DNA from: Burkholderiales bacterium
Lineage (GTDB): Bacteria; Pseudomonadota; Gammaproteobacteria; Burkholderiales; Burkholderiaceae_E
Assembly (NCBI GenBank): GCA_029977705.1
Contig: JAPOKJ010000002.1
Location: 1-64,000 of the forward strand
Length of the DNA: 64,000 bases
Direction: 5' to 3'
Each line of letters opens with the position of its first letter. The stretch's first letter is position 1. The notes under the pieces are model-generated. The model worked only from the letters and a program-made list of their open reading frames with translations, had not been told where the DNA came from and made no database searches. Positions 1 to 64,000 of the stretch are shown here, piece by piece. The translations under genes were made by a program, and so were the position numbers.

Positions 1-14
1 ACCGGCAGCGACAA

Positions 15-90
15 CCCCCTCCCCCCCCCAACCCCCTACCCCCCAAACCTAGGGCTGAGGCGCCCCCCGCGCCCCCCAGCCCCCCCCCCC
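15..90. repeat. Two clusters of long C-tracts upstream of the first gene
   Basis: The plus strand has C-runs at 15-19, 21-29, 32-36 and 39-44, separated by 1 to 2 bases, and again at 63-68, 72-77 and 80-90, separated by 2 to 3 bases. The complementary strand therefore carries four closely spaced G-runs (a classical G-quadruplex pattern) and a second three-run block. The tracts end about 20 bp before the start codon at 110, with a GGAG ribosome site at 97-100 between. Long homopolymers can also vary in length by slippage. Folding or function is inferred, and the far side of the element lies outside the window. Confidence 0.6.
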
Positions 91-109
91 TTTCCCGGAG
101 ACAAGACAG

Positions 110-2311
110 ATGAAAAAAGTCGTGACGGTAACCCTCGGGTCCTCGAAACAGGATTTCTCTTTTGAAACCGAATTCCTCGGCCAGCGTTTCTCGGTCAAGC
201 GCCTGGGCGCCGACGATGACACCGGCAAGGCCTGGGAGCTGATGCGCCGGCAACAGGCCAGTGCCCACGCCATCGGCCTGGGCGAGATCGGGGACCACTA
301 TCAGGTCGGGCAACGGACCCTGGTGAACAAGGAGACCCAGCGCCTGCTCAATGTGGTCACCCGGGTGCCGGCCACCACGGGGGCCACCCTGCGACGCCTG
401 TTGCAGGTACGCGCAGTGCGCCATGTCCAGCAGAAGCTGGGCAATTATTTCAACAACAACCTGGTGCTCTTCCTGTCGGGGATGCGCAATTACGACATGG
501 CGGTGGCGATGTCGGACTACACCCCGAACCTGAGCTTCGCCGACGCCCTGGCACAGACCGGCGCCCCGACCCTGCTCGGTTCGCTGACCCAGCTGGAGCT
601 GTATGCCAAGGGCAGCGAGTTCGTGCTCGCGGGCCGGCCCGGCGAGATGCTCGAGAGCGCCCTGCCGGCGTTCAAGAGCAACCGCATCGCGGCGGCGATC
701 GCCAAGTCGCATGTGATCGTCGGCACCTTCGCTGAACTGAAGGCGGTGGGCAGCCCCGCCAATCTGGCCGGCAAGACCCTGATCACCTCGGCGGTCGATG
801 ACGAGCGGCTGGCCTTCTTCAAGCGCTGCAAGGTCAATCTGGTGATCGATGTCTCGCCCAAGCTGTTTGACCGGGTGGTCGGTGTCAATGTCATCGAGGC
901 GATGATCCTGGCGGCCCTGGGCAAGCGCGCCGAGGAAGTGTCGGATGATGATTTCTCCGAGATTCTCGATGAACTGTCGATCGAGCCGCGCCTGCTGCAT
1001 CCGACCGGCCAGTTCCGCAACATCCGGCGTTTTGCCTTCGTGATCCATCCGCTGAGCCAGGAATTCATCCGCAAGGGATTCCCGATTCCCAAGGGCACGC
1101 CCAAGTTCGTCATGGACCGGGTCGAGACCCTGGCTGCGCACATGCCGCCGATGGTCTACTGCAAGATGGAGAACATCATCTCGCCCACTGGCGCCGAGGC
1201 TGAGGGCTGGCTGATCACGGTGGGCGGCACGCCCAAGGAAATGCTGGCGCGCAGCCCCGAGTTCACCTACCGCCGTCTGCTGCATGCCTCGCGCATCGCC
1301 GAAAAGCTCGGCGCCCAGATCATGGGCCTGGGCGCTTTCACCAAGGTTGTCGGTGATGCCGGCATCACCGTGGCCCGCCGCTCGCGCCTGCCCATCACCA
1401 CGGGCAACTCGTACTCGGCCTCCGGTGCCCTGTGGGCAGCGGCCGACGCCATGCGGCGCATGAACCTGGTCCAGATCGACAAGAGCGACAAGCGTGTGCC
1501 GGCCAAGACCATGGTGATCGGCGCGACCGGGTCGATCGGTTCGGTCAGTGCACGCCTGCTGGCAATGGCCTTCGAGGAGGTCGTGGTGGCTGGCCGCGAC
1601 ATGAAAAAGCTGGAGGAATTGCGCCAGTCGATCCTCGAGGATACGCCCGATGCCAAGGTGGTGTGCTCCACCGACTACGACAGCCTGCTCGGCGAGATGG
1701 ACATGATCGTCACCTCGACATCGGGTGCCGGCAAGAAGATCCTGGACATCACCAAGGTCAAACCGGGTTGCGTGATCACCGATGTGGCGCGTCCGCTCGA
1801 CCTGCCTCCCGAAGAGGTGGCCAAGCGTCCCGATGTGCTGGTGATCGAGTCGGGCGAAATCGAGCTGCCGACCCAGGTCAAGGGCATGAAGAGCATCGGG
1901 CTGCCACCGAATGTGATCTACGCCTGCCTGGCCGAGACCATCGTGCTCGCACTGGAAGGCCGTTTCGAGGTCTTCACCGTCGGTCGCGATACCGAATGGG
2001 AGAAGGTCAAGGAAATCTACAAGCTGGGCCTGAAACATGGCATGAAGCTGGCGGCCATCTCGGGTGTGGGTGGCGTCCATACGGATGAAGCCATCGCCAA
2101 GGTGGTCGAGCTGGCCAGGAAGGCACGCCTGACCTGGAACAAGGGCGCAGGCAAGAAAGCGCCGGCTGCAAAGAAAGCACCGGCTGCAAAGAAAGCACCG
2201 GCTGCAAAGAAGGCCGGCGCAGCCCAAAAGGCACCGGCTGCGAAGAAGGCCAGTGCGGCGAAGAAGGCACCGGCAACCAGGAAGGCACCCGTTAGCAAGG
2301 TGGGCGCATGA
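110..2311 (+). CDS. Long-chain acyl-ACP reductase-like oxidoreductase with extra N-terminal domain and Lys/Ala/Pro repeat tail
   Basis: This 733-residue protein has three parts. Residues 1 to about 300 form a domain I do not recognise. Residues about 300 to 655 resemble, by memory of the family, cyanobacterial acyl-ACP reductase (AAR), which reduces acyl-ACP or acyl-CoA to fatty aldehyde with NADPH. The matching landmarks are a TTGNSYSA segment, the nucleotide-binding GATGSIG at 471-477, and YACLAE with Cys606 in the place of the catalytic cysteine of AAR. The C-terminal 50 residues or so are repeats of the type KKAPAA, like histone-H1-like tails. The start has a GGAG site 9 bp upstream. The stop overlaps the next gene, a WS/DGAT, by 4 bp (ATGA), so the two are almost certainly co-translated. 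Aldehyde or alcohol supply for wax esters is inferred; other acyl substrates are possible. Confidence 0.72.
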   Translation: MKKVVTVTLGSSKQDFSFETEFLGQRFSVKRLGADDDTGKAWELMRRQQASAHAIGLGEIGDHYQVGQRTLVNKETQRLLNVVTRVPATTGATLRRLLQVRAVRHVQQKLGNYFNNNLVLFLSGMRNYDMAVAMSDYTPNLSFADALAQTGAPTLLGSLTQLELYAKGSEFVLAGRPGEMLESALPAFKSNRIAAAIAKSHVIVGTFAELKAVGSPANLAGKTLITSAVDDERLAFFKRCKVNLVIDVSPKLFDRVVGVNVIEAMILAALGKRAEEVSDDDFSEILDELSIEPRLLHPTGQFRNIRRFAFVIHPLSQEFIRKGFPIPKGTPKFVMDRVETLAAHMPPMVYCKMENIISPTGAEAEGWLITVGGTPKEMLARSPEFTYRRLLHASRIAEKLGAQIMGLGAFTKVVGDAGITVARRSRLPITTGNSYSASGALWAAADAMRRMNLVQIDKSDKRVPAKTMVIGATGSIGSVSARLLAMAFEEVVVAGRDMKKLEELRQSILEDTPDAKVVCSTDYDSLLGEMDMIVTSTSGAGKKILDITKVKPGCVITDVARPLDLPPEEVAKRPDVLVIESGEIELPTQVKGMKSIGLPPNVIYACLAETIVLALEGRFEVFTVGRDTEWEKVKEIYKLGLKHGMKLAAISGVGGVHTDEAIAKVVELARKARLTWNKGAGKKAPAAKKAPAAKKAPAAKKAGAAQKAPAAKKASAAKKAPATRKAPVSKVGA
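2153..2298 (+). repeat. 18-bp coding tandem repeat encoding KKAPAA units
   Basis: Three near-identical 18-bp units begin at 2153, 2171 and 2189, followed by degenerate copies to about 2298. They encode Lys-Lys-Ala-Pro-Ala-Ala blocks at the end of the AAR-like protein. The near identity of the first three copies suggests recent expansion, and copy number may vary between strains. The composition is that of basic, disordered DNA-binding tails. Confidence 0.9.
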
Positions 2312-3780
2312 CAGCGGTGCGGCTGAGCCCGCTCGATGCCGCCTGGCTGTTCACCGAGTCGCGGGCGACCCCGAATCATGTCGGCGGCCTGCTCCAGTTC
2401 CGCCTGCCTGAGGATGCGCCGCGCGACTTCCTGCGTCAGCTGATGCATGAGTTTCGCCATCATCGCGACTTCGTGGCCCCCTGGAACCGCCGCCTGAAGG
2501 TCGCTTTCAACAAGAATCCGATACCCTCCTGGATCGAGGATGAGGACATCGACCTCGAATACCATGTACGCCACGCCGCCCTGCCCTGGCCAGGCGGCGA
2601 GCGCGAGCTGGGCGAACTGGTGGGCAGGCTGCACACCACACCGATCGACCTGACACGCCCCCCCTGGGAATGCACCATCATTGAAGGGCTGGAAGGGCAT
2701 CGCTTCGCGCTGTTCATCAAGATGCACCACTCGCTGATCGATGGCGTCAGCGGCATGAACCTGCTGCAGCGGGCGATGGCCGACAGCCGCGAAAAAAGTC
2801 TGGCGCTGCCCCCTTTCTGGGCCACCGGCTTTGGCAAGCCGGCCCGCAAGGAACGGCGCAGCAGTCCGACGCCTACGCTGGCCAACGCCACTGCAGCCGC
2901 CGTGCAAGGCCTGACCGAGCAGGCCCGTTCGCTGCCCCAGCTGGCCAGCGCATTTGGAAAGATTCTCAAGCGCATCGGCGATCCGCGCGACGGGCTGGCA
3001 GTGCCCTTCGATGCGCCTCGCTCGGTACTGAACGGCCGGGTACGCGAGAAGCGTCGCTTTGCCACGCAGCAGCTATCAATCGCGCGACTGCGCGCGGTCG
3101 GTGCAGCCTCCGGCTGCACCCTCAATGATGTGGTCCTTGCGGTCTGCGGAGGCGCCCTGCGGCGCTTCCTGCTCGAGCGCGACGCCCTGCCTGACAAGCC
3201 CCTGACCGCGGGGATCCCGGTATCGGTGCGGCCCAAGGATGACGAGGGCACGGGCAATGCAATCAGCTTCATCGTCGCCACGCTCGGGACGGACATCGAA
3301 GATGCCGCCGAGCGCCTGAAGGTCATCCGCTCCTCGGTGCAGCATGCCAAGGCCCATGTGCAGGGCCTGCCCCGCCAGGCCATGCAGCAGTACACGATGC
3401 TGCTGATGGCGCCGACCCTCATCACCCTGCTCACCGGCATTGGCGGCCGACCGCCGCCGATGTTCAACATCACGATCTCGAATGTTCCGGGCCCCGACAA
3501 GCCGCTTTACTTCAAGGGCGCCGAATTGCTGTCGATCTATCCGGCCTCGATCGTGACCCACGGCCAGGCCTTGAACATTACCTGCGAGAGCTATAACGGC
3601 ACGATGAATTTCGGCTTTACCGCCTGCCACGCTTCGATGCCCAGCATGCAGCGCCTGGCGGTCTATGCCTTCGAAGCCTTTGCCGAACTCGAGACCACCC
3701 TGCTGGGCGAAGCCTCGCCGGCACCTGCACCGCGCCGCGTCGCGGCCAAGCCAGGCAAGGCCCGCCCCAAACGGGGGTAG
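2308..3780 (+). CDS. Wax ester synthase/diacylglycerol acyltransferase (WS/DGAT)
   Basis: The 490-residue protein has the family length and both family landmarks: the catalytic HHxxxDG motif (His140, His141, Asp145, Gly146) and a C-terminal SNVPGP motif near residue 395. Members transfer an acyl group from acyl-CoA to a fatty alcohol (wax ester) or diacylglycerol (triacylglycerol) at the membrane and on lipid bodies. Its ATG overlaps the stop of the AAR-like gene, so the pair forms one operon. That partner could supply the aldehyde, although an aldehyde-to-alcohol step is not encoded next to it. The final 20 residues are basic and Ala/Pro-rich. Substrate choice cannot be read from the sequence. 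Confidence 0.93.
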   Translation: MTAVRLSPLDAAWLFTESRATPNHVGGLLQFRLPEDAPRDFLRQLMHEFRHHRDFVAPWNRRLKVAFNKNPIPSWIEDEDIDLEYHVRHAALPWPGGERELGELVGRLHTTPIDLTRPPWECTIIEGLEGHRFALFIKMHHSLIDGVSGMNLLQRAMADSREKSLALPPFWATGFGKPARKERRSSPTPTLANATAAAVQGLTEQARSLPQLASAFGKILKRIGDPRDGLAVPFDAPRSVLNGRVREKRRFATQQLSIARLRAVGAASGCTLNDVVLAVCGGALRRFLLERDALPDKPLTAGIPVSVRPKDDEGTGNAISFIVATLGTDIEDAAERLKVIRSSVQHAKAHVQGLPRQAMQQYTMLLMAPTLITLLTGIGGRPPPMFNITISNVPGPDKPLYFKGAELLSIYPASIVTHGQALNITCESYNGTMNFGFTACHASMPSMQRLAVYAFEAFAELETTLLGEASPAPAPRRVAAKPGKARPKRG

Positions 3781-3792
3781 GCCGGACGCCAT

Positions 3793-4236
3793 CTACTTGG
3801 ACGCGGGCTTGGCCAGCGCAGCCTTCAGGTCCAGATACTCCTCGCACTGCAGCCCGCAGATGCGCTCGAGTTGGGCCAGATGCTGGCGTGCCTGCTCCAG
3901 CTGGCCCAGCTGCACATAGGCCACGCCAATGTACTCGTGGGCTCCGCGATGGCCTGGGTCGAGACGCAGGGCCTCCTTGTACGCGGCCAGCGATTCGTCA
4001 TAGCGGTTCAGGTTGCGCAGCGTGTAGCCGAGCAGGTTGTGGCCGTCTGCATCCCGCGGATGGTTTCTCACGAACCCTTGCAGGACCGGCAGGGCGGCGT
4101 TCCAGTCCTTGCCTGCAATCAGGCTGCGCGCCCTTTCAAGGCCGTTGTCGGTTCGCCTGGCGCCGGAAATGTCTGCGCTGGAAGCCGTTGCAGCAAAGCC
4201 CAAGCTCAGCGCCATGGCCAGAAGGATACGGATCAT
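3793..4236 (-). CDS. Exported TPR-repeat protein
   Basis: The reading frame is longer upstream, but the start at 4236 is preferred. It gives a clean signal peptide (MIRILLAMALSLGFAATASSA) and has a GGAGA site about 7 bp before it. The mature part of about 125 residues holds roughly three tetratricopeptide repeats, with the typical pattern of Leu-Gly-Tyr, Tyr-x-x-Ala-Leu and Pro-Gly turns, followed by a CGLQC cysteine pair near the C-terminus. It is likely a periplasmic scaffold. It runs convergently to the WS/DGAT gene with a 12-bp gap and divergently from the TonB-dependent receptor, with which it shares a 100-bp promoter region. Specific partners are unknown. Confidence 0.75.
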   Translation of the reverse strand: MIRILLAMALSLGFAATASSADISGARRTDNGLERARSLIAGKDWNAALPVLQGFVRNHPRDADGHNLLGYTLRNLNRYDESLAAYKEALRLDPGHRGAHEYIGVAYVQLGQLEQARQHLAQLERICGLQCEEYLDLKAALAKPASK

Positions 4237-4336
4237 GTCGATTCTCCAGGGAAAGTCGGCCAGGCTGCGACCGCACTGGCATATTATCGACGGCCCCACC
4301 GTGCGCGCAATCAATTTCCGGATGAAGGCCCTGACC

Positions 4337-6649
4337 ATGCTCCTGTCCACTGCCCGCTTCCGCCCCCCGGCAGCAACGCCTTTGAGGCTCATCGTGGCCC
4401 GGGCCTGGGTTCGGCAGGCTTGCTGGCTGGCCATGGCTGGCAGCTGCGTGAGTCTGGTGGCTGGCCCGGCGCATGGCCAGAACATGCCCTCCGAAACAGG
4501 CGACAGTGTCCAGCTCGAGGAAGTGCAGGTCCGCGCCCGCCGCGACCTGCAGGAGCGCTTTCAGGCCACGGGCTCGCGCATCAACATCACGCGCAGTGAC
4601 ATCGAGGCGATGGGCGCCAACAGCATCGGCGACATTCTGCGCCTGACACCGGGCCTGCAGGTCACGGTGACTGCCAATGGCGGCCTGGAAATCCGCATGC
4701 GGGGCATGGGTCCGCAGGACACGCGCATCCTCATCGACGGCGCCCCGGCCAGCACGAGCAGCCGCACCGCCCAATTGCCGCTCGATGAATTGCCCGCCGA
4801 CCTGATCGAGCGCATCGAGGTGATCCGCGCGCCCACCGCCGAGCACCAGGGCGCAGCCGGCGGCACCATCAACATCGTGATGCGAACGGCATCGGTCAAG
4901 CGGGAGACCCTCATCTGGCTGACGGACCAGATCGTCTGGGGTCACCAGGCCGGGCGTTTTTTTGCCTCGCAAACCGGGCCCCTCGGCCCTGTGGCCGCCC
5001 CCAAGTCGGGCGCAGGTGCCGGGAATCAGTGGTCCTACTTCGTCTCACTGAGCGGGGGCCACAACCAGCTGGGCGATGATTCGATCCGGCAATCGACGAC
5101 CAACCAATTGGGCACCGGCCTGCGCACCTCCGCGCTGGCGATCACCGAAAGGTCGCGCCTGTCGAGCAGCAACTGGACCCTCAATCCCCGCCTGAACGGC
5201 CGCATTGGCAACAACGACCGACTGACCCTGCGCGCGGTGATCAATCGCGTCGAGAACGCTGGCGCACTGATCAGTGCGACCGAAGGCATGGCGGGCAGCA
5301 CGGGCACCACCCCGGTCCAGGTGCAGGCGGTCGGCCCCTGGCGCTTCGAGCGTTCGTATGACGTGGCAGCGGCCGACTGGGCCCACAGCTTCAAGAACGC
5401 CAAGCTGGATACCACCTTGCAGTTCGAGCGCTCGCACAACGACTATCGCTACGACCGCAGCAGCACGACCACGCTGGGTCCTGCCGGCGCCTCCAGCAGC
5501 ATCGTGAGCAACAACAGCCTCAGCGACGTACGCAGCGAGCGTGCCACCTACCTCAACAGCAAGCTGACCGCCGCAGCCGGTGAGCGCCTGTGGACGACCG
5601 GCCTGGAGCATGAGGTCCGGCATCTCGAGGTCACCGCCAGTACCGTCACCAGTCAAGCGAACGCGGTGCTGGACTTTGCCGCACGGGTGCGTCGCTCGGC
5701 CTTGTGGGCGCAACTCGAGCAGCCCCTCGAGGCGCAAAAGACCACCGTGACCTTCGGCCTGCGGGCCCAGGACTATGCGCTCGAATCGCTCAGTGCGGCA
5801 GGCCTTCTGAACTACCAGCACCTGTTCTGGCAACCCTCGATCAACAGCCGTACCGCCCTGAGTGCCGACACCCAGTTGCGCTGGAACCTGGCCCGCATCA
5901 ACCGCAGCCCCCGGGTCTGGGAATTGAACAATCTGGTCACGCCGACCCTGGCCGCCAACACGGTGAACAGTCCGGATCTGCGCGGCAATCCCCAGTTGCG
6001 GCCCGAGACCACGCTGACCATGGACATCGGCGTCGACCACCGCCTGAAGATGGGCGGTCAGGCAGGCCTGAACCTTTTCGTGCGCCAGCAGCAGGATGTC
6101 ATCGGACGCAACCTGTCCTTTGATGGCGCGCGCTGGACCGAGCAACCGGCCAACCTGGGCCAGGCGCTGACCTGGGGCATCGAGTCCGATATCCGCACCC
6201 ACCTGCGCTGGCTGGGCCTGGGGCCGGACTGGTCCCTGCGCGCCAATGCCAGCCTCCTGCAGTCACGCATGAAGGGCGGCCCCGCCGACGGCGAACGCAT
6301 TCCGGGCCAGGCCCGCTACCTGGCCAACCTGAACATCAACAAGCCGCTGCGCGCTTCGGGCGGCTGGTATGGCGGCGGCACCCTGGCCCTGGTCGGTCCC
6401 TCCGACTTCAATTACAACACCAGTCCCGGCCTGCTGAATACCGGCAGCGAGCGCGCCCATGCCCAACTGGACCTGTACATCGGTTCGGTCATCCCCAACC
6501 TGGGTTTCTGGCGCCTGAATGTGTTCAACATCACCGACTGGACCCGGGACCGGGTCCGCACCGTGGTGGACAATGGCATCGTCTACAACGACCAATCGCT
6601 GCGCCGCATGACGCCGCGCTGGTTCCTTACCGTGGGGACCCGATTTTGA
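4337..6649 (+). CDS. TonB-dependent outer-membrane receptor
   Basis: The protein of about 770 residues has a signal sequence, an N-terminal plug domain (LEEVQVRARR, DILRLTPGLQV, then RGMGPQDTRILIDGAP and GGTINIV) and a long beta-barrel ending in Phe (VGTRF), as expected for TonB-dependent receptors. The start is a choice: 4337 has an AAGG site 8 bp upstream, while 4322 is in frame but has a poorer one. The substrate is not shown by the sequence. The next gene, overlapping by 4 bp, is globin-like, which makes haem or a haem-protein ligand a reasonable guess but no more. Confidence 0.88.
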   Translation: MLLSTARFRPPAATPLRLIVARAWVRQACWLAMAGSCVSLVAGPAHGQNMPSETGDSVQLEEVQVRARRDLQERFQATGSRINITRSDIEAMGANSIGDILRLTPGLQVTVTANGGLEIRMRGMGPQDTRILIDGAPASTSSRTAQLPLDELPADLIERIEVIRAPTAEHQGAAGGTINIVMRTASVKRETLIWLTDQIVWGHQAGRFFASQTGPLGPVAAPKSGAGAGNQWSYFVSLSGGHNQLGDDSIRQSTTNQLGTGLRTSALAITERSRLSSSNWTLNPRLNGRIGNNDRLTLRAVINRVENAGALISATEGMAGSTGTTPVQVQAVGPWRFERSYDVAAADWAHSFKNAKLDTTLQFERSHNDYRYDRSSTTTLGPAGASSSIVSNNSLSDVRSERATYLNSKLTAAAGERLWTTGLEHEVRHLEVTASTVTSQANAVLDFAARVRRSALWAQLEQPLEAQKTTVTFGLRAQDYALESLSAAGLLNYQHLFWQPSINSRTALSADTQLRWNLARINRSPRVWELNNLVTPTLAANTVNSPDLRGNPQLRPETTLTMDIGVDHRLKMGGQAGLNLFVRQQQDVIGRNLSFDGARWTEQPANLGQALTWGIESDIRTHLRWLGLGPDWSLRANASLLQSRMKGGPADGERIPGQARYLANLNINKPLRASGGWYGGGTLALVGPSDFNYNTSPGLLNTGSERAHAQLDLYIGSVIPNLGFWRLNVFNITDWTRDRVRTVVDNGIVYNDQSLRRMTPRWFLTVGTRF

Positions 6650-7065
6650 GCACCGAACCGATGCCGCTGGACGACGCCCTGGCCGACAGCCTCGACTGTG
6701 TGGTCGAGAAGGTCGGCAATCCGGCACCCCGGATCTACGAGCGACTGTTCCAGACCCACCCCCACCTGAAGGACCTGTTCGTGCTCGATCGCGATGGCGC
6801 CGTGCGCGCCGAGATGATCCGGCTCAGTTTCGATGCCTTGCTCGATCTCGAACACGAGGGCCACTACGCGCGGGGCCTGATTTCGACCGAGCTGACGACC
6901 CATGGCAATCACGGCATCACACCCGCCCAATTTGCCGAACTGTTCGACATCATCCGCGATGTGGTGCGCGAGATCGTGGCCGAGCGCTGGCAAGAGCGGC
7001 ACGAACAGGCCTGGAACCGGGTGCTGGCCCGTGTTGGCGATCTGGTCGCCGCACACCGGGCCTGA
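6646..7065 (+). CDS. Globin-like protein
   Basis: The 139-residue protein has the length and helical pattern of a single-domain bacterial globin. A segment THGNHGITPAQF resembles the proximal-histidine region (His-x3-Gly-Val/Ile...Phe) of Vitreoscilla-type globins, which would make His86 the haem ligand; His89 is adjacent. The start is TTG at 6646, which overlaps the stop of the TonB-dependent receptor (TTGA) and has a GGGGA site about 6 bp upstream; the next ATG at 6661 has none. Coupled translation with an outer-membrane receptor is unusual for a globin. Haem binding is inferred from the motif and could be wrong if the fold is only globin-like. Confidence 0.7.
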   Translation: MSTEPMPLDDALADSLDCVVEKVGNPAPRIYERLFQTHPHLKDLFVLDRDGAVRAEMIRLSFDALLDLEHEGHYARGLISTELTTHGNHGITPAQFAELFDIIRDVVREIVAERWQERHEQAWNRVLARVGDLVAAHRA

Positions 7066-7076
7066 CAGCGCAACGG

Positions 7077-9176
7077 TCAAAACATCAGTTGCAGTCCCAG
7101 CCGGAGGGTACGACCGGGCAAGGGTACCCGGCCTGGCAAGGTCTGCGTCAGGATCGAGGTCGCGCTGAAGGCCAGACGATCAGTCATATTGTCCAGGCGT
7201 GCGTACCAGAGCCAGCGCGCGGGCTGGCCGCCCATGTTGCTGCGATGCTGATAGGTCAGGTTCAGATGGGCAAAGGTATAGGCTTGGGAAAGGCCGTCGG
7301 CCGGTCGGGCATAGTGATCGAGGCCAAAGCGCGCGCCCCAGCCCTGGGCCTGCTCGCCACGGGCCGCCCACACCAGGGTCGCCCCCAGCCGCAGGGGCGA
7401 CAGCCTGGGCAGTGAGGCCTGGGTGACCGTATTGATGCCACGCACCAGATCGGCACGCCATTGCAGGTCCAGGGTTTGGGGCTGATGGCTCGAGCGCAGC
7501 AGCCGCCAATTGCCCTGCAATTCCATGCCCCAGAGCCGGGCCCCGTGCTGCCGGTAGGCGTACTCGGGCAGGATCGCGGCGCCGGTCACATCATCGTGGC
7601 CATCACCATTGGCATCGACCGGATGGAGGCCGCCATCCGAGCCCCGCTGCCGGCCGGTGGCCTCGAGCGCCAGGTAGTTCTGGAATCGGCTCAGAAAGAC
7701 ATTGGCCGATGCGCGATGGCCCGTGCTCTTCCCGTCGCCGTCGCGGCCACGCCAGGCCAGACCAAGATCGAGGTTGACGGCGCGCTCCTTGCCCAGGGAC
7801 GCGTCGCCGACCTCATAGGCGGCGGTCGCCAGGTGCGGGCCGTTGGCGAACAGTTCGTAGTCCTTGGGGGCGCGCTGATTCCAGGTCAGGTTGCTGGTGA
7901 ACTGCCATCGGGCATCGAGACGCAGCAGCGCACCCAGTGCCAGGCTGGCCGGATTGAAATCACGCGTTCCGGTGACGAAGCGGGGCACGGCGGGATTGCC
8001 TTCGGAACTCACCCCCACCTGTTCGATCCGTCCCCCCATGCTCAGCTTGCCCCAGCGGTAGTTGGCCTCTTCGTAGACAAAGAGCGCGCTCTGGCGGGTG
8101 CGGGCATTGGGTGCAAAAGCCTCACTGCCTTGGGCACCGAAGCGGGACTGGTCCCACTGCAGGCCGACGACCCCTTCGAACGCTCCCCACTTGTGGTGCC
8201 GGGCCTCGAGACGGATATCGAAGCCGCGGTTGGTGAACAGCGTCCCCGGCTCCCCGGCATCGAATTCGGTATGACGATAATCGCTGTGATTGGCCTGCAG
8301 CTTGATGTCACGCCAGAGGCCTCCCAGCCGCATCAAACCCTCCAGCGACCAGCGCTGGCTGCGCATCTCGAGGCTGACCTCATCCTCGGCGACCGAGCCA
8401 TAGCTCGAACGGTACTCGCTGACCGAAGCCCCCATGTAACCGCGATCAAAAAAGACCGTACCCCCTAGCGCGCCGCCCTGGGAACTGGCCGCCGAATTGC
8501 AGATGCGGTAGGCGATTGCCGGCGAACGCGGATTGAGGCAAGGCAAGGCCACCGGCACCGATACGTCCGAGCTTTGGCGGGCATGGATATCGGCGTGGAA
8601 AGCGTAGCGGCCATTGCCGGCCTCAAACACCGCTGCGCCATTGCGGCCGCGATCGCCGCTGGCAATGCTCAGGTCGGTGCGTCCCTGCACACCCTGTATC
8701 GCCTCCCGGGGAATGCGCCCGTCGATGACATTGACCACGCCCCCGATGGCATTGCCGCCATAGAGCAGCGTGCCGGGCCCGCGCAGCAACTCGATACGCT
8801 CGGCGATGAGCGGGTCCGTCGCCACGGCATGGTCGTAGCTCAGGCCCGAGACATCGAGCGAGGCGCCCGAGTTGCTCAGGATGCGGATGCGGTCGCCATC
8901 CTGGCCGCGAATGATCGGGCGACTGGCCTGGGGGCCGAAATAGGTACTGCTGACACCGGGCTCACCGCTCAGGGTTTCGCCCAGACTGCTGCGTGAGCGC
9001 AGCACGAGGCCCGCGCCGGACAACTGGGACGAAGGCGACACGAACTCGTTGGAGCGCAGGGGGCTGGCGGTGATATTGACATCTTCCAGGGCGCTCTGGG
9101 CGCGGACTGGCGAGGAGACGGCGAAGGTGGAGGCGATGGCCCAGGCCATCGCAGAAAGCTGCGGGGAAGGTTTCAT
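7077..9176 (-). CDS. ZnuD-like TonB-dependent receptor
   Basis: The protein is a TonB-dependent receptor of about 699 residues with signal peptide (ending SSPVRA), a plug domain (IIRGQDGDRIRILSN, ELLRGPGTLLYGGNAIGG) and a barrel ending LQLMF. The barrel segment RAPKDYELFANGPHLATAAYE, with its ARGPHLAT-type core, is characteristic of the ZnuD zinc/haem receptor family as I know it. An external loop contains two cysteines near an Ile-Cys-Asn segment, also typical of ZnuD. An alternative ATG at 9239 overlaps the stop of the upstream gene (TGATG) and suggests translational coupling, but it would put a 21-residue basic stretch before the signal peptide. Zinc import under Zur control is the expected role. 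Confidence 0.8.
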   Translation of the reverse strand: MKPSPQLSAMAWAIASTFAVSSPVRAQSALEDVNITASPLRSNEFVSPSSQLSGAGLVLRSRSSLGETLSGEPGVSSTYFGPQASRPIIRGQDGDRIRILSNSGASLDVSGLSYDHAVATDPLIAERIELLRGPGTLLYGGNAIGGVVNVIDGRIPREAIQGVQGRTDLSIASGDRGRNGAAVFEAGNGRYAFHADIHARQSSDVSVPVALPCLNPRSPAIAYRICNSAASSQGGALGGTVFFDRGYMGASVSEYRSSYGSVAEDEVSLEMRSQRWSLEGLMRLGGLWRDIKLQANHSDYRHTEFDAGEPGTLFTNRGFDIRLEARHHKWGAFEGVVGLQWDQSRFGAQGSEAFAPNARTRQSALFVYEEANYRWGKLSMGGRIEQVGVSSEGNPAVPRFVTGTRDFNPASLALGALLRLDARWQFTSNLTWNQRAPKDYELFANGPHLATAAYEVGDASLGKERAVNLDLGLAWRGRDGDGKSTGHRASANVFLSRFQNYLALEATGRQRGSDGGLHPVDANGDGHDDVTGAAILPEYAYRQHGARLWGMELQGNWRLLRSSHQPQTLDLQWRADLVRGINTVTQASLPRLSPLRLGATLVWAARGEQAQGWGARFGLDHYARPADGLSQAYTFAHLNLTYQHRSNMGGQPARWLWYARLDNMTDRLAFSATSILTQTLPGRVPLPGRTLRLGLQLMF

Positions 9177-9238
9177 GACAGAACCACAAGATGACTTCAG
9201 GAACAGCCATGGCACTGCATGGCTGCTGCGGCATGACA

Positions 9239-9667
9239 TCAGGAGGTCGTCGGCGGTCCCCGGGCCTGGAAGGCGGCGATCAGCCGGGTGCTGAGGCGCT
9301 CTTCGTGGAAATCGTTGCGCACTGGCGTCTGCGGGTCCGGCCTCAGGCTCAGGGGCACATGCAACACCAGACCATGGTCGGCCAGATGGTCGAGCAGGCG
9401 GCACTTGAAGCTGTCCTGATGCCCGGAAAACCACTCCGATGACGCGCTGCTGACCCCCTGTTCCTGGACGAGGCCGGGGCCCTGCTCGCGCAGGGTCTGA
9501 GCCTCTGCCGCAGGGGCCAAACGGCCCACCGGCAGGCCATGACTGATGCCGTGCACCAGGGCCAGGGACTGCACGAAGAACATGGCCGCACACAGCCAAA
9601 GACGCCAACCCAGAGGCAAGCGTCCTTTGCAGACGGTGGTGATTCGCGGGGACATGGGACGGGACAT
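9239..9667 (-). CDS. Small exported His/Cys-containing protein upstream of ZnuD-like receptor
   Basis: The 142-residue protein has one N-terminal hydrophobic segment (residues about 18-35) followed by potential metal ligands: HGISHG, then SGHQDSFKCRLLDHLADHG. Similar short proteins, often annotated DUF2946 or hypothetical, precede zinc-receptor genes in other betaproteobacteria, so a periplasmic zinc-handling role is plausible. The stop overlaps a candidate start of the receptor gene, indicating one operon. A second in-frame ATG at 9655 is possible; neither has a strong ribosome site. The assignment to a named family is uncertain. Confidence 0.6.
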   Translation of the reverse strand: MSRPMSPRITTVCKGRLPLGWRLWLCAAMFFVQSLALVHGISHGLPVGRLAPAAEAQTLREQGPGLVQEQGVSSASSEWFSGHQDSFKCRLLDHLADHGLVLHVPLSLRPDPQTPVRNDFHEERLSTRLIAAFQARGPPTTS

Positions 9668-9668
9668 C

Positions 9669-9688
9669 GTTATGATCTCGATCTTAGC
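9669..9688. promoter_or_regulatory. Candidate Zur/Fur-type operator
   Basis: GTTATGAT-CTCG-ATCTTAGC is an imperfect inverted repeat, with 6 of 8 arm positions pairing, in the 45-bp gap between the divergent zinc-type operon and the repeat-protein gene. AT-rich palindromes of the GTTATnnTATAAC kind are typical Zur sites. Position and neighbours fit; the match is partial. Confidence 0.35.
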
Positions 9689-9712
9689 AAACTCAACCTG
9701 CCTCTGGATGAC

Positions 9713-10912
9713 ATGCCCGACTCATCGCCCCTGAACCTGCTGCAACGGATGCTGGCAGCCCTTGTCCCGATGGCCGCGCTGCTGTCGGGCACTGCAGCCC
9801 TGGCCCAGGTCCAGGACTGTGAGGTCAATGGCAGGGCCATCAATCTGGCCAGCGGCCAGAGCACTGCCGGTGTCACCGGCCTGATGCGCTGCGTCGATCG
9901 ACGCAGCGGCGAGATCCGGCGCGAGCAGGCGCTGCAGGACGGCCGCTTCATCGGCCTGGTGCGCTTCTACGAAAAAGGCAAACGGGTCAGCGAGCATCAC
10001 GTCAATGAACGTGGCAACAAGGAGGGCGCAGCCCGCACCTGGACCCGCACCGGCACCCTGCTTTCCCGGGAAACATTCCGCAACGGCGCCACCCTGGGTC
10101 CGCAGGTTTTCTTCCACGAAAACGGGGAGTTGCGCCGGCTCAGTATCTTCGAACTGCGCAGCGACGTGCCCGCCGATTCATCCTTTCTCAATACCGAGGA
10201 AATCGCCAGCGCCGAATGGGGCCAGGACGGCAAGCTGGCCAACCTGCGCTGTGCCCGCAGACCGGTCATGCGCATCGAAGGCTTTGACGATACCCGCCTG
10301 TGCGGCTTTGGCGGCGAGAGCCGGGTCAACCTTTACGCACGTGGCATCCAGGGCGAGGTGCGGACCTTTCGGGACGGCCAGATCATCGAACGCCTGATCT
10401 TGAACCCGGACGGTCAGACCCGCAGCACCTGGGTCCTCAAGGAGGGCAGGATCACCGAGCGGCAATTCAGCAACGCCGGCAAGCTGGTCAAGGAATTTGT
10501 CTCGGTACAGGCGGAGCGAGGCAGCATCAGGGAGATCGAGCGCGATTATCACGACTCGGGGCAACTCGTGCTCGAGCGGCGCTGGCTCAGGGGACAACTG
10601 AGTGCGGAATGGCGTTGGTACCTGAACGGTCAGCCCAGTCAGCAGATCGATTACAACGGCAATGCGTCGGCGCGACGCGAGTATTTCGACAATGGACAAT
10701 TGAGCGCAGAGGGCCGCTTCATCAATGATCGTCTGGGTCGCAGGCCCGTGGGCGAACACAGGAGCTGGGACGAGGCTGGCCGCCTGAGGCTGCAACTCAG
10801 TCACGACGAGCAGGGGCGCCTCGAGCGGGACCGCCGTTGGGACGAGAAGGGCCAGCCGACCCGCGATGAGCAGGTCTTCGAGGACGGCTCCCGAAAGGCC
10901 TACGCGCGCTGA
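9713..10912 (+). CDS. Exported YwqK/MORN-variant repeat protein
   Basis: From the ATG at 9713 the protein has about 399 residues and begins with a signal peptide (LAALVPMAALLSGTAALAQ). The rest consists of short repeats built around Tyr/Phe-x-Asn-Gly-x-Leu and Trp-x-x-x-Gly, for example YHDSGQL, YLNGQPSQQ and YFDNGQLSAEG. This is the pattern of the YwqK antitoxin/MORN-variant family. Exported members are common in proteobacteria and rarely characterised. No toxin gene sits nearby, so a toxin-antitoxin role is not supported here. It is divergent from the zinc-type operon and could share its operator. Confidence 0.7.
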   Translation: MPDSSPLNLLQRMLAALVPMAALLSGTAALAQVQDCEVNGRAINLASGQSTAGVTGLMRCVDRRSGEIRREQALQDGRFIGLVRFYEKGKRVSEHHVNERGNKEGAARTWTRTGTLLSRETFRNGATLGPQVFFHENGELRRLSIFELRSDVPADSSFLNTEEIASAEWGQDGKLANLRCARRPVMRIEGFDDTRLCGFGGESRVNLYARGIQGEVRTFRDGQIIERLILNPDGQTRSTWVLKEGRITERQFSNAGKLVKEFVSVQAERGSIREIERDYHDSGQLVLERRWLRGQLSAEWRWYLNGQPSQQIDYNGNASARREYFDNGQLSAEGRFINDRLGRRPVGEHRSWDEAGRLRLQLSHDEQGRLERDRRWDEKGQPTRDEQVFEDGSRKAYAR

Positions 10913-10923
10913 AGCGCGGGCCC

Positions 10924-12297
10924 TCAGCTGTCGCCGCGGGCCACCGCGCGATGCCCCTTCAACCAGGCTTCACGACGCTCGAAAAGCCCCGGCACCGCCG
11001 CATTGGCCTCGGCAATCAGGCTTTCGATGCGGGCCGTCCTGAGCCGACCCCCTTCAACCAGGACTTGCCCGGCCACCATGGTCATGTCGACATCGCCGCC
11101 CTGCACGGCATGCACCAGATTGTGGTGCAGGTTCAGGTAGCGGCCGGTGAGCAGCGGGGTCATGCGCGGCGTATCGGTGCGCACGGCCACGATGTCGGCC
11201 TGCTTGCCCGGCTCCAGGCTGCCGATGCGCTGCTCCAGACCGAGGGTTTGAGCGCCCCCCATGGTGGCCATCCAGCAGACCTGCCAGGAGTCGAGTGCTG
11301 CGGCATTCATCGATGACACCTTGGTCAGCAGCGAGGCGAACTTCATCTCCTCGAACATGTCCAGGTTGTTGTTTTCCTTCTCGCCGTCAGTCCCCAGGCC
11401 CACCGGAACCCCGGCGGCAAGCAGCTTTTCGATCGGAGCCACGCCGCTGGCCAGCTTCATGTTGCTGGTCGGGTTGTGGATCACCCCGACGTTGCCGCGT
11501 GCCGCCAGCAAGGCGATTTCGCTGTCGTCAAGCCAGCAGCCGTGGGCCAGCATGACGCGGGGCGCATCGAGCAGGCCAAACTTCTCGAGCGCCTGGGCCG
11601 GTCGCAGGCCATAACGCTTGAGCGTCTCGGTCACATCCACCTGACTTTCGTTGCTGTGGGTATGCAGCCCTACGCCGTGGGCCCTGCAGATCGCTGTCGC
11701 CCGCTGCCAGGCCTCGGGCACCGCATAGAACATGTGCTCGAGACCCACCCAGACCTGAATCCGCCCCTGTGCCTGGCCATGCCAGCCTTGGATCAAGGCC
11801 TCGTTGCTGTCCAGGGTCTCGAAGTAGTCGTGATCAGGATGCTCGGCCACATACGGCACCAGGACTGCGCGAATGCCCAGGTCGCGGGCGGCACGGGCAC
11901 TGCCTTCCATGAATCGCCACATGTCCACCACCGTGGTGGTGCCCGACAGCAGGGCCTCGGCATAGCACAGGCGCGAGGCGATCTCGGCATCGCGGGCGCT
12001 GAGCACGCGGTGCATCGGATCGATGAACTCCTGCAGCCACTGCCAGACCGGCAGGCCCTCGGCCGTGCCGCGCAACAGGCCGGAATGGCAGTGCGCGTTG
12101 ATCAGGCCCGGCATGAGCAGGCGGCCGGGAAAGGCCTGGACCGAGACCTCGGCATGGCGGGCAAGCAGATCGGCGCCCTCGCCGACTTCGAGAATCTGGC
12201 CGCTGCCGGTATCGACCAGCACCGCGCCATCCTCGATCACCTTGTGGTCGGAGGTCATGGGCACGACGTGGTCGGCCCGCAAGAGCAGCTTGGACAT
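10924..12297 (-). CDS. TRZ/ATZ-type amidohydrolase (cytosine/adenosine-deaminase superfamily)
   Basis: The 457-residue protein shows the metal-binding set of the superfamily: NAHCHSG (HxH) at about residue 68, GLHTHSNES at about 221, a LAHG segment, and GTDG with the metal-binding Asp at about 311. The N- and C-terminal parts (EDGAVLV, GKQADIVAVRTD) form the usual composite beta-sandwich. Family members deaminate or dechlorinate nitrogen heterocycles, such as SAH/MTA or 8-oxoguanine deaminases. The exact substrate cannot be told. It lies alone, minus strand, between the repeat-protein gene (convergent) and three tRNA genes. Confidence 0.85.
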   Translation of the reverse strand: MSKLLLRADHVVPMTSDHKVIEDGAVLVDTGSGQILEVGEGADLLARHAEVSVQAFPGRLLMPGLINAHCHSGLLRGTAEGLPVWQWLQEFIDPMHRVLSARDAEIASRLCYAEALLSGTTTVVDMWRFMEGSARAARDLGIRAVLVPYVAEHPDHDYFETLDSNEALIQGWHGQAQGRIQVWVGLEHMFYAVPEAWQRATAICRAHGVGLHTHSNESQVDVTETLKRYGLRPAQALEKFGLLDAPRVMLAHGCWLDDSEIALLAARGNVGVIHNPTSNMKLASGVAPIEKLLAAGVPVGLGTDGEKENNNLDMFEEMKFASLLTKVSSMNAAALDSWQVCWMATMGGAQTLGLEQRIGSLEPGKQADIVAVRTDTPRMTPLLTGRYLNLHHNLVHAVQGGDVDMTMVAGQVLVEGGRLRTARIESLIAEANAAVPGLFERREAWLKGHRAVARGDS

Positions 12298-12397
12298 GTA
12301 TCACTCCCTCTCGTGTTTCCTGTCCGCAAGAATACCGCGCTGAACGCGGCGGGTCGGCCGGTTCAGGGGGAATGATGCGGTTCGGGGGAGAAAGGGT

Positions 12398-12474
12398 TGG
12401 GGTGGCTGATGGGGCTCGAACCCACGACAACTGGAATCACAATCCAGGGCTCTACCAACTGAGCTACAGCCACC
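12398..12474 (-). tRNA. tRNA-His (GTG)
   Basis: The minus strand folds as a 77-nt cloverleaf with anticodon GTG in the loop TTGTGAT, the extra 5' G typical of tRNA-His, and an encoded CCA end. It is nearly identical to E. coli hisR from memory. Confidence 0.97.
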
Positions 12475-12486
12475 ACCGTGAAAACT

Positions 12487-12563
<77 letters not shown>

Positions 12564-12677
12564 AGGCGACGCAGGATGCGAGTATCTGGCACGTTTTGGC
12601 CGTTGCCGGCCTTCGCACGGTGCGCGAGGCATGAATTCTAACCGAAAAACGGCTGGAAGGCCTGCATCGCGCTGCAT

Positions 12678-12754
12678 TGGTCGGGGTGAGAGGATTCGAA
12701 CCTCCGGCCTCCTGCTCCCAAAGCAGGCGCTATACCAGGCTAAGCTACACCCCG
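12678..12754 (-). tRNA. tRNA-Pro (TGG)
   Basis: The minus strand folds as a 77-nt cloverleaf with acceptor CGGGGTG/CACCCCG, anticodon TGG in the loop TTTGGGA, and encoded CCA. It is first in the order Pro-Arg-His. A TAGAAT hexamer on the minus strand (12772-12767) lies 12 bp before it and may be the -10 box of the tRNA promoter. Confidence 0.97.
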
Positions 12755-12779
12755 GGCAAGGGCGCGATTCTATCCGATT

Positions 12780-14111
12780 TCAGGCGATCGCGGAAACAAG
12801 CCGCTCGGCGCAGCGCTGCGCCAGGTCGTCATTGTCGGCCTCGACCATGACACGCAACAGGGGCTCGGTGCCAGAAGCTCGGATGAGCACGCGACCGCCG
12901 CCGCCCAAGGCCTGCTCGACTTCGGATTGCGCCTTTTTCAGGGCTTCGCTGGCTTGCCAGTCAAAGCCCTTGCCGACCTTCACATTGATCAACTTCTGGG
13001 GCAGAAGCGTCAGCCCATTGACCAGGCCGGCCAGGGGCTTGCCGCTTCTGCACATCGAGGCCAGCACCTGAAGGGCGCTGACCGTGGCATCGCCCGTGCT
13101 GTGGCAGTCCAGACAGATCAGATGGCCGGATCCCTCACCCCCAAACAGCCAGCCCTTCTCCTTGAGCATCTCGAGCACATAGCGGTCACCCACCTTGGCG
13201 CGCGCAAAGCCGATGCCGGCATCGGCGAAGGCCTTCTCGAGGGCGAAATTGGTCATCAGGGTACCGACGGCCCCCGCCACCGGCGACACGCCGTGGCGGT
13301 CCATGACGATGGCATAGAGCAGCTCGTCGCCGTTGTAGATGCGGCCATCGGCATCGATCATGATCAGGCGGTCGGCATCCCCATCCATCGCGATGCCGAT
13401 GTCGGCATGGTGGGCCACCACCGCTTCCTGGGCGACCTCGGGATGGGTCGCCCCGGCGCGCAGGTTGATGTTGAAGCCGTCGGGAGCGTGATTGATCGGG
13501 ATCACCTCGGCGCCCAGCTCATGAAACACGGCCGGCCCGGTCTGGTAAGCGGCACCATGGGCGCAATCGACGACGATGCGCAGGCCCTTCAGGTCCAGAT
13601 GTCCGGGGAAGGTCGACTTGCAAAACTCGATATAGCGGCCCGCCGCATCCTCGACACGGCGAACCTTGCCCAGCTTGTACGAGTCCACGCACTCCATCGG
13701 CTTTTCAAGCTCGGCCTCGATCTGCGACTCGATCGCGTCATCGAGCTTGTTGCCATCGTGGGCAAAGAACTTGATGCCGTTGTCATCAAAGGGGTTGTGC
13801 GAAGCGCTGATCACGACACCGGCCGACAGCCGGAGCGCACGCGTCAGGTAAGCCACGCCAGGTGTGGGCAGGGGACCGCACATGTGCACATCGACCCCGG
13901 CGGCACTGAAACCAGCCTCCAGGGAGGACTCGAGCAGATAGCCGGATACCCGCGTGTCCTTGGCGATGAGCACCGAGGGGCGGCCACCCTTGCGTCGCAT
14001 GGCCAGCACCTTGCCTGCCGCAAAGCCGAGGCGCATCACGAAATCAGGGGTGATGGGAAAGGTGCCCACCTTGCCCCGAATACCGTCCGTGCCGAAATAT
14101 TTGCGTGCCAT
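12780..14111 (-). CDS. glmM: Phosphoglucosamine mutase
   Basis: The 443-residue protein (usual length about 445) converts glucosamine-6-phosphate to glucosamine-1-phosphate for peptidoglycan and LPS precursors. It has the family start [11 protein letters not shown], the phosphoserine loop SASHNP (Ser104), the metal site DGDADR and the C-terminal sugar-phosphate loop RASGTEP. The start at 14111 has an AGGA site about 8 bp upstream. It follows folP with a 31-bp gap, the common folP-glmM arrangement, and is followed by the three tRNA genes. Confidence 0.97.
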
Positions 14112-14142
14112 GCTTGCTGTCCTATTGTTGCCGCGAGCGTCT

Positions 14143-15036
14143 TCAAACGGGCTCGGAAAAAGCGTGCCAGACCCTGAGGGCGTCAACCGTCGCGGCCACG
14201 TCATGGACGCGCAGAAGTTGCGCCCCGCTGCGCACCGCCGCCAGTGCCGCCGCCAGACTGCCTGCCAGTCGCTCCTGCACCGGCCGGCCGGTCAGTGCGC
14301 CCAGCACCGATTTGCGCGAGATGCCGATCAGCACCGGCATCCCCAGGTCGCACACACGCCCGAGCCGGCGCATGAGGGCCTGATTGTGTTCCAGGGTCTT
14401 GCCAAAGCCAATCCCCGGATCGAGGATGATTTGATCCAGCGCAAGTCCTTGTCCGACCAGTTCCCGAGCCTGAGTCTGCAGGAAGCCCCTCACCTGCTCG
14501 ACCGGATCCCGATAAGTGGGGTTTTCCTGCATGGTCAGCGGATCGCCTTGCATGTGCATCAGACACAGACCGGTCCGATGCTGGCGCATCTGCGCCAGAA
14601 GGTCGGCATGGCCTGAAGGGTCGGCCGTCACCGAGCGCATGCCCTCGACATCATTGATCAGATCGGCCCCGGCGGCCAGCACCTGCCGCATCACCTCGGG
14701 CTTGCGGGTGTCGACCGAGACGGCAGCCGGGGCTCCGCGAAGTGCCTCGATCACCGGTAAAAGGCGCTCCAGTTCCTCATCGATGCTGGCGGGCTGTGCG
14801 CCCGGGCGGGTGGACTCGGCCCCCAGATCGAGGATGTCCGCCCCCTGTGCCATGAGCTGTTCGGCATGGGCCAGCGCGGCATCCCGGGACAGGTAACGGC
14901 CGCCATCGGAGAAGGAATCCGGCGTGAGGTTGACGATCCCCATGACCAAGACCCGTCCAGAGGACAGGTCGAATTGAAAACGCCCGCAGCGCAGGCTGCG
15001 GGCGCGGGGATGTGGGGCACGTGCGATCAAGGGCAT
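14143..15036 (-). CDS. folP: Dihydropteroate synthase
   Basis: The protein of 297 residues from the start at 15036 joins p-aminobenzoate to hydroxymethyl-dihydropterin diphosphate in folate synthesis. Landmarks are [26 protein letters not shown], a DVEG strand and DPGIGFGK. The start is the first in-frame ATG after the ftsH stop, 26 bp away, without a clear ribosome site, so the N-terminus is less certain than the rest. It is in an operon with ftsH upstream and glmM downstream. Confidence 0.96.
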
Positions 15037-15062
15037 GCACCAGCACCGGGCTGGCCATCGAC

Positions 15063-16979
15063 TCAGGGCGCAGCGCCACCGACTGCGGGATCTTCGCTGG
15101 GCTTGCCAGAAGGCGCGGTGCTGCTCGGTGCCGGCGCCGAACCTCCGCCTGAGGAGGACGAACTGCCGCTCTGCTTGGGCGGCCTTGGCGGGCGGCCCTG
15201 CATGATGTCCTCGATCTGCTCGGCATCGATGGTTTCCCATTCAAGCAGGGCCTTGGCCATGGCATGCATCTTGTCGGCATGTTCCTCGATCAGGCGACGG
15301 GCCAGCGCATACTGCTGGTCGATGATGCGACGGATCTCCTGATCCACGACCTGCATCGTCGCTTCGGACACATTGTTGGTCTTGGTCACCGAGCGGCCGA
15401 GGAAAACCTCGCCCTCGTTCTCCGCGTAGACCATCGGGCCCATCACATCACTCATGCCATAGCGGGTGACCATGTCGCGAGCCATCTGAGTGGCACGCTC
15501 GAAATCATTGGAGGCACCGGTGGTCATCTGGTTCATGAACACCTCTTCGGCAATACGGCCACCGAAGAGCATCGCGATCTTGTTGAGCATGTACTCGCGG
15601 TCGTAGCTGTACTTGTCCTTCTCGGGCAGGGACATGGTCACGCCCAGGGCACGGCCGCGCGGAATGATGGTGACCTTGTGGACCGGATCGGACTTGGGCA
15701 GCAGCTTGCCGATCAGGGCATGCCCCGCCTCGTGATAGGCCGTGTTGCGACGCTCTTCCTCGTCCATGACCATCGAGCGGCGCTCGGCGCCCATGATGAT
15801 CTTGTCCTTGGCTTTCTCGAAATCGAGCATCTCGACCAGGCGGCCATTGCGGCGGGCCGCAAACAGGGCAGCCTCGTTGACCAGGTTGGCCAGATCGGCG
15901 CCAGAAAAGCCAGGCGTACCGCGGGCAATGATGTCGGCCTTGACGTCGGTCGCCATCGGGATCTTGCGCATGTGCACATTCAGGATCTGCTCGCGGCCGC
16001 GGATGTCGGGCAGCGGCACCACCACCTGGCGGTCGAAGCGACCTGGGCGCAGCAAGGCGGGATCGAGCACGTCCGGACGGTTGGTTGCGGCAATGACGAT
16101 CACGCCCTGCCCGGTCTCGAAACCATCCATCTCGACCAGCATCTGGTTGAGGGTCTGCTCGCGTTCATCGTTGCCACCGCCAAGGCCGGCGCCGCGCTGG
16201 CGGCCGACCGCGTCGATCTCGTCAATGAAGATGATGCAGGGGGCGTGCTTCTTGGCGTTCTCGAACATGTCGCGGACACGGGCAGCACCCACCCCGACGA
16301 ACATCTCGACGAAATCGGAACCCGAGATCGAGAAGAACGGCACCTTGGCCTCGCCGGCAATCGCCCGGGCGAGGAGGGTCTTGCCCGTTCCTGGCGAGCC
16401 CACCATCAGGATGCCGCGCGGGATGCGGCCGCCAAGCTTCTGGAACTTGGAGGGATCACGCAGGAAATCGACCAGTTCCTGGACGTCTTCCTTGGCCTCG
16501 TCGCATCCGGCCACATCGGCGAAGGTGACGTTGTTGTTGGCCTCGTCGAGCATGCGCGCCTTGGACTTGCCGAAGGAGAAGGCACCGCCACGTCCGCCGC
16601 CCTGCATCTGGCGCATGAAGAAGACCCAGACGCCAATCAGGAGCAGCATCGGGAACCAGGACACGAAGATGTTGAGCAGGAAGCTTTGCTCTTCCTCGGG
16701 TTTGGCGCGCACCTGGACGCCTGCCTTCATCAGGTCATCGACCATCCAGAGGTGGTTGGGCGCATAAGTGGTGATGCTCTTGCCGTCCTTGCCCTTGCCT
16801 CGGACGGTGCGGCCGACGATCTCGACTTCGTCGATCTTGCCGTCCTTGGCCTCGGCCATGAAGCTCGAGTAGCTGACCTCGTTGCCACGGGGCTGGCTTC
16901 GGTCAAACTGCTTGAAGACCGAGAAAAGCACCACCGCGATGACCACCCAGATGGCCGCTTTGGAGAAAATATTGTTCAT
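15063..16979 (-). CDS. ftsH: ATP-dependent membrane zinc protease FtsH
   Basis: The 638-residue protein has two N-terminal membrane segments (residues about 8-26 and 100-122) with a periplasmic domain between. An AAA+ domain follows (Walker A GSPGTGKT with Lys200, Walker B IIFIDEID, second region of homology RPGRFD), then a zinc-protease domain with HEAGH (His416, Glu417, His420). The second residue of the Walker A loop is Ser where Pro is usual, which should not matter. It degrades membrane and unstable regulatory proteins. The Ser/Gly/Pro-rich C-terminus is ordinary. rlmE precedes it, as in E. coli. Confidence 0.98.
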
Positions 16980-17067
16980 TCAGATTCCCGAAGGAGAAGG
17001 GAGGCTCCCGGCGAGGGGTCGCCCCGTCGAGGGGCACTTTCCCTGATTGTAAGCCTTTGCCCCGGGA

Positions 17068-17095
17068 ATATGGTGGCATCCCTGGGCAAAACAAG
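17068..17095 (-). promoter_or_regulatory. Candidate heat-shock (sigma-32-like) promoter for ftsH
   Basis: On the minus strand, CTTGTTT (17095-17089) and CACCATAT (17075-17068) are separated by 13 bp. This resembles the sigma-32 pattern CTTGAAA / CCCCATnT, and lies about 90 bp before the ftsH start. ftsH is a heat-shock gene in E. coli. The -35 half matches only in CTTG. A sigma-70-like TACAAT lies downstream at 17051-17046. Confidence 0.35.
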
Positions 17096-17179
17096 GCTTC
17101 AATCGGGCGATTTCGGCCGTCCGGCGACGCATTGTTGCGGGCACGCGCCGCGGCCACTGGCAAGCCCCCTGCGCACCAC

Positions 17180-17839
17180 CTAAGCGGTCGGGGCAGGCTG
17201 GCGAAGCTTTCGCCCGAGCAGAAAAATTTCCGAGGATTCCGGGCGCGAGGCCTTGGGCTTGCGGGAAGCCACCTGGCGAAAGGCATGCCTGAACAAGTCC
17301 ACGTTCTGGTTGTAGCCACTGCCGTGGAAGCATTTGGCCAGCAAGGCACCATCGGGCTTGAGGTGATTCTGCGCGAACTCGACCGCCAGCTCGATCAGGT
17401 GGCCCATCCGGGCGGCATCGGCCACCTCCACGCCGCTCAGGTTGGGGGCCATGTCCGAGAGCACCAGATCGACCTTCTGGCCGTGCAGGCGCGCCTCCAG
17501 GTCGCGCAGTACGGACTCCTCGCGGATGTCGCCCTGCAGGAATTCGACGTCGGCGATCGGCTCCATCGGCAGCACATCCAGGGCGATGATGCGACCGCTG
17601 ACCACGGTCTGGCCCTGCGACTTGATGCGCAGGCGCTCGCGGGTGGCCTGGCTCCAGGCGCCGGGTGTCGAGCCCAGATCGACGATGGTCATGCCGGGGT
17701 GGATGAGCTTGTCCTGCTCATCGATCTCGATGAGCTTGAAGGCCGCCCGTGCCCGGTAGTCGTGCTTTTGCGCCAGCTTGACGTAGGGATCGTTGCGGTG
17801 ACGATCGAGCCAGGCCTTGTTGAACTTGTTTTTTGCCAC
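17180..17839 (-). CDS. rlmE: 23S rRNA 2'-O-methyltransferase RlmE (RrmJ/FtsJ)
   Basis: The 219-residue protein methylates the 2'-O of U2552 in 23S rRNA late in 50S assembly. It has the start [12 protein letters not shown], the SAM loop [11 protein letters not shown], and the catalytic-tetrad segments RARAAFKL (Lys), DMAPN (Asp) and [11 protein letters not shown] (Lys). The GTG at 17839 matches the usual N-terminus; an ATG at 17872 would add 11 residues and overlap the divergent GNAT gene. ftsH follows after a 200-bp gap with its own probable promoter. Confidence 0.95.
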
Positions 17840-17849
17840 GGGGTACACT
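17820..17849 (+). promoter_or_regulatory. Promoter that would start the GNAT mRNA at its ATG
   Basis: TTGAAC (17820-17825) and TACACT (17844-17849) are 18 bp apart. Transcription would begin about 17856, the A of the GNAT start codon. No ribosome site precedes that ATG. The -35 lies inside the divergent rlmE gene. Confidence 0.45.
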
Positions 17850-17855
17850 TGCCGG

Positions 17856-18626
17856 ATGAGTGATCCAGCCATCCCTGAATCTTCGAAGACGGGCACCCGC
17901 GGGGCCAGAGACCCGGACGTCCCCGCAGGCGGCGATCACGCAGCATCGCTGGCGGCCAGGCTCGCCCAATGGCAGCCCTGCCCGCGCCCGCAGCGCATCG
18001 TGCTCGACGGCCGCTATTGTCGCTTGGAACCGGTCAATTCCCAAGCCCATGGCGATCAGTTGTTCGAAGCCTCTATGGCACCAGGCGCCGAGGAGCGCTT
18101 TCGCTACCTGTTTGAAACCCCCAGCAGCCGCGACCGGTTCGACGACTGGGTCGACCGTATCGCCGCCAGCGAGGACCCGCTTTTTTTCGCAGTCATCGAC
18201 AAGGCCACGGGTCGCTGCGAGGGACGCCAGTCACTGATGCGCATCACCCCTGAGCATGGCGTCATCGAGATCGGCAACATCCTGTGGGGCCCCGCCATCT
18301 CGCGCACCCGGGTGGCCACCGAGGCCTTGTTCCTGTTCGCCCGCTACGCCTTCGAGACGCTCGGATACCGTCGTTTCGAGTGGAAATGCAATGCCGACAA
18401 CCTGCCGTCGCGGCGCGCCGCGCTGCGCTTCGGTTTCCGCTTCGAGGGCATCTTCCGCCAGCACATGGTCGTCAAGGGCCTGAACCGGGATACTGCCTGG
18501 TTCTCCATGACAGACGCCGAGTGGCCGGGCATCCGGCAGGCTTTCCTGCACTGGCTGGATCCCGCCAACTTCGACCCCACCACCTCCGAACAGATATGCA
18601 AACTCGCCACCCAGGGCCAGCCGTGA
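17856..18626 (+). CDS. GNAT N-acetyltransferase (RimJ/RimL type)
   Basis: The 256-residue protein has an N-terminal tail of about 45 residues and a GNAT domain with the family pattern: DRYCRLEPV-like strand, [17 protein letters not shown] and [20 protein letters not shown]. Members acetylate alpha-amino groups of proteins or small amines using acetyl-CoA. The start is 16 bp from the divergent rlmE start and has no ribosome site. The stop overlaps the yhbY GTG start (GTGA), so the two are coupled. The acceptor is unknown; the link with yhbY hints at ribosome-related modification but is weak evidence. Confidence 0.88.
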
Positions 18627-19000
18627 CCGGCCCGGCGCCCCAACTTCCCCTGTCCGCCATCGATCGCAAGGAACTGAAGGGCCTGGCCCATCACCTCGAT
18701 CCGGTGGTGATGATCGGCGACAAAGGCCTGAGCCCGGCCGTACTGGCTGAAACCGAGGGGGCCCTGAAAGCCCATGGCCTGATCAAGATTCGGGTGGCTG
18801 GCGATGATCGCGAGGCCAGGCTGGCGATGCTCGAGACGCTGTGTGCGCAATTGGGCTGCGAAAAGGTTCAGACCATCGGCAAGCTGCTGGTCGTCTACCG
18901 GCCCAAGCCCGAGCCTGCGGCCCCGAAAGAACACGTCCCCAAGAAGCAGCTGGCTGCGGCGGCCGACAGGAAAGCGCTGCGCAAGAGCGCCCGGCACTGA
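18623..19000 (+). CDS. yhbY: YhbY-type RNA-binding (CRM domain) protein
   Basis: The 125-residue protein has the CRM fold landmarks: LKGLAHHLDPVVMIGDKGLS, LIKIRVAG and a C-terminal IGKLLVVYRP. YhbY binds pre-50S ribosomal particles in E. coli. About 28 extra basic residues follow the domain (usual length about 97). The GTG at 18623 has a CAGGG site 7 bp upstream and overlaps the GNAT stop. In many betaproteobacteria yhbY is divergent from rlmE, as here. Confidence 0.92.
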   Translation: MTGPAPQLPLSAIDRKELKGLAHHLDPVVMIGDKGLSPAVLAETEGALKAHGLIKIRVAGDDREARLAMLETLCAQLGCEKVQTIGKLLVVYRPKPEPAAPKEHVPKKQLAAAADRKALRKSARH

Positions 19001-19047
19001 TTCAGGCCAGGCGCCAGTCCTGACAAAGGGCCGGCACCTGCGAGCGC

Positions 19048-19524
19048 TCAGACGTAGCGCACGTCCAGGATTTCGTATTCCTTGATGCCCCCTGGGGCCT
19101 TGACCTCGGCCACATCGCCGGCAGACTTGCCGATCAGGGCGCGGGCGATCGGGCTGGAGATCGAGATGCGCGAGGCCTTGATGTCGGCCTCGTCATCGCC
19201 GACGATCTGGTAGGTGATGGCATCGCCACTGTCCAGGTCTTCGAGATCAACCGTGCATCCGAACACGACCCGGCCCTCGGCATCGAGCTCGCTGGGATCG
19301 ATGATCTGGGCATTGGAGATCTTGCCTTCCAGATCGGCAATGCGCGATTCGATGAAGCCCTGTCGCTCGCGCGCGGCGTCGTAGTCGGCATTCTCGGACA
19401 GATCGCCCTGGGCGCGCGCCTCGGCGATCGCGGTGATCACGGCGGGGCGCTCGACATGCTTGAGGCGGTGCAGCTCTTCCTTGAGCAGCTCGGCGCCACG
19501 CTTGGTCATCGGAACGGAACTCAT
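19048..19524 (-). CDS. greA: Transcription elongation factor GreA
   Basis: The 158-residue protein has the coiled-coil N-terminal domain with the acidic tip [16 protein letters not shown] and a C-terminal FKBP-like domain ending [13 protein letters not shown]. It rescues backtracked RNA polymerase by stimulating transcript cleavage. The tip sequence and length identify GreA rather than GreB. It follows carB by 32 bp on the same strand, an order usual in Burkholderiales. Confidence 0.96.
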
Positions 19525-19556
19525 GGGACTTTCTTCCTGCTTGGGGTTGCGCCGAC

Positions 19557-22793
<3,237 letters not shown>

Positions 22794-22878
22794 GTCTGCT
22801 CTCGCTTGTCTTGTTGTAGTCGCTGCGGCCGGCCGGCTCAGGCTTTCAGGCCGACGCCGGAGGGTCGCGGGCCGGCGC

Positions 22879-24030
22879 TCAGGCCTTGCCTGCCTTGTCC
22901 ATCAGGGCCACGAAACGGTCGAACAGGTATTCAATGTCGTGCGGACCGGGACTGGCCTCGGGATGCCCCTGGAAACAGAAGGCCGGCTTGTCGGTGCGCG
23001 CCAGTCCCTGGATCGATCCATCAAACAGCGAGGTGTGGGTGATGCGAAGATTGGATGGCAGGCTGGCCGGATCGACTGCAAAGCCATGGTTCTGACTGGT
23101 GATCAGCACCTGGCCAGTGTCATGGTCCTTGACCGGATGGTTGGCGCCATGGTGGCCGAACTTCATCTTCATGGTGCGGGCGCCACTGGCCAGGCCCATG
23201 ATCTGATGACCCAGGCAGATGCCAAAGGTGGGCAGGCCGGCCTCGATCAGTTCGCGACTGGCCGCGATGGCGTAATCGCAGGGCTCGGGATCACCGGGAC
23301 CGTTGGACAGGAACACGCCATCGGGCTTGAGTTTGAGGATGTCGGCAGCCGGGGTCTGCGCCGGCACCACCGTCAGGCGGCAACCGCGATCGGCCAGCAG
23401 GCGCAGGATGTTGCGCTTGACACCGAAATCGAAGGCCACGACATGGTGGCGGGTGGCCGGAGCCTGGTCGTAGCCGGTGGCCAGGCGCCAGATGCCCTGG
23501 TCCCAGGCATACGGGGCCTTGACCGACACCACCTTGGCCAGATCCATGCCGGCAAGCCCGGGGAAGGCCCGCGCGGCCGCAAGGGCGGCTTCCTCGTCGA
23601 TCGTCTGCCCGGCTTCGGCCGCCACCAGGCAGGCGTTCTGGGCGCCCTTGTCACGCAGGATGCGGGTGAGCTTGCGGGTATCGATGCCGGCCAGGCCGGG
23701 AACCTTGTGACGACGCAGGAAGTCGGACAGGCTTTCCTGGCTGCGCCAGTTGGACAGGCGCCGCGGCACATCCTTGACGATCAGACCGGAGGCAAAAATG
23801 CCGGTCGACTCGTCATCTTCGGCATTGATGCCGTAATTGCCGATATGGGGGTAGGTCAGCGTCACGATCTGCCGGCAATAGCTGGGATCGGTGAGGATCT
23901 CCTGATAGCCGGTCAGTGCGGTGTTGAACACCACTTCGCCCACGCTCTGGACGGGCGCGCCAAATGAATGGCCGCGAAAAATGCTGCCATCTGCGAGCGC
24001 GAGGATGGCGGGAGAGTGCTGCGGTAACAC
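22879..24030 (-). CDS. carA: Carbamoyl-phosphate synthase, small (glutaminase) subunit
   Basis: The 383-residue protein has the N-terminal CarA domain ([35 protein letters not shown]) and a class I glutamine amidotransferase domain with nucleophile Cys272 in FGICLGHQ. The catalytic His and Glu are in [13 protein letters not shown]. It releases ammonia from glutamine and channels it to CarB. The leader of about 210 bp upstream suggests its own promoter. Confidence 0.98.
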
Positions 24031-24254
24031 GGAAGGCTCCTGAACGGCAATCCCAGCTTGACTTGTGCTCAGGCCTCAGGGCTTCCAGCGGGGCCGGACC
24101 CTTGGGTTGCGTTTTCGTTGATTTCGAAGATGGGGACGCTTCGATCGCATGCGATCCGGCCCTGCTTGCGGCTGAGCAGCCACGCCGGTGCGCCGACCCG
24201 TCCGGGTTAAGGGACAGGAGAAGGAAAAATCCCCGTGAATCAGTCTATTTTATC
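24031..24254 (-). promoter_or_regulatory. carA leader with candidate -10 box and 14-bp palindrome
   Basis: On the minus strand, GATAAAATAG gives a TAAAAT -10-like hexamer at 24254-24249, within the 3' end of the DUF4230 gene; no good -35 is visible. The leader of about 200 nt holds a perfect 14-bp palindrome, GATCGCATGCGATC, at 24143-24156. I see no recognised riboswitch or leader peptide. The palindrome may be a repressor site or a transcript hairpin. Confidence 0.35.
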
Positions 24255-25007
24255 ACGCGACGCCATGCCCTGACGAACCGGAGGGACCTCCCGGCTTTCG
24301 GCCTCGGGCACCGACGCGAGGCTGGCCGCCGCGATCTGCGGACGGCCAATGATCGGCTCGAAATCCCCAAAGCGCACTTCCAGCGACTGAAAGCCCAGGG
24401 AACGGGTCAGGATTTGCAAGGTGGCGTGGGCCGAGGCCTCGATCTGGGGCCGGTAGCGCAGGGCCAATTGGCGGGCTTCGCTGACAGCATGCTCGCGGGC
24501 GGCGGCAATCAGACGGTTTTTGTCCTCCTCGGAGAAGCGGCCGTCGAAAAAGCCCTGCAACAGGTCCGGCAACAGCCAGGGCAGGAAGCGCGAGCGCTGC
24601 TCGTCGTAGAAGGACAGGTTCTTGATGGCCACGTCCACCCTTGCCTGGGGCAGATGAATGATGGCGTGCTGGCCCTGCGCCTCGATACGCACCTGATCGC
24701 TGCGCAGGTCGAAGCGGAAATCCATCTCGAACTCGAAGAGCATGGCGAGCTTTTTCCGGGTGAAGGCCCAGCTCAGATACTTGCGGCCGAATTCACCAAA
24801 GCTGTGGTCCACATGGGTGATCAGGTCCTTGGACACTGCCTTGAAGGCCGACAACTCCCCCACGGCACGAAATTCACCGAGGGTCCGGTGCAGGTCGATG
24901 CCGACACGGCGTTGGCGGCTGCTCCCAAAGCGCCCGAACAGCCAGCCTGCGGTCAGGCCCAGCGCCAGGGCGATGGCCCCGGCAATGACCAGGAAGGCGG
25001 CGTCCAT
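24240..25007 (-). CDS. DUF4230 family membrane-anchored protein
   Basis: The 255-residue protein has one N-terminal membrane helix (residues about 4-25) followed by a long soluble domain with the DUF4230 pattern (RTLGEFRAVGELSAFKAV, FEFEMDFRFDL, LPQARVDVAI). The function of the family is not known. It lies 27 bp downstream of the MAPEG gene on the same strand. Its 3' end contains the likely carA promoter. Confidence 0.78.
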   Translation of the reverse strand: MDAAFLVIAGAIALALGLTAGWLFGRFGSSRQRRVGIDLHRTLGEFRAVGELSAFKAVSKDLITHVDHSFGEFGRKYLSWAFTRKKLAMLFEFEMDFRFDLRSDQVRIEAQGQHAIIHLPQARVDVAIKNLSFYDEQRSRFLPWLLPDLLQGFFDGRFSEEDKNRLIAAAREHAVSEARQLALRYRPQIEASAHATLQILTRSLGFQSLEVRFGDFEPIIGRPQIAAASLASVPEAESREVPPVRQGMASRDKID

Positions 25008-25034
25008 TGCAACGGATGAGGGCGCGCGGCGCGC

Positions 25035-25403
25035 TCAGATCAGGAACAAGGCGATCGAGACCGCCATCCCCACCATCCACAGCAGGGAGCGCAGCAGGTG
25101 GATGTTGGCCAGGTAGGCGCCAAGGTAGGCCAGGCGGGCCGCCAGGAAGACCATGCTGAGGGTGTCGATCATCGATGCCGATGCGCCGCGCTGATAGGCC
25201 GAAAGCAGGGCCAGGCCGAAAACGATCAGGGCTTCCCAGCTGTTGGCCTGGGCCGCGTTGGCACGCGCCCGATAACCGGTCTGGCGCGCCAGCCAGTCGC
25301 GTGGCTGCCGGTTGTCATAGCTGCGGTCACCGAACTTGGCGATGCCGGTGGCCAGGATGGGCAACAGGCAGGTGATCAGCAGGCACAGGTAACCGATTTT
25401 CAT
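25035..25403 (-). CDS. MAPEG family membrane protein
   Basis: The 122-residue protein has four hydrophobic segments and the MAPEG pattern (ARANAAQANSWEAL, ARLAYLGAYLANI). Eukaryotic relatives are glutathione-dependent membrane enzymes; bacterial ones are mostly uncharacterised. The start at 25403 gives an immediate membrane helix (CLLITCLLPILATGIAKFG). It is between recR and the DUF4230 gene on the same strand. Confidence 0.85.
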   Translation of the reverse strand: MKIGYLCLLITCLLPILATGIAKFGDRSYDNRQPRDWLARQTGYRARANAAQANSWEALIVFGLALLSAYQRGASASMIDTLSMVFLAARLAYLGAYLANIHLLRSLLWMVGMAVSIALFLI

Positions 25404-25473
25404 GGTGCGCTCCTCGGGTTCAAGGCGGGTTGGGAACAGGGTCGAAGGGATTGGCCGCGCATGCGCGTGCGGA

Positions 25474-26124
25474 TCAGAGGCTGACCCGATCGCGCAAGGC
25501 CTGGGCAATGGTGCTCGGGTCGACGTATTCGAGCTCACTGCCCACGGGCACGCCGCGCGCCAGCCGGGTGACCCGGATGCCACGGGCACGCAGCGCCTCG
25601 CCCAGGTAATGGGCCGTGGCTTCGCCCTCGGGATTGAAATTGGTGGCCAGGATGACTTCGTCCACCCCTGGCTCGCTGGCACGGGCAATGGCGCGTTCGA
25701 ACTGCAGATCGCCAGGACCCACACCATCGAGCGGGGACAGACGCCCCATCAGCACGTAGTAAAAACCTTGGTAGGCCAGGGTCTGCTCCATCATCTGCTG
25801 GTCGGCCGGCGACTCGACGATGCACAACTGCCGGGCATTGCGCCGGGGCGAGGCACAGGTCTCGCAGACCGCCTGCTCGGTCAGGGTGTTGCAGCGGCTG
25901 CAGTGCTGGATCCGCTGCAGGGCCTGACTCAGGCTGATGGCCAGATCGGCCGCGGCATCGCGATCATGTTGCAGCAGGTGGTAGGCAAAACGCTGGGCCG
26001 TGCGCGTACCCACGCCTGGCAGCGACTTGAGCGCCTGGATGAGGGCTTCGATCGGCACCGGGTGTGGCGTGGCCACCGGCGCTGGTCGGCCGTCACTGCG
26101 GCTGCTGCGGGAAGAAGTGGCCAC
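25474..26124 (-). CDS. recR: Recombination mediator RecR
   Basis: The 216-residue protein has the helix-hairpin-helix ([20 protein letters not shown]), a zinc finger with four cysteines (CSRCN...CETC) and a Toprim domain ([28 protein letters not shown]). With RecO it loads RecA at gaps. An N-terminal extension of about 22 residues, Ser/Arg-rich, precedes the normal start; a later start would be possible. It is downstream of ybaB by 23 bp, the usual dnaX-ybaB-recR order. Confidence 0.97.
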
Positions 26125-26147
26125 GACAGGCGATTGGCGCTCGGGCT

Positions 26148-26474
26148 TCAGAACGGCAGCTTGAAGCCGGGCGGCAGGGGCAGGCCGGCGGTGACGCCTC
26201 CCATTTTCTCTGCCGCCGTGGCCTCCGCGCGCTTGAGCGCATCGTTGAGGGCGGCCACCACCAGATCCTCGAGCATGTCCTTGTCATCGGCCAGCAGGCT
26301 CGGATCGATGGTGACGCGCTTGATCTCGTTGCGGCAGGTGACGACGGCCTTGACCAGGCCAGCGCCGGACTGGCCCTCGACCTCGACCTGGGCCAGCTGC
26401 TCCTGCATCTTCTTCATGTTGTCCTGCATCTGCTGCGCCTGCTTCATCAGGCCGGCCAACTGGTTCTTCATCAT
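26148..26474 (-). CDS. YbaB/EbfC family nucleoid-associated protein
   Basis: The 108-residue protein starts [20 protein letters not shown] and has the family core [18 protein letters not shown] and VTIDPSLL. It forms dimers that bind DNA without strict specificity. It sits between dnaX and recR on the same strand, as in most bacteria. Confidence 0.97.
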
Positions 26475-26533
26475 CTTGGAGTTCTCCGGGAAGGGGGATG
26501 GGGATTGCGGCAGGAAAGGCTTGGCCGGCGCCT

Positions 26534-28297
26534 TCAGGCGGGCTTGACCGAGCCGGGAATGATCTTGCCGTCAAAGTGTTCGATCAGGCTTTTTACCACG
26601 GGCAGGCTTTCCAGGTCGGCCTGTGTGCGGGCCACTTTCTCGGCCTGGGCCTCGCGGGCCACGGCATCGGCGGTGATGCCGGCGATCTCGCCCAGGTCGA
26701 CCCGAAGATGCACCGGCGCACCCCACTCGGATTGCAGGGCTTCACGCAGCTTGGCCACATGGGCCGCCTCGGTGAGCAGCTTGACCCCGACCCGCAAATG
26801 CAGGTGCAGGCCCCGGGCATCGGACTGGTGGGCGAGCAATTCGCTTTGCTGGGCCACCATCCGCGGCACCCCGCCCAAGGGCAGGCGGGCCGCCAGGGCC
26901 GGCCAGTCGCCATCGAAGGGCGGCGCGCTCCCGCCTGAGGGAGCTTCGACCGCTGCAGGCAAGGCAGCCGGAACGACCGCAGGCACGGCAGCAACCATGG
27001 CTGCCGGCTCGGCCGGAGGTTCACCGGTCGTCCGTACAGCAGCGGGCCGGGCGGCAGCGGTCGGCGCGACAGCAGGCCGCGACGCCTGCGTACTGTGGCC
27101 GGTGGCCGGAGGCATGCCTGGCCGCATGAAGTTCTGGCTCGGCGGCTTGACGGCCAGGGGTTGGGCGGGCCGGCGCGGAGCGGCGGGCGGCATCGCATCG
27201 GCAGGCCGTACGGAGCTGACCGGGGCATCGCTGCGAAAGGCCAGCAGACGCAGCAGGCTCATCGTGAAACCGGTGTAGGGATCGGGCGCCAGACCGATGT
27301 CACGCGCGCCGTGCACCGCGATCTGGTAGAAGACCTGCAGATCGAGCGCATCGAAGCGGGCCGCATCGCTGGCCATCTGGGCATCCGGTTCGGGCGTCTC
27401 GATGCCTTGCTGCCACCAGCCCAGTTGCTGGCAGCGCTCGGCGATCTGCATCAGGGCTTGCGCAAAGGAGGCAGCCTGCTCCTGCATCGCCCGGGCGACC
27501 TCGAGCAAGGCCCCTGCCCGGCCCTGGGCCAGGGCATCGAAGATCGCCAGAATCTGGCCCCCCGAGACAATGCCGAGCATTTCCCGGGTGGCCGCCTCGC
27601 CGACCTGGCCACCGGCGAAAGTGACGGCCTGATCGGTCAGGGACAGGGCATCACGCATCGAGCCGCGCGCCGCCTTGCCGATCCAGGCCAGGGCGGCGGG
27701 CTCGAAGGCGATGCCTTCCTTGCCGAGAATTTCGGCCAGATGGCTGGCGATCGATTGCGCCGTCATGTTCTTCAGGCCCAGCTGGAGGCAACGCGACAGG
27801 ACCGTGACCGGCACCTTCTGGGGATCGGTGGTGGCCAGCACGAAGAGCACATGCGGGGGCGGCTCCTCGAGGGTCTTGAGCATGGCGTTGAAGGCGTGAT
27901 TCGAGAGCATGTGCACCTCGTCGATCACATACACCTTGTAACGGCCCATGGTCGGCGCATAGACCGCCGTCTCGAGCAGCTGGGTCATCTCGTCGACGCT
28001 GCGGTTGGACGCGGCATCGAGCTCCAGATAGTCGGGGAAACGGCCGGTATCGATACCGGTACATGCGCTGCACTGGCCGCAGGGACGCGAAGACATGCCC
28101 TGCTCGCAATTGACCGCCTTGGCCAGGATGCGTGCCAGCGTGGTCTTGCCGACGCCACGGGTGCCGGTGAGCAGGTAGGCGTGGTGAAGGCGCTGGTGAT
28201 CCAGGGCATGCACCAGGGCCTTGACCACGTGGTCCTGGCCGATCACCGATTCGAAATCACGGGGGCGCCATTTTCGCGCCAGGGCAAGGTGGGTCAT
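26534..28297 (-). CDS. dnaX: DNA polymerase III subunit gamma/tau
   Basis: The 587-residue protein has the clamp-loader AAA+ domain: [14 protein letters not shown], Walker [11 protein letters not shown], a four-cysteine zinc site (CEQGM...CGQCSAC) and the DEVHML segment. A Pro/Ala-rich linker (about residues 365-470) leads to a C-terminal tau domain (residues about 470-587) that should bind the polymerase alpha subunit. I see no obvious A-rich slippery site for a shorter gamma form. It is followed by ybaB and recR. Confidence 0.97.
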
Positions 28298-28394
28298 ACC
28301 GGATGGGTCGGGTGCCTGGGAAGGCCTTGTCGGACAGACATACCGTCATCGGCCCTGCCCTTGTCGGCAGGCGGATGACCGGGTCGGAATCGGG

Positions 28395-28500
28395 GGGTGG
28401 GCGAGCCTTGACCTCGGCACTCACGGCAATCGGCTGTGGCTGCTTCCTTCCGGACCTGACCAGGTTGACCGCACCGCAATGCGAGGGGACCCGCCCGGGG
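28395..28500 (-). ncRNA. ffs: Signal recognition particle 4.5S RNA (small type)
   Basis: The minus strand contains the nearly invariant SRP domain IV core, CAGGTCCGGAAGGAAGCAGC (about 28461-28441). The ends GGGCGGG (from 28496) and CTCGCCC (about 28405-28399) can pair to close the long hairpin of about 100 nt. It binds Ffh for co-translational targeting. Position just upstream of dnaX on the same strand is common in betaproteobacteria. Exact ends are estimated. Confidence 0.95.
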
Positions 28501-28527
28501 GCATTCTAGTCGAAAATGCCCTGATTG

Positions 28528-28556
28528 AATTGAAGGCAGGCAGAATCACATACAAT
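28528..28556 (+). promoter_or_regulatory. Candidate trxA promoter
   Basis: TACAAT at 28551-28556 is a good -10 box. TTGA-containing hexamers at 28525 (TTGAAT) and 28530 (TTGAAG) give spacers of 20 or 15 bp, so the -35 is not ideal. The mRNA would have a leader of about 80 nt before trxA. Confidence 0.45.
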
Positions 28557-28641
28557 CGCCGAAAACAGAAGGCCTGCGCTGCAGGCTCACCCCATGTACG
28601 GACCTGCCCGGTCCGCCGTCGCCACATCAGGAGCATCCACC

Positions 28642-28962
28642 ATGTCGATCAAAGCCGTGTCCGACCAATCCTTCGATCAGGACGTCCTCAAGTCGGACGT
28701 ACCGGTGCTGGTCGATTACTGGGCCGAATGGTGCGGTCCCTGCAAGATGATCGCCCCGATCCTGGACGAAGTCTCGAAGGACTACGCCGGCAAGCTGCAG
28801 ATCGCCAAGCTCAATGTCGACGAGAACCGCGACATCCCGGCCAAGTTCGGCATCCGTGGCATCCCGACCCTGATGTTGTTCAAGAATGGCGCCCTGGCCG
28901 CCACCAAGGTCGGTGCCCTGTCCAAATCTCAATTGACCCTGTTTCTGGACAGCAACCTCTGA
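28642..28962 (+). CDS. trxA: Thioredoxin 1
   Basis: The 106-residue protein has the full thioredoxin fold with active site WCGPC (Cys31, Cys34) and the cis-Pro segment [11 protein letters not shown]. It reduces disulfides in cytosolic proteins such as ribonucleotide reductase. The start at 28642 has an AGGAG site 8 bp upstream. trxA-rho is a conserved neighbourhood in proteobacteria. Confidence 0.97.
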
Positions 28963-29287
28963 TTCAGGGTATCCTATCCCCTGCGTTTAGTTTGATTAGA
29001 GCGCCGACCTTGGCCGACAGCCTTGTCACCAACTAGCAAGTTGCTGATTTAAAAGGACTTTTGGCTGAGGCGCGCGACTAGCGCTCCCCGCGCCGGGCCG
29101 TCACCGCCACCGCCCGACCGCAGGCCCAGAAAGCCTGCCAGTACATCATTCCCCACACTTTGCAACGGGTCATCGACGACCATCCGTCGGCCGCAACAGG
29201 TCTTCCAGCGCCTCTTTCCGCTGCTTGCAGGCCCTTCCCAGCCGCACTCCCCCCGCCTACCCCTTCTCTGCCCACCCCCGCCCCATC
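28963..29287 (+). promoter_or_regulatory. rho leader region, C-rich and G-poor before the start codon
   Basis: No gene is seen in these 325 bp. The last 57 bases (29231-29287) contain 37 C and only 6 G, the composition of a Rho-loading (rut) site, and there is no ribosome-binding sequence before the rho ATG. In E. coli, rho represses itself by terminating in its own leader. The upstream half holds AT-richer stretches (around 28990 and 29040) that may include the promoter, but I could not fix one. Confidence 0.5.
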
Positions 29288-30550
29288 ATGCACTTATCGG
29301 ATCTGAAAGCCCAGCACGTCACGGCGCTGGTCGAACTGGCCACCAGTCTCGAGATCGAAAACGCCAGCCGTCTGCGCAAACAGGAACTGATGTTCGCGAT
29401 CCTCAAGCGCAAGGCCAAGACCGGCGAGCAGATCTTCGGCGATGGCGTACTTGAAATCCTGCCCGACGGCTTCGGATTCCTGCGCTCGCCCGAGACTTCC
29501 TACCTGGCCAGCACCGACGACATCTACCTGTCGCCCTCCCAGATCCGTCGCTTCAGCCTGCACACCGGCGATTCGATCGAAGGCGAGGTCCGCACCCCCA
29601 AGGACGGCGAGCGCTACTTTGCCCTGGTGAAGGTCGACAAGATCAACGGCAAGCCGCCCGAGGCCTCCAAGAACAAGATCCTGTTCGAGAACCTGACGGC
29701 CCTGCATCCAGACCGGACGATGAAGCTCGAGCGCGATATCAAGTCGGACGAGAACATCACCTGCCGCATCATCGACATGATCGCCCCGATCGGCTTTGGC
29801 CAGCGTGGCATCATCGTGGCGCCGCCCAAGTCTGGCAAGACCGTGATGCTGCAGCAGATCGCCCACGCCATCACCGCCAACAATCCTGAGGTCGACCTGA
29901 TGGTGCTACTCATCGACGAGCGCCCCGAAGAGGTGACCGAGATGCAGCGCTCGGTGCGCGGGGAAGTCATCGCCTCCACCTTCGACGAACCGGCCACGCG
30001 CCACGTGCAGGTGGCCGAGATGGTGATCGAGAAGGCCAAGCGCCTGGTGGAGCACAAGCGGGACGTGGTCATCCTGCTCGATTCCATCACCCGCCTTGCG
30101 CGCGCGTACAACACTGTGGTGCCGGCCTCAGGCAAGGTGCTCACCGGCGGTGTCGACGCCAACGCCCTGCAACGCCCGAAGCGCTTCTTCGGTGCCGCCC
30201 GCAACATCGAGGAAGGCGGCTCGCTGACCATCATTGCCACGGCGCTGATCGATACCGGCAGCCGGATGGACGAGGTGATCTACGAGGAATTCAAGGGCAC
30301 CGGCAACATGGAAATCCACCTGAATCGCCGGATGATGGAAAAACGGGTCTACCCGGCCATCGACATCAACCGCTCCGGCACCCGCCGCGAGGAACTGCTG
30401 ATTCCCAAGGACATGCTCCAGAAGATCTGGATCCTGCGCAAGCTGCTCCATGACATGGACGAGTTGCAGGCGATGGAGTTCATGCTCGACAAGATGAAGC
30501 TGACCAAGACCAACCCGGAATTCTTCGACCTCATGCGCAAGGGCGGCTGA
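29288..30550 (+). CDS. rho: Transcription termination factor Rho
   Basis: The 420-residue protein (E. coli 419) has the N-terminal RNA-binding domain (MHLSDLK start, [27 protein letters not shown]) and the RecA-like motor with Walker A PPKSGKT (Lys184), [13 protein letters not shown], and the Q/R loops. It is a hexameric RNA helicase that ends untranslated transcripts. The ATG at 29288 matches the conserved N-terminus although there is no ribosome site. rpmE follows with its own promoter. Confidence 0.98.
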
Positions 30551-30579
30551 AACCGACCCCTGGCAACGGGCAAGGCAGC

Positions 30580-30608
30580 TTCCCAAACCTGCAAATTCGC
30601 TCTATAAT
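30580..30608 (+). promoter_or_regulatory. Promoter for rpmE
   Basis: A perfect TATAAT at 30603-30608 is preceded, 17 bp away, by TTCCCA (30580-30585), 4 of 6 matches to TTGACA. Transcription would start near 30615, about 97 nt before the L31 start codon. Confidence 0.65.
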
Positions 30609-30626
30609 CAAAGGCTTTGCTGAATT

Positions 30627-30687
30627 CGTGGCTTTCACGCCGAGGTTGTCCTCGCCCACGGTCGGCACCCGGCGCAGGCACTGCGCC
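30627..30687 (+). promoter_or_regulatory. Structured rpmE leader: three tandem hairpins
   Basis: The leader holds three successive inverted repeats: CGTG/CACG at 30627-30639, CGAGG/CCTCG with loop TTGT at 30641-30654, and GGCGCAG/CTGCGCC with loop GCA at 30671-30687. The last ends 7 bp before the AAGGAAGG ribosome site. Leaders of r-protein mRNAs often bind their own product; that role here is inferred. Confidence 0.4.
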
Positions 30688-30711
30688 AGAACTGAAGGAA
30701 GGCATCTGGCC

Positions 30712-30966
30712 ATGAAAGAAGGCATTCACCCCAACTATCGCGACGTCGTGTTCCAGGACATGTCGAGCGGTGTCAAGTTCATCACCCGTTCCACCGCCAG
30801 TTCGCGCGAGAACATCGAACTCGATGGCAAGACCTATCCCCTGATCAAGCTGGACGTCACCTCCGAATCGCATCCCTTCTACACCGGCGCCCAGCAGCGC
30901 GTCAGCGAGACCGGCCGCGTCGAGAAGTTCCGTCAGCGTTTCGCACGCACCACGATCAAGAAGTAA
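30712..30966 (+). CDS. rpmE2: Ribosomal protein L31, type B (zinc-free)
   Basis: The 84-residue protein starts [16 protein letters not shown] and ends with the FRQRFA segment typical of type B L31. It has no cysteine, so it lacks the zinc site of type A. In many bacteria the B form is made in zinc shortage, but in Burkholderiales a single copy next to rho is usual. AAGGAAGG lies 9 to 10 bp before the start, and a strong terminator follows. Confidence 0.95.
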
Positions 30967-31049
30967 GCCTTCGGCAGGCCTGCCCCGCCCCCGGCAAGGC
31001 GCAGCCTTTGCCGCCGGCGCAACAGTGAGCGACCTGCGCTTCGTGCTCC

Positions 31050-31081
31050 AAAGGGCGACTTCGGTCGCCCTTTGCATTTTT
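31050..31081 (+). terminator. Intrinsic terminator after rpmE
   Basis: AAAGGGCGAC-TTCG-GTCGCCCTTT at 31050-31073 is a perfect 10-bp stem with a stable UUCG-type tetraloop, followed by GCATTTTT. It closes the rpmE transcript. Its 3' arm lies just ahead of the next gene. Confidence 0.93.
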
Positions 31082-31098
31082 GGACGAGAATTCCCCCT

Positions 31099-32874
31099 GT
31101 GCGTCATTTCATCGTCACCGATCATCAGGCCGGCAAGCTGCCGCGCTGGGCCCTGCTCCTGCTGTGCGCCCTCTATGTCTTTCCTGGGTTGATCGGACGG
31201 GAGCCCTGGCGCACGGGCGATGCCCCGGGGTTTGGCGCTGCACTGACCATGCTGCGCGGCCATTGGGGTGACTGGCTGGTGCCCAATGTCGCCGGACAGG
31301 TCCTGACGGATGACGGACCGCTGGCCTATGCCCTGCTGGCCGGCATCAGCAAGGTGCTGGTCATGGTGTTCGGTCAGGCGGCGCTGTACGCGCCTTGGCC
31401 GCACTGGGCCGCCATGATGACGGCAGCCCTTGGGCTGTTGATGATGCTGGGCGCCTTCTGGTATGCCGCCTATGCACTGGCCAGCCGTCCCGGCCTGCAG
31501 CCCCTGGACCCCTTTGGTGCCGCTGCCAGCCGCATCGATTTCGCGCGTGCCATTGCCGACACCGCCCTGCTGGTGCTGGTCGCGACCCTCGGCCTGCTGG
31601 TGCGCATGCACGAGATCGGCAGCATCTCGGCGTTGGTCAGCTGGGTCAGTCTCTACCTTTGGGCTGTCGCCCTGAGCCTGGAATCGCCGCGTCGTGGCGG
31701 TGTCATGGCCGGCCTGGCCTGTGCCGCGATCTTTGCCACGCGCAGTCCGGTGTTGTCGCTGGCACTGGCCCTGTCCCTGTTGCTGTTGACCGTCTGGGTG
31801 CCTGCCTTCCGGCTGGTGCGACGCAAGTTGCTGCTCAGTTTTCTGGCCCCATGGCTTGCGGGCATCGCGGTGTGGCCCTTGCTGCTGGTCCTGACCCTGC
31901 CGGGCCAGGCCCCTGTCCCCAGCGGTGCCTTGTATTTCGAAGCCTGGATGAGCCACCATGTGCTCGCCCTGGCCGGCCCCAGCCCCGAGGGCCTGTTGTA
32001 CCTGCTGCGCACCGTGTTCTGGTTCTTCTGGCCGGCCTGGCCACTGGCCGCGTATTCGCTGTGGCGCTGGCGGGACAAGCTGTCCGAGCCGAGCATTGCC
32101 ATGCCCTTCACCATTCTTGCGGTGATGGCACTGCTCTGGTTGCTCAATCCCAACCCGGGCGAGGCCCACCTCGCGGTCGCGGCGCCCGTGATGGCCCTGA
32201 TGGCAGCGCCGGGCCTGGCCACGATGCGCCGCAGCCTGGTCAACATGATCGACTGGTTTGCGGTCACCTGTTTCTCGCTGCTGGGCTTGGTGCTGTGGCT
32301 CTACTGGCTGGCCCTGATCACCGGTACGCCCGACAAGGTCGCCTTCAGGGCCACGCAATTCGCGCCCGGCTTCATGCTCGGTCCGATCTGGCAGGAGATC
32401 GTGCTCGGCGGCCTGGCCAGCGCCTGCTGGCTGTTGTTGGTGCGCTGGCGCGTCTCGCGTCAGCCGCCGATGATCTGGCGCGCCGTGGTGCTCTCGGCCA
32501 GCGGCCTGACCCTCGTCTGGTTCCTGCTGATGACGCTATGGCTGCCGGTGCTCAATGAGCGGATGGGCTTTCGCAGCACCGCCATGTCCCTGGCAGCAGC
32601 CCACCTGGACAGCCTGGGCAAGGGCCTGGGCAACCGGCAGGACTGCGCTCATAGCGAGGGCCTTGCGCTGGCCCCGCGCGCGGCCTTCTTCTACTACTCC
32701 CAGATCCGCTTTGCGCCTGATCGCGAGGCCTGCAGCTTTACTCTCGAGCAGACCCGGCCCGATGCGCCCTTGCGCGGCGAGTTCGGCCAGTTGATCTGGC
32801 GGGGCGCGGTGAGCGCCTATCGGGAGGACGAGTTTCGCCTGTACCGGCAGATTGGCCTGGGCATGCCGCGGTGA
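31099..32874 (+). CDS. Multipass membrane glycosyltransferase-like protein (GT-C/ArnT-like)
   Basis: From the GTG at 31099 the protein has about 591 residues. Roughly a dozen hydrophobic segments fill residues 15 to 495 and a soluble tail follows. The early segment REPWRTGDAPGFGAAL resembles the first periplasmic loop of ArnT-type GT-C enzymes, which carries an acidic catalytic residue. Such enzymes move sugars from polyprenyl carriers to lipid A or proteins. An earlier ATG at 31072 falls inside the rpmE terminator and is rejected. The stop overlaps the MATE gene start by 4 bp, so the two are coupled. The donor and acceptor are unknown. Confidence 0.65.
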   Translation: MRHFIVTDHQAGKLPRWALLLLCALYVFPGLIGREPWRTGDAPGFGAALTMLRGHWGDWLVPNVAGQVLTDDGPLAYALLAGISKVLVMVFGQAALYAPWPHWAAMMTAALGLLMMLGAFWYAAYALASRPGLQPLDPFGAAASRIDFARAIADTALLVLVATLGLLVRMHEIGSISALVSWVSLYLWAVALSLESPRRGGVMAGLACAAIFATRSPVLSLALALSLLLLTVWVPAFRLVRRKLLLSFLAPWLAGIAVWPLLLVLTLPGQAPVPSGALYFEAWMSHHVLALAGPSPEGLLYLLRTVFWFFWPAWPLAAYSLWRWRDKLSEPSIAMPFTILAVMALLWLLNPNPGEAHLAVAAPVMALMAAPGLATMRRSLVNMIDWFAVTCFSLLGLVLWLYWLALITGTPDKVAFRATQFAPGFMLGPIWQEIVLGGLASACWLLLVRWRVSRQPPMIWRAVVLSASGLTLVWFLLMTLWLPVLNERMGFRSTAMSLAAAHLDSLGKGLGNRQDCAHSEGLALAPRAAFFYYSQIRFAPDREACSFTLEQTRPDAPLRGEFGQLIWRGAVSAYREDEFRLYRQIGLGMPR

Positions 32875-34283
32875 GGGCGGCCAACCCGAAGGGCCACACA
32901 AGGGAAATCATTCGCCAGGGCTGGCCGACCCTGGTCGCGCAGATGGCGGTGATGCTCAACGGCGTCATCGACACGGTGATGGCCGGCCGGATGCGCGCGG
33001 TGGATCTTGCAGCCGTGGGCCTGGGTTCGAGCATCTACATCACCGTCAACGTCGGACTGGTGGGGGTGCTGATGGCCTTGATGCCCGAGATAGCACGCCA
33101 CCACGGCGCGGGTGACCGCGAGGGGATTGGCCGCGATTTTCGGCAAGGCCTCTGGCTGGCGCTGGCACTGGCCGTCCCGGGTGTCGTGCTGCTGCTCTGG
33201 CAAGGCCTTTGGCAAAGCTTCGGCGACCCGGGCCCGCAGGTCTCGGCGCTGCTGCACGAGTACCTGTGGTGGATCATGCTCGCGCTGCCGGCCAACCTGC
33301 TGATGCGGGTGTGCTTCTGCCTGAACATGGGGATTGGTCGCCCCAAGGTCATGATGCATATCAACCTGGCCATGCTGGCGGGCAAGCTGCCTCTGAACGC
33401 GCTGCTGATGTTCGGCATCGGAGACTGGGCCGGACTGGGTGCTCCGGGCAGCGCCGCCGCCACTGCCATGCTGGCCTGGCTGGGACTGATGGCCCATGCC
33501 GCCACGCTGCAAATGGGGCAGGCCTGGCGTCCGCTACGACTGTTTGCGGGCCCCTGGGCACCGCACTGGCGGCGGATCGGCGCCTTGCTGAAGCTAGGCA
33601 TTCCGACCGCGGGCGGGTACCTGCTGGAGGTGACCGCCTTCACCTTCATGGCGCTGTGGCTGGCCAGGATGGGCGCCGTTGTCACGGCCAGTCACCAGAT
33701 CGCCTCCAACCTGACGGCACTGCTGTACATGACCGGCCTGGCCATCGCCAATGCCACCACCAACCTGACCGCGCGCGAGTTGGGTGCAGGACAGCCCCTG
33801 GCGGCACGCGCCTATGCGATGAGCGGCCTGCGTCTGGCAGCCCTGTGCGCGGTGCTGGCGGGGGCTTTGGTGGCCTTGCTGAACCAGTACATCGCCCGCC
33901 TGTATACCGACGATCCGGCGATTGCCCCTGCGGCGGCCCAGTTGATCCTCCTGGTGGCGGTGTATCACTTCTTCGATGTCGGCCAGACCATGTGCAGCTA
34001 TGTGCTGCGCGCCTATCGGGTGGTAACCCCGACCGTGGTGATCTTCTTTGTCTGCCTGTGGATCATCGGCTTGGGACTGGGCTACAGCCTGACCTTCGGC
34101 CAGGCCCTCGATCCGGTGATGCCTCAGGCCTGGCGCAGCGTCATGCAGCAGACCCCCTTCGGGTTCTGGAGCGCTGCCTTGCTCGGCGTGGTGCTTGCGA
34201 CCCTGGCGCTGTTTGCCCTGCTGATGCGGGTCCTGCGCGAGCATGGGACCGCGCCATCGCCTGCAACGACGCTCAGGCGATGA
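32871..34283 (+). CDS. MATE family efflux transporter (NorM-like)
   Basis: The 470-residue protein has 12 hydrophobic segments in two homologous halves, with MATE landmarks ([24 protein letters not shown] in the first half, [12 protein letters not shown] and the [15 protein letters not shown] segment in the second). It should export cationic compounds by sodium or proton antiport. The GTG start overlaps the preceding stop (GTGA). The 3' end overlaps the convergent orn gene by 11 bp. Confidence 0.93.
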
Positions 34284-34884
34284 AGAAGTGCGCCCGGTAG
34301 TGGCGCAACTCGTCGATCGATTCCTCGATATCCGCGATCGCGGTATGGGCGCTGCGCTTTTTGAAGGACTTGGCGATCTCGGGCTTCCAGCGCTTGCACA
34401 GTTCCTTGACCGTGCTTACGTCCAGGTTGCGGTAGTGGAAGTAGGCCTCCAGCGCCGGCATGTGGCGGGCCATGAAGCGCCGGTCCTGGCAAATCGAATT
34501 GCCGGCCATCGGTGAGCTGCGCGGCCCGACCCAGGGCTTCATGAAGGCCAGCATGGCCTGTTCGGCGGCGGCCTCGTCAAACGCCGAGGCCTTGACCCTG
34601 GCCGTCAGGCCGGAACGGCCGTGGGTGTTGGTATTCCAGTCGTCCATGGCATCGAGCACCGCGTCGGTCTGATGCACTGCGATGGCCTCGCTCACCGCCA
34701 GAACGTTCAACTGACTGTCGGTGACGATCATGGCCACCTCGATGATGCGGTCATGGTCAGGATCGAGCCCGGTCATTTCCATGTCGACCCAGACGATGTT
34801 GTCGGGGTTCTGGCGCGGCACGGGCGCCGCAGCGACCGGTTGGGGGGCATCGCCCGGGGTTGGGGTAGCGTCGGAAATGACCAT
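34273..34884 (-). CDS. orn: Oligoribonuclease
   Basis: The 203-residue protein is a DEDDh 3'-5' exonuclease. It has [11 protein letters not shown] near residue 32, the DDWN segment, [14 protein letters not shown], and the final [18 protein letters not shown] with catalytic His and Asp. It degrades RNA dinucleotides, including pGpG from cyclic di-GMP. A Pro/Ala-rich tail of about 25 residues precedes the domain; a later start would be in better agreement with the usual 180 residues. It is divergent from the M48 protease gene. Confidence 0.96.
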
Positions 34885-35048
34885 GTCGAAGGCGTGTCTG
34901 GCGTTTCTGTGGAAAGGGGCCGTGAGATAATCCGACCGACGTCAGGGTGTCGGGCCGAAGGCATCCTCACGATGACGCGCGGCGGTAAGGCCCTTGGCCC
35001 ACGCCGTGCGACTCCGGCACCGATTGTGTCACAGTCATCCCTTCGTTC

Positions 35049-36326
35049 ATGTCGGCTGAAACCTTCTCCCTGATTTTCGTCATCGCCCTGCTGCTGAGCA
35101 CCCTGCTGAAATACTGGCTGAGCTCGCGCCAGATCCGCCATGTCGCCCGGCATCGCGACCAGGTACCGCAACAGTTCGGCGATCGCATCAGTCTGGCCTC
35201 GCATCAGCGTGCCGCCGACTACACCCTCACCCGCCATCGCTTCGGCTTGCTGGCACTGGCGCTCGAGGTCCTGATCCTGGTCGTGCTGACCCTGCTCGGC
35301 GGCCTGCAAAGCCTGTACGGCTGGACCCAGGACTGGCTGGGGGCCAGCCACCCGTTGTGGGCGGGCGTCGCCTTCGTGCTGGCGGTCTTCACGATCACCT
35401 CCGTGCTCGAGTTGCCGCTCGACTGGTACCGCCAGTTCGTCATCGAGGCGCGCTATGGCTTCAACCGCATGAGCCTGCGCACCTGGCTGATCGACGGGCT
35501 CAAGGGCGCAGCGCTCGGCCTGGCCCTGGGTGTGCCTTTGCTGGCCGTCCTGCTCGGTCTGATGCAATCGGCTGGCACCTGGTGGTGGCTGTGGGCCTGG
35601 CTGGTCTGGGTGGGCTTTGGCATCCTGATGATGCTGGTGTTCCCGACCTGGATCGCACCGCTGTTCAACCGCTTTGAACCGCTGCCGCCGGGCAGCACCC
35701 GCAGCCGCGTGGAGGCCTTGCTGGCCCGCTGCGGCTTTGCCTCGCGGGGCCTGTTCGTGATGGACGGAAGCAAGCGCTCCAGCCATGGCAACGCCTACTT
35801 CACCGGTATCGGGCACAAGAAGCGCATCGTCTTTTTCGACACCCTGCTGTCGCGCCTGGACGATGACGAGGTCGAAGCCGTGCTAGCGCATGAACTGGGC
35901 CACTTCAAGCATCGCCATGTGCTCAAGCGGCTGGTGCTGGGCTTTGCGATCAGCTTCGCAGGCTTTGCAGTGCTGGGCCTGCTGATGCAGCAGCCCTGGT
36001 TCTTCCAGGGCCTGGGCATGACCCCCGCGCCGGGCCAGGCCCAGGCACCGGCACTGGTGCTGTTCATGCTCGCATTGCCGGCCTTCCTGTTTCCGCTGCA
36101 ACCGCTGGGCAGTTTCTTTTCGCGGCGCGACGAGTTCGAGGCTGATCGCTTTGCGGCGCGAGAATCAGCCGCGGGCAGCCTGGTCAAGGCCCTGGTCAAG
36201 CTGTACGACGACAATGCCTCGACCCTGACCCCGGACCCGCTCTACTCGGCCTTCTACGATTCCCACCCGCCCGCAATGATTCGCATCCAGAAGTTACAGG
36301 AAGCCCATGCGCTCAGTCATTCCTAA
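35049..36326 (+). CDS. M48 family membrane protease (Ste24/CAAX protease type)
   Basis: The 425-residue protein has the N-terminal multi-helix domain of CAAX protease 1 (residues about 1-200, with an RYGFNRMSLRTW segment) and a metalloprotease domain with HELGH (His281, Glu282, His285) plus a third ligand in DEFEADRFA. Such proteins cut membrane proteins at the inner membrane. A -10-like GATAAT lies at 34926-34931 in the gap from orn. The 3' end overlaps phhB by 20 bp. orn-M48-phhB-rsgA is a conserved set in betaproteobacteria. Confidence 0.94.
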   Translation: MSAETFSLIFVIALLLSTLLKYWLSSRQIRHVARHRDQVPQQFGDRISLASHQRAADYTLTRHRFGLLALALEVLILVVLTLLGGLQSLYGWTQDWLGASHPLWAGVAFVLAVFTITSVLELPLDWYRQFVIEARYGFNRMSLRTWLIDGLKGAALGLALGVPLLAVLLGLMQSAGTWWWLWAWLVWVGFGILMMLVFPTWIAPLFNRFEPLPPGSTRSRVEALLARCGFASRGLFVMDGSKRSSHGNAYFTGIGHKKRIVFFDTLLSRLDDDEVEAVLAHELGHFKHRHVLKRLVLGFAISFAGFAVLGLLMQQPWFFQGLGMTPAPGQAQAPALVLFMLALPAFLFPLQPLGSFFSRRDEFEADRFAARESAAGSLVKALVKLYDDNASTLTPDPLYSAFYDSHPPAMIRIQKLQEAHALSHS

Positions 36327-36660
36327 GGCCCAGTTGCTGACCCGCAAGTGCCGCGCCATCAGCGGCGAGCCCGCGTATTCCGCCGCAGAGGTCCTGGCCC
36401 AGTTGTCCGAGACGCCCGCCTGGTCCCATGAGAACAAGTCGATCGGGCGCAGCTTCGCCTTCCGGGACTTTTACGACACCATGGCCTTCGTCAATGCCCT
36501 GGCCTGGATGGTGCATCGTGAAGACCACCATCCCGATCTGCAGATCAGCTACAACCGCTGCACGGTGCGCTGGAACACGCATTCTGTCGATGGCCTGTCC
36601 GAGAACGATTTCATCTGCGCTGCCAAGACCGATGCGATCTTCGGACGCAGCGGCAATTGA
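36307..36660 (+). CDS. phhB: Pterin-4a-carbinolamine dehydratase
   Basis: The 117-residue protein has the family core FAFRDFYDTMAFVNALAWM, the active-site HREDHHPDLQISYN with its clustered histidines, and a final VDGLSENDF. It recycles the pterin cofactor of aromatic amino acid hydroxylases. No such hydroxylase is in the window. It starts within the end of the protease gene and ends 4 bp before rsgA, so it is part of one operon. Confidence 0.94.
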   Translation: MRSVIPKAQLLTRKCRAISGEPAYSAAEVLAQLSETPAWSHENKSIGRSFAFRDFYDTMAFVNALAWMVHREDHHPDLQISYNRCTVRWNTHSVDGLSENDFICAAKTDAIFGRSGN

Positions 36661-36664
36661 TGCC

Positions 36665-37573
36665 ATGCAAGCCCTGGTGATCGCCTGTTACGGACGCCAG
36701 GTACTGACCGCTCCCCTGGGTCCGGACCAGCAACCGGACTTCTCCCAACCGGTCCTCGCGGTCACGCGTGGACGACGCCAGGACGTGCTGGTGGGCGACC
36801 TGTGCGAGATGAGTCCGACCTCTCCCGGGCAGGGGGTGATCGAGTCGATCGCGCCGCGCCGCAATCAGGTGCGCCGGGCCGACAGCTACAAGACCAAGAG
36901 CCTGGCCGCCAATGTCGACCTGGTGGCGATCGTGGTCAGCGGCTCGCCGCCCTGCTCCGAAGACCTGCTGTTCCGGATGCTCACGGCAGCGCGGGCCGAG
37001 GGGCTGGCCAGCGTCATCATCGTCAACAAGTGCGACCTGGCCGACAGTCGCCAGTTTGCGGCCACGCGCCTGGCCTGGGCCGCCACCCTCGACCAGGCCG
37101 TGGTGAAGGTCAGCGTACGCCATGACCCCGAGGCCGCAAGGGCCGCACTGGCGCCGGTGCTCGGCGGCCGGCGGGTCCTGCTGATGGGGGAATCGGGCAT
37201 GGGCAAGTCCAGTCTGCTGAACCTGCTGGTGCCGGATGCCGCGGCGCAGACCCAGGAAATTTCGCGGGTCCTGAATGCGGGCAAGCACACCACCACCTTC
37301 GCGCGTCTGTATCCGGCCCATCCCGCCGGCATGGCTGCACTGCAGGTGATCGATACGCCCGGCTTCCAGTTGTTCGGGCTGTCCTATCTGTCGATCACCG
37401 AACTGATGCACGCGGTGCCGGAAATCCAGTCACGGCTGGGGCAGTGCCGATTCTCGAACTGCCTCCATCTGTCGGAGCCGGCCTGCGTGGTGCGTGAGGC
37501 CGCCGAGCAGGGGCAGATGGATGCCTTGCGCTATCGGCTTTACAAGGATGTCGTGCCCGAGACCAGGCGCTGA
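36665..37573 (+). CDS. rsgA: Ribosome small-subunit GTPase RsgA (YjeQ)
   Basis: The 302-residue protein shows the circularly permuted GTPase order: G4 NKCD first, then G1 GESGMGKSS (Lys181), then G3 DTPG. An OB-fold precedes it and a zinc knuckle of the form C-x4-C-x-H-x5-C (CRFSNCLHLSEPAC) follows. It checks the 30S subunit late in assembly. It is about 50 residues shorter than the E. coli protein, mostly at the N-terminus. Confidence 0.96.
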   Translation: MQALVIACYGRQVLTAPLGPDQQPDFSQPVLAVTRGRRQDVLVGDLCEMSPTSPGQGVIESIAPRRNQVRRADSYKTKSLAANVDLVAIVVSGSPPCSEDLLFRMLTAARAEGLASVIIVNKCDLADSRQFAATRLAWAATLDQAVVKVSVRHDPEAARAALAPVLGGRRVLLMGESGMGKSSLLNLLVPDAAAQTQEISRVLNAGKHTTTFARLYPAHPAGMAALQVIDTPGFQLFGLSYLSITELMHAVPEIQSRLGQCRFSNCLHLSEPACVVREAAEQGQMDALRYRLYKDVVPETRR

Positions 37574-37625
37574 GCCGCGGGGCCACTCGGGCCAGGGTCC
37601 GCGCCAGGGAGCGGCCCGGAATTTC

Positions 37626-38663
37626 TCAGCGCGCCCCCAGCCAGGCGGCGGCGGCCAGCAGCGCGAACAGGCCGACCCAGAGGATCACGGCCCGCCACAC
37701 CAGGCCGACCGCGCTTTGCAGGCTGGCGGTATCGGCCGGCACGCCCTGCCAATCGAAGCCCTGCGCCTGCCAGGCCGCTTCCATGTCGGGATCTGCCAGT
37801 GAAACTCCCAGCGCGCCGCCACCGGTGGCCAGCAGCAGGGACCGCTGATCGTGCCCCAGGCCCGCGGAAAGGGCACCGCGCCAGCAGTACACCGCATCTT
37901 CGAAATTGCCGACGATCGCAAAACCTGCAGCGGTCAAACGCAACGGGATCCAGTCGAGCCAGCCGTAGGCGGTCTGCGCAAAGGACGAAAAGTAAGGCGG
38001 GACGAGCTCGCGCCCAAGACCGGTGATCGCATCGCCTCGCGGGACACGGGGCAGGGCCAGGGGATCGGACGAGGCCTCCCAGCGCCTGCTCAGCATCTCG
38101 GCCAGGCGGTACAGGACCGGCCCGATGACGCCGGGCAGCAGCATGTACCAGAGCAAGGGTCCGAACACATGACGGTGCGAGGCCACCAGGGCATGCGCAA
38201 TGGTGGCCCGGCACAGCGCCGTGTTGTCACCGCGGCCCTGCGCCTCGAGCCTCAGGTTGGCCGGCCTGCCCCAGGAACGCGATTCGACCCAGCGCTCGAG
38301 AATGGATGCGGCGTCGGCCTTGCCTCCGGCGGGACGAGGGTCCCCGCGCAGGGCATCCTGGATCTCGGTGAAGGCATGGCTGAACTGGCGGAATCCGACA
38401 GTGAGATAGAGCACCAGCACATGCAGCACGAAGGCGGCCAGCGGATGCAGCAGGCCCAGCAGCCAGTCAGCCAGCGCGACCAGGACCAGCACCGGCACCA
38501 CGACCAGCAACCAGCCAAAGACGCCATGCTCGCGGCGTCCGGCGTCGGTCCATTGCGGCACCAGTTCGGCATAGCGCCGCAACGCGCCATAGACCGGGTT
38601 CGAGCCCGACAGCTCGCGGCCCTGTTCGATCATCAATGCGAATATCAGTGCGATGAAGCCCAT
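37626..38663 (-). CDS. CobD/CbiB-like membrane protein
   Basis: The 345-residue protein has at least four membrane segments and the pattern of the CobD/CbiB-AmpE group (start GFIALIFALMIEQ, a GDNTALCRATIAHALVASH block, and a WIPLRLTAAGFAIVGNFEDA block). True CobD attaches aminopropanol to cobyric acid. No cobalamin gene is nearby, and members next to rsgA in betaproteobacteria are usually annotated simply as CobD-like, so a cobalamin role is not assumed here. It is convergent with rsgA and divergent from the DUF898 gene. Confidence 0.8.
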   Translation of the reverse strand: MGFIALIFALMIEQGRELSGSNPVYGALRRYAELVPQWTDAGRREHGVFGWLLVVVPVLVLVALADWLLGLLHPLAAFVLHVLVLYLTVGFRQFSHAFTEIQDALRGDPRPAGGKADAASILERWVESRSWGRPANLRLEAQGRGDNTALCRATIAHALVASHRHVFGPLLWYMLLPGVIGPVLYRLAEMLSRRWEASSDPLALPRVPRGDAITGLGRELVPPYFSSFAQTAYGWLDWIPLRLTAAGFAIVGNFEDAVYCWRGALSAGLGHDQRSLLLATGGGALGVSLADPDMEAAWQAQGFDWQGVPADTASLQSAVGLVWRAVILWVGLFALLAAAAWLGAR

Positions 38664-38683
38664 GGGTTTGCGGTGGCCGAGCC

Positions 38684-38712
38684 TTGTCCCTACAGCAGTG
38701 GTCCTCTATTAT
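38684..38712 (+). promoter_or_regulatory. Promoter for the DUF898 gene with almost no leader
   Basis: TTGTCC (38684-38689) and TATTAT (38707-38712) are 17 bp apart. Transcription would start about 38719, 5 nt before the ATG at 38724, and no ribosome site is present. Confidence 0.5.
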
Positions 38713-38723
38713 CCCCGAACATC

Positions 38724-39821
38724 ATGATTGCATATCGCGCTCGCTTCGCCGGCTCAGGTTCGGAATATTTCCGCATCTGGCTCGTCAACAATGTCCTGAT
38801 CCTGCTCACCGCGTCCCTGTACCGTCCCTGGGCCAAGGTGCGGCGCCTTCAGTATTTCGCCCGCAACACCCGCCTGGCAGATGCCAGCCTCGATTACCAC
38901 GGCAGCCCGGTGGCGATCTTCAAGGGGCAGATGCTGGTGCTGGCCCTGCTGCTGCTCTCCAACCTCAGTCCGGTCACCGCCGTCATTGCCATCGTCGCGG
39001 GGCTGGCCCTGCTGCCCTGGGTGCTGCAGCGCTCGATCGGCTTTCGCCTGCGCAACACCAGCTACCGCAACCTGCGCTTCGGCTTCGACGCGCCAGTCAG
39101 GGCCTTCGCGCCCATCCTGCTGATGACACTGGCCGGCATGGGCCTGATCGTGCTGATCGGGCTGCAGGTACCCGAGGCCGGGTCCACGGAAGTTCCCCGG
39201 CCGGGGGTGCTGCTGTCGCTGGTCATTGGCGTGGTCGTGGCGCTGGCACCGGTGCTGATGCTTCTGATGGTGATGTACATCCGGCTGCACAGCATCGGCT
39301 TTGCCCGCTGGGGCAATCGGCACTTCGCCAGCGAGGTCACCCGCGGACACTACCTGCGCATGCTCGGCTTCGTCTGCGGTACGGCCCTGGTGGCGATCCT
39401 GGCCCTGGGTGCACTGCTGGCCCTGTCCTTTTCGGTGTTCGGCCTGGCCGGGCTGCTGGTGGCCGGGTGGGGTGTCTCCGTGCTCGCCTTTAGCATGCTG
39501 ATGGGCTACAAGGCACTGATCAGCGCGCGCCTGCACAACCTGGCCTGGAACCAGACCCGCTTGGGCCAGGACCAGTTCAGCAGCGATCTGTCACCGACAG
39601 GGTTTGCCTGGGCCGCCATCAAGGTGTTCTGGCTGACCGTCCTCACGCTCGGCCTGTACCGCCCCTTCGGAACCGTGCGCCTGGTCCGGATGCAGGTCGA
39701 ATCGGTGCAATGGCATGCCAGCGAATCGATCGAGGATGTCATGGCCGGGCCCGAAGGCCAGCCTGTCTCGGCCTTCGGCCAGGAAGCCGTCGACTGGTTC
39801 GACATCGACTTTTCACTTTGA
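38724..39821 (+). CDS. DUF898 (YjgN-like) membrane protein
   Basis: The 365-residue protein has the DUF898 pattern: an aromatic YFRIWLVNN segment, a LTASLYRPWAKVRRLQYF helix-turn with basic end, and a second similar block near the C-terminus (FWLTVLTLGLYRPFGTVR). Six or so membrane helices are predicted by eye. The function of the family is unknown. It is followed after 5 bp by an M48 protease gene, the same pairing as in many betaproteobacteria. Confidence 0.88.
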   Translation: MIAYRARFAGSGSEYFRIWLVNNVLILLTASLYRPWAKVRRLQYFARNTRLADASLDYHGSPVAIFKGQMLVLALLLLSNLSPVTAVIAIVAGLALLPWVLQRSIGFRLRNTSYRNLRFGFDAPVRAFAPILLMTLAGMGLIVLIGLQVPEAGSTEVPRPGVLLSLVIGVVVALAPVLMLLMVMYIRLHSIGFARWGNRHFASEVTRGHYLRMLGFVCGTALVAILALGALLALSFSVFGLAGLLVAGWGVSVLAFSMLMGYKALISARLHNLAWNQTRLGQDQFSSDLSPTGFAWAAIKVFWLTVLTLGLYRPFGTVRLVRMQVESVQWHASESIEDVMAGPEGQPVSAFGQEAVDWFDIDFSL

Positions 39822-39826
39822 CCCCC

Positions 39827-40948
39827 ATGCTGCCCGCACGCTATTTCGACGGCCGCTCAGCCCGCGCCTGGCCGGCCTCGCTCACGGTCGACGCCGGCGA
39901 TTGGCTGATCACCCTGGCTGACAGTGCCCAGGGTCCGAAACTGCTGCGCTTTGACAGCGGCCAGGCCCAGGCCGAGGAAGCGCTTGAAGGCCTGCCCAGG
40001 CGGCTGAAATTGCCCGAGGGTGCCATGCTCGAGGTGGAGGATCAGGCCGGCTTCGACCGGATGATGCTCAGCCTGGGCAAGCCGCGCAGCCTGGTGGATC
40101 AGGCCCAGGGCTCGTGGCGAGTCGTGATCATCCTGCTCGCCCTCACCATCGTTACTGCAGTGGCCGGTTACCTGTGGCTTCTGCCCTGGGGCGCCAACCA
40201 GATCGCGCTCCGCCTGCCGCCCGGCCTGGAGAAAACCATCGGGGACCAGGCCTGGCCCTCCATCGACAAGGAATATTTCCAGCCTTCAGCCCTCGACCCG
40301 AAGGTGCAGGCGCGCCTGCGCGAGGGTTTCGAGCAGATCAAGCGGCGCGACCCGCGGCTGCCCGAGGGCACCGAGTTGCTGTTCCGTGCCAGCAAGATCG
40401 GCCCCAATGCGATCGCGGTACCGGGTGGACGGGTCGTGATGACCGATGAGATGGTCGACCTGGCGCTCAAGATGGACAAAGGCCAGGCCTATGCCGAGCA
40501 GGCCCTGCTGGGTGTGCTGGCCCACGAAATCGGTCACCTGCATCACCGCCACTCGATGCGCAACCTGTTGCAGGCGGCCGCGGTGACGGCGGTGGTATCC
40601 CTTTGGCTCGGTGACATCAGCACCCTGGTGACGGCAGTGCCGACCCTGCTGCTGCAGATGAAATATTCGCGCGATTTCGAGAGCGAGGCGGACGACTATG
40701 CCGTGCGAACCCTGGATGCCGCCGGGCTGCCGCGCGCGCCCACCGCCGACCTGTTCGACGCCATGATGGCGCTGGGCAAGGCCGATTCGGTGTTTTCCTC
40801 GCATCCGCCCACCGCCGAGCGCGCCCGAAAGTTCCGCGGCATGCCCGGCGCCCCAAGCCCCTCGGGCGCTGCGCCCGCCGGAACGCTTCAGGCCGCCAGC
40901 ATCCGGTACAGGTTGCGGATCATGGCGGCGGTGGCCCCCCAGATGTAG
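39827..40948 (+). CDS. M48 family metallopeptidase with membrane anchor
   Basis: The 373-residue protein has an N-terminal domain of about 95 residues, one membrane segment (residues about 103-125), and an M48 domain with HEIGH (His233, Glu234, His237) and the third ligand in SRDFESEADDYA. The catalytic part should be in the periplasm. The ATG at 39827 is chosen; a TTG at 39818 overlaps the DUF898 stop (TTGA) and is also possible. Its last 61 bp overlap the end of the convergent NUDIX gene. Confidence 0.88.
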   Translation: MLPARYFDGRSARAWPASLTVDAGDWLITLADSAQGPKLLRFDSGQAQAEEALEGLPRRLKLPEGAMLEVEDQAGFDRMMLSLGKPRSLVDQAQGSWRVVIILLALTIVTAVAGYLWLLPWGANQIALRLPPGLEKTIGDQAWPSIDKEYFQPSALDPKVQARLREGFEQIKRRDPRLPEGTELLFRASKIGPNAIAVPGGRVVMTDEMVDLALKMDKGQAYAEQALLGVLAHEIGHLHHRHSMRNLLQAAAVTAVVSLWLGDISTLVTAVPTLLLQMKYSRDFESEADDYAVRTLDAAGLPRAPTADLFDAMMALGKADSVFSSHPPTAERARKFRGMPGAPSPSGAAPAGTLQAASIRYRLRIMAAVAPQM

Positions 40949-41574
40949 TACTCGACCGTCTCCCCTTCCGCAGGGGCGACACGGTAAGGCATCGCGTAGA
41001 ACTCGCGCCGGACCTTGTCGAGGTCGTAGCAGTGGCGCTGGTGATGGCGCGGGTTCATCAGGAACTGCATCGGCACAGTGAAGGCTTCGTCGACCTCGTC
41101 GCCGTTCAGGCGCATCTCGAAGCCTTCGCTCATCAGGCCGACCACCGGGGTGATCAGGTAGCCGGTGCCGGTCTCGTAGTGCGGCATGGTCCCCAGGATC
41201 TCGATGCGCTCGCGCTGCAGGCCGACTTCCTCGTGCGCCTCACGCAGCGCCGCATCGATCGCATCCCGATCCTCGGGGTCGACCTTGCCCCCCGGAAAGG
41301 CGATCTGGCCGGAGTGCTTCTTCATCTTGGCGGTGCGGCGCGTCAGCAGCATGGACACATCGCCCCCTGCATGCTGGATCAGGGGCACCAGCACGGCGGC
41401 CGGCGTCAGCCGGGCTTCAGGGGTTCGGAAGCGGTCGCCGTGCACCTCCGGCTGCCAGGCCGGTGGATTGCGGAAGTGGTCGCGAAGATGCGCAGCGCGC
41501 AAACGCTCGGAGGGAACCGGAGGCAGGCTCAGGTCCCCCTCAGAGACGATCGAGAATTGCTGCGGATGGATCAC
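40888..41574 (-). CDS. NUDIX hydrolase, CoA-pyrophosphatase type
   Basis: The 228-residue protein has the NUDIX box from GGKVDPED to REAHEEVGL (about residues 93-116). An upstream LLTRRTAKMKKHSGQIAFPGG stretch is the NuCoA signature that marks CoA diphosphatases. It splits CoA into phosphopantetheine and 3',5'-ADP. It follows rplS by 65 bp on the same strand, the order seen in Burkholderiales. Confidence 0.93.
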   Translation of the reverse strand: MIHPQQFSIVSEGDLSLPPVPSERLRAAHLRDHFRNPPAWQPEVHGDRFRTPEARLTPAAVLVPLIQHAGGDVSMLLTRRTAKMKKHSGQIAFPGGKVDPEDRDAIDAALREAHEEVGLQRERIEILGTMPHYETGTGYLITPVVGLMSEGFEMRLNGDEVDEAFTVPMQFLMNPRHHQRHCYDLDKVRREFYAMPYRVAPAEGETVEYYIWGATAAMIRNLYRMLAA

Positions 41575-41639
41575 CGCACGGCGCGCCCGGGAAGGCGCAA
41601 GCTGAGCGCCGATGCCCGCTGGTCAGTGCCCGAGGGCAC

Positions 41640-42020
41640 TCAACCCGCAGTCTTTTCGACGCGCTTGACGAGCTTTTCGCGAATACGCGCCGACTTGCCG
41701 GAGCGGTCGCGCAGGTAGTACAGCTTGGCGCGACGCACCGCACCCTTGCGCTTGACCTCGATCGACGCGATCAGCGGCGAGTAGGTCTGGAAGGTACGCT
41801 CGACGCCTTCGCCGGAGGAGATCTTGCGGACGATGAACGAGGAGTTCAGGCCACGGTTACGCTTGGCGATGACCACGCCTTCGTAGGCCTGGGCACGCTT
41901 GCGGGTGCCTTCCACCACGTTCACGCTCACCACCACGGTATCGCCGGGGGCGAACTCGGGGATGTTCTTGTTCAGACGAGCAACTTCTTCCTGCTCGAGG
42001 ATCTGGATGAGATCAGCCAT
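41640..42020 (-). CDS. rplS: Ribosomal protein L19
   Basis: The 126-residue protein starts [20 protein letters not shown] and has the family core [27 protein letters not shown]. It lies at the interface of the two ribosomal subunits. AAGGGG lies about 8 bp before the start. It is last in the rpsP-rimM-trmD-rplS operon, 95 bp after trmD. A few extra residues at the C-terminus are basic. Confidence 0.98.
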
Positions 42021-42115
42021 GTGCATGCCCCTTGGTTGCAAGGGGTTCCGTAAAGCATCTTGGCGCCGGACGACGGAATTGTTGGGAGCCGGCCCAGAGG
42101 ATGCGAAGCCTTCGA

Positions 42116-42892
42116 TTATAGCGGGTCGACTGGAGGTTTGTCCAGTTGCGCGGCCAGCGAGGCCAGGAAACGCAGGTCAACGGCATCGAGGCGTCCGCTG
42201 CTGCGGGCTGCCTCGATCAGGTCCGGCCGGCGCCGGGCGGTGATTTCGAGCTTGCGCTCGCGGCGCCAGCGGGCGATGCGGGCATGGTTGCCCGAGAGCA
42301 GGATGGCCGGCACTTCCATGCCCTCGAAGGACTCGGGACGAGTGTAGTGGGGACAGTCGAGCAGACCGTCCTCAAACGAGTCCTGCAGCACCGATTCGCC
42401 ATCGTTGACGACGCCCGGGATGCGGCGCACCAGGGCGTCGATCAGGAGCATGGCGGGCAGTTCGCCGCCTGAGACCACGAAATCGCCGGCCGAGACCTCC
42501 AGGTCGACACGCCGATCGATGAAACGCTGGTCGAGTGCCTCGTAGCGACCGGCAATCAGGGTCAGGGCCGGCTGGCTGGCCAGTTCACTGACCAGGGCCT
42601 GATCGAGGCGACGCCCCTGGGGCGACAGGAGCAGGACGGGGGCCGGTGCCGCCGGTGCACGATCACGGTTGGCCGCATCCAGCGCCAGGCCCAGGGGGCC
42701 GGGCAGCATTACCATGCCCGGGCCGCCGCCGTAAGGCCGGTCATCGATGCGCCGGTAGTTGTCCTCGGTGAAGTCGCGCGGATTCCAGACCCGGCAGGAC
42801 CACAGGCCCTGCTGATGTCCCCGACCGGTCACGCCCTGGCCGGTGACGGCCTGGAACATGTCGGGAAAAATGCTCAGGACATCGAATCGCAT
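42116..42892 (-). CDS. trmD: tRNA (guanine-N1)-methyltransferase
   Basis: The 258-residue protein methylates G37 of tRNAs and prevents frameshifting. It starts [13 protein letters not shown] and has the SPOUT knot segments [26 protein letters not shown] and [16 protein letters not shown]. An in-frame TTG 15 bp upstream overlaps the rimM stop but is less likely. The gap to rimM is 11 bp. Confidence 0.97.
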
Positions 42893-42903
42893 GGCAGGCT
42901 GTT

Positions 42904-43605
42904 TCAATCGAGGTAGTCGGCGCGCCAGCTCGTGCGCAGGGAACGCGCCGTGGCGTCGACCGACAGCACGATGTCCTCGACGAAGGGAATCAACAGGTTT
43001 TCGCGAGCGCTGTCCAGGGGCTGCACCTCGAGAATCGGGTGGGCGCCGTGGTCCTGCAGGCCGGTCACGGTGCCCAGGCTTGCACCGTCCGGATCGAGCA
43101 CCGTGCAGCCGATCAGGTCGGCCCAGTAGAACTCACCGCGCGGTGGCGCCGGAAAATCGGCCCGCCGCGCCCACACCCGCGCGCCCTTGAGGCCTTCGGC
43201 AGGCGTGCGGTCATCAAAACCCTGCAATTGGGCCACCACACCCCCCCCGTGCAGGCGCGCACCGGCCACCTGATGGGGATTCCAGGTGCCAGGGGGCTGT
43301 TCGATCCACCAGGTCTTGATCCTGGGCAGCACCGAGTCGGTGCTGGCGGGTTGCACCTTGATCCAGCCCTTCAGGCCATAGGCTCCCGAGACGCGGCCCA
43401 GTTCGAGCGCATCCGGGGGCAAAGGCTCAGATGCCGGCGCAGCCGCCTGCGCGGAGCGGGGGACAGACTGCTGGCGCCGAAGGGCAGGAGAGTTTCGCCG
43501 GGAAGCAAGCGAAGCTTCCCCGGGGGCAGCCGGGCGGGCCGGGGGACGGCGAGCGGGGTCGGCCACGGCTGCAAGGGCCGGCACAGGAGGCCGGCCGTCA
43601 GGCAA
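42904..43605 (-). CDS. rimM: Ribosome maturation factor RimM, with long N-terminal extension
   Basis: The conserved protein begins near residue 65 ([21 protein letters not shown]) and continues through the PRC-barrel domain ([35 protein letters not shown]). RimM aids 30S head maturation and binds S19. The first 64 residues or so are Ala/Pro/Arg-rich with no fold seen, and no internal ATG follows closely. A GTG or TTG start further in cannot be excluded. The start lies 2 bp after rpsP. Confidence 0.95.
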
Positions 43606-43607
43606 GA

Positions 43608-43859
43608 TCAGGCCGCTTTCTTGGCCTGCGAGCGCACCAGGCGCTCGACGGCCTCGGACATCTCGGCGCCGTTGCTGCGCCAGTGGTTCAGGCGGTCCAG
43701 GGCAATGTTGCAGACCTGCTCCTTGCCGCTGGCGATCGGGTTGTAATAACCCAGGCGCTCGATGAAGCCGCCATCACGACGGTTTTGCTTGTCGGTGGCA
43801 ACGATGTGGTAGAAGGGGCGGCCTTTGGCACCGCCGCGGGCAAAGCGAATCACGACCAT
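43608..43859 (-). CDS. rpsP: Ribosomal protein S16
   Basis: The 83-residue protein starts [20 protein letters not shown] and has the family [15 protein letters not shown] segment. It is first in the operon rpsP-rimM-trmD-rplS, with a strong promoter just upstream. Confidence 0.98.
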
Positions 43860-43894
43860 GGGAGGTACTCTTCGTCAAATGAAGTAAACCCAAA

Positions 43895-43903
43895 ATTATA
43901 GCA
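43895..43903 (-). promoter_or_regulatory. Extended -10 promoter of the rpsP operon
   Basis: The minus strand reads TGCTATAAT, a perfect TATAAT with the TGn extension, 36 bp before the rpsP start. The -35 region is poor, as is common with extended -10 promoters. Confidence 0.65.
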
Positions 43904-43955
43904 AGGTTTCCGTGATTTGGGCCAGCCTGCCGGAAAAAACCTTGTACAGACGGGT

Positions 43956-44546
43956 TCAGCGTGTTGACCCGGCACCACGCGGCACGGGCAGGCGCTGCGA
44001 GAACGGGCCTGAAGCGCCAGGATGCAAGGGCGCCGCGCCGGTGAAAGGCACCGGCGGAAAATTGCGCAACCCCACCACGGGTCGCCACACATACTCCACC
44101 GGCTGCGGGCCTTGCGCCCGGGCACGCGCCTGATCCCTCTGTATCTGGAGGCGGGCATCGGCCAGGGCGCGAGCCTGCTGGCGCTGGTTCAGGGCCTGCG
44201 CCTGGGCCCGCCAGTAATCGCGTTCCTGCCGGGCCCGCGAGAGCGCCTCCGGCGTGGAGTAGGACATGAAACGGGTGGCACTCGTCTCGCGGGCTCCGGG
44301 CTCGGGCTGATCCCCAAAAACCACGCGACCATCGGCCGTGACCGAGCGGAAGATGGCATTGCCGGGTACCACGACTTCCCCACTGACGGTTCCCGGGCTG
44401 AACTGGGTCATCGGCACCGGTGCCGCCAGCGGATCGGCGTGCGCAGGCATCGCTGATCCGACCAGCCAAGCCAGGACCATGGCGGCCAGCGCAGGGGCCG
44501 TCAGCGGCCGAAGGCCTTGCACCCGAAAGGATTGAAGAGCGGTCAT
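43956..44546 (-). CDS. Exported DUF4124-like protein
   Basis: The 196-residue protein has a signal peptide ending AMPAHA near residue 37. A short domain follows (IFRSVTADGRVVFGDQPEPGA), which resembles DUF4124, then a Gln/Arg/Ala-rich coiled-coil stretch (residues about 100-145) and a Pro-rich end. A GGAG site is 7 bp before the start at 44546. The function is unknown. It is divergent from the zinc-ribbon gene. Confidence 0.65.
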   Translation of the reverse strand: MTALQSFRVQGLRPLTAPALAAMVLAWLVGSAMPAHADPLAAPVPMTQFSPGTVSGEVVVPGNAIFRSVTADGRVVFGDQPEPGARETSATRFMSYSTPEALSRARQERDYWRAQAQALNQRQQARALADARLQIQRDQARARAQGPQPVEYVWRPVVGLRNFPPVPFTGAAPLHPGASGPFSQRLPVPRGAGSTR

Positions 44547-44753
44547 GGGTCACTCCACAGACAACTGCTGGCAAGGCCGGCAGGGCTGGCCGGACAGGTT
44601 CATGCAAAGGCCGTGCACAGGCGGACCATTGCCCGCGCGGACCTGACCCAGACGCCACTTGCGCCACACGCCGATGCCCCTTGCGGGGATGATTCTGTCA
44701 CATTTCCTGTGCGGCGATTTCCACGATCGGCCGCGGCTTGCTATCCTGCGGGA

Positions 44754-45602
44754 ATGAATGCGACGCACCAAGAAGTTCTGGTTCGATGCGGCCGGTGCGG
44801 GACCTCCTGTGCACCCTGGCTGTCGTCCTGCCGGAAATGCGGCGCACCGATGCTGCAAGACCGTCCCCAGCCCGACTGGAGCGATGGCCCCGCCAATCGC
44901 GAACTGCTCAAGGCCCTCGACGAGATGGGCGGCGCTGGCGCCGAACTGGCCGACCCGGAGGTCTTTCGCATGCTCGAGGAGATCGAGCGCCTGACCCGTG
45001 ACCGCCTGAGTGCCCGCGAATTGCTCGAAGGCGACGGGCAGGCCCTGGATCTGGCCGAACCGCGACTGGGTGAGCGCAACGAATCCCTGCAAAAAGCCCT
45101 GCTCGACGCATTTGCGGAGCCACCCGAGGCGTCCTCTGCCCTGGCTGCCGGGACGCCCGCTGCGATGGCAGCGCCAACGCCAAGGGCGAGCATCGCACCT
45201 GCGGTCAAAGATCCAGAGGTCGAGGCACCACGAACGCCGCCGGTCGCTGCCGCCTCAGCCCACATCATGACGGCCATCGAGGCTTCCAGCGTCGTTATCG
45301 GAACCCAGCCGGAGGCAGCCAGTCCCGCAGCCCTTATTCCCCCTGTGGACAACGCAGGGCCTGAATCCAGCGCCGGGCCTGCGCCCCGCAAGCGCCGGGC
45401 GGACCCGGAAGATTTCCTGCCGCCGGGCTTTTTCGACCCGCGCGATCGCCCGCCACCGAGGCGCTGGGGCCGCTGGGTCGCGCTCGGCCTGCTGATCGCC
45501 ACCATGTTGCTGGTGGCTGGTCTGCTGATTCGCAAGAATCACAATGCCGGCCTCGGCGCACAGACGGCGCCGCTCGGTGATCTGACCCGCCCGGCCCGCT
45601 GA
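44754..45602 (+). CDS. Zinc-ribbon protein with single C-terminal membrane helix
   Basis: The 282-residue protein begins with a zinc ribbon (CGRC-x10-CRKC, residues about 12-29), continues with an acidic helical part, a low-complexity Ala/Pro region (residues about 110-215), a basic stretch (PRKRRADPEDFLPPGFFDP) and one membrane helix (about residues 243-264). The DPEDFLPPGFFDPRD segment is reminiscent of betaproteobacterial proteins with unknown function. The ribbon should face the cytosol. I do not recognise a specific family. Confidence 0.65.
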   Translation: MNATHQEVLVRCGRCGTSCAPWLSSCRKCGAPMLQDRPQPDWSDGPANRELLKALDEMGGAGAELADPEVFRMLEEIERLTRDRLSARELLEGDGQALDLAEPRLGERNESLQKALLDAFAEPPEASSALAAGTPAAMAAPTPRASIAPAVKDPEVEAPRTPPVAAASAHIMTAIEASSVVIGTQPEAASPAALIPPVDNAGPESSAGPAPRKRRADPEDFLPPGFFDPRDRPPPRRWGRWVALGLLIATMLLVAGLLIRKNHNAGLGAQTAPLGDLTRPAR

Positions 45603-45613
45603 AGCCACCCGCA

Positions 45614-45685
45614 GGCCTGGGCCTGCGGAGCGACCGCATCAGGGCCTGGGCCTGCGGTGCGCCCGCATCAGGGCCGGGGCCTCAG
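45614..45685. repeat. 29-bp tandem repeat with internal palindrome
   Basis: Two near-identical 29-bp units start at 45614 and 45643 and a partial third at 45672. The first two contain GGCCTGGGCCTGCGG and, with flanking bases, an inverted repeat of the form GCAGGCC-TG-GGCCTGC in the first unit. It fills the gap between the convergent zinc-ribbon gene and acyl-CoA dehydrogenase gene, and its third unit runs into the stop codon of the latter. It may serve as a terminator or arise from slippage; no T-tract follows. Confidence 0.75.
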
Positions 45686-47493
45686 AACTGTTCCTCGGCC
45701 AGGGCCATCACGCCGGTCGCCCCTTCCGTGATTGAGGCGGCCAGGCCCGAAGCCTGCGACAGGACATGGTCTGCGAAGAAGCGCGCCGTGCCGATCTTGG
45801 CCTTCAGGAAAGCAGCGTCGGTGCCGGGTGCATTGCTGGCCAGCAATTCACTGGCCACCAGCGCCGCTCGCGCCATCTGCCAGCCCCCGAGCACGATGCC
45901 GGTGAGTTTCAGGTAAGGAACCGAGCCGGCGAAGGCGGCACGGACATCAGACTTGTAGGAACCGACAATGAATTGCACTGCAGATTCGAGGGCCTGACGA
46001 CCCGCGGCCAGTTGCTTGCGGATCGCCTCGAGCTCGCCATTGCCGGTGCCCGCCAGGGCCCTCTCGGTGTTGCCGATCTGGGCGATCAGGGCCTTGGCGA
46101 TCGCGCCACCATCGCGGGCCGTCTTGCGCCCGATCAGGTCATTGGCCTGGATCGCCGTGGTGCCCTCATAGATTGGCAGGATGCGGGCATCGCGGTAGTA
46201 CTGCGCCGCGCCGGTCTCTTCGATGAAGCCCATGCCGCCATGCACCTGCACGCCCAGCGAGGTGACCTCGAGAGACAATTCGGTGGACCAGCCCTTGACC
46301 ACCGGCACCAGGTACTCGTACACCGCCATGTTCTGCTTGCGGGTCTCGGCATCGGGCGCATAGTGGCCGGCATCGCAGGCCGATGCGGCCACATAGGCCA
46401 GCGCACGGGCCGCCTCGGTCTGTGCACGCATGCTCATCAGCATGCGGCGCACATCGGGATGGCGGATGATCGCCACCGAGCCGGATGAGCCGGCCACATC
46501 GCGGCTCTGCACGCGGTCACGGGCATAGGCCACCGCCTTCTGGTAGGCCCGTTCGGACACCGAAATGCCCTGCACGCCCACCGCAAAGCGCGCCGCATTC
46601 ATCATGACGAACATGTACTCCAGACCGCGGTTTTCCTCGCCGATCAGGGTACCGATGGCCCCCTTGCCGACATCGCCCTTGTCATCGCCGTAGATGAGCA
46701 CCGCGGTGGGGCTGGCCTTGATGCCCAGCTTGTGCTCGATCGATGCGCACCACACGTCGTTGCGCTTGCCCAAAGAGCCATCGGCATTGACCAGATACTT
46801 GGGCACGAGGAACAGCGAGATGCCCTTGACGCCTTCGGGTGCGTCCGGGGTACGGGCCAGCACGAGATGGGCGATGTTCTCGGCCATGTCGTGCTCACCG
46901 TAGGTGATGTAGATCTTCTGGCCAAAGATGCGATAGGTGCCATCGGCCTCGCGGGTGGCCTTGGTGCGCACCAGGGCCAGGTCCGAACCGGCCTGCGGTT
47001 CGGTCAGGTTCATGGTGCCGGTCCATTTGCCCGAGATCAGGTTGGGAATGAAGCGCTCGCGCTGCTCGTCCGAGCCGGCGGTCAGCAAGGCCTCGATCGC
47101 GCCATCGGTGAGCAGCGGGCACAGGGCAAAGGACATGTTGGCCGAGTTGAGCATCTCGATGCAGGGCGTGGCGATTGCCTTGGGCAGGCCCTGGCCACCG
47201 AATTCGGCCGGGTGCTGCACGCCCTGCCAGCCGCCCTCGCCAAACTGGCGGAAGGCCTCCTTGAAGCCCGCCGTCGTACTGACCACGCCATTGCTCAGGG
47301 ACGAGGGCTTGAGGTCGCCGTTCCAGTTCAGCGGCGCGAGGACATCCTGGTTGAATTTGGCGCCCTCCTCGAGCACGGCCTGCGCGGTGTCCAGGCCGGC
47401 ATCCTCGAAGCCGGGCAGTTCAGCGACCTTGGGCAGGTCGGCCAAGTGCTCAAGCACGAACATCATGTCTTTGAGGGGGGCGACGTAACTCAT
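45682..47493 (-). CDS. Acyl-CoA dehydrogenase (long, FadE/DmdC-like, with C-terminal extension)
   Basis: The 603-residue protein has an N-terminal extra helix region (MSYVAPLKDMMFVLEHL), the acyl-CoA dehydrogenase core (TMNLTEPQAGSDLALVRTKA, EHDMAENIAHLVLARTPDAP, GGMGFIEETGAAQYYRDARI) and a C-terminal helical extension. It oxidises acyl-CoA to enoyl-CoA with FAD and passes electrons to ETF. etfA and etfB lie directly upstream on the same strand, so the three likely form one transcript. Chain length preference is not visible. Confidence 0.94.
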   Translation of the reverse strand: MSYVAPLKDMMFVLEHLADLPKVAELPGFEDAGLDTAQAVLEEGAKFNQDVLAPLNWNGDLKPSSLSNGVVSTTAGFKEAFRQFGEGGWQGVQHPAEFGGQGLPKAIATPCIEMLNSANMSFALCPLLTDGAIEALLTAGSDEQRERFIPNLISGKWTGTMNLTEPQAGSDLALVRTKATREADGTYRIFGQKIYITYGEHDMAENIAHLVLARTPDAPEGVKGISLFLVPKYLVNADGSLGKRNDVWCASIEHKLGIKASPTAVLIYGDDKGDVGKGAIGTLIGEENRGLEYMFVMMNAARFAVGVQGISVSERAYQKAVAYARDRVQSRDVAGSSGSVAIIRHPDVRRMLMSMRAQTEAARALAYVAASACDAGHYAPDAETRKQNMAVYEYLVPVVKGWSTELSLEVTSLGVQVHGGMGFIEETGAAQYYRDARILPIYEGTTAIQANDLIGRKTARDGGAIAKALIAQIGNTERALAGTGNGELEAIRKQLAAGRQALESAVQFIVGSYKSDVRAAFAGSVPYLKLTGIVLGGWQMARAALVASELLASNAPGTDAAFLKAKIGTARFFADHVLSQASGLAASITEGATGVMALAEEQF

Positions 47494-47628
47494 GGATGGA
47501 TCCTCTTGTGAAAAGGGCGCGGGGATCGGGGCTTGTTCATGTCAAACCGCGCTCCCCGCGCCGCATGCTGTGTCACCAGCCGCAAGGGCTGCAGGTGGCC
47601 GGGGCCAGGGTCAGCCCCGCAGACTCGA

Positions 47629-48558
<930 letters not shown>

Positions 48559-48642
48559 GGGTTGCTCCTGGAAACTTGGGTTGCGGATCGCCCGCGAGGC
48601 GGGCCATCCGGGCACAGACGGGGATGGACTTGGGGACCGGGC

Positions 48643-49392
48643 TCAGATGGCCTTGGCTTCGTTCTTCAGCTTGTCGACCAGGGCGGCCACATCGGCCACC
48701 TTGATGCCGGCCTTGCGGCCCGCCGGTTCGGCGACCTTCAGGGTCTTCAGGCGCGGCGTGACATCGACACCCAGATCGGCCGGCTTGAGCGTGTCGAGCG
48801 GCTTTTTCTTGGCCTTCATGATGTTGGGCAGCGTGACATAACGCGGCTCGTTCAGGCGCAGGTCGGTGGTGATGACGGCCGGCAGGCTCATCTGCAGGGT
48901 CTCAAGACCGCCATCGACCTCACGGGTCGCCTTCATCTTGCCGTCGGCGATCTCGATCTTGGAGGCGAAAGTGGCCTGCGGCAGGTTGGCCAGCGCCGCC
49001 AGCATCTGGCCGGTCTGATTGGCATCGTCGTCGATGGCCTGCTTGCCCAGGATGATCAGCCCGGGGCCTTCCTTGTCGACCACGGCCTTGAGCAGCTTGG
49101 CCACGGCCAGCGGCTGCAGTTCGACGTCGGTCTCGATCAGGATGGCACGGTCGGCGCCGATGGCCATCGCGGTGCGCAGGGTTTCCTGGCATGCCCCGAC
49201 GCCGCAGCTGACAGCGATCACTTCGGTGGCCACGCCTTTTTCGCGCAGGCGGATGGCTTCCTCGACGGCGATCTCGTCAAAGGGGTTCATCGACATCTTG
49301 ACGTTGGCGATATCGACACCGCTCTGGTCGCTTTTGACGCGTACCTTGACGTTGTAATCGACGACGCGTTTGACGGGAACAAGAACTTTCAT
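48643..49392 (-). CDS. etfB: Electron transfer flavoprotein, beta subunit
   Basis: The 249-residue protein starts [20 protein letters not shown] and has the family segment [20 protein letters not shown] and the AMP-binding core. It is the first gene of the etfBA-acyl-CoA dehydrogenase set. It diverges from a MarR regulator gene across a 167-bp gap that holds two palindromes and overlapping promoters. Confidence 0.97.
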
Positions 49393-49521
49393 GAGCTTGG
49401 CCTGATGATTGGATGGAATGTTGAAGCGGTGCTGTCCGACGATCGTGCAGCGGCCACTGGGCGGGCCGCAAGGTCGTCGCGGTCAATCGGGTGGGCTTCC
49501 GTGCCCGGGTGCAATTTTGCC

Positions 49522-49583
49522 GTCAACCAAGGTTGACAAGAGGATGGTAGGCCAAGATAATGACCATGTCAACCTTAGTTGAC
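49522..49583. promoter_or_regulatory. Two MarR-type operators on overlapping divergent promoters
   Basis: GTCAACCAAGGTTGAC (49522-49537) has perfect 7-bp arms, and GTCAACCTTAGTTGAC (49568-49583) repeats it 46 bp away. The first contains the -35 TTGACA (49533-49538) of a plus-strand promoter with GATAAT at 49556-49561 (spacer 17). The second contains, on the minus strand, TTGACA (49572-49567) with TACCAT at 49549-49544 (spacer 17), aimed at etfB. A repressor on both sites would shut both directions. Confidence 0.75.
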
Positions 49584-50054
49584 AGCATTATCTTTCATGA
49601 AGCCCTGCCCCGCCCCGTGCCCGACAACCTCAAGCAACTGCTGATCGCCAGCAATGACTGGTTCGCCCAAGAGGTGCTCAAGGGCGTGCGCCATACCGAG
49701 TACGCCTACCTGACGCCGGCCCAGAGCCGTCTGCTCGCCCACATGGGCGGCAAGCCGATGGCGATGGCCGATCTCGCCCGCAAGCTGGCGATCTCGCGGC
49801 AGGCCGTGCACAAGACGGTGATGGAGCTGAGCCGGCGTGGCATCCTCGAGGTGCGCGACGACCCGGCCCGCCGTCATGGCCGCCTGGTCTTCTACACCGA
49901 CAAGGGCCGGCAACTGAACCGCTCCGGCGCGCAACTGATCGAACAGATCGAGCATCGCATCGCGCGCCAGATCGGCGAGCCGCAATTGCGAACCCTCAAG
50001 CAACTGCTCGGGCGGATCGGCGATGCGGCGCCCCAGGCCGGGAACACCCCCTGA
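49560..50054 (+). CDS. MarR family transcriptional regulator
   Basis: The protein of up to 164 residues has the MarR winged helix: LTPAQSRLLAHM, then MAMADLARKLAISRQAVHKTVMELSRRGILEVRDDPARRHGR with the wing. ATG codons at 49560 and 49566 are possible starts, but the strongest promoter here would begin transcription near 49568. This favours the GTG at 49617 or a second upstream promoter. It is divergent from etfB and most likely controls itself and the etfBA-acyl-CoA dehydrogenase operon through the two palindromes. The ligand, perhaps an acyl-CoA or a phenolic acid, is unknown. Confidence 0.88.
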   Translation: MTMSTLVDSIIFHEALPRPVPDNLKQLLIASNDWFAQEVLKGVRHTEYAYLTPAQSRLLAHMGGKPMAMADLARKLAISRQAVHKTVMELSRRGILEVRDDPARRHGRLVFYTDKGRQLNRSGAQLIEQIEHRIARQIGEPQLRTLKQLLGRIGDAAPQAGNTP

Positions 50055-50112
50055 AGGCACTCCCGTGCTGGTCCCGCGCCCGGGCCGATAACGGATCCCC
50101 CAGTTGCCGGCT

Positions 50113-50670
50113 TCAGGGCCCGGCATTGCGCACTGCGCGCACCGGATACTGCAGGCTTTGCCAGGCACTCATCAGGTAGCCGTTGGCATAGAACATCGCC
50201 CAGGCCTGGGTCGGCATGCGCTCATTGACGTCGGCTGACCAGACATAGACCCGCGGCGTGTCCGGAAACAGCCGTGCATCCACGGGGGATCCGGGCTGGG
50301 TCATGTCGACCGTGGTGGTCAGCTCCTGCATGCCGGGCAGGCGCCAGGGGCCGCCTCCCGGCATGACCGGCTGGTTGGCGAGGCGGGCGCGTGCCACCGA
50401 CCAGTCCAGCATCATCGGCTCGCCCTCGCAGCGTCCCGCGCGCAACTGCTGGCCTTCGAGGCAGCGACGCCAGACCAGGCGGGTTCGGGTGTCGAGGACT
50501 TCCTGGCCGTCGGCCGAGATGATGAAGGCCGCTTCCCTTCCGCTGGGCTGCGCAGACACCGCAGTGCCGAGCGCGAAAACCATGATGGCCAGCCCGGCAC
50601 GCAGGCGCCGTACCACCGGCCGGTCGTGCCGGCGCTGCAGACCGAGGGAGCGGCGCAAGACAGGGGACAT
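50113..50670 (-). CDS. Exported DUF1566 (Lcl-type) protein
   Basis: From the start at 50670 the protein has 185 residues: a basic N-terminus, a hydrophobic export signal (AGLAIMVFALGTAVSAQ), and a domain with the DUF1566 pattern (VLDTRTRLVWRRCLEGQ, WRLPGMQELTTTVD, FPDTPRVYVWSADV, YPVRAVRN). Members are envelope proteins or pilus- or adhesion-related. The ATG overlaps the stop of the crotonase gene (TGATG), implying coupled translation. The function is unknown. Confidence 0.75.
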   Translation of the reverse strand: MSPVLRRSLGLQRRHDRPVVRRLRAGLAIMVFALGTAVSAQPSGREAAFIISADGQEVLDTRTRLVWRRCLEGQQLRAGRCEGEPMMLDWSVARARLANQPVMPGGGPWRLPGMQELTTTVDMTQPGSPVDARLFPDTPRVYVWSADVNERMPTQAWAMFYANGYLMSAWQSLQYPVRAVRNAGP

Positions 50671-51491
50671 CAGGCTTTCCATGCCGGGGAGCGCTTGTCG
50701 ATGAAGGCCTGCACGCCTTCGAGGGCGCACTCGTCCATCATGTTGCAGGCCATGGTCTGGCCGGCCAGCTGGTAGGCTGCCTCGATGCCCATTTCCATTT
50801 GCCGGTAGAACAGGCCCTTGCCGGCGCGCAGGGCCGCCACCGGCTTTTCCAGGATGCGGGCACACAGGGCATCGATCGCCGCATCAAGTTCGGCCTCGGG
50901 CACGGCATGGTTGATCAAACCGCGCGATTGGGCCTGGGCCGCATCGATGAAGTCGCCGGTGACGAGCATCTCGAAGGCCTGCTTGCGCGTCAGGTTGCGC
51001 GACAAGGCGACCGAGGGGGTGGCGCAGAACAGGCCGAAGTTGATGCCCGAGACCGCAAAGCGCGCCGTATCGCTGGCGACCGCCAGGTCGCACATGCCCA
51101 CCAGCTGGCACCCGGCCGCGGTGGCCAGCCCCTGGACCCGCGCGATCACCACCTGGGGCATTTGCTGGATGCGCATCATCAGGCGCGAACAGCGGGCAAA
51201 CAATTGCTGGTAGTACGCCAGCGAGGGTTCGGCGCGCATCTGCTTGAGATCGTGCCCGGCGCAGAAGGCACGGCCACGCGCCCCGAGGATGATCACACGC
51301 AAGTGGGGATCATCGGCAGCGTTGCGCAATGCCTCATCGAGCGCATCGAGCATCTGCTCGGACAAGGCATTGAACTGCGCCGGCCGGTTCAGCGTCAGAC
51401 GCAACAGGGCGGCCTCCCGCTCGACCAGCAGCAAGGGTTCGTCGGCGGTTGGGGCGGCATCTTGGGCGGGCGGGTGGGACAGGTCGGTCAT
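50670..51491 (-). CDS. Crotonase family protein (ECHDC3-like), catalytic glutamates replaced
   Basis: The 273-residue protein has the crotonase fold with both oxyanion-hole segments (GRAFCAGHDLKQM and ATAAGCQLVGMCD). At the two usual catalytic Glu positions of enoyl-CoA hydratase it has Gln (in AGCQL) and Gly (in VSGINFGLF). The INFGLFCATPSVALSRN segment matches the ECHDC3 group. It should bind an acyl-CoA but is unlikely to be an ordinary hydratase. The start at 51491 is chosen; an upstream ATG near 51545 would add residues without crotonase features. It is downstream of no other beta-oxidation gene. Confidence 0.85.
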   Translation of the reverse strand: MTDLSHPPAQDAAPTADEPLLLVEREAALLRLTLNRPAQFNALSEQMLDALDEALRNAADDPHLRVIILGARGRAFCAGHDLKQMRAEPSLAYYQQLFARCSRLMMRIQQMPQVVIARVQGLATAAGCQLVGMCDLAVASDTARFAVSGINFGLFCATPSVALSRNLTRKQAFEMLVTGDFIDAAQAQSRGLINHAVPEAELDAAIDALCARILEKPVAALRAGKGLFYRQMEMGIEAAYQLAGQTMACNMMDECALEGVQAFIDKRSPAWKA

Positions 51492-51687
51492 GTCGTCGGG
51501 CTCATGAAGCGCCAGGTTCGGCACGCCTGATGCTACACCTTCCATGGCGACAAAGCCGCCACCGGTCGGACCGGGAGGCCGCCGGCCGATGGGCGTTGCG
51601 TCACAAGCGACAAAGCAGCACGGGCAAGGGCCTTGGAGGTGCAAGGCTCGCTTACACTGCCCCAGACCTTTTCAAGATACCGGACCC

Positions 51688-52611
51688 ATGCTCGAAAAAA
51701 TACAAGCCGCCGCCTCCCAGGTGGGCAGCCTCGTTGTCGGCAAGCAGCCGCAGATCCGACTGGCGCTGGCCTGCATGCTGGCGCGGGGCCACCTGCTGAT
51801 CGAAGACCTGCCGGGCGTAGGCAAAACCACGCTGGCCTCGGCGCTGTCGCTGACCCTGGGCCTGCAGTTCCGCCGCGTCCAGTTCACCAATGACCTGCTG
51901 CCCGCCGACATCGTGGGCGTGTCGGTCTTTGAGCGCGACAACAATCGCTTTGTCTTTCATCAGGGTCCAGTCTTTACCCAGGTGCTGCTGGCCGACGAAA
52001 TCAACCGGGCCTCGCCCAAGACGCAGTCGGCCCTGCTTGAAGCCATGGAAGAGCGCCAGGTATCGGTCGAGGGGGTGGCCCGGCCCCTGCCCGACCCCTT
52101 CTTCGTGATTGCGACCCAGAATCCCCAGGACCAGATCGGTACCTTCCCGCTGCCCGAGTCACAACTGGACCGCTTCCTGATGTGCATCGAGCTGGGCTAT
52201 CCCGACCCGAAAAGCGAACGCGCGATCCTCGAGGGTCAGGATCGCCGTGACCTGCTCGCCCAGCTCAAGCCGGCGATCAGCCCTCAGGAGTTGCTGCAGG
52301 CGCAGGCCATGGTGCGAAAGATCCATGTCGCCTCGCCGGTGATGGACTATGTGCAATTGCTGCTGACCCAGAGCCGGCGCCTGCCGGCCTTTGCAGAGGG
52401 CCTGAGCCCGCGCGCGGGGCTGGCCCTGATCGGTGCCGCCAAGGCCTGGGCGATGCTCGATGGCCGCAACCACGTCCTGCCAGACGACGTGCAGGCGGTG
52501 ATCACGGCGGTCGCAGGCCACCGGCTCAAGGGCGCCAAGGGATCGGCGACTTCGCATCGCGCCCGGGCCGAACTGGTGGCCGAGTTGCTCAAGGCTGTGC
52601 CGGTACGCTAG
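51688..52611 (+). CDS. MoxR family AAA+ ATPase
   Basis: The 307-residue protein has Walker [13 protein letters not shown], the MoxR segment FTNDLLPADIVGVSVF, Walker B VLLADEINRASPKTQSALLEAMEE and sensor 1 FFVIATQNP. MoxR proteins act as chaperones together with DUF58 and transglutaminase-type membrane proteins. The next two genes are exactly these. A TACACT -10-like box lies at 51653-51658. Confidence 0.96.
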   Translation: MLEKIQAAASQVGSLVVGKQPQIRLALACMLARGHLLIEDLPGVGKTTLASALSLTLGLQFRRVQFTNDLLPADIVGVSVFERDNNRFVFHQGPVFTQVLLADEINRASPKTQSALLEAMEERQVSVEGVARPLPDPFFVIATQNPQDQIGTFPLPESQLDRFLMCIELGYPDPKSERAILEGQDRRDLLAQLKPAISPQELLQAQAMVRKIHVASPVMDYVQLLLTQSRRLPAFAEGLSPRAGLALIGAAKAWAMLDGRNHVLPDDVQAVITAVAGHRLKGAKGSATSHRARAELVAELLKAVPVR

Positions 52612-52654
52612 TGTGGAGTGCCACACCAGACCCTAGCCCCAGGACCCTGCCTCG

Positions 52655-53719
52655 ATGGCCTTTTTCTCTGCCGCTGCTGCCTCCACTGGCAAGGCCTCCC
52701 CGCCGCCAGCAGGGGAACGCACGACAAGCCGCAGCGAGCGCTGGCTGGCCCGGCTGTTGCCGCGCCGCCACCAGACGCTGGGCGACTACCGGCTGACCCA
52801 GAAGAACATCTATGTGCTGCCGACCCGCGCCGGACTGCTGTATGCACTCGTACTGCTGGCCATGCTGGTGGCGGCCATCAACTATCAGCTGTCCCTGGGC
52901 TATGCCCTGACCTTCCTGCTGGCCGCGGTGGCGATGGTGTCGATGATGCACACCTTCCGCAACCTGTCGCAGCTGGTCTTCAAGCCGGGTCGTGCCGAGC
53001 CGGTGCATGCCGGGCAGATGGCGGACTGGTCCTTCGTGCTGATCAACAAGACGCGCACCGAGCGGTTTGCGGTTCAGGTGCTGGTCCCCGGGACCGCCAA
53101 GCCCTGGAGCATCGACTGCCCGCCCGGCAGCGAGCAGATGACCACCATCGCCCTGCCCACCGACACCCGCGGCCTGGCTCCCCTGCCAAGACTGACCATC
53201 CGCAGCACTTTCCCGATCGGCCTGTGGCGCGCCTGGACCTATTGGCGTCCGCTTGAGCGCATGCTGGTCTATCCCAGGCCCGAGGCCGCCGGCATCGCCC
53301 TGCCCGCCAGCGTCGACCTGAGTGGCAAGGGCTCGGCGCGCGCAGGACATGATGACGACATCTCGGCGCTGCGGCCCTACCGGGACGGCGACCATCCGCG
53401 CCTGATTGCCTGGAAGGCGGTGGCACGTCTGGGCAGCGACGGCCTGCTGTCCAAGGAAATGGACGGCGGCGAGGCGGGCGAATTGCTGCTCGACTGGTGG
53501 CAGGTACCTGGCGGACTGAGCATCGAGCAGAAGATTTCGCGCATGACCCGCTGGGTCATCGACGCCGCCCGCTCAGGCCAGTCCTACGCGCTGCGTCTGC
53601 CCGGCACACACCTGCCGGCCAGTCATGGCCCCAGCCACCAGGCGCAGTGCCTGGAGGCCCTGGCCCTGTACGGCGGTGGCGGATCGGCCGAAGCCGGTGC
53701 CGGGAGTGCACGTGGCTGA
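52655..53719 (+). CDS. DUF58 domain protein with two membrane segments
   Basis: The 354-residue protein has two membrane helices (residues about 60-105, LYALVLLAMLVAAIN and ALTFLLAAVAMVSMM) and then a soluble region with the DUF58 signature, DISALRPYRDGDHPRLIAWKA, near residue 230. DUF58 proteins occur with MoxR ATPases. The stop overlaps the tgpA start by 8 bp. Confidence 0.93.
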   Translation: MAFFSAAAASTGKASPPPAGERTTSRSERWLARLLPRRHQTLGDYRLTQKNIYVLPTRAGLLYALVLLAMLVAAINYQLSLGYALTFLLAAVAMVSMMHTFRNLSQLVFKPGRAEPVHAGQMADWSFVLINKTRTERFAVQVLVPGTAKPWSIDCPPGSEQMTTIALPTDTRGLAPLPRLTIRSTFPIGLWRAWTYWRPLERMLVYPRPEAAGIALPASVDLSGKGSARAGHDDDISALRPYRDGDHPRLIAWKAVARLGSDGLLSKEMDGGEAGELLLDWWQVPGGLSIEQKISRMTRWVIDAARSGQSYALRLPGTHLPASHGPSHQAQCLEALALYGGGGSAEAGAGSARG

Positions 53720-55739
53720 AATATCGGGACTGCGTCAATCGCTTCGGGCACTGGGTGGCAAGCTCGGCGGGCAATGGGAGCGCGAGCGCCGCGACACGTT
53801 CTTCCTGCTGGGCGCGGTCCTGATGACCGTGCTGCCGCACCTGTTCTACCAACCCTTCTGGGTGACGGCGGTGTTTGCGATCCTTTTCGCCTGGCGCACT
53901 GGCCTGGTGCTGTCGGGTCGCTGGATTCCGCGCGCCTCGGTGCGCATTGCTGCGGCTGTGGGTTGCGCAATGGCGGTCTATGCGCACTACCACACGCTGA
54001 TCGGGCGGGAACCCGGCGTCACCCTCCTGATCCTGTTCCTGGGCCTGAAGCTGATGGAAGTGCGCGCCCGGCGCGACCTGCTGGTGGTGATCTTCCTGTG
54101 CTTTTTCCTGCTGCTGGCCAGCTTCTTCAATTCGCAGTCGGTCTGGGTGGCCGCCGCCACCCTGGTGTCGGTGCTCTTCCTGTTCAGCAGCATGCTGACC
54201 ATGCAGTTCGGCGAGGTCGAACAACCCATCAACCGGCGCTTTCGCTATGTCGGCAAGCTCCTGCTGCAGGCCTTGCCGATCGGAGCCCTGATCTTCGTCA
54301 CCTTCCCGCGCCTGTCGCAACCGCTGTGGGGCATGCCCCAGGAGGGCCAGAGCGCACGCACCGGTCTGTCGGACCAGATGAGCCCGGGCAAGATCAGCAC
54401 GCTGAGCGAATCGCGCGAGATCGCCTTTCGCGTCAAGTTCGAGGGCAGCGCTCCGGAGAGCCGTGACATGTACTGGCGCGGCCCGACCTTCGGCAGCTTC
54501 GATGGCAAGACCTGGCGGGCCCTGCAAAGGCCCGCGATTCCGCCGCCCGACCCGGCGCTCACGGTCGACCGGCGCGGCAATCTGTACACCTACAGCGTGA
54601 CGCTGGAGCCGCATGGGCAGCGCTGGATCTACGGCCTCGAGGCCGCCACCCGCATCGGGGCGGTGGGCGAGGAAACGCCACGCTTCACCATCGACTTTCT
54701 GCCCGTCCTCGACAACCCGCCGCAGGAGCGGGTGCGTTACCAGGCCACCTCGGTCAGCCGCTATCAGATGGGCCTGAACGAGACGCCGACCACATTGCGC
54801 AATTGGCTGGAATTGCCGCCCGGCCACAATCCGCGCACCCTGCAACTGGCCACGCGCTGGCGTGGCGAGGAAAACGAGGACCCCGAGCGTCTGGTCGCGC
54901 GGGCGATGGAATTGTTCGGACGCGAAAATTTCTGGTACACCCTGCAACCCCCCGCCCTGGGCAAGAACAGCATCGATGACTTCCTGTTCGGCACCCAGCG
55001 CGGTTTCTGCGAGCACTATGCCCAGGCCCTGGTGGTGCTGCTGCGCGCGGCCGATGTGCCTGCGCGGGTGGTGACCGGTTACCAGGGCGGTGAACTCAAT
55101 CCGCTCGACGAGTACTGGACGGTGCGCCAATCCGACGCCCATGCCTGGGCCGAGGTGTGGATCCAGAACAAGGGATGGGTCAGGGTCGATCCGACCCGCG
55201 CCATCGCTCCCGCCCGTATCGAGAAGAACGTGCGCCAGGCGCGCCTGATCGATCTCGAGGACAATGCCGCGACCAAGGTCTCTGCCCTGACCCGGCTCAA
55301 GTTCGGACTGGATGCGATGAGCAATGCCTGGAACCAGTGGGTACTGTCCTATGACCGAGGCAAGCAGAAGAACCTGTTCAGGAAGTTCGGTCTCGACATC
55401 GAAGACTGGCATGAGGTCGCGATGCTGGTGGCCGTGCTGCTGCTGCTGGTGATCGGTGTCTGCGCACTGCTCACGCTGCATCCGAAACCGCCCAAGGACC
55501 CGCTTGCCAGCGTCTATGAGGCCTACTGCCGCCGGCTGGCCATCGCCGGCCTGTCCAAGCAGAATCAGGAGACCGGGCAGCGTTACCTGCAACGCATCGA
55601 GCGCCTGCTCGATCCCGAGGATGCGGCACTGGCCCGCCAGTTCACCCGCGCCTACTATCACTGGCGCTACAGTCCGCATCGTCCCGGGCCGGAAGACATG
55701 AGACACTTGCAGCAATTGCTCTCACGTTTCCATCCCTGA
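53712..55739 (+). CDS. TgpA-like membrane transglutaminase (DUF3488)
   Basis: The protein of about 675 residues has six N-terminal membrane helices (DUF3488), an extracytoplasmic transglutaminase-like domain with catalytic Cys433 (RGFCEHYA), His477 (DAHAWAEVW) and Asp493 (WVRVDPTR), and one C-terminal helix near residue 575. The fold matches TgpA of Pseudomonas aeruginosa, which is important for growth. The GTG at 53712 has a GGGAG site 5 bp upstream; a GTG two codons earlier is possible. The gene follows MoxR and DUF58, with mltB 2 bp downstream. Confidence 0.93.
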   Translation: MAEISGLRQSLRALGGKLGGQWERERRDTFFLLGAVLMTVLPHLFYQPFWVTAVFAILFAWRTGLVLSGRWIPRASVRIAAAVGCAMAVYAHYHTLIGREPGVTLLILFLGLKLMEVRARRDLLVVIFLCFFLLLASFFNSQSVWVAAATLVSVLFLFSSMLTMQFGEVEQPINRRFRYVGKLLLQALPIGALIFVTFPRLSQPLWGMPQEGQSARTGLSDQMSPGKISTLSESREIAFRVKFEGSAPESRDMYWRGPTFGSFDGKTWRALQRPAIPPPDPALTVDRRGNLYTYSVTLEPHGQRWIYGLEAATRIGAVGEETPRFTIDFLPVLDNPPQERVRYQATSVSRYQMGLNETPTTLRNWLELPPGHNPRTLQLATRWRGEENEDPERLVARAMELFGRENFWYTLQPPALGKNSIDDFLFGTQRGFCEHYAQALVVLLRAADVPARVVTGYQGGELNPLDEYWTVRQSDAHAWAEVWIQNKGWVRVDPTRAIAPARIEKNVRQARLIDLEDNAATKVSALTRLKFGLDAMSNAWNQWVLSYDRGKQKNLFRKFGLDIEDWHEVAMLVAVLLLLVIGVCALLTLHPKPPKDPLASVYEAYCRRLAIAGLSKQNQETGQRYLQRIERLLDPEDAALARQFTRAYYHWRYSPHRPGPEDMRHLQQLLSRFHP

Positions 55740-55741
55740 TC

Positions 55742-56938
55742 TTGCAAGCCCCTCGCCGCATCGCCTTCCCGGATCCATCCATCGCCCAGCTCGGGCGCCA
55801 CCGGCCCGGGTCACCCCTTTCAGCCTGCAGCGGGGCGCTTTCTGCGCTGCTGTTTTCCGCCCTGCTGTGCACGCCGCCCTCGCCCGCCAGCGCCCAGACC
55901 GATGACCAGGCCCCCGCGCCTGCCCTGACTGCGCCTGCTGCGCTGAAGCTGGCGGCTGCGCCGGGCGAAAAGGCCGCGCGCCGGCCACGGGCACAGGGCC
56001 CCCGCATCGACTACTCGCTGCGCGCCGAGGTTCAGGCCTTCATCGCCGATCTGGCTGCCCGGCATCAGTTTGGCGAGGACGAGCTCAAGGCCTTGTTTGC
56101 CCAGGTGCGCTTTGACGAGAGCATCGTCCGGCTGATGACGCCGGCGGCGCCCAGCTTCAAGCGCTCCTGGGAGGTGTACCGCAGCCGCTTCCTGGATGCC
56201 ACCCGCATCAATGCCGGCCTGGCCTTCTGGCGCACCCACGCCGAGGCCATCTCGCGCGCCGCCAGGACCTATGGCGTGCCCGAGGAGATCATCGTCTCGA
56301 TCATCGGTGTCGAGACGGTGTACGGACGCATCACCGGCGAGTACCGGGTCATCGATGCCCTGACCGTACTGAGCTTCGACTACCCGCGTCGCGCCGATTT
56401 TTTCCGGGCCGAACTGGAGCAATTCCTCTTGCATGCCCGCGAGATGAAGTTGTCGCCGCTCAGCTTCAAGGGCTCGTTTGCCGGAGCCATCGGCTATCCC
56501 CAATTCATGCCCAGCAGCATCCGGCGCTGGGCCACCGATTTCGACGGGGATGGCCTGATCGACCTGCGCGCCAGTCCGGTCGATGCCATCGGCAGTGTCG
56601 CGCGTTTCCTGGCCGAGCACGGCTGGCGCAGTGGCGAGCCGATCGTCTTCGAGGTCAGGATGCAGCGTGATGCGCGGCTGCAGGAATTGCTTGCTGCCGG
56701 CATCGAACCGAAGTTCACCACCGCCGAACTGGCTGACCGCGGCATCGAGGTGCAGGGCAGCGTGCCTGAGGCCATGCCGCTGGCCCTGATCGATCTGCCC
56801 AACGGGGACAACCCCACCACCTATCTGGCCGGACCGCGCAACTTCTACGTCATCACCCGCTACAACCGCTCCAGCTTTTACGCCATGGCGGTTCGCGACC
56901 TAGCGCTGACGCTGGCCAATGCCCGCCAGCGTGAGTAG
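55742..56938 (+). CDS. mltB: Membrane-bound lytic murein transglycosylase B-like
   Basis: The 398-residue protein has an export signal ending about residue 51 (PPSPASAQ), a low-complexity linker, and the MltB domain (YGVPEEIIVSIIGVETVYGR with catalytic Glu191, SFKGSFAGAIGYPQFMPSS, TDFDGDGLIDL). It cleaves glycan strands of peptidoglycan to give anhydro ends. The start is TTG at 55742, two bases after the preceding stop; no other start gives the signal peptide. No lipobox cysteine is seen, so it may be soluble. The 3' end overlaps the convergent EamA gene by 39 bp. Confidence 0.93.
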   Translation: MQAPRRIAFPDPSIAQLGRHRPGSPLSACSGALSALLFSALLCTPPSPASAQTDDQAPAPALTAPAALKLAAAPGEKAARRPRAQGPRIDYSLRAEVQAFIADLAARHQFGEDELKALFAQVRFDESIVRLMTPAAPSFKRSWEVYRSRFLDATRINAGLAFWRTHAEAISRAARTYGVPEEIIVSIIGVETVYGRITGEYRVIDALTVLSFDYPRRADFFRAELEQFLLHAREMKLSPLSFKGSFAGAIGYPQFMPSSIRRWATDFDGDGLIDLRASPVDAIGSVARFLAEHGWRSGEPIVFEVRMQRDARLQELLAAGIEPKFTTAELADRGIEVQGSVPEAMPLALIDLPNGDNPTTYLAGPRNFYVITRYNRSSFYAMAVRDLALTLANARQRE

Positions 56939-57784
56939 CAAGCCGCTGCAGGCCACGATGGTCATGCCCAGCAGGGACAGGCCGTCCGGGAAGTGCCCGA
57001 ACACCACCCAGCCCAAAAGCAGGGCCACCACGATCTGCATGTAGATGAAGGGCGCCAGGCGCGTCGCGGTCGCATGACGGTAGGCGCGGATGAGCAGCGA
57101 GTGGCCAAAGGCCCCGATCGCGCCCATCAGCACAAAGCCGGCGACCTGCCAGGCATCGGCGGGCCAGTGCCAATGAAACGGCACGATCAGGCTGAGCATC
57201 GCCGTGGCCGAGACCGCGCCAAGAAACAGGGTGCTCAGGCCGTCATCGGAGCTCGAGAGCATGCGTGTGGTCAGCTGGTAGCCGGCGAAACAGCAGGCCG
57301 ATATCAGCGGCAGCACCATCGCCCAGCGAAAGATCTCCGAGCCCGGGCGGATGATCAGCAGCACGCCGGACAGGCTGAACAGCAGCGCCAGCCAGGTCCC
57401 GCGCGGCGCCTTCTCCTTGAGCCAGGCCACCGCGATGATCGACAGCAGGATCGGCGCGATCATCGATATCGCCGCCGCCTCGGCCAGCGGCATGAGGGAC
57501 AGGCCGGTGAAGAAGCTGATCGACGAGAGGCCCAGGATCAGGCCGCGCAGCGCCTGCAAGCCGGGCCGCTGGGTGCGCACCAGACGCAGCCCCATGCGCG
57601 GGCCGAGCACCACCGCCATCAGCAGCACATGGAAGAAATAGCGGGCCCACACCACCATCATGACCGGATTGCTCTGGGTCAGCTTCTTGGCGAGCGTATC
57701 GAGCAGGGTGAAGCAGGACAGGGCAGCCAGCATCAGCGCGATGCCGATCAGCGGCCGTGCCTGGAAAGGCCCGGAAGGGTTCAA
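56900..57784 (-). CDS. EamA family (drug/metabolite) transporter
   Basis: The 294-residue protein has ten hydrophobic segments in two EamA repeats (LAALSCFTLLDTLAKK and WVVFGHFPDGLSLLG near the end). The start is TTG at 57784, 10 bp after cysM; an ATG at 57733 would remove half of the first helix. The substrate is unknown; the coupling to cysM hints at export of a cysteine-related metabolite, but this is weak. Confidence 0.9.
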   Translation of the reverse strand: MNPSGPFQARPLIGIALMLAALSCFTLLDTLAKKLTQSNPVMMVVWARYFFHVLLMAVVLGPRMGLRLVRTQRPGLQALRGLILGLSSISFFTGLSLMPLAEAAAISMIAPILLSIIAVAWLKEKAPRGTWLALLFSLSGVLLIIRPGSEIFRWAMVLPLISACCFAGYQLTTRMLSSSDDGLSTLFLGAVSATAMLSLIVPFHWHWPADAWQVAGFVLMGAIGAFGHSLLIRAYRHATATRLAPFIYMQIVVALLLGWVVFGHFPDGLSLLGMTIVACSGLLLTLAGIGQRQR

Positions 57785-57794
57785 GCGGCCGCCA

Positions 57795-58703
57795 TCAGCC
57801 CGGAAACACGCCGGTCGAGAGGTAGCGGTCGCCGCGATCGCAGACTACAAAGACGATGGTCGCGTTCTCGACCTGTTCGGCGATGCGATGGGCAATGATG
57901 CAGGCACCGGCCGCCGAAATGCCGCAGAAGATGCCCTCCTCGGCCGCCAGCCGGCGCGCCATGGTCTCGGCCTGCGCCTGGTCGACGTACTCGATGCGAT
58001 CGACCAGGGCATGCTGGTAGATGCGCGGCAGATAGGCCTGGGGCCACTTGCGGATGCCCGGAATCGACGAGCCCTCCTCGGGCTGGGCACCGACGATCTG
58101 GATCGCCGGATTCTTTTCCTTGAGGTAGCGTGAGACGCCGGTGATGGTGCCGGTGGTACCCATGGCCGAGACGAAGTGGGTGATCTCGCCTGCGGTGTCC
58201 TGCCACAGCTCGGGACCGGTGGTCTCGTAATGGGCCACCCAGTTGTCATCATTGGCGAACTGGTCGAGCACCCGGCCCTTGCCCTCGCGCTGCATCTGGT
58301 CGGCCAGGTCGCGGGCGCCCTCCATGCCCTGCTTCTGGGTCACCAGGATGAGTTCGGCGCCATACGCCTTCATCGACTGGCGCCGCTCCAGCGACAGGTT
58401 GTCAGGCATGATCAGGACCATCCGGTAACCCTTGATGGCCGCGGCCATCGCCAGTGCGATGCCGGTGTTGCCCGAGGTCGCCTCGATCAGGGTGTCCCCC
58501 GGCCTGATCTCGCCGCGCGCCTCGGCGCGGGCGATCATGGCCAGGGCGGGCCGGTCCTTGACCGAGCCGGCCGGATTGTTGCCTTCCATCTTGCCGAGAA
58601 TGACATTGCCCCGAGCCGCCTGGGTCGGGCCGGGAATGCGCTGCAGGCGGACCAGGGGCGTGCGCCCGATGGTCTGTTCGATGGTGGGGTAGGCGCGGGA
58701 CAT
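57795..58703 (-). CDS. cysM: Cysteine synthase B
   Basis: The 302-residue protein is a PLP enzyme that makes cysteine from O-acetylserine and sulfide or thiosulfate. It has NNPAGSVKDRPA with Schiff-base Lys49, TSGNTGIALA for substrate binding, and GTTGTITGVSRYL for phosphate binding. The short active-site sequence and length identify CysM rather than CysK. oxyR is upstream by 27 bp, an order seen in some betaproteobacteria. Confidence 0.95.
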   Translation of the reverse strand: MSRAYPTIEQTIGRTPLVRLQRIPGPTQAARGNVILGKMEGNNPAGSVKDRPALAMIARAEARGEIRPGDTLIEATSGNTGIALAMAAAIKGYRMVLIMPDNLSLERRQSMKAYGAELILVTQKQGMEGARDLADQMQREGKGRVLDQFANDDNWVAHYETTGPELWQDTAGEITHFVSAMGTTGTITGVSRYLKEKNPAIQIVGAQPEEGSSIPGIRKWPQAYLPRIYQHALVDRIEYVDQAQAETMARRLAAEEGIFCGISAAGACIIAHRIAEQVENATIVFVVCDRGDRYLSTGVFPG

Positions 58704-58730
58704 GGCGATGGCAATGCGGGAGGATCTGGA

Positions 58731-59669
58731 TCAGTGGGACAGGGGACGCGCGTCGGGCCACAGGCGCAGCGCCGGGTTCTCCAGCGACAGCAAGGTCTTG
58801 CGCAGGGCCTCGATCGCGGCGACGCGTGGAAAACTCTTGCGCCAAGCGAGTACCACGCGACGCGTGGGCACCGGCTTTTCGAAAGGCACGTAGGCCAGCA
58901 GGCGGTCGTCGGCAGGACGCGCCAGCTCCGGCATCACGGTCACGCCCAGCCCCGCCGCCACCATGTGGCGGATGGTTTCGAGCGAGGAGCCCTCGAAGCT
59001 TTTCTGGATGCCTCCGCTGGCCGCGGAAAAGCGCGACAGCTCGGGACAGACCTCGAGCACATGGTCGCGGAAACAATGACCCATGCCGAGCAGCAGCATG
59101 GTCTCGTCCTTGATCTCGTCGGAGCGGATCGCAGCACGCTGGGCCCAGGGGTGGTGGGCCGGCACGGCCACCACGAAGCTCTCGTCATAGAGGGCCTGCG
59201 TCACCAGCCCGTTGGCCGGGAAAGGGTCGGCCAGGATCGCCACGTCGATATCGCCCTGGCGCAGCAGCTCGAGCAGCTTGACGGTGAAGTTCTCCTGCAG
59301 GATCAAGGGCGTGGCCGGATGGCGCTGGATCATGCGCGGCACCAGCAGGGGCAGCAGATAGGGCCCGATGGTGTAGATCACCCCCACCTTGAGCGGCCCG
59401 CTCAGCGGGTCCTTGCCCGAGCGCGCGATTTCCTTGATGACCTGCGCTTCCTCGAGCACCTTCTGCGCCTGCTCGACCACCTGCTGGCCAAGTGGCGTGA
59501 TCGAGATGTCGGAGGAGCCGCGCTCGAACAACTGCACGCCCAGTTCATCCTCGAGCTTCTTGATCGCCACCGACAGCGTCGGCTGGCTGACGAAGCAGGA
59601 CTCGGCCGCACGACCGAAATGGCGTTCGCGAGCCACTGCAACGATGTAACGAAGTTCGGTCAGGGTCAT
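58731..59669 (-). CDS. oxyR: Hydrogen peroxide sensor OxyR (LysR family)
   Basis: The 312-residue protein has the LysR winged helix (MTLTELRYIVAVARERHFGRAA) and an effector domain with the peroxide-sensing cysteines Cys199 and Cys208 in GHCFRDHVLEVC, the same numbers as in E. coli OxyR. This redox pair makes it OxyR rather than a generic LysR. On the minus strand TAGAAT (59685-59680) is a -10 box only about 4 nt of leader from the start. An OxyR-like site lies at the promoter, suggesting self-regulation. Confidence 0.94.
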   Translation of the reverse strand: MTLTELRYIVAVARERHFGRAAESCFVSQPTLSVAIKKLEDELGVQLFERGSSDISITPLGQQVVEQAQKVLEEAQVIKEIARSGKDPLSGPLKVGVIYTIGPYLLPLLVPRMIQRHPATPLILQENFTVKLLELLRQGDIDVAILADPFPANGLVTQALYDESFVVAVPAHHPWAQRAAIRSDEIKDETMLLLGMGHCFRDHVLEVCPELSRFSAASGGIQKSFEGSSLETIRHMVAAGLGVTVMPELARPADDRLLAYVPFEKPVPTRRVVLAWRKSFPRVAAIEALRKTLLSLENPALRLWPDARPLSH

Positions 59670-59671
59670 GA

Positions 59672-59708
59672 GGGAGCCGATTCTAGCAGTGCAGTAGCAT
59701 TCACCTAT
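59672..59708 (-). promoter_or_regulatory. Candidate OxyR binding site
   Basis: Read on the minus strand, the 37 bp fit the OxyR layout of four tetramers spaced by 7 bp: ATAG, CTAC, CTAG, TCCC against ATAG, CTAT, ATAG, CTAT (11 of 16 matches, 10 of them in the first three tetramers). It lies in the oxyR/dgoK gap, overlaps the oxyR -10 box and touches the dgoK start codon. Confidence 0.45.
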
Positions 59709-60669
59709 GACATCCGCAGTTTTTATAGGAATCGACTGGGGTACCAGTGCAGCCCGTGCCCTCGCCTTCGATGCCCGGGGCCAGGTGCTGGCCCAAAGTC
59801 CAGCCTCGGCCGGCGAGCGAATGGGCGTGCAACGCCTGCATGAGGACCTCGGCCGGACGCCAGCCCCTGCCGATTTTGCAGTCGCCCTGGAGACCCTGCT
59901 CGCGAGCCTGGGCGTGGCGCTGCCACAAGCACTGCCGGTGCTGGCCTGCGGCATGATCGGCAGCCGCCAGGGCCTGGCCGATGCCGGCTACCTGGCCTGC
60001 CCGGCCGCGCCCCTGGCATTGGCCCGCCGACTCGTGCCCATCGCTTGTGGCAGGCGCCTGCTGCATCTGGTGCCGGGCCTGCGCATGGACGGGGCGGCGC
60101 CCGACGTGATGCGCGGCGAGGAGACCCAACTGCTGGGCGCGATGCAGCCGGCCGAACCAGGGCAAGGCCTGATGATCCTGCCAGGCAGCCACAGCAAGTG
60201 GGCCCTGTGTGCCGACGGGGAGATCAAGCATTTCCAGACCCAGTTCAGCGGTGAATTGTTTGCGGCCCTGAGCCAGCACAGCCTGATCGGTCGCCTGTTC
60301 ACTGCAGCAGGCCTGGCAAGCCTGGACGAGGCCGCCTTCGACCAGGGGGTGGCCCTGGCCGCCAGCGCGCCGGCGCAGTGGCAGCGCCACCTGTTCCGGG
60401 TGCGCGCCCTGACCCTGAGCGGCGGCCTGTCCGAGGATGCCGCCCCCAGCTTCCTGTCGGGCCTGCTGATCGGTCACGAAATCGCGGCGGGCCGTCCCCA
60501 GTTTCCGGATTTGACCCGGGCTGACCTGATTGGCAGCGACCTGTTGTGTCATCGTTACGCCCGTGCCCTGCCCGCCTTCGGCCTGCTGCCAAGGGTGCGC
60601 GGCAACACCGCAGCCGATGGCTTGTGGCAACTGGCCCGGGCAGCCGGTCTGGTACCCGAACTTTCCTGA
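59707..60669 (+). CDS. dgoK: 2-dehydro-3-deoxygalactonokinase
   Basis: The 320-residue protein has FIGIDWGTSAARALAFD for phosphate binding, ACGMIGSRQG, and LPGSHSKWA, all marks of DgoK. It phosphorylates 2-dehydro-3-deoxygalactonate in the De Ley-Doudoroff galactonate route. The aldolase gene follows 74 bp on, but no galactonate dehydratase or transporter is in the window. The start codon is only 37 bp from that of the divergent oxyR gene. Confidence 0.94.
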   Translation: MTSAVFIGIDWGTSAARALAFDARGQVLAQSPASAGERMGVQRLHEDLGRTPAPADFAVALETLLASLGVALPQALPVLACGMIGSRQGLADAGYLACPAAPLALARRLVPIACGRRLLHLVPGLRMDGAAPDVMRGEETQLLGAMQPAEPGQGLMILPGSHSKWALCADGEIKHFQTQFSGELFAALSQHSLIGRLFTAAGLASLDEAAFDQGVALAASAPAQWQRHLFRVRALTLSGGLSEDAAPSFLSGLLIGHEIAAGRPQFPDLTRADLIGSDLLCHRYARALPAFGLLPRVRGNTAADGLWQLARAAGLVPELS

Positions 60670-60743
60670 GTCCTTTGCGCTTCGGGCATCATCGCGGGAC
60701 ATCCCTGTTGCCCCTGGCGTAAGTCCCCCCCGCCCCCTGTGCC

Positions 60744-61373
60744 ATGACCCGAAAATCCTCGCCACTGCCCCTGATCCCGATCCTGCGTGGCATACAGGAC
60801 CACGAGGCGGTCGCCATCGTCGATGCCCTGCTCGCCTGTGGCTACGATTGCATCGAGGTGCCGCTCAATTCGCCGAGGGCCTTCGACACCTTGGCACTGC
60901 TGCGGGCACGCTTTCCGGAGGTCCATCTCGGGGCCGGTACCGTACTGGCGGTCGATCAGGTGGACCGGCTGGCCGATCTGGGTGTCGACCTGATCCTGGC
61001 CCCCAACTTCAATGCCGGGGTGGTGACGCGTGCCCTGGCCCGCGGCCTGCGCGCGATGCCGGGCGTCGCCACGCCCAGCGAAGCCTTTGCCGCGCTCGAG
61101 ACCGGGGCCACCGAGCTGAAACTGTTTCCGGCCGAAATGATCCAGCCCGTCGTGCTCAAGGCCTGGCGCGCCGTGCTGCCGGCGCCCGTCTCGCTCTTTC
61201 CGGTCGGTGGCATCCATGCGGAAAACATGGCAAGCTTCCTGCGCGCCGGTGCCGACGGTTTCGGTTTCGGCTCCTCGGTGTACGCGCCAGGCGACGGCCC
61301 TGCGGCGGTTACGGCCAAGGCGGCCCACATCCGGCGGGCCTGGGACCAGTACCATGGCCGCTTCCAGACCTGA
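60744..61373 (+). CDS. dgoA: 2-dehydro-3-deoxy-6-phosphogalactonate aldolase
   Basis: The 209-residue protein is a class I aldolase of the KDPG family with Schiff-base Lys126 in ELKLFPAE, an IPILRG start, and VPLNSP and GAGTVL segments. It splits KDPGal into pyruvate and glyceraldehyde-3-phosphate. It pairs with dgoK. A KDPG aldolase is the alternative; the SPRAF segment and the DgoK neighbour favour the galactonate route. Confidence 0.93.
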   Translation: MTRKSSPLPLIPILRGIQDHEAVAIVDALLACGYDCIEVPLNSPRAFDTLALLRARFPEVHLGAGTVLAVDQVDRLADLGVDLILAPNFNAGVVTRALARGLRAMPGVATPSEAFAALETGATELKLFPAEMIQPVVLKAWRAVLPAPVSLFPVGGIHAENMASFLRAGADGFGFGSSVYAPGDGPAAVTAKAAHIRRAWDQYHGRFQT

Positions 61374-61391
61374 GGCATAACGCCCCCTGCC

Positions 61392-62492
61392 ATGGCCGCC
61401 AAAGTCATCCTCTTCGCCACCCCCGTGTTTTTCCTGCTGATCCTGGCCGAATGGCTATGGGGCCTGAAAACCGGGCGCAACACCTATCGCCTGAATGACG
61501 CCATCAACAGCCTGAGCCTGGGTATCCTGAGCCAGATCACGGCACTGTTCGGCCGGGTGCTGCGCATCGGTCTGTATGTCGCGACCTACCGCCTGATCGA
61601 ACCGGCCACCGGCGCGACCGGCGACAGCGCGCTGGTCCGCTTCTGGACCAGTCCGGCCGGCTGGGTGCTGGCCCTGGTGTTCTATGACTTCTGCTATTAC
61701 TGGCTGCACCGGCTGGGCCACGAGTGCGCGGTGCTGTGGGCCGCCCATGTGGTGCACCACCAGAGCCAGGACTACAACCTGTCCACTGCCCTGCGCCAGA
61801 CCTCGACCGGCTTCCTGCTCGGCTGGATCTTCTATCTGCCGATGGCGCTGGCCGGCGTGCCGCCCCAGGTGTTTGCAGTGGTTGCCTTGATCGACCTGCT
61901 GTACCAGTTCTGGGTTCACACCCGTCACATCGGCAAGCTGGGCTGGTTCGACCGGGTCTTCTGTTCACCTTCGAACCACCGGGTGCATCATGCGATCAAC
62001 CCGCAGTACCTGGACCGCAATTACGGCGGCATCCTCGTGATCTGGGATCGCCTCTTCGGCAGCTTCGCCGAGGAAAACGAGCCCTGCATCTATGGCACGC
62101 GCGCGCCACTCAACAGCTGGGATCCGGTCTGGGCCAATCTCGAGGTCTATGTGCACCTGGCCCGCAGCAGCTGGCGGACACGGCGCTGGCAGGACAAGCT
62201 GGCCCTCTGGTTCAAGCCCCCGGGCTGGCTGCCGGATGACCTGCGGGCCGCCCAGGGCAGCGCCGCGACGGCAAGTCCCGATCCGGCCCGCCTGCAGCCC
62301 TACGACCCACCCATGACGCGCCGGCAGATGATCGCGGCCCTGCTGCTGTTCACCGTTGCCTTGGGCGGCGCGACGGTATTTCTCGACTGGGCTGCCCGTG
62401 CGCCCTTTGGCCAGGCGGCGCTGGCCTGCCTGATGCTCAGCCTGCTGCTGTGGGCGGTAGGACATCTGATGCAGCGACGCCTGCCCGCCTGA
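61392..62492 (+). CDS. Sterol desaturase/fatty acid hydroxylase family membrane protein
   Basis: The 366-residue protein has several membrane helices and the eight-histidine di-iron clusters of the family: HRLGHE (His106), HVVHHQS, and NHRVHHAINP, with CSPSNHR before the last. Two more helices (residues about 312-360) follow a short soluble part. Relatives hydroxylate or desaturate lipids, including alkylglycerol monooxygenase. The substrate is unknown; it could act on the lipids made elsewhere in the cell. The dgoA gene is 18 bp upstream. Confidence 0.9.
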   Translation: MAAKVILFATPVFFLLILAEWLWGLKTGRNTYRLNDAINSLSLGILSQITALFGRVLRIGLYVATYRLIEPATGATGDSALVRFWTSPAGWVLALVFYDFCYYWLHRLGHECAVLWAAHVVHHQSQDYNLSTALRQTSTGFLLGWIFYLPMALAGVPPQVFAVVALIDLLYQFWVHTRHIGKLGWFDRVFCSPSNHRVHHAINPQYLDRNYGGILVIWDRLFGSFAEENEPCIYGTRAPLNSWDPVWANLEVYVHLARSSWRTRRWQDKLALWFKPPGWLPDDLRAAQGSAATASPDPARLQPYDPPMTRRQMIAALLLFTVALGGATVFLDWAARAPFGQAALACLMLSLLLWAVGHLMQRRLPA

Positions 62493-62513
62493 GGCCGAAC
62501 CGCTGCCAGCCCC

Positions 62514-63278
62514 ATGAATGCCTTCTGCTCACCGGACTCGCCGTACCATCGCGCCCTCGGCGTCATCGGTGGCATGGGTCCGCAGGCCAGCAATGATTTC
62601 CTGAACAAGCTGATCGAAGAGACCGGCGCGCAGCGCGACCAGGACCACGTGCCGGTGATCATGCTGTCGATTCCCCAGACCCCGGACCGCAACGCGGCCT
62701 TGCTGGGTGATGGTCCATCACCGCTGCCGATGATGCAGGAGGCGGCGCGGCGCCTGATCCAGGCCGGCGCAGGTTGCATCGTGATGCCCTGCAATACCGC
62801 CCATGCCTGGGCCGCTGAGCTGGCCCGCGACCTGCCGGTCCCCTTCCTGGCGATCACCGATGCTGCCTGCCAGGCCCTGGCCGCGCGCCATCGCCCGGGT
62901 GCGCGCATCGGCCTGATGGCCACGCCGGGGACACTGGCCGCCGGCATCTATCAGGCGCGCCTGATGGCCGCTGGCTTCGAGGTGCAGATTCCGGCCGGGC
63001 CGGTGCAGCAGCAACAGGTGCAGCCCGCCATTGCGGCCGTCAAGGCAGGCCAGGCGCAGCAGGCCGCGGCCCTGGCGGAAGCCGCCGCCGATCATCTGAT
63101 GCAAAGCGGCTGCGACGGCCTTCTGGTGGCCTGCACCGAGTTGCCGGTCGCGCTGGACGCCGGTAGCGGCCGACACCGGGCCCACGCGCTCGATGCGACG
63201 CGCGCACTGGCCCGCCAGGCCCTGACCTGGTGGCGCCAGGCGCAGGCCGGGCAGGAGGGCGCAGCCCTCAGGCCTTGA
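62514..63278 (+). CDS. Aspartate/glutamate racemase family protein
   Basis: The 254-residue protein starts with the family LGVIGGMGPQAS and has the two catalytic cysteines in PCNTAH (Cys93) and ACTELP (Cys207). It likely interconverts L- and D-aspartate or glutamate. The gap to the hydroxylase gene is 21 bp and the 3' end overlaps the convergent recG gene by 11 bp. Confidence 0.92.
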   Translation: MNAFCSPDSPYHRALGVIGGMGPQASNDFLNKLIEETGAQRDQDHVPVIMLSIPQTPDRNAALLGDGPSPLPMMQEAARRLIQAGAGCIVMPCNTAHAWAAELARDLPVPFLAITDAACQALAARHRPGARIGLMATPGTLAAGIYQARLMAAGFEVQIPAGPVQQQQVQPAIAAVKAGQAQQAAALAEAAADHLMQSGCDGLLVACTELPVALDAGSGRHRAHALDATRALARQALTWWRQAQAGQEGAALRP

Positions 63279-64000
63279 GAAATTCCTCGCGCCCGCCCAG
63301 CCAGTAATGCAGATGCTTGTCGGCCAGTTCGGGGTAGTCCCTGAGCATGTCGGTCGCCATGTCGCGGGCGATCTCGACCAGATCGGCATCCCGCTCCAGG
63401 TCGGCAAAACGCAGCAGGGGCAGGCCCGATTGCCGCGCCCCAAGAAACTCGCCGGGCCCTCGGATCTGAAGGTCGCGGCGGGCGATCTCGAAGCCGTCCT
63501 GGGTTTCGTACATGGTCTTCAGGCGCGCCTTGCCGGTCTCGGACAAGGGCCCCTGATACAGCAGCACGCAAATGCTTTGCGCAGTGCCCCGACCGACCCG
63601 TCCGCGCAACTGGTGCAACTGGGCCAGTCCGAAACGCTCGGCATGCTCGATGACCATCAGCGAGGCATTGGGCACATCAACGCCGACCTCGATGACGGTG
63701 GTCGCCACCAGCACCGGCACCTCGCGGGCCACGAAGCGCGCCATCACGGACTGCTTTTCGGCCGCCGGCATGCGACCGTGCAACAGCCCCACCTCCAGCG
63801 GCGCCAAGGCCGCCGCCAGATCCTCGCGGGTATCGATGGCGGTCTGCAGGTCGAGGGTCTCGCTCTCCTCGATCAGCGGGCAGACCCAGTACACCTGGCG
63901 TCCCTCGGCCACGGCCTCCCGGATGCGCTCGATCAGTTCGTCGCGCCGACCCGCGCCGAGCAGGCGGGTCTGGATCGGTTGCCGGCCCGGGGGCAATTCG
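63268..64000 (-). CDS. recG: ATP-dependent DNA helicase RecG, C-terminal part (cut by window edge)
   Basis: About 244 C-terminal residues are present. They hold helicase motifs V (VATTVIEVGVDVPNAS) and VI (QLRGRVGRG) and the RecG end (LQIRGPGEFLGARQSGLP). RecG remodels stalled replication forks and branched DNA. The N-terminal wedge domain and motifs I to III lie beyond base 64000. Confidence 0.96.
   Translation of the reverse strand, partial: ELPPGRQPIQTRLLGAGRRDELIERIREAVAEGRQVYWVCPLIEESETLDLQTAIDTREDLAAALAPLEVGLLHGRMPAAEKQSVMARFVAREVPVLVATTVIEVGVDVPNASLMVIEHAERFGLAQLHQLRGRVGRGTAQSICVLLYQGPLSETGKARLKTMYETQDGFEIARRDLQIRGPGEFLGARQSGLPLLRFADLERDADLVEIARDMATDMLRDYPELADKHLHYWLGGREEFLKA

Follow-up and report, generated by a model that had tools for sequence, protein, structure and literature searches.

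A two-module AAR-like reductase encoded beside a wax ester synthase is a candidate first step of bacterial wax ester production

Introduction

The reductases described for wax ester formation in bacteria are FarA, AcrB, Acr1, and now FcrA, of which FcrA is a homolog of HMG-CoA reductase and Acr1 is an SDR whose aldehyde reductase partner is unknown (PMC11948995). Among bacteria with a wax ester synthase/diacylglycerol acyltransferase (WS/DGAT), a 2025 survey found FarA in 1%, AcrB in 31%, and FcrA in 26% (PMC11948995), and betaproteobacterial WS/DGAT clusters carry Maqu_2507-type reductases (PMC10351704). In acyl-ACP reductase (AAR), Cys294 is the residue that accepts the acyl group (PMC9594044). 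In the prodigiosin pathway, the related PigE was reported to reduce a thioester to an aldehyde; this activity was seen in lysates and not with the purified enzyme alone, which did not rapidly oxidize NAD(P)H (PMC8341465).

Here we analyze a 64,000-nt stretch of DNA (the window) from a Burkholderiales bacterium. A first-pass annotation, made from the sequence alone, had described a reductase gene that resembles AAR over its C-terminal half and overlaps a WS/DGAT gene by 4 bp in a betaproteobacterium. The host assignment agrees with the closest named relatives, which are Burkholderiales.

Results

A reductase gene overlaps a WS/DGAT gene at a contig end

The features of the locus are as follows:

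2..52, + strand: possible last codons of a missing upstream gene for an iron-dependent alcohol dehydrogenase (Fe-ADH), unproven (PAATTPSPPQPPTPQT then stop; frame 2)
110..2311, + strand: predicted two-module AAR-like acyl-thioester reductase, 733 aa (ORF, TIGR04058, PigE model, PDB AAR matches, AlphaFold fold match)
110..1009, + strand: N-terminal module, residues 1–300, two-domain alpha/beta, probably a degenerate AAR-type copy (model, TM-scores, weak profile match)
1142..2059, + strand: C-terminal catalytic AAR-type module, residues 345–650 (sequence and fold matches to AAR)
1520..1540, + strand: dinucleotide-binding motif GATGSIG, residues 471–477 (sequence)
1925..1927, + strand: Cys606, predicted acyl-accepting cysteine in the register of AAR Cys294 (alignment register)
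2138..2308, + strand: basic Lys/Ala/Pro tail, residues 677–733 (composition)
2308..2311, + strand: ATGA, 4-bp stop/start overlap of reductase and WS/DGAT (sequence)
2308..3780, + strand: WS/DGAT, 490 aa, HHSLIDG (PF03007 6.7e-73, PF06974 4.7e-37, TIGR02946)

The two open reading frames (110–2311 and 2308–3780) share ATGA as first described, and this overlap suggests translational coupling of the reductase and the WS/DGAT. The WS/DGAT is full (TIGR02946, 464.9 bits against a cut-off of 309.95), with its HHxxxDG motif present as HHSLIDG. The window runs from the first base of its contig (C50) and leaves 109 bp visible 5′ of the reductase, so its own upstream Fe-ADH gene, of the kind found in relatives, would be out of view. 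The putative Fe-ADH codons end 57 bp before the reductase; gaps between the two genes across the family are −4 to 118 bp, with a median of 42 bp. An alcohol-forming step had been said to be lacking from the locus; this apparent absence may come only from the contig starting so close to the reductase.

The C-terminal module has the AAR fold and cysteine register

We modeled the reductase with AlphaFold from 40 family sequences (mean pLDDT of 85). Residues 345–650 have the AAR fold: The best seven PDB fold matches were all AAR chains (Foldseek, E 5e-19 to 5e-17, TM 0.74–0.77 on the target; 5.4e-19 and 0.76 for 6jzu), no non-acyl dehydrogenase headed the list, and the next match was carmabin TAD, in an entry whose title reports a disulfide between Cys2238 and dephospho-CoA. 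In profile searches, residues 345–675 best matched the N-terminal reductase domain of PigE (182.8 bits), followed by the AAR model TIGR04058 (69.9 bits against a cut-off of 449.7), and a PDB sequence search agreed with these matches (AAR, E 7e-15).

The translation confirms GATGSIG at 471–477 and a cysteine at 606. G471, G474, and G477 are invariant in 40 relatives, and a phmmer alignment places Cys606 in exact register with AAR residue 294. The AAR likeness, the motif, and the catalytic place of Cys606 proposed in the first-pass annotation therefore all stand. A cysteine occupies this position in 82 of 88 relatives; the other six have Gly and are all the second of two tandem reductases in Desulfobacterales, forming one clade in the tree, as a non-catalytic partner would look. 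From the AAR fold, the Cys294 register, and aldehyde formation by PigE, we infer, on good grounds, thioester-to-aldehyde chemistry for the window reductase, with either CoA or ACP as the possible carrier.

The N-terminal module is shared across the family

About 300 extra N-terminal residues had been read as a local fusion with no recognizable fold. The domain is present and belongs to no recognized family (residues 1 to ∼300 had no family match in Pfam or NCBIfam, no PDB sequence match, and no useful match in BFVD), but it is common to the family at large and not a local addition. Relatives were encoded in 538 candidate stretches, of which we took the best 80; nearly all of these align from residue 1 onward, except where a contig end truncates them. 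Both halves are retained in relatives, with 44%–85% identity, which argues that the two were not joined by chance, and the same two-module protein adjoins a WS/DGAT in some of them.

A separate model of the N-terminal module (pLDDT 88.5) gave a two-domain alpha/beta, Rossmann-like fold. Sugar-binding proteins and other alpha/beta folds headed its Foldseek list, all as weak matches, but the highest TM-scores in that list belonged to AAR (0.50) and carmabin TAD (0.49). A profile comparison of the two modules matched residues 51–111 with 401–452, including a shared P-x-T-T-G (score 25.5, P 0.015); this score exceeds 199 of 200 column shuffles and is suggestive only. We discarded an hhalign match between the modules at their shared junction because the two alignments overlapped there. 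By our reading, the Cys606 helix (ACLAETIVLAL) resembles residues 260–269 (NVIEAMILAA), with no common cysteine there. The TM-scores, the profile match, and the helix likeness lead us to favor, by a modest degree, a degenerate second AAR-type module.

Sequence comparison across the family found neither GxxGxxG nor a cysteine at the equivalent catalytic place in the N-terminal module, and mean column identity is 55%, compared with 68% in the C-terminal module. Since GxxGxxG is absent, a second reductase activity in this module is unlikely.

An Fe-ADH gene adjoins most close relatives

Among the 45 close-group loci with enough upstream sequence, an Fe-ADH gene lies within 3 kb upstream of the reductase in 37 (34 co-directional, three divergent); in the more distant group it is divergent in nine out of 26. 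The order Fe-ADH, reductase, WS/DGAT was seen in L027, L029, L041, L054, and L060, and the 4-bp overlap of reductase and WS/DGAT recurs in L049, L054, and L060, although only a minority of relatives have an adjacent WS/DGAT. Six Desulfobacterales islands (L067, L070, L072, L076, L080, and L088) carry a WS/DGAT, two tandem reductases, an alpha/beta hydrolase, an ABC1-family kinase, and PhaR/phasin-like genes, with Fe-ADH, patatin, and ferredoxin in most. The loci are mutually related, so neighbor counts are not independent events, and their weight lies in recurrence in distant phyla.

These neighborhoods bear on the suggestion, made in the first-pass annotation, that the N-terminal domain itself reduces aldehyde to alcohol. 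A four-electron, alcohol-forming enzyme, whose N-terminal module would reduce the aldehyde released by the C-terminal one, fits two similar-sized modules in one chain and a Rossmann-like N-terminal fold, as well as the eight of 45 close relatives that have no Fe-ADH within 3 kb upstream (one of them, L052, has an Fe-ADH just downstream from its WS/DGAT). The lack of both the nucleotide motif and the cysteine, the weaker conservation of the module, and the dedicated Fe-ADH beside most close relatives argue against it, and we regard it as improbable.

The family is sporadic and co-occurs with WS/DGAT

Relatives were found in Burkholderiales, several Gammaproteobacteria, Desulfobacterales, and Acidobacteriota MAGs. 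Within the window's order the family is sporadic: Five of 300 genomes had any match, including the window's own, and two others had the full-length type. In a tree inferred with a quick method, the group that includes the window is separate from more distant ones, and the scatter of Gammaproteobacteria and Acidobacteriota among these groups suggests transfer. Matches in plasmid records were partial (about half-length), mostly to genes annotated as aminotransferases, that is, of the PigE/TamH type.

WS/DGAT was present in all 49 tested genomes carrying the reductase, compared with 29 of 200 genomes of the window's order; the nominal Fisher p of 8e-32 overstates the case, since the comparison group was that order and the 49 also span other phyla and close relatives, but the direction holds without it. 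The window's own genome has three WS/DGATs. An AcrB-type PRK07201 reductase encoded on contig C96 (952 bits against NF005539, a model that we take to represent Marinobacter Maqu_2507 AcrB) gives this genome another path to fatty alcohol. A profile search found no aldehyde deformylating oxygenase (ADO; PF11266) in it, and we therefore rejected an alkane route. Fe-ADHs on C125, C39, and C40 are 28%–40% identical to the family partner, and the best of them (40%) lies in another gene setting; we did not accept these as the partner. The cognate Fe-ADH either lies in the assembly gap before C50, as we assume, or is truly missing.

The aldehyde might instead be destined for alkyl-ether lipids, fatty amines, or hydrocarbons, with a secondary link to WS/DGAT. 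Homologs of the C-terminal module do serve prodigiosin and tambjamine synthesis (PMC8341465, PMC9594044), some reductases of wax formers serve ether lipids (PMC11948995), and many relatives stand apart from any WS/DGAT gene. Against this, the reductase has no aminotransferase domain and its genome no ADO, whereas every carrier genome tested has a WS/DGAT and the gene overlap recurs; we consider this reading slightly less probable still than the four-electron one. Fe-ADHs are reversible and often catabolic. That property, with the patatin and alpha/beta-hydrolase genes of the Desulfobacterales islands, would fit a reverse reading in which reductase and Fe-ADH oxidize wax-derived alcohols via the aldehyde to acyl-CoA, in mobilization or degradation of stored wax, but AAR-type enzymes are described as reductive (PMC9594044) and the window reductase overlaps a synthase gene and not a lipase gene, making this the least probable of the three, and highly so.

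Basic tails recur on proteins of the proposed pathway

The histone-like tail noted in the first-pass annotation spans residues ∼677–733 (57 aa; 30% K/R, 40% A, and no D/E). By a simple composition rule, 48 of 71 reductases carry a basic Ala/Lys tail, as do 23 of the 46 adjacent Fe-ADHs and four of 14 WS/DGATs, compared with none of 156 other conserved neighbors, a rough control in which neighbor ORFs were called mechanically. Desulfamplus reductases have acidic tails or none. In Cupriavidus, PHB granules are tethered to the nucleoid through lysines in a PAKKA tail of PhaM (PMC9049629); by analogy, it is a fair guess that the reductase tail serves localization.

Discussion

We consider it likely that the locus encodes a two-step wax ester route, from reductase through Fe-ADH to WS/DGAT. 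The predicted reductase would load the long-chain acyl group of an acyl-CoA or acyl-ACP onto Cys606, and the resulting thioester would be reduced by NAD(P)H, held by the Rossmann domain that begins at about residue 466, to give a fatty aldehyde. A dedicated Fe-ADH, whose gene lies just upstream in relatives, would turn the aldehyde into an alcohol, which the WS/DGAT would join to a second acyl-CoA. The N-terminal module would be a diverged, non-catalytic AAR-type copy, probably acting as a built-in partner, a substrate entry, or a docking surface, and the basic tail would serve localization. The earlier proposal that the gene pair belongs to a wax-type lipid route distinct from the Marinobacter/Acinetobacter type is thus supported, and the route differs from those of FarA, AcrB, Acr1, and FcrA; an alcohol step in the N-terminal domain is unlikely. 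A point against the route is that a cyanobacterial AAR in Acinetobacter fed wax ester synthesis poorly (PMC5806253).

In hundreds of bacteria, the reductase probably serves as a new first step in wax ester production. More tentatively, and with somewhat less than even confidence, we suggest an unrecognized class of wax ester reductase built as an internal pseudo-dimer, in which a dead AAR-type module is fused to a live one, and in which the basic histone/PhaM-like tails of Pseudomonadota reductases, Fe-ADHs, and some WS/DGATs could bring the pathway together at the nucleoid or at the anionic surface of an inclusion. In a literature search with preprints and most subscription papers outside its scope, we found no description of such a reductase with Fe-ADH and wax esters. 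The reductase family and its adjacent Fe-ADH offer a testable candidate for part of the gap in the two-step wax route. If the reading is right, AAR-type chemistry gains a natural fate beyond alkanes, enzymes become available for fatty-aldehyde and wax production, and wax storage is hinted at in Desulfobacterales, Acidobacteriota, and many Burkholderiales.

Among known systems, AAR (TIGR04058; 6jzq, 6jzu) shares with the window protein the fold of residues 345–650, GxxGxxG, the catalytic cysteine site, and the predicted thioester-to-aldehyde chemistry. It is ∼22% identical, has 341 aa compared with 733 and no N-terminal module, and is partnered by ADO, whereas the window family is partnered by Fe-ADH and WS/DGAT. 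Being below the TIGR04058 cut-off and without an ADO partner, the protein is not filed as AAR, although it is AAR-like. The PigE/TamH domains (NF053554) are the best sequence match of the C-terminal module (over 330 residues) and share its cysteine and nucleotide motif. In PigE/TamH, however, the reductase is fused to an aminotransferase and makes amines; the window protein has no aminotransferase domain, and the PigE model matches it only over the reductase part (model positions 42–363 of 837).

Carmabin TAD (9e4u, 9e56), the second-best fold match at 16%–17% identity, is an assembly-line domain of a natural product. AcrB-type reductases (PRK07201/NF005539) likewise have two Rossmann-type modules per chain and serve WS/DGAT, but their modules are SDR-type and alcohol-forming, and NF005539 was not among the 25 matches listed for the window protein. 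FarA, Acr1, and FcrA likewise provide the fatty alcohol or aldehyde that goes into wax esters, with different folds (PMC11948995); in contrast to Acr1, with its unknown partner, the window family has in Fe-ADH a candidate for the second step.

Basic tails and accessory genes

Basic Ala/Lys tails resembling those of histones and PhaM are common to the reductase (tail at window 2138-2308), its iron-dependent alcohol dehydrogenase (Fe-ADH) and some wax ester synthase/diacylglycerol acyltransferases (WS/DGATs) across the window and the compared loci L018-L097; under a simple composition rule, 0 of 156 other conserved neighbours in this set, which serve as a rough control, carried one.

The window's own genome also encodes an AcrB-type (PRK07201) fatty acyl-CoA reductase (L102:208-2190, contig C96) and two more WS/DGATs (contigs C111 and C70). 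Downstream of the reductase-WS/DGAT pair lie two long ORFs, 4037-6649 (+) and 7077-9608 (-), whose sequences suggest outer-membrane receptors of the TonB-dependent type; they have no bearing on the reductase finding. A relative in another genome, G615, matches as two pieces in different frames (L008:1501-2241 and L009:1501-1809), with no N-module match reported; the frame change is either a broken gene or a sequencing error.

Tandem reductases in Desulfobacterales

A Cys-bearing reductase adjoins a second copy that has Gly where the catalytic Cys is expected (motif YAGLAETI, 6/6 copies).

Second (Gly) tandem reductases, Desulfobacterales
L067:10509-12563
L070:10458-12512
L072:10602-12635
L076:10186-12240
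L080:10577-12616
L088:10094-12139

The island at L067:1-16502, containing Fe-ADH, patatin, phasin/PhaR, WS/DGAT, ferredoxin, two reductases, a hydrolase and an ABC1 kinase, looks like a neutral-lipid storage locus.

Follow-up and report, generated by a model that had tools for sequence, protein, structure and literature searches.

The first gene in the window, the 64,000-nucleotide stretch of Burkholderiales contig JAPOKJ010000002.1 analysed here, encodes a probable enzyme of storage-lipid synthesis that ends in a long, strongly basic tail. Why should a lipid-synthesis enzyme carry an appendage resembling those of histone-like proteins? The features of the locus are:

110..2311, forward strand: putative tandem AAR-fold fatty acyl (ACP/CoA) reductase, 733 aa, first gene of the window (NCBIfam PigE and AcACP_reductase; PDB 4ppm, 6jzq and 6jzu; AlphaFold/Foldseek)
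110..1099, forward strand: N-terminal half, predicted diverged second AAR-fold domain, with Asn N260 at the place of the catalytic Cys by eye (separate model; VIA-align)
1142..2074, forward strand: C-terminal half, AAR-type reductase domain (phmmer alignment to 6jzq/6jzu)
1925..1927, forward strand: codon of Cys606, aligned with catalytic Cys294 of cyanobacterial AAR
2126..2308, forward strand: basic C-terminal tail, 61 aa, net charge +18, predicted to be disordered from residue 679 (residue counts; pLDDT)
2153..2289, forward strand: 18-bp tandem repeats coding for KKAPAA units (Tandem Repeats Finder)
2308..3780, forward strand: WS/DGAT (wax ester synthase/diacylglycerol acyltransferase; Pfam PF03007, E 7e-73; TIGR02946, E 3e-139)
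3697..3777, forward strand: basic C-terminal extension of WS/DGAT, TLLGEASPAPAPRRVAAKPGKARPKRG, net charge +6 (residue counts)

Position 1 of the window is base 1 of the contig (C50), and positions 1-60 contain poly-C stretches.

The repeats detected by Tandem Repeats Finder have periods of 18 bp at 2153-2274, 36 bp at 2145-2274, and 54 bp at 2171-2289. They lie in frame within the open reading frame 110-2311 and are translated as GKKAPAAKKAPAAKKAPAAKKAGAAQKAPAAKKASAAKKAPATRKAPVSKVGA. Depending on where its start is placed, the K/A/P-rich tail is 55-61 residues long; the last 61 residues contain sixteen lysines and two arginines, no aspartate or glutamate, and almost no hydrophobic residue. 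Residues 679-733 have pLDDT values of 32-39 in the AlphaFold model of the reductase, and the tail is therefore predicted to be disordered. A previous interpretation of this DNA, referred to below as the sequence-only reading, had described the 18-bp repeats as encoding a basic KKAPAA tail of histone-H1 type. The coding of the tail is confirmed, and the likeness to H1 is supported; the span given for it, 2153-2298, holds the repeats but stops slightly short of the tail end at 2308. A disordered K/A/P-rich tail with PAKKA-like motifs is the hallmark of tethers of the PhaM, PhaF, MLDS, and AlgP kind, and the reductase carries one, while the 733-residue protein as a whole has no match to the H1-like family NF038053/HC2 at E 0.001.

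Such tails are rare. In net C-terminal charge, the reductase ranks first of the 324 genes called in 392 kb of its own genome (mean +1.5, s.d. 4.1), and a stricter test for K/A/P tails is passed by two of the 324, the reductase and a second WS/DGAT on contig C111. In Comamonas badia, 343 genes were sampled from outside the operon, and two of them are positive in the tail test. These tails thus occur on less than 1% of the sampled genes, where both gene sets are genome samples obtained with a simple GC-position gene caller and include some false open reading frames. Elsewhere in this study, tails were measured by whole-tail charge, because a strict test confined to the last 30 residues overlooks several real tails and was set aside.

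The catalytic part of the protein belongs to the AAR fold. Residues 345-655 give NCBIfam matches to the reductase half of PigE (E 1e-53) and to the cyanobacterial long-chain acyl-ACP reductase (AcACP_reductase, TIGR04058, E 2e-19). Both matches are far under the curated cut-offs (69.9 bits versus 449.7 for TIGR04058), and the enzyme is therefore a relative rather than an equivalog of cyanobacterial AAR. A phmmer search of the PDB recovered 6jzq (E 7e-15) and further matches 4ppm and 6jzu, and the best Foldseek match of the AlphaFold model (mean pLDDT 82.8) is AAR 6jzq_B (E 5e-18); in the structural alignment, identity to AAR is about 21-24%. Cys606, which corresponds to the catalytic Cys294 of AAR (PDB entry 6jzz is titled as the AAR-C294S form), is invariant in 32 orthologues. 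The N-terminal half has no Pfam match. When modelled alone it reached a pLDDT of 85, and its best structural matches were again AAR, with a VIA-align Z of 14.7 to 6jzq_B versus 10.4 for the highest-scoring chain that does not belong to the AAR/TAD entries. Judged by eye, residue N260, within GVNVIEAM, occupies the place of the catalytic cysteine in this half. The reductase thus looks like a tandem AAR, the first copy of which is probably without that catalysis. Cyanobacterial AAR and the N-terminal reductase domain of PigE share the fold and catalytic cysteine of the second half, whereas the reductase from the window differs from them in its two AAR-fold units in tandem and its basic tail; cyanobacterial AAR is a single domain of 341 residues. 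PigE itself has been reported to reduce a thioester (PMC8341465). Judged from these relatives, the reductase probably makes fatty aldehyde for storage wax, which supports the earlier placement of the tailed enzyme in lipid synthesis, here in a neutral-lipid, probably wax-ester, pathway.

The start codon of WS/DGAT overlaps the stop codon of the reductase (ATGA), and the protein scores 246 bits with PF03007, 128 bits with PF06974, and 465 bits with TIGR02946, versus a cut-off of 310. WS/DGATs encoded directly downstream of the reductase in the window and in loci L013-L016 each have a basic tail with a net charge of +6 to +12. We rejected the idea that the reductase tail tracks adjacency to WS/DGAT, since the reductases of L012, L017-L019, and L021 are tailed with no WS/DGAT nearby. 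The converse dependence of WS/DGAT tails on the reductase was also rejected, since tailed WS/DGATs are present in Burkholderiales relatives that have no reductase (L143-L148, L159); tags on neutral-lipid enzymes are therefore wider than the operon. Marinobacter has several WS/DGATs, with short Lys/Arg tails. Other neighbours have been reported for Betaproteobacteria in work on WS/DGAT gene clusters (PMC10351704). The second WS/DGAT of the window's own genome (L088, G000 contig C111:76393-77283) ends in the basic extension HAPRTPKARTQRRPGTA. In Comamonas, an aldehyde dehydrogenase (L013:9842-11278, Pfam Aldedh) directly follows WS/DGAT and perhaps represents a fatty aldehyde branch.

Nine betaproteobacterial loci (L012, L013, L014, L016-L021) include DNA upstream of the reductase gene, and in each of them the gene that immediately precedes it encodes an iron-type alcohol dehydrogenase (Fe-ADH). 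These dehydrogenases are 71-78% identical over the core to that of L016, which served as the reference, and all nine have a basic tail of 30-97 residues with a net charge of +5 to +16. None of 13 other iron-type dehydrogenases, from the same genomes and from the window's own genome, has a K/A/P tail (Fisher p 2e-6, relatedness not counted), and neither have the gamma- and deltaproteobacterial homologues of Fe-ADH. The orthologue was not found in the window's own genome, where the best matches are at most 40% identical and without K/A/P tails; the window starts at a contig edge, which perhaps cuts off the upstream gene. The sequence-only reading had placed the tail on one enzyme. The reductase indeed carries it, but the feature is not peculiar to the reductase and is common to Fe-ADH and the neighbouring WS/DGAT.

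One scan of 84,980 species genomes identified 72 loci in Betaproteobacteria (Comamonas, Rubrivivax, Azohydromonas, and others), Marinobacter (the majority), Halomonas-like bacteria, Desulfobacterales, and Bacillota. The distant Bacillota proteins match the N-terminal half of the reductase, and a separate gene for this AAR-fold half seems to be present there (L081-L083). None of 60 relatives of the host has the full-length reductase, and a scan of viral contigs found no relatives. In two Marinobacter-like loci (L008, L009), the reductase gene lies beside that of a class I fructose-bisphosphate aldolase, identified by eye, and not beside WS/DGAT. The betaproteobacterial reductases, including that of the window, form one clade (SH-aLRT 100), and all ten complete ones have a basic tail with a net charge of +16 to +23 and a length of 61-141 residues (63-141 in the nine besides the window), although these orthologues are related and the counts overstate their independence. 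Orthologues from Marinobacter have no tail and end near the end of the fold, those from the Halomonas group have short KKK ends, and the ends of those from Desulfobacterales vary. For the sequence-only reading, a tail absent from nearly all orthologues would have been a refutation; the outcome is divided, with the tail present in all ten complete betaproteobacterial proteins and in none from Marinobacter. Between species, the tails cannot be aligned in sequence and have no single common repeat. The exact 18-bp repeat of the window was rejected as a conserved unit, since the repeats of other species differ and only charge and composition persist. The net charge of the reductase tails has an s.d. 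of 2.5 versus 7.5 under a simple composition model. The model takes no account of shared ancestry, and the difference is only a hint that the charge may be under selection.

The same type of sequence occurs elsewhere in the window's own genome. A genome-wide pattern scan found the exact KKA-x-AAKKA pattern in the reductase gene only. Matches of a looser PAKKA-like scan that were examined belonged, besides isolated single matches, to two small H1-like proteins (C26, C121), a SWIB protein (C78) that has an H1-like arm, and topoisomerase III (C48), where they lie in the tail. By family, these four proteins act on DNA. Therefore, nucleoid DNA is the best guess for the partner of the reductase tail. 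The tail of DNA topoisomerase III (L270, G000 contig C48) is about 100 residues long, rich in K and A, and of H1 type.

To our knowledge, every described granule-to-nucleoid tether is a dedicated granule protein or a histone-like one. Like the reductase, the TAG lipid-droplet protein MLDS of Rhodococcus jostii RHA1 (ro02104) combines a C-terminal PAKKA-type basic tail with a link to neutral lipid. Its PAKKA motifs bind DNA and recruit DNA to TAG droplets (PMC5504291), and the earlier statement that no case was described for wax or TAG bodies is thus wrong for TAG. However, MLDS has a structural role on lipid droplets and its DNA binding was demonstrated by EMSA, whereas the tail in the window belongs to a biosynthetic enzyme from another phylum and is a putative DNA-binding element. 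PhaM of Ralstonia/Cupriavidus, which are also Betaproteobacteria, ties PHB granules to the nucleoid via lysines of its C-terminal PAKKA motifs, and PhaF does so for PHA (PMC9049629). PhaM is a non-enzymatic PHB-granule protein that binds and activates PhaC1, whereas here it is the enzymes of the pathway that bear the tags. PhaF of Pseudomonas and AlgP of P. aeruginosa resemble the reductase in their long, disordered, KPAA-rich tails, which bind DNA and set the spacing of PHA or polyphosphate granules, the latter by the KPAA tail of AlgP (PMC9239181), but they are phasin or histone-like proteins and not enzymes. HBHA/TadA of mycobacteria and rhodococci have a lysine/alanine/proline tail and a role in lipid inclusions. 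In mycobacterial HBHA, phosphoinositide binding and lipid-inclusion formation require the lysine-rich tail, in a methylation-dependent manner (PMC6176652); these proteins differ in that the tail is methylated and was tested for binding to phosphoinositide and heparin. Burkholderial H1-like proteins (NF038053, Pfam HC2) share the K/A/P repeats, but they are whole small DNA-binding proteins, whereas the tail in the window is an appendage to an enzyme.

Based on these observations, we tentatively propose, with confidence a little short of even, that the disordered polycationic tail is a tag that holds the reductase by charge, irrespective of sequence, on a polyanionic surface, most likely nucleoid DNA. 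The presence of tails on successive enzymes suggests that DNA, or some other negatively charged surface, keeps the wax-making enzymes together as a team. The reductase would convert a fatty acyl thioester to an aldehyde, Fe-ADH would convert the aldehyde to an alcohol, and WS/DGAT would join the alcohol with acyl-CoA to form a wax ester. Because all three enzymes bear tags in Betaproteobacteria, the pathway would be gathered at one place. Wax or TAG bodies would start at the nucleoid and be shared out along with it, and it is plausible from its pathway role that the reductase sits on the storage body. In favour of the tether are the steady charge of the reductase tails despite their varied length and sequence, the tails of Fe-ADH and WS/DGAT, the rarity of such tails elsewhere, the PAKKA-rich DNA-binding proteins of the same genome, and the DNA-binding tails that position storage bodies in MLDS, PhaM, PhaF, and AlgP. 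Against it count the untailed reductase of Marinobacter, which also has several WS/DGATs, the species in which WS/DGAT does not adjoin the reductase or is tailed without one, the Fe-ADH orthologue not found in the window's own genome, and the phosphoinositide binding of HBHA, which needs a similar tail (PMC6176652).

The main rival to nucleoid DNA as the partner is an anionic lipid surface. The tails would bind anionic phospholipid, either on lipid bodies or on the inner membrane at which WS/DGAT is active. The reductase and the alcohol dehydrogenase, both soluble, would in this way be gathered where wax is made, with DNA not involved. All three tailed enzymes are expected from their families to handle lipophilic intermediates, HBHA offers a lysine-rich tail needed for both phosphoinositide binding and the formation of lipid inclusions (PMC6176652), and in Marinobacter the short Lys/Arg tails are on WS/DGATs and not on the reductase. 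However, binding by HBHA requires lysine methylation, the same sequence type in the window's own genome is otherwise found on DNA-binding proteins, and the reductase tail is nearly free of hydrophobic residues and therefore does not form an amphipathic membrane helix. We consider the lipid surface unlikely.

Slippage in GC-rich repeats could also have produced the tails as low-complexity appendages that are tolerated and have no shared target. The near-identical 18-bp repeats of the window and the failure of tail sequences to align between species are in line with such an origin, but it would not account for tails on pathway enzymes that are rare elsewhere (2/324 and 2/343), for tailed Fe-ADH orthologues beside untailed paralogues, or for a net charge of the reductase tails far steadier than their length predicts under the composition model, which ignores shared ancestry. 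This origin is improbable in our judgement. Acyl carrier protein is strongly acidic, and the tail might raise the local concentration of this protein, or of polyphosphate, RNA, or another acidic partner, for a reductase whose catalytic domain is nearest to acyl-ACP reductases. Cyanobacterial AAR is without such a tail, however, and recruitment of acyl carrier protein leaves the tails of Fe-ADH and WS/DGAT unexplained, as neither enzyme is expected to use it; we regard this as very unlikely.

The tether on DNA can be extended to the whole pathway. We speculate that the betaproteobacterial wax-ester pathway is an electrostatically assembled cluster on the nucleoid, in which a disordered polycationic tail was acquired by each of three unrelated successive enzymes. 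The chromosome would then be the site of storage-lipid synthesis as such, and not only of the finished granules. This extension is possible but doubtful. Tethering of granules to the nucleoid is already known in principle; what seems to be new is that several successive enzymes of one pathway carry the tag. Text searches of open papers found no description of such tails on wax-synthesis enzymes, and one may exist. If successive enzymes of a pathway are each tagged, histone-like tails may be a general address label in bacteria, one that would bring a pathway together and fix where the storage body begins. The tails could also be used to bring enzymes together in strains that produce wax or TAG.

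Other C-terminal appendages were observed in the compared genomes. In Comamonas badia, an RsfS-like protein, identified by eye, has a long basic K/A tail (L195:18116-18799). The WS/DGATs of Desulfobacterales (L214, L215, L216) end in a Cys/His motif, CRAxxxxGxxCxNxAxxxxxYCxxH, which resembles a small zinc site.
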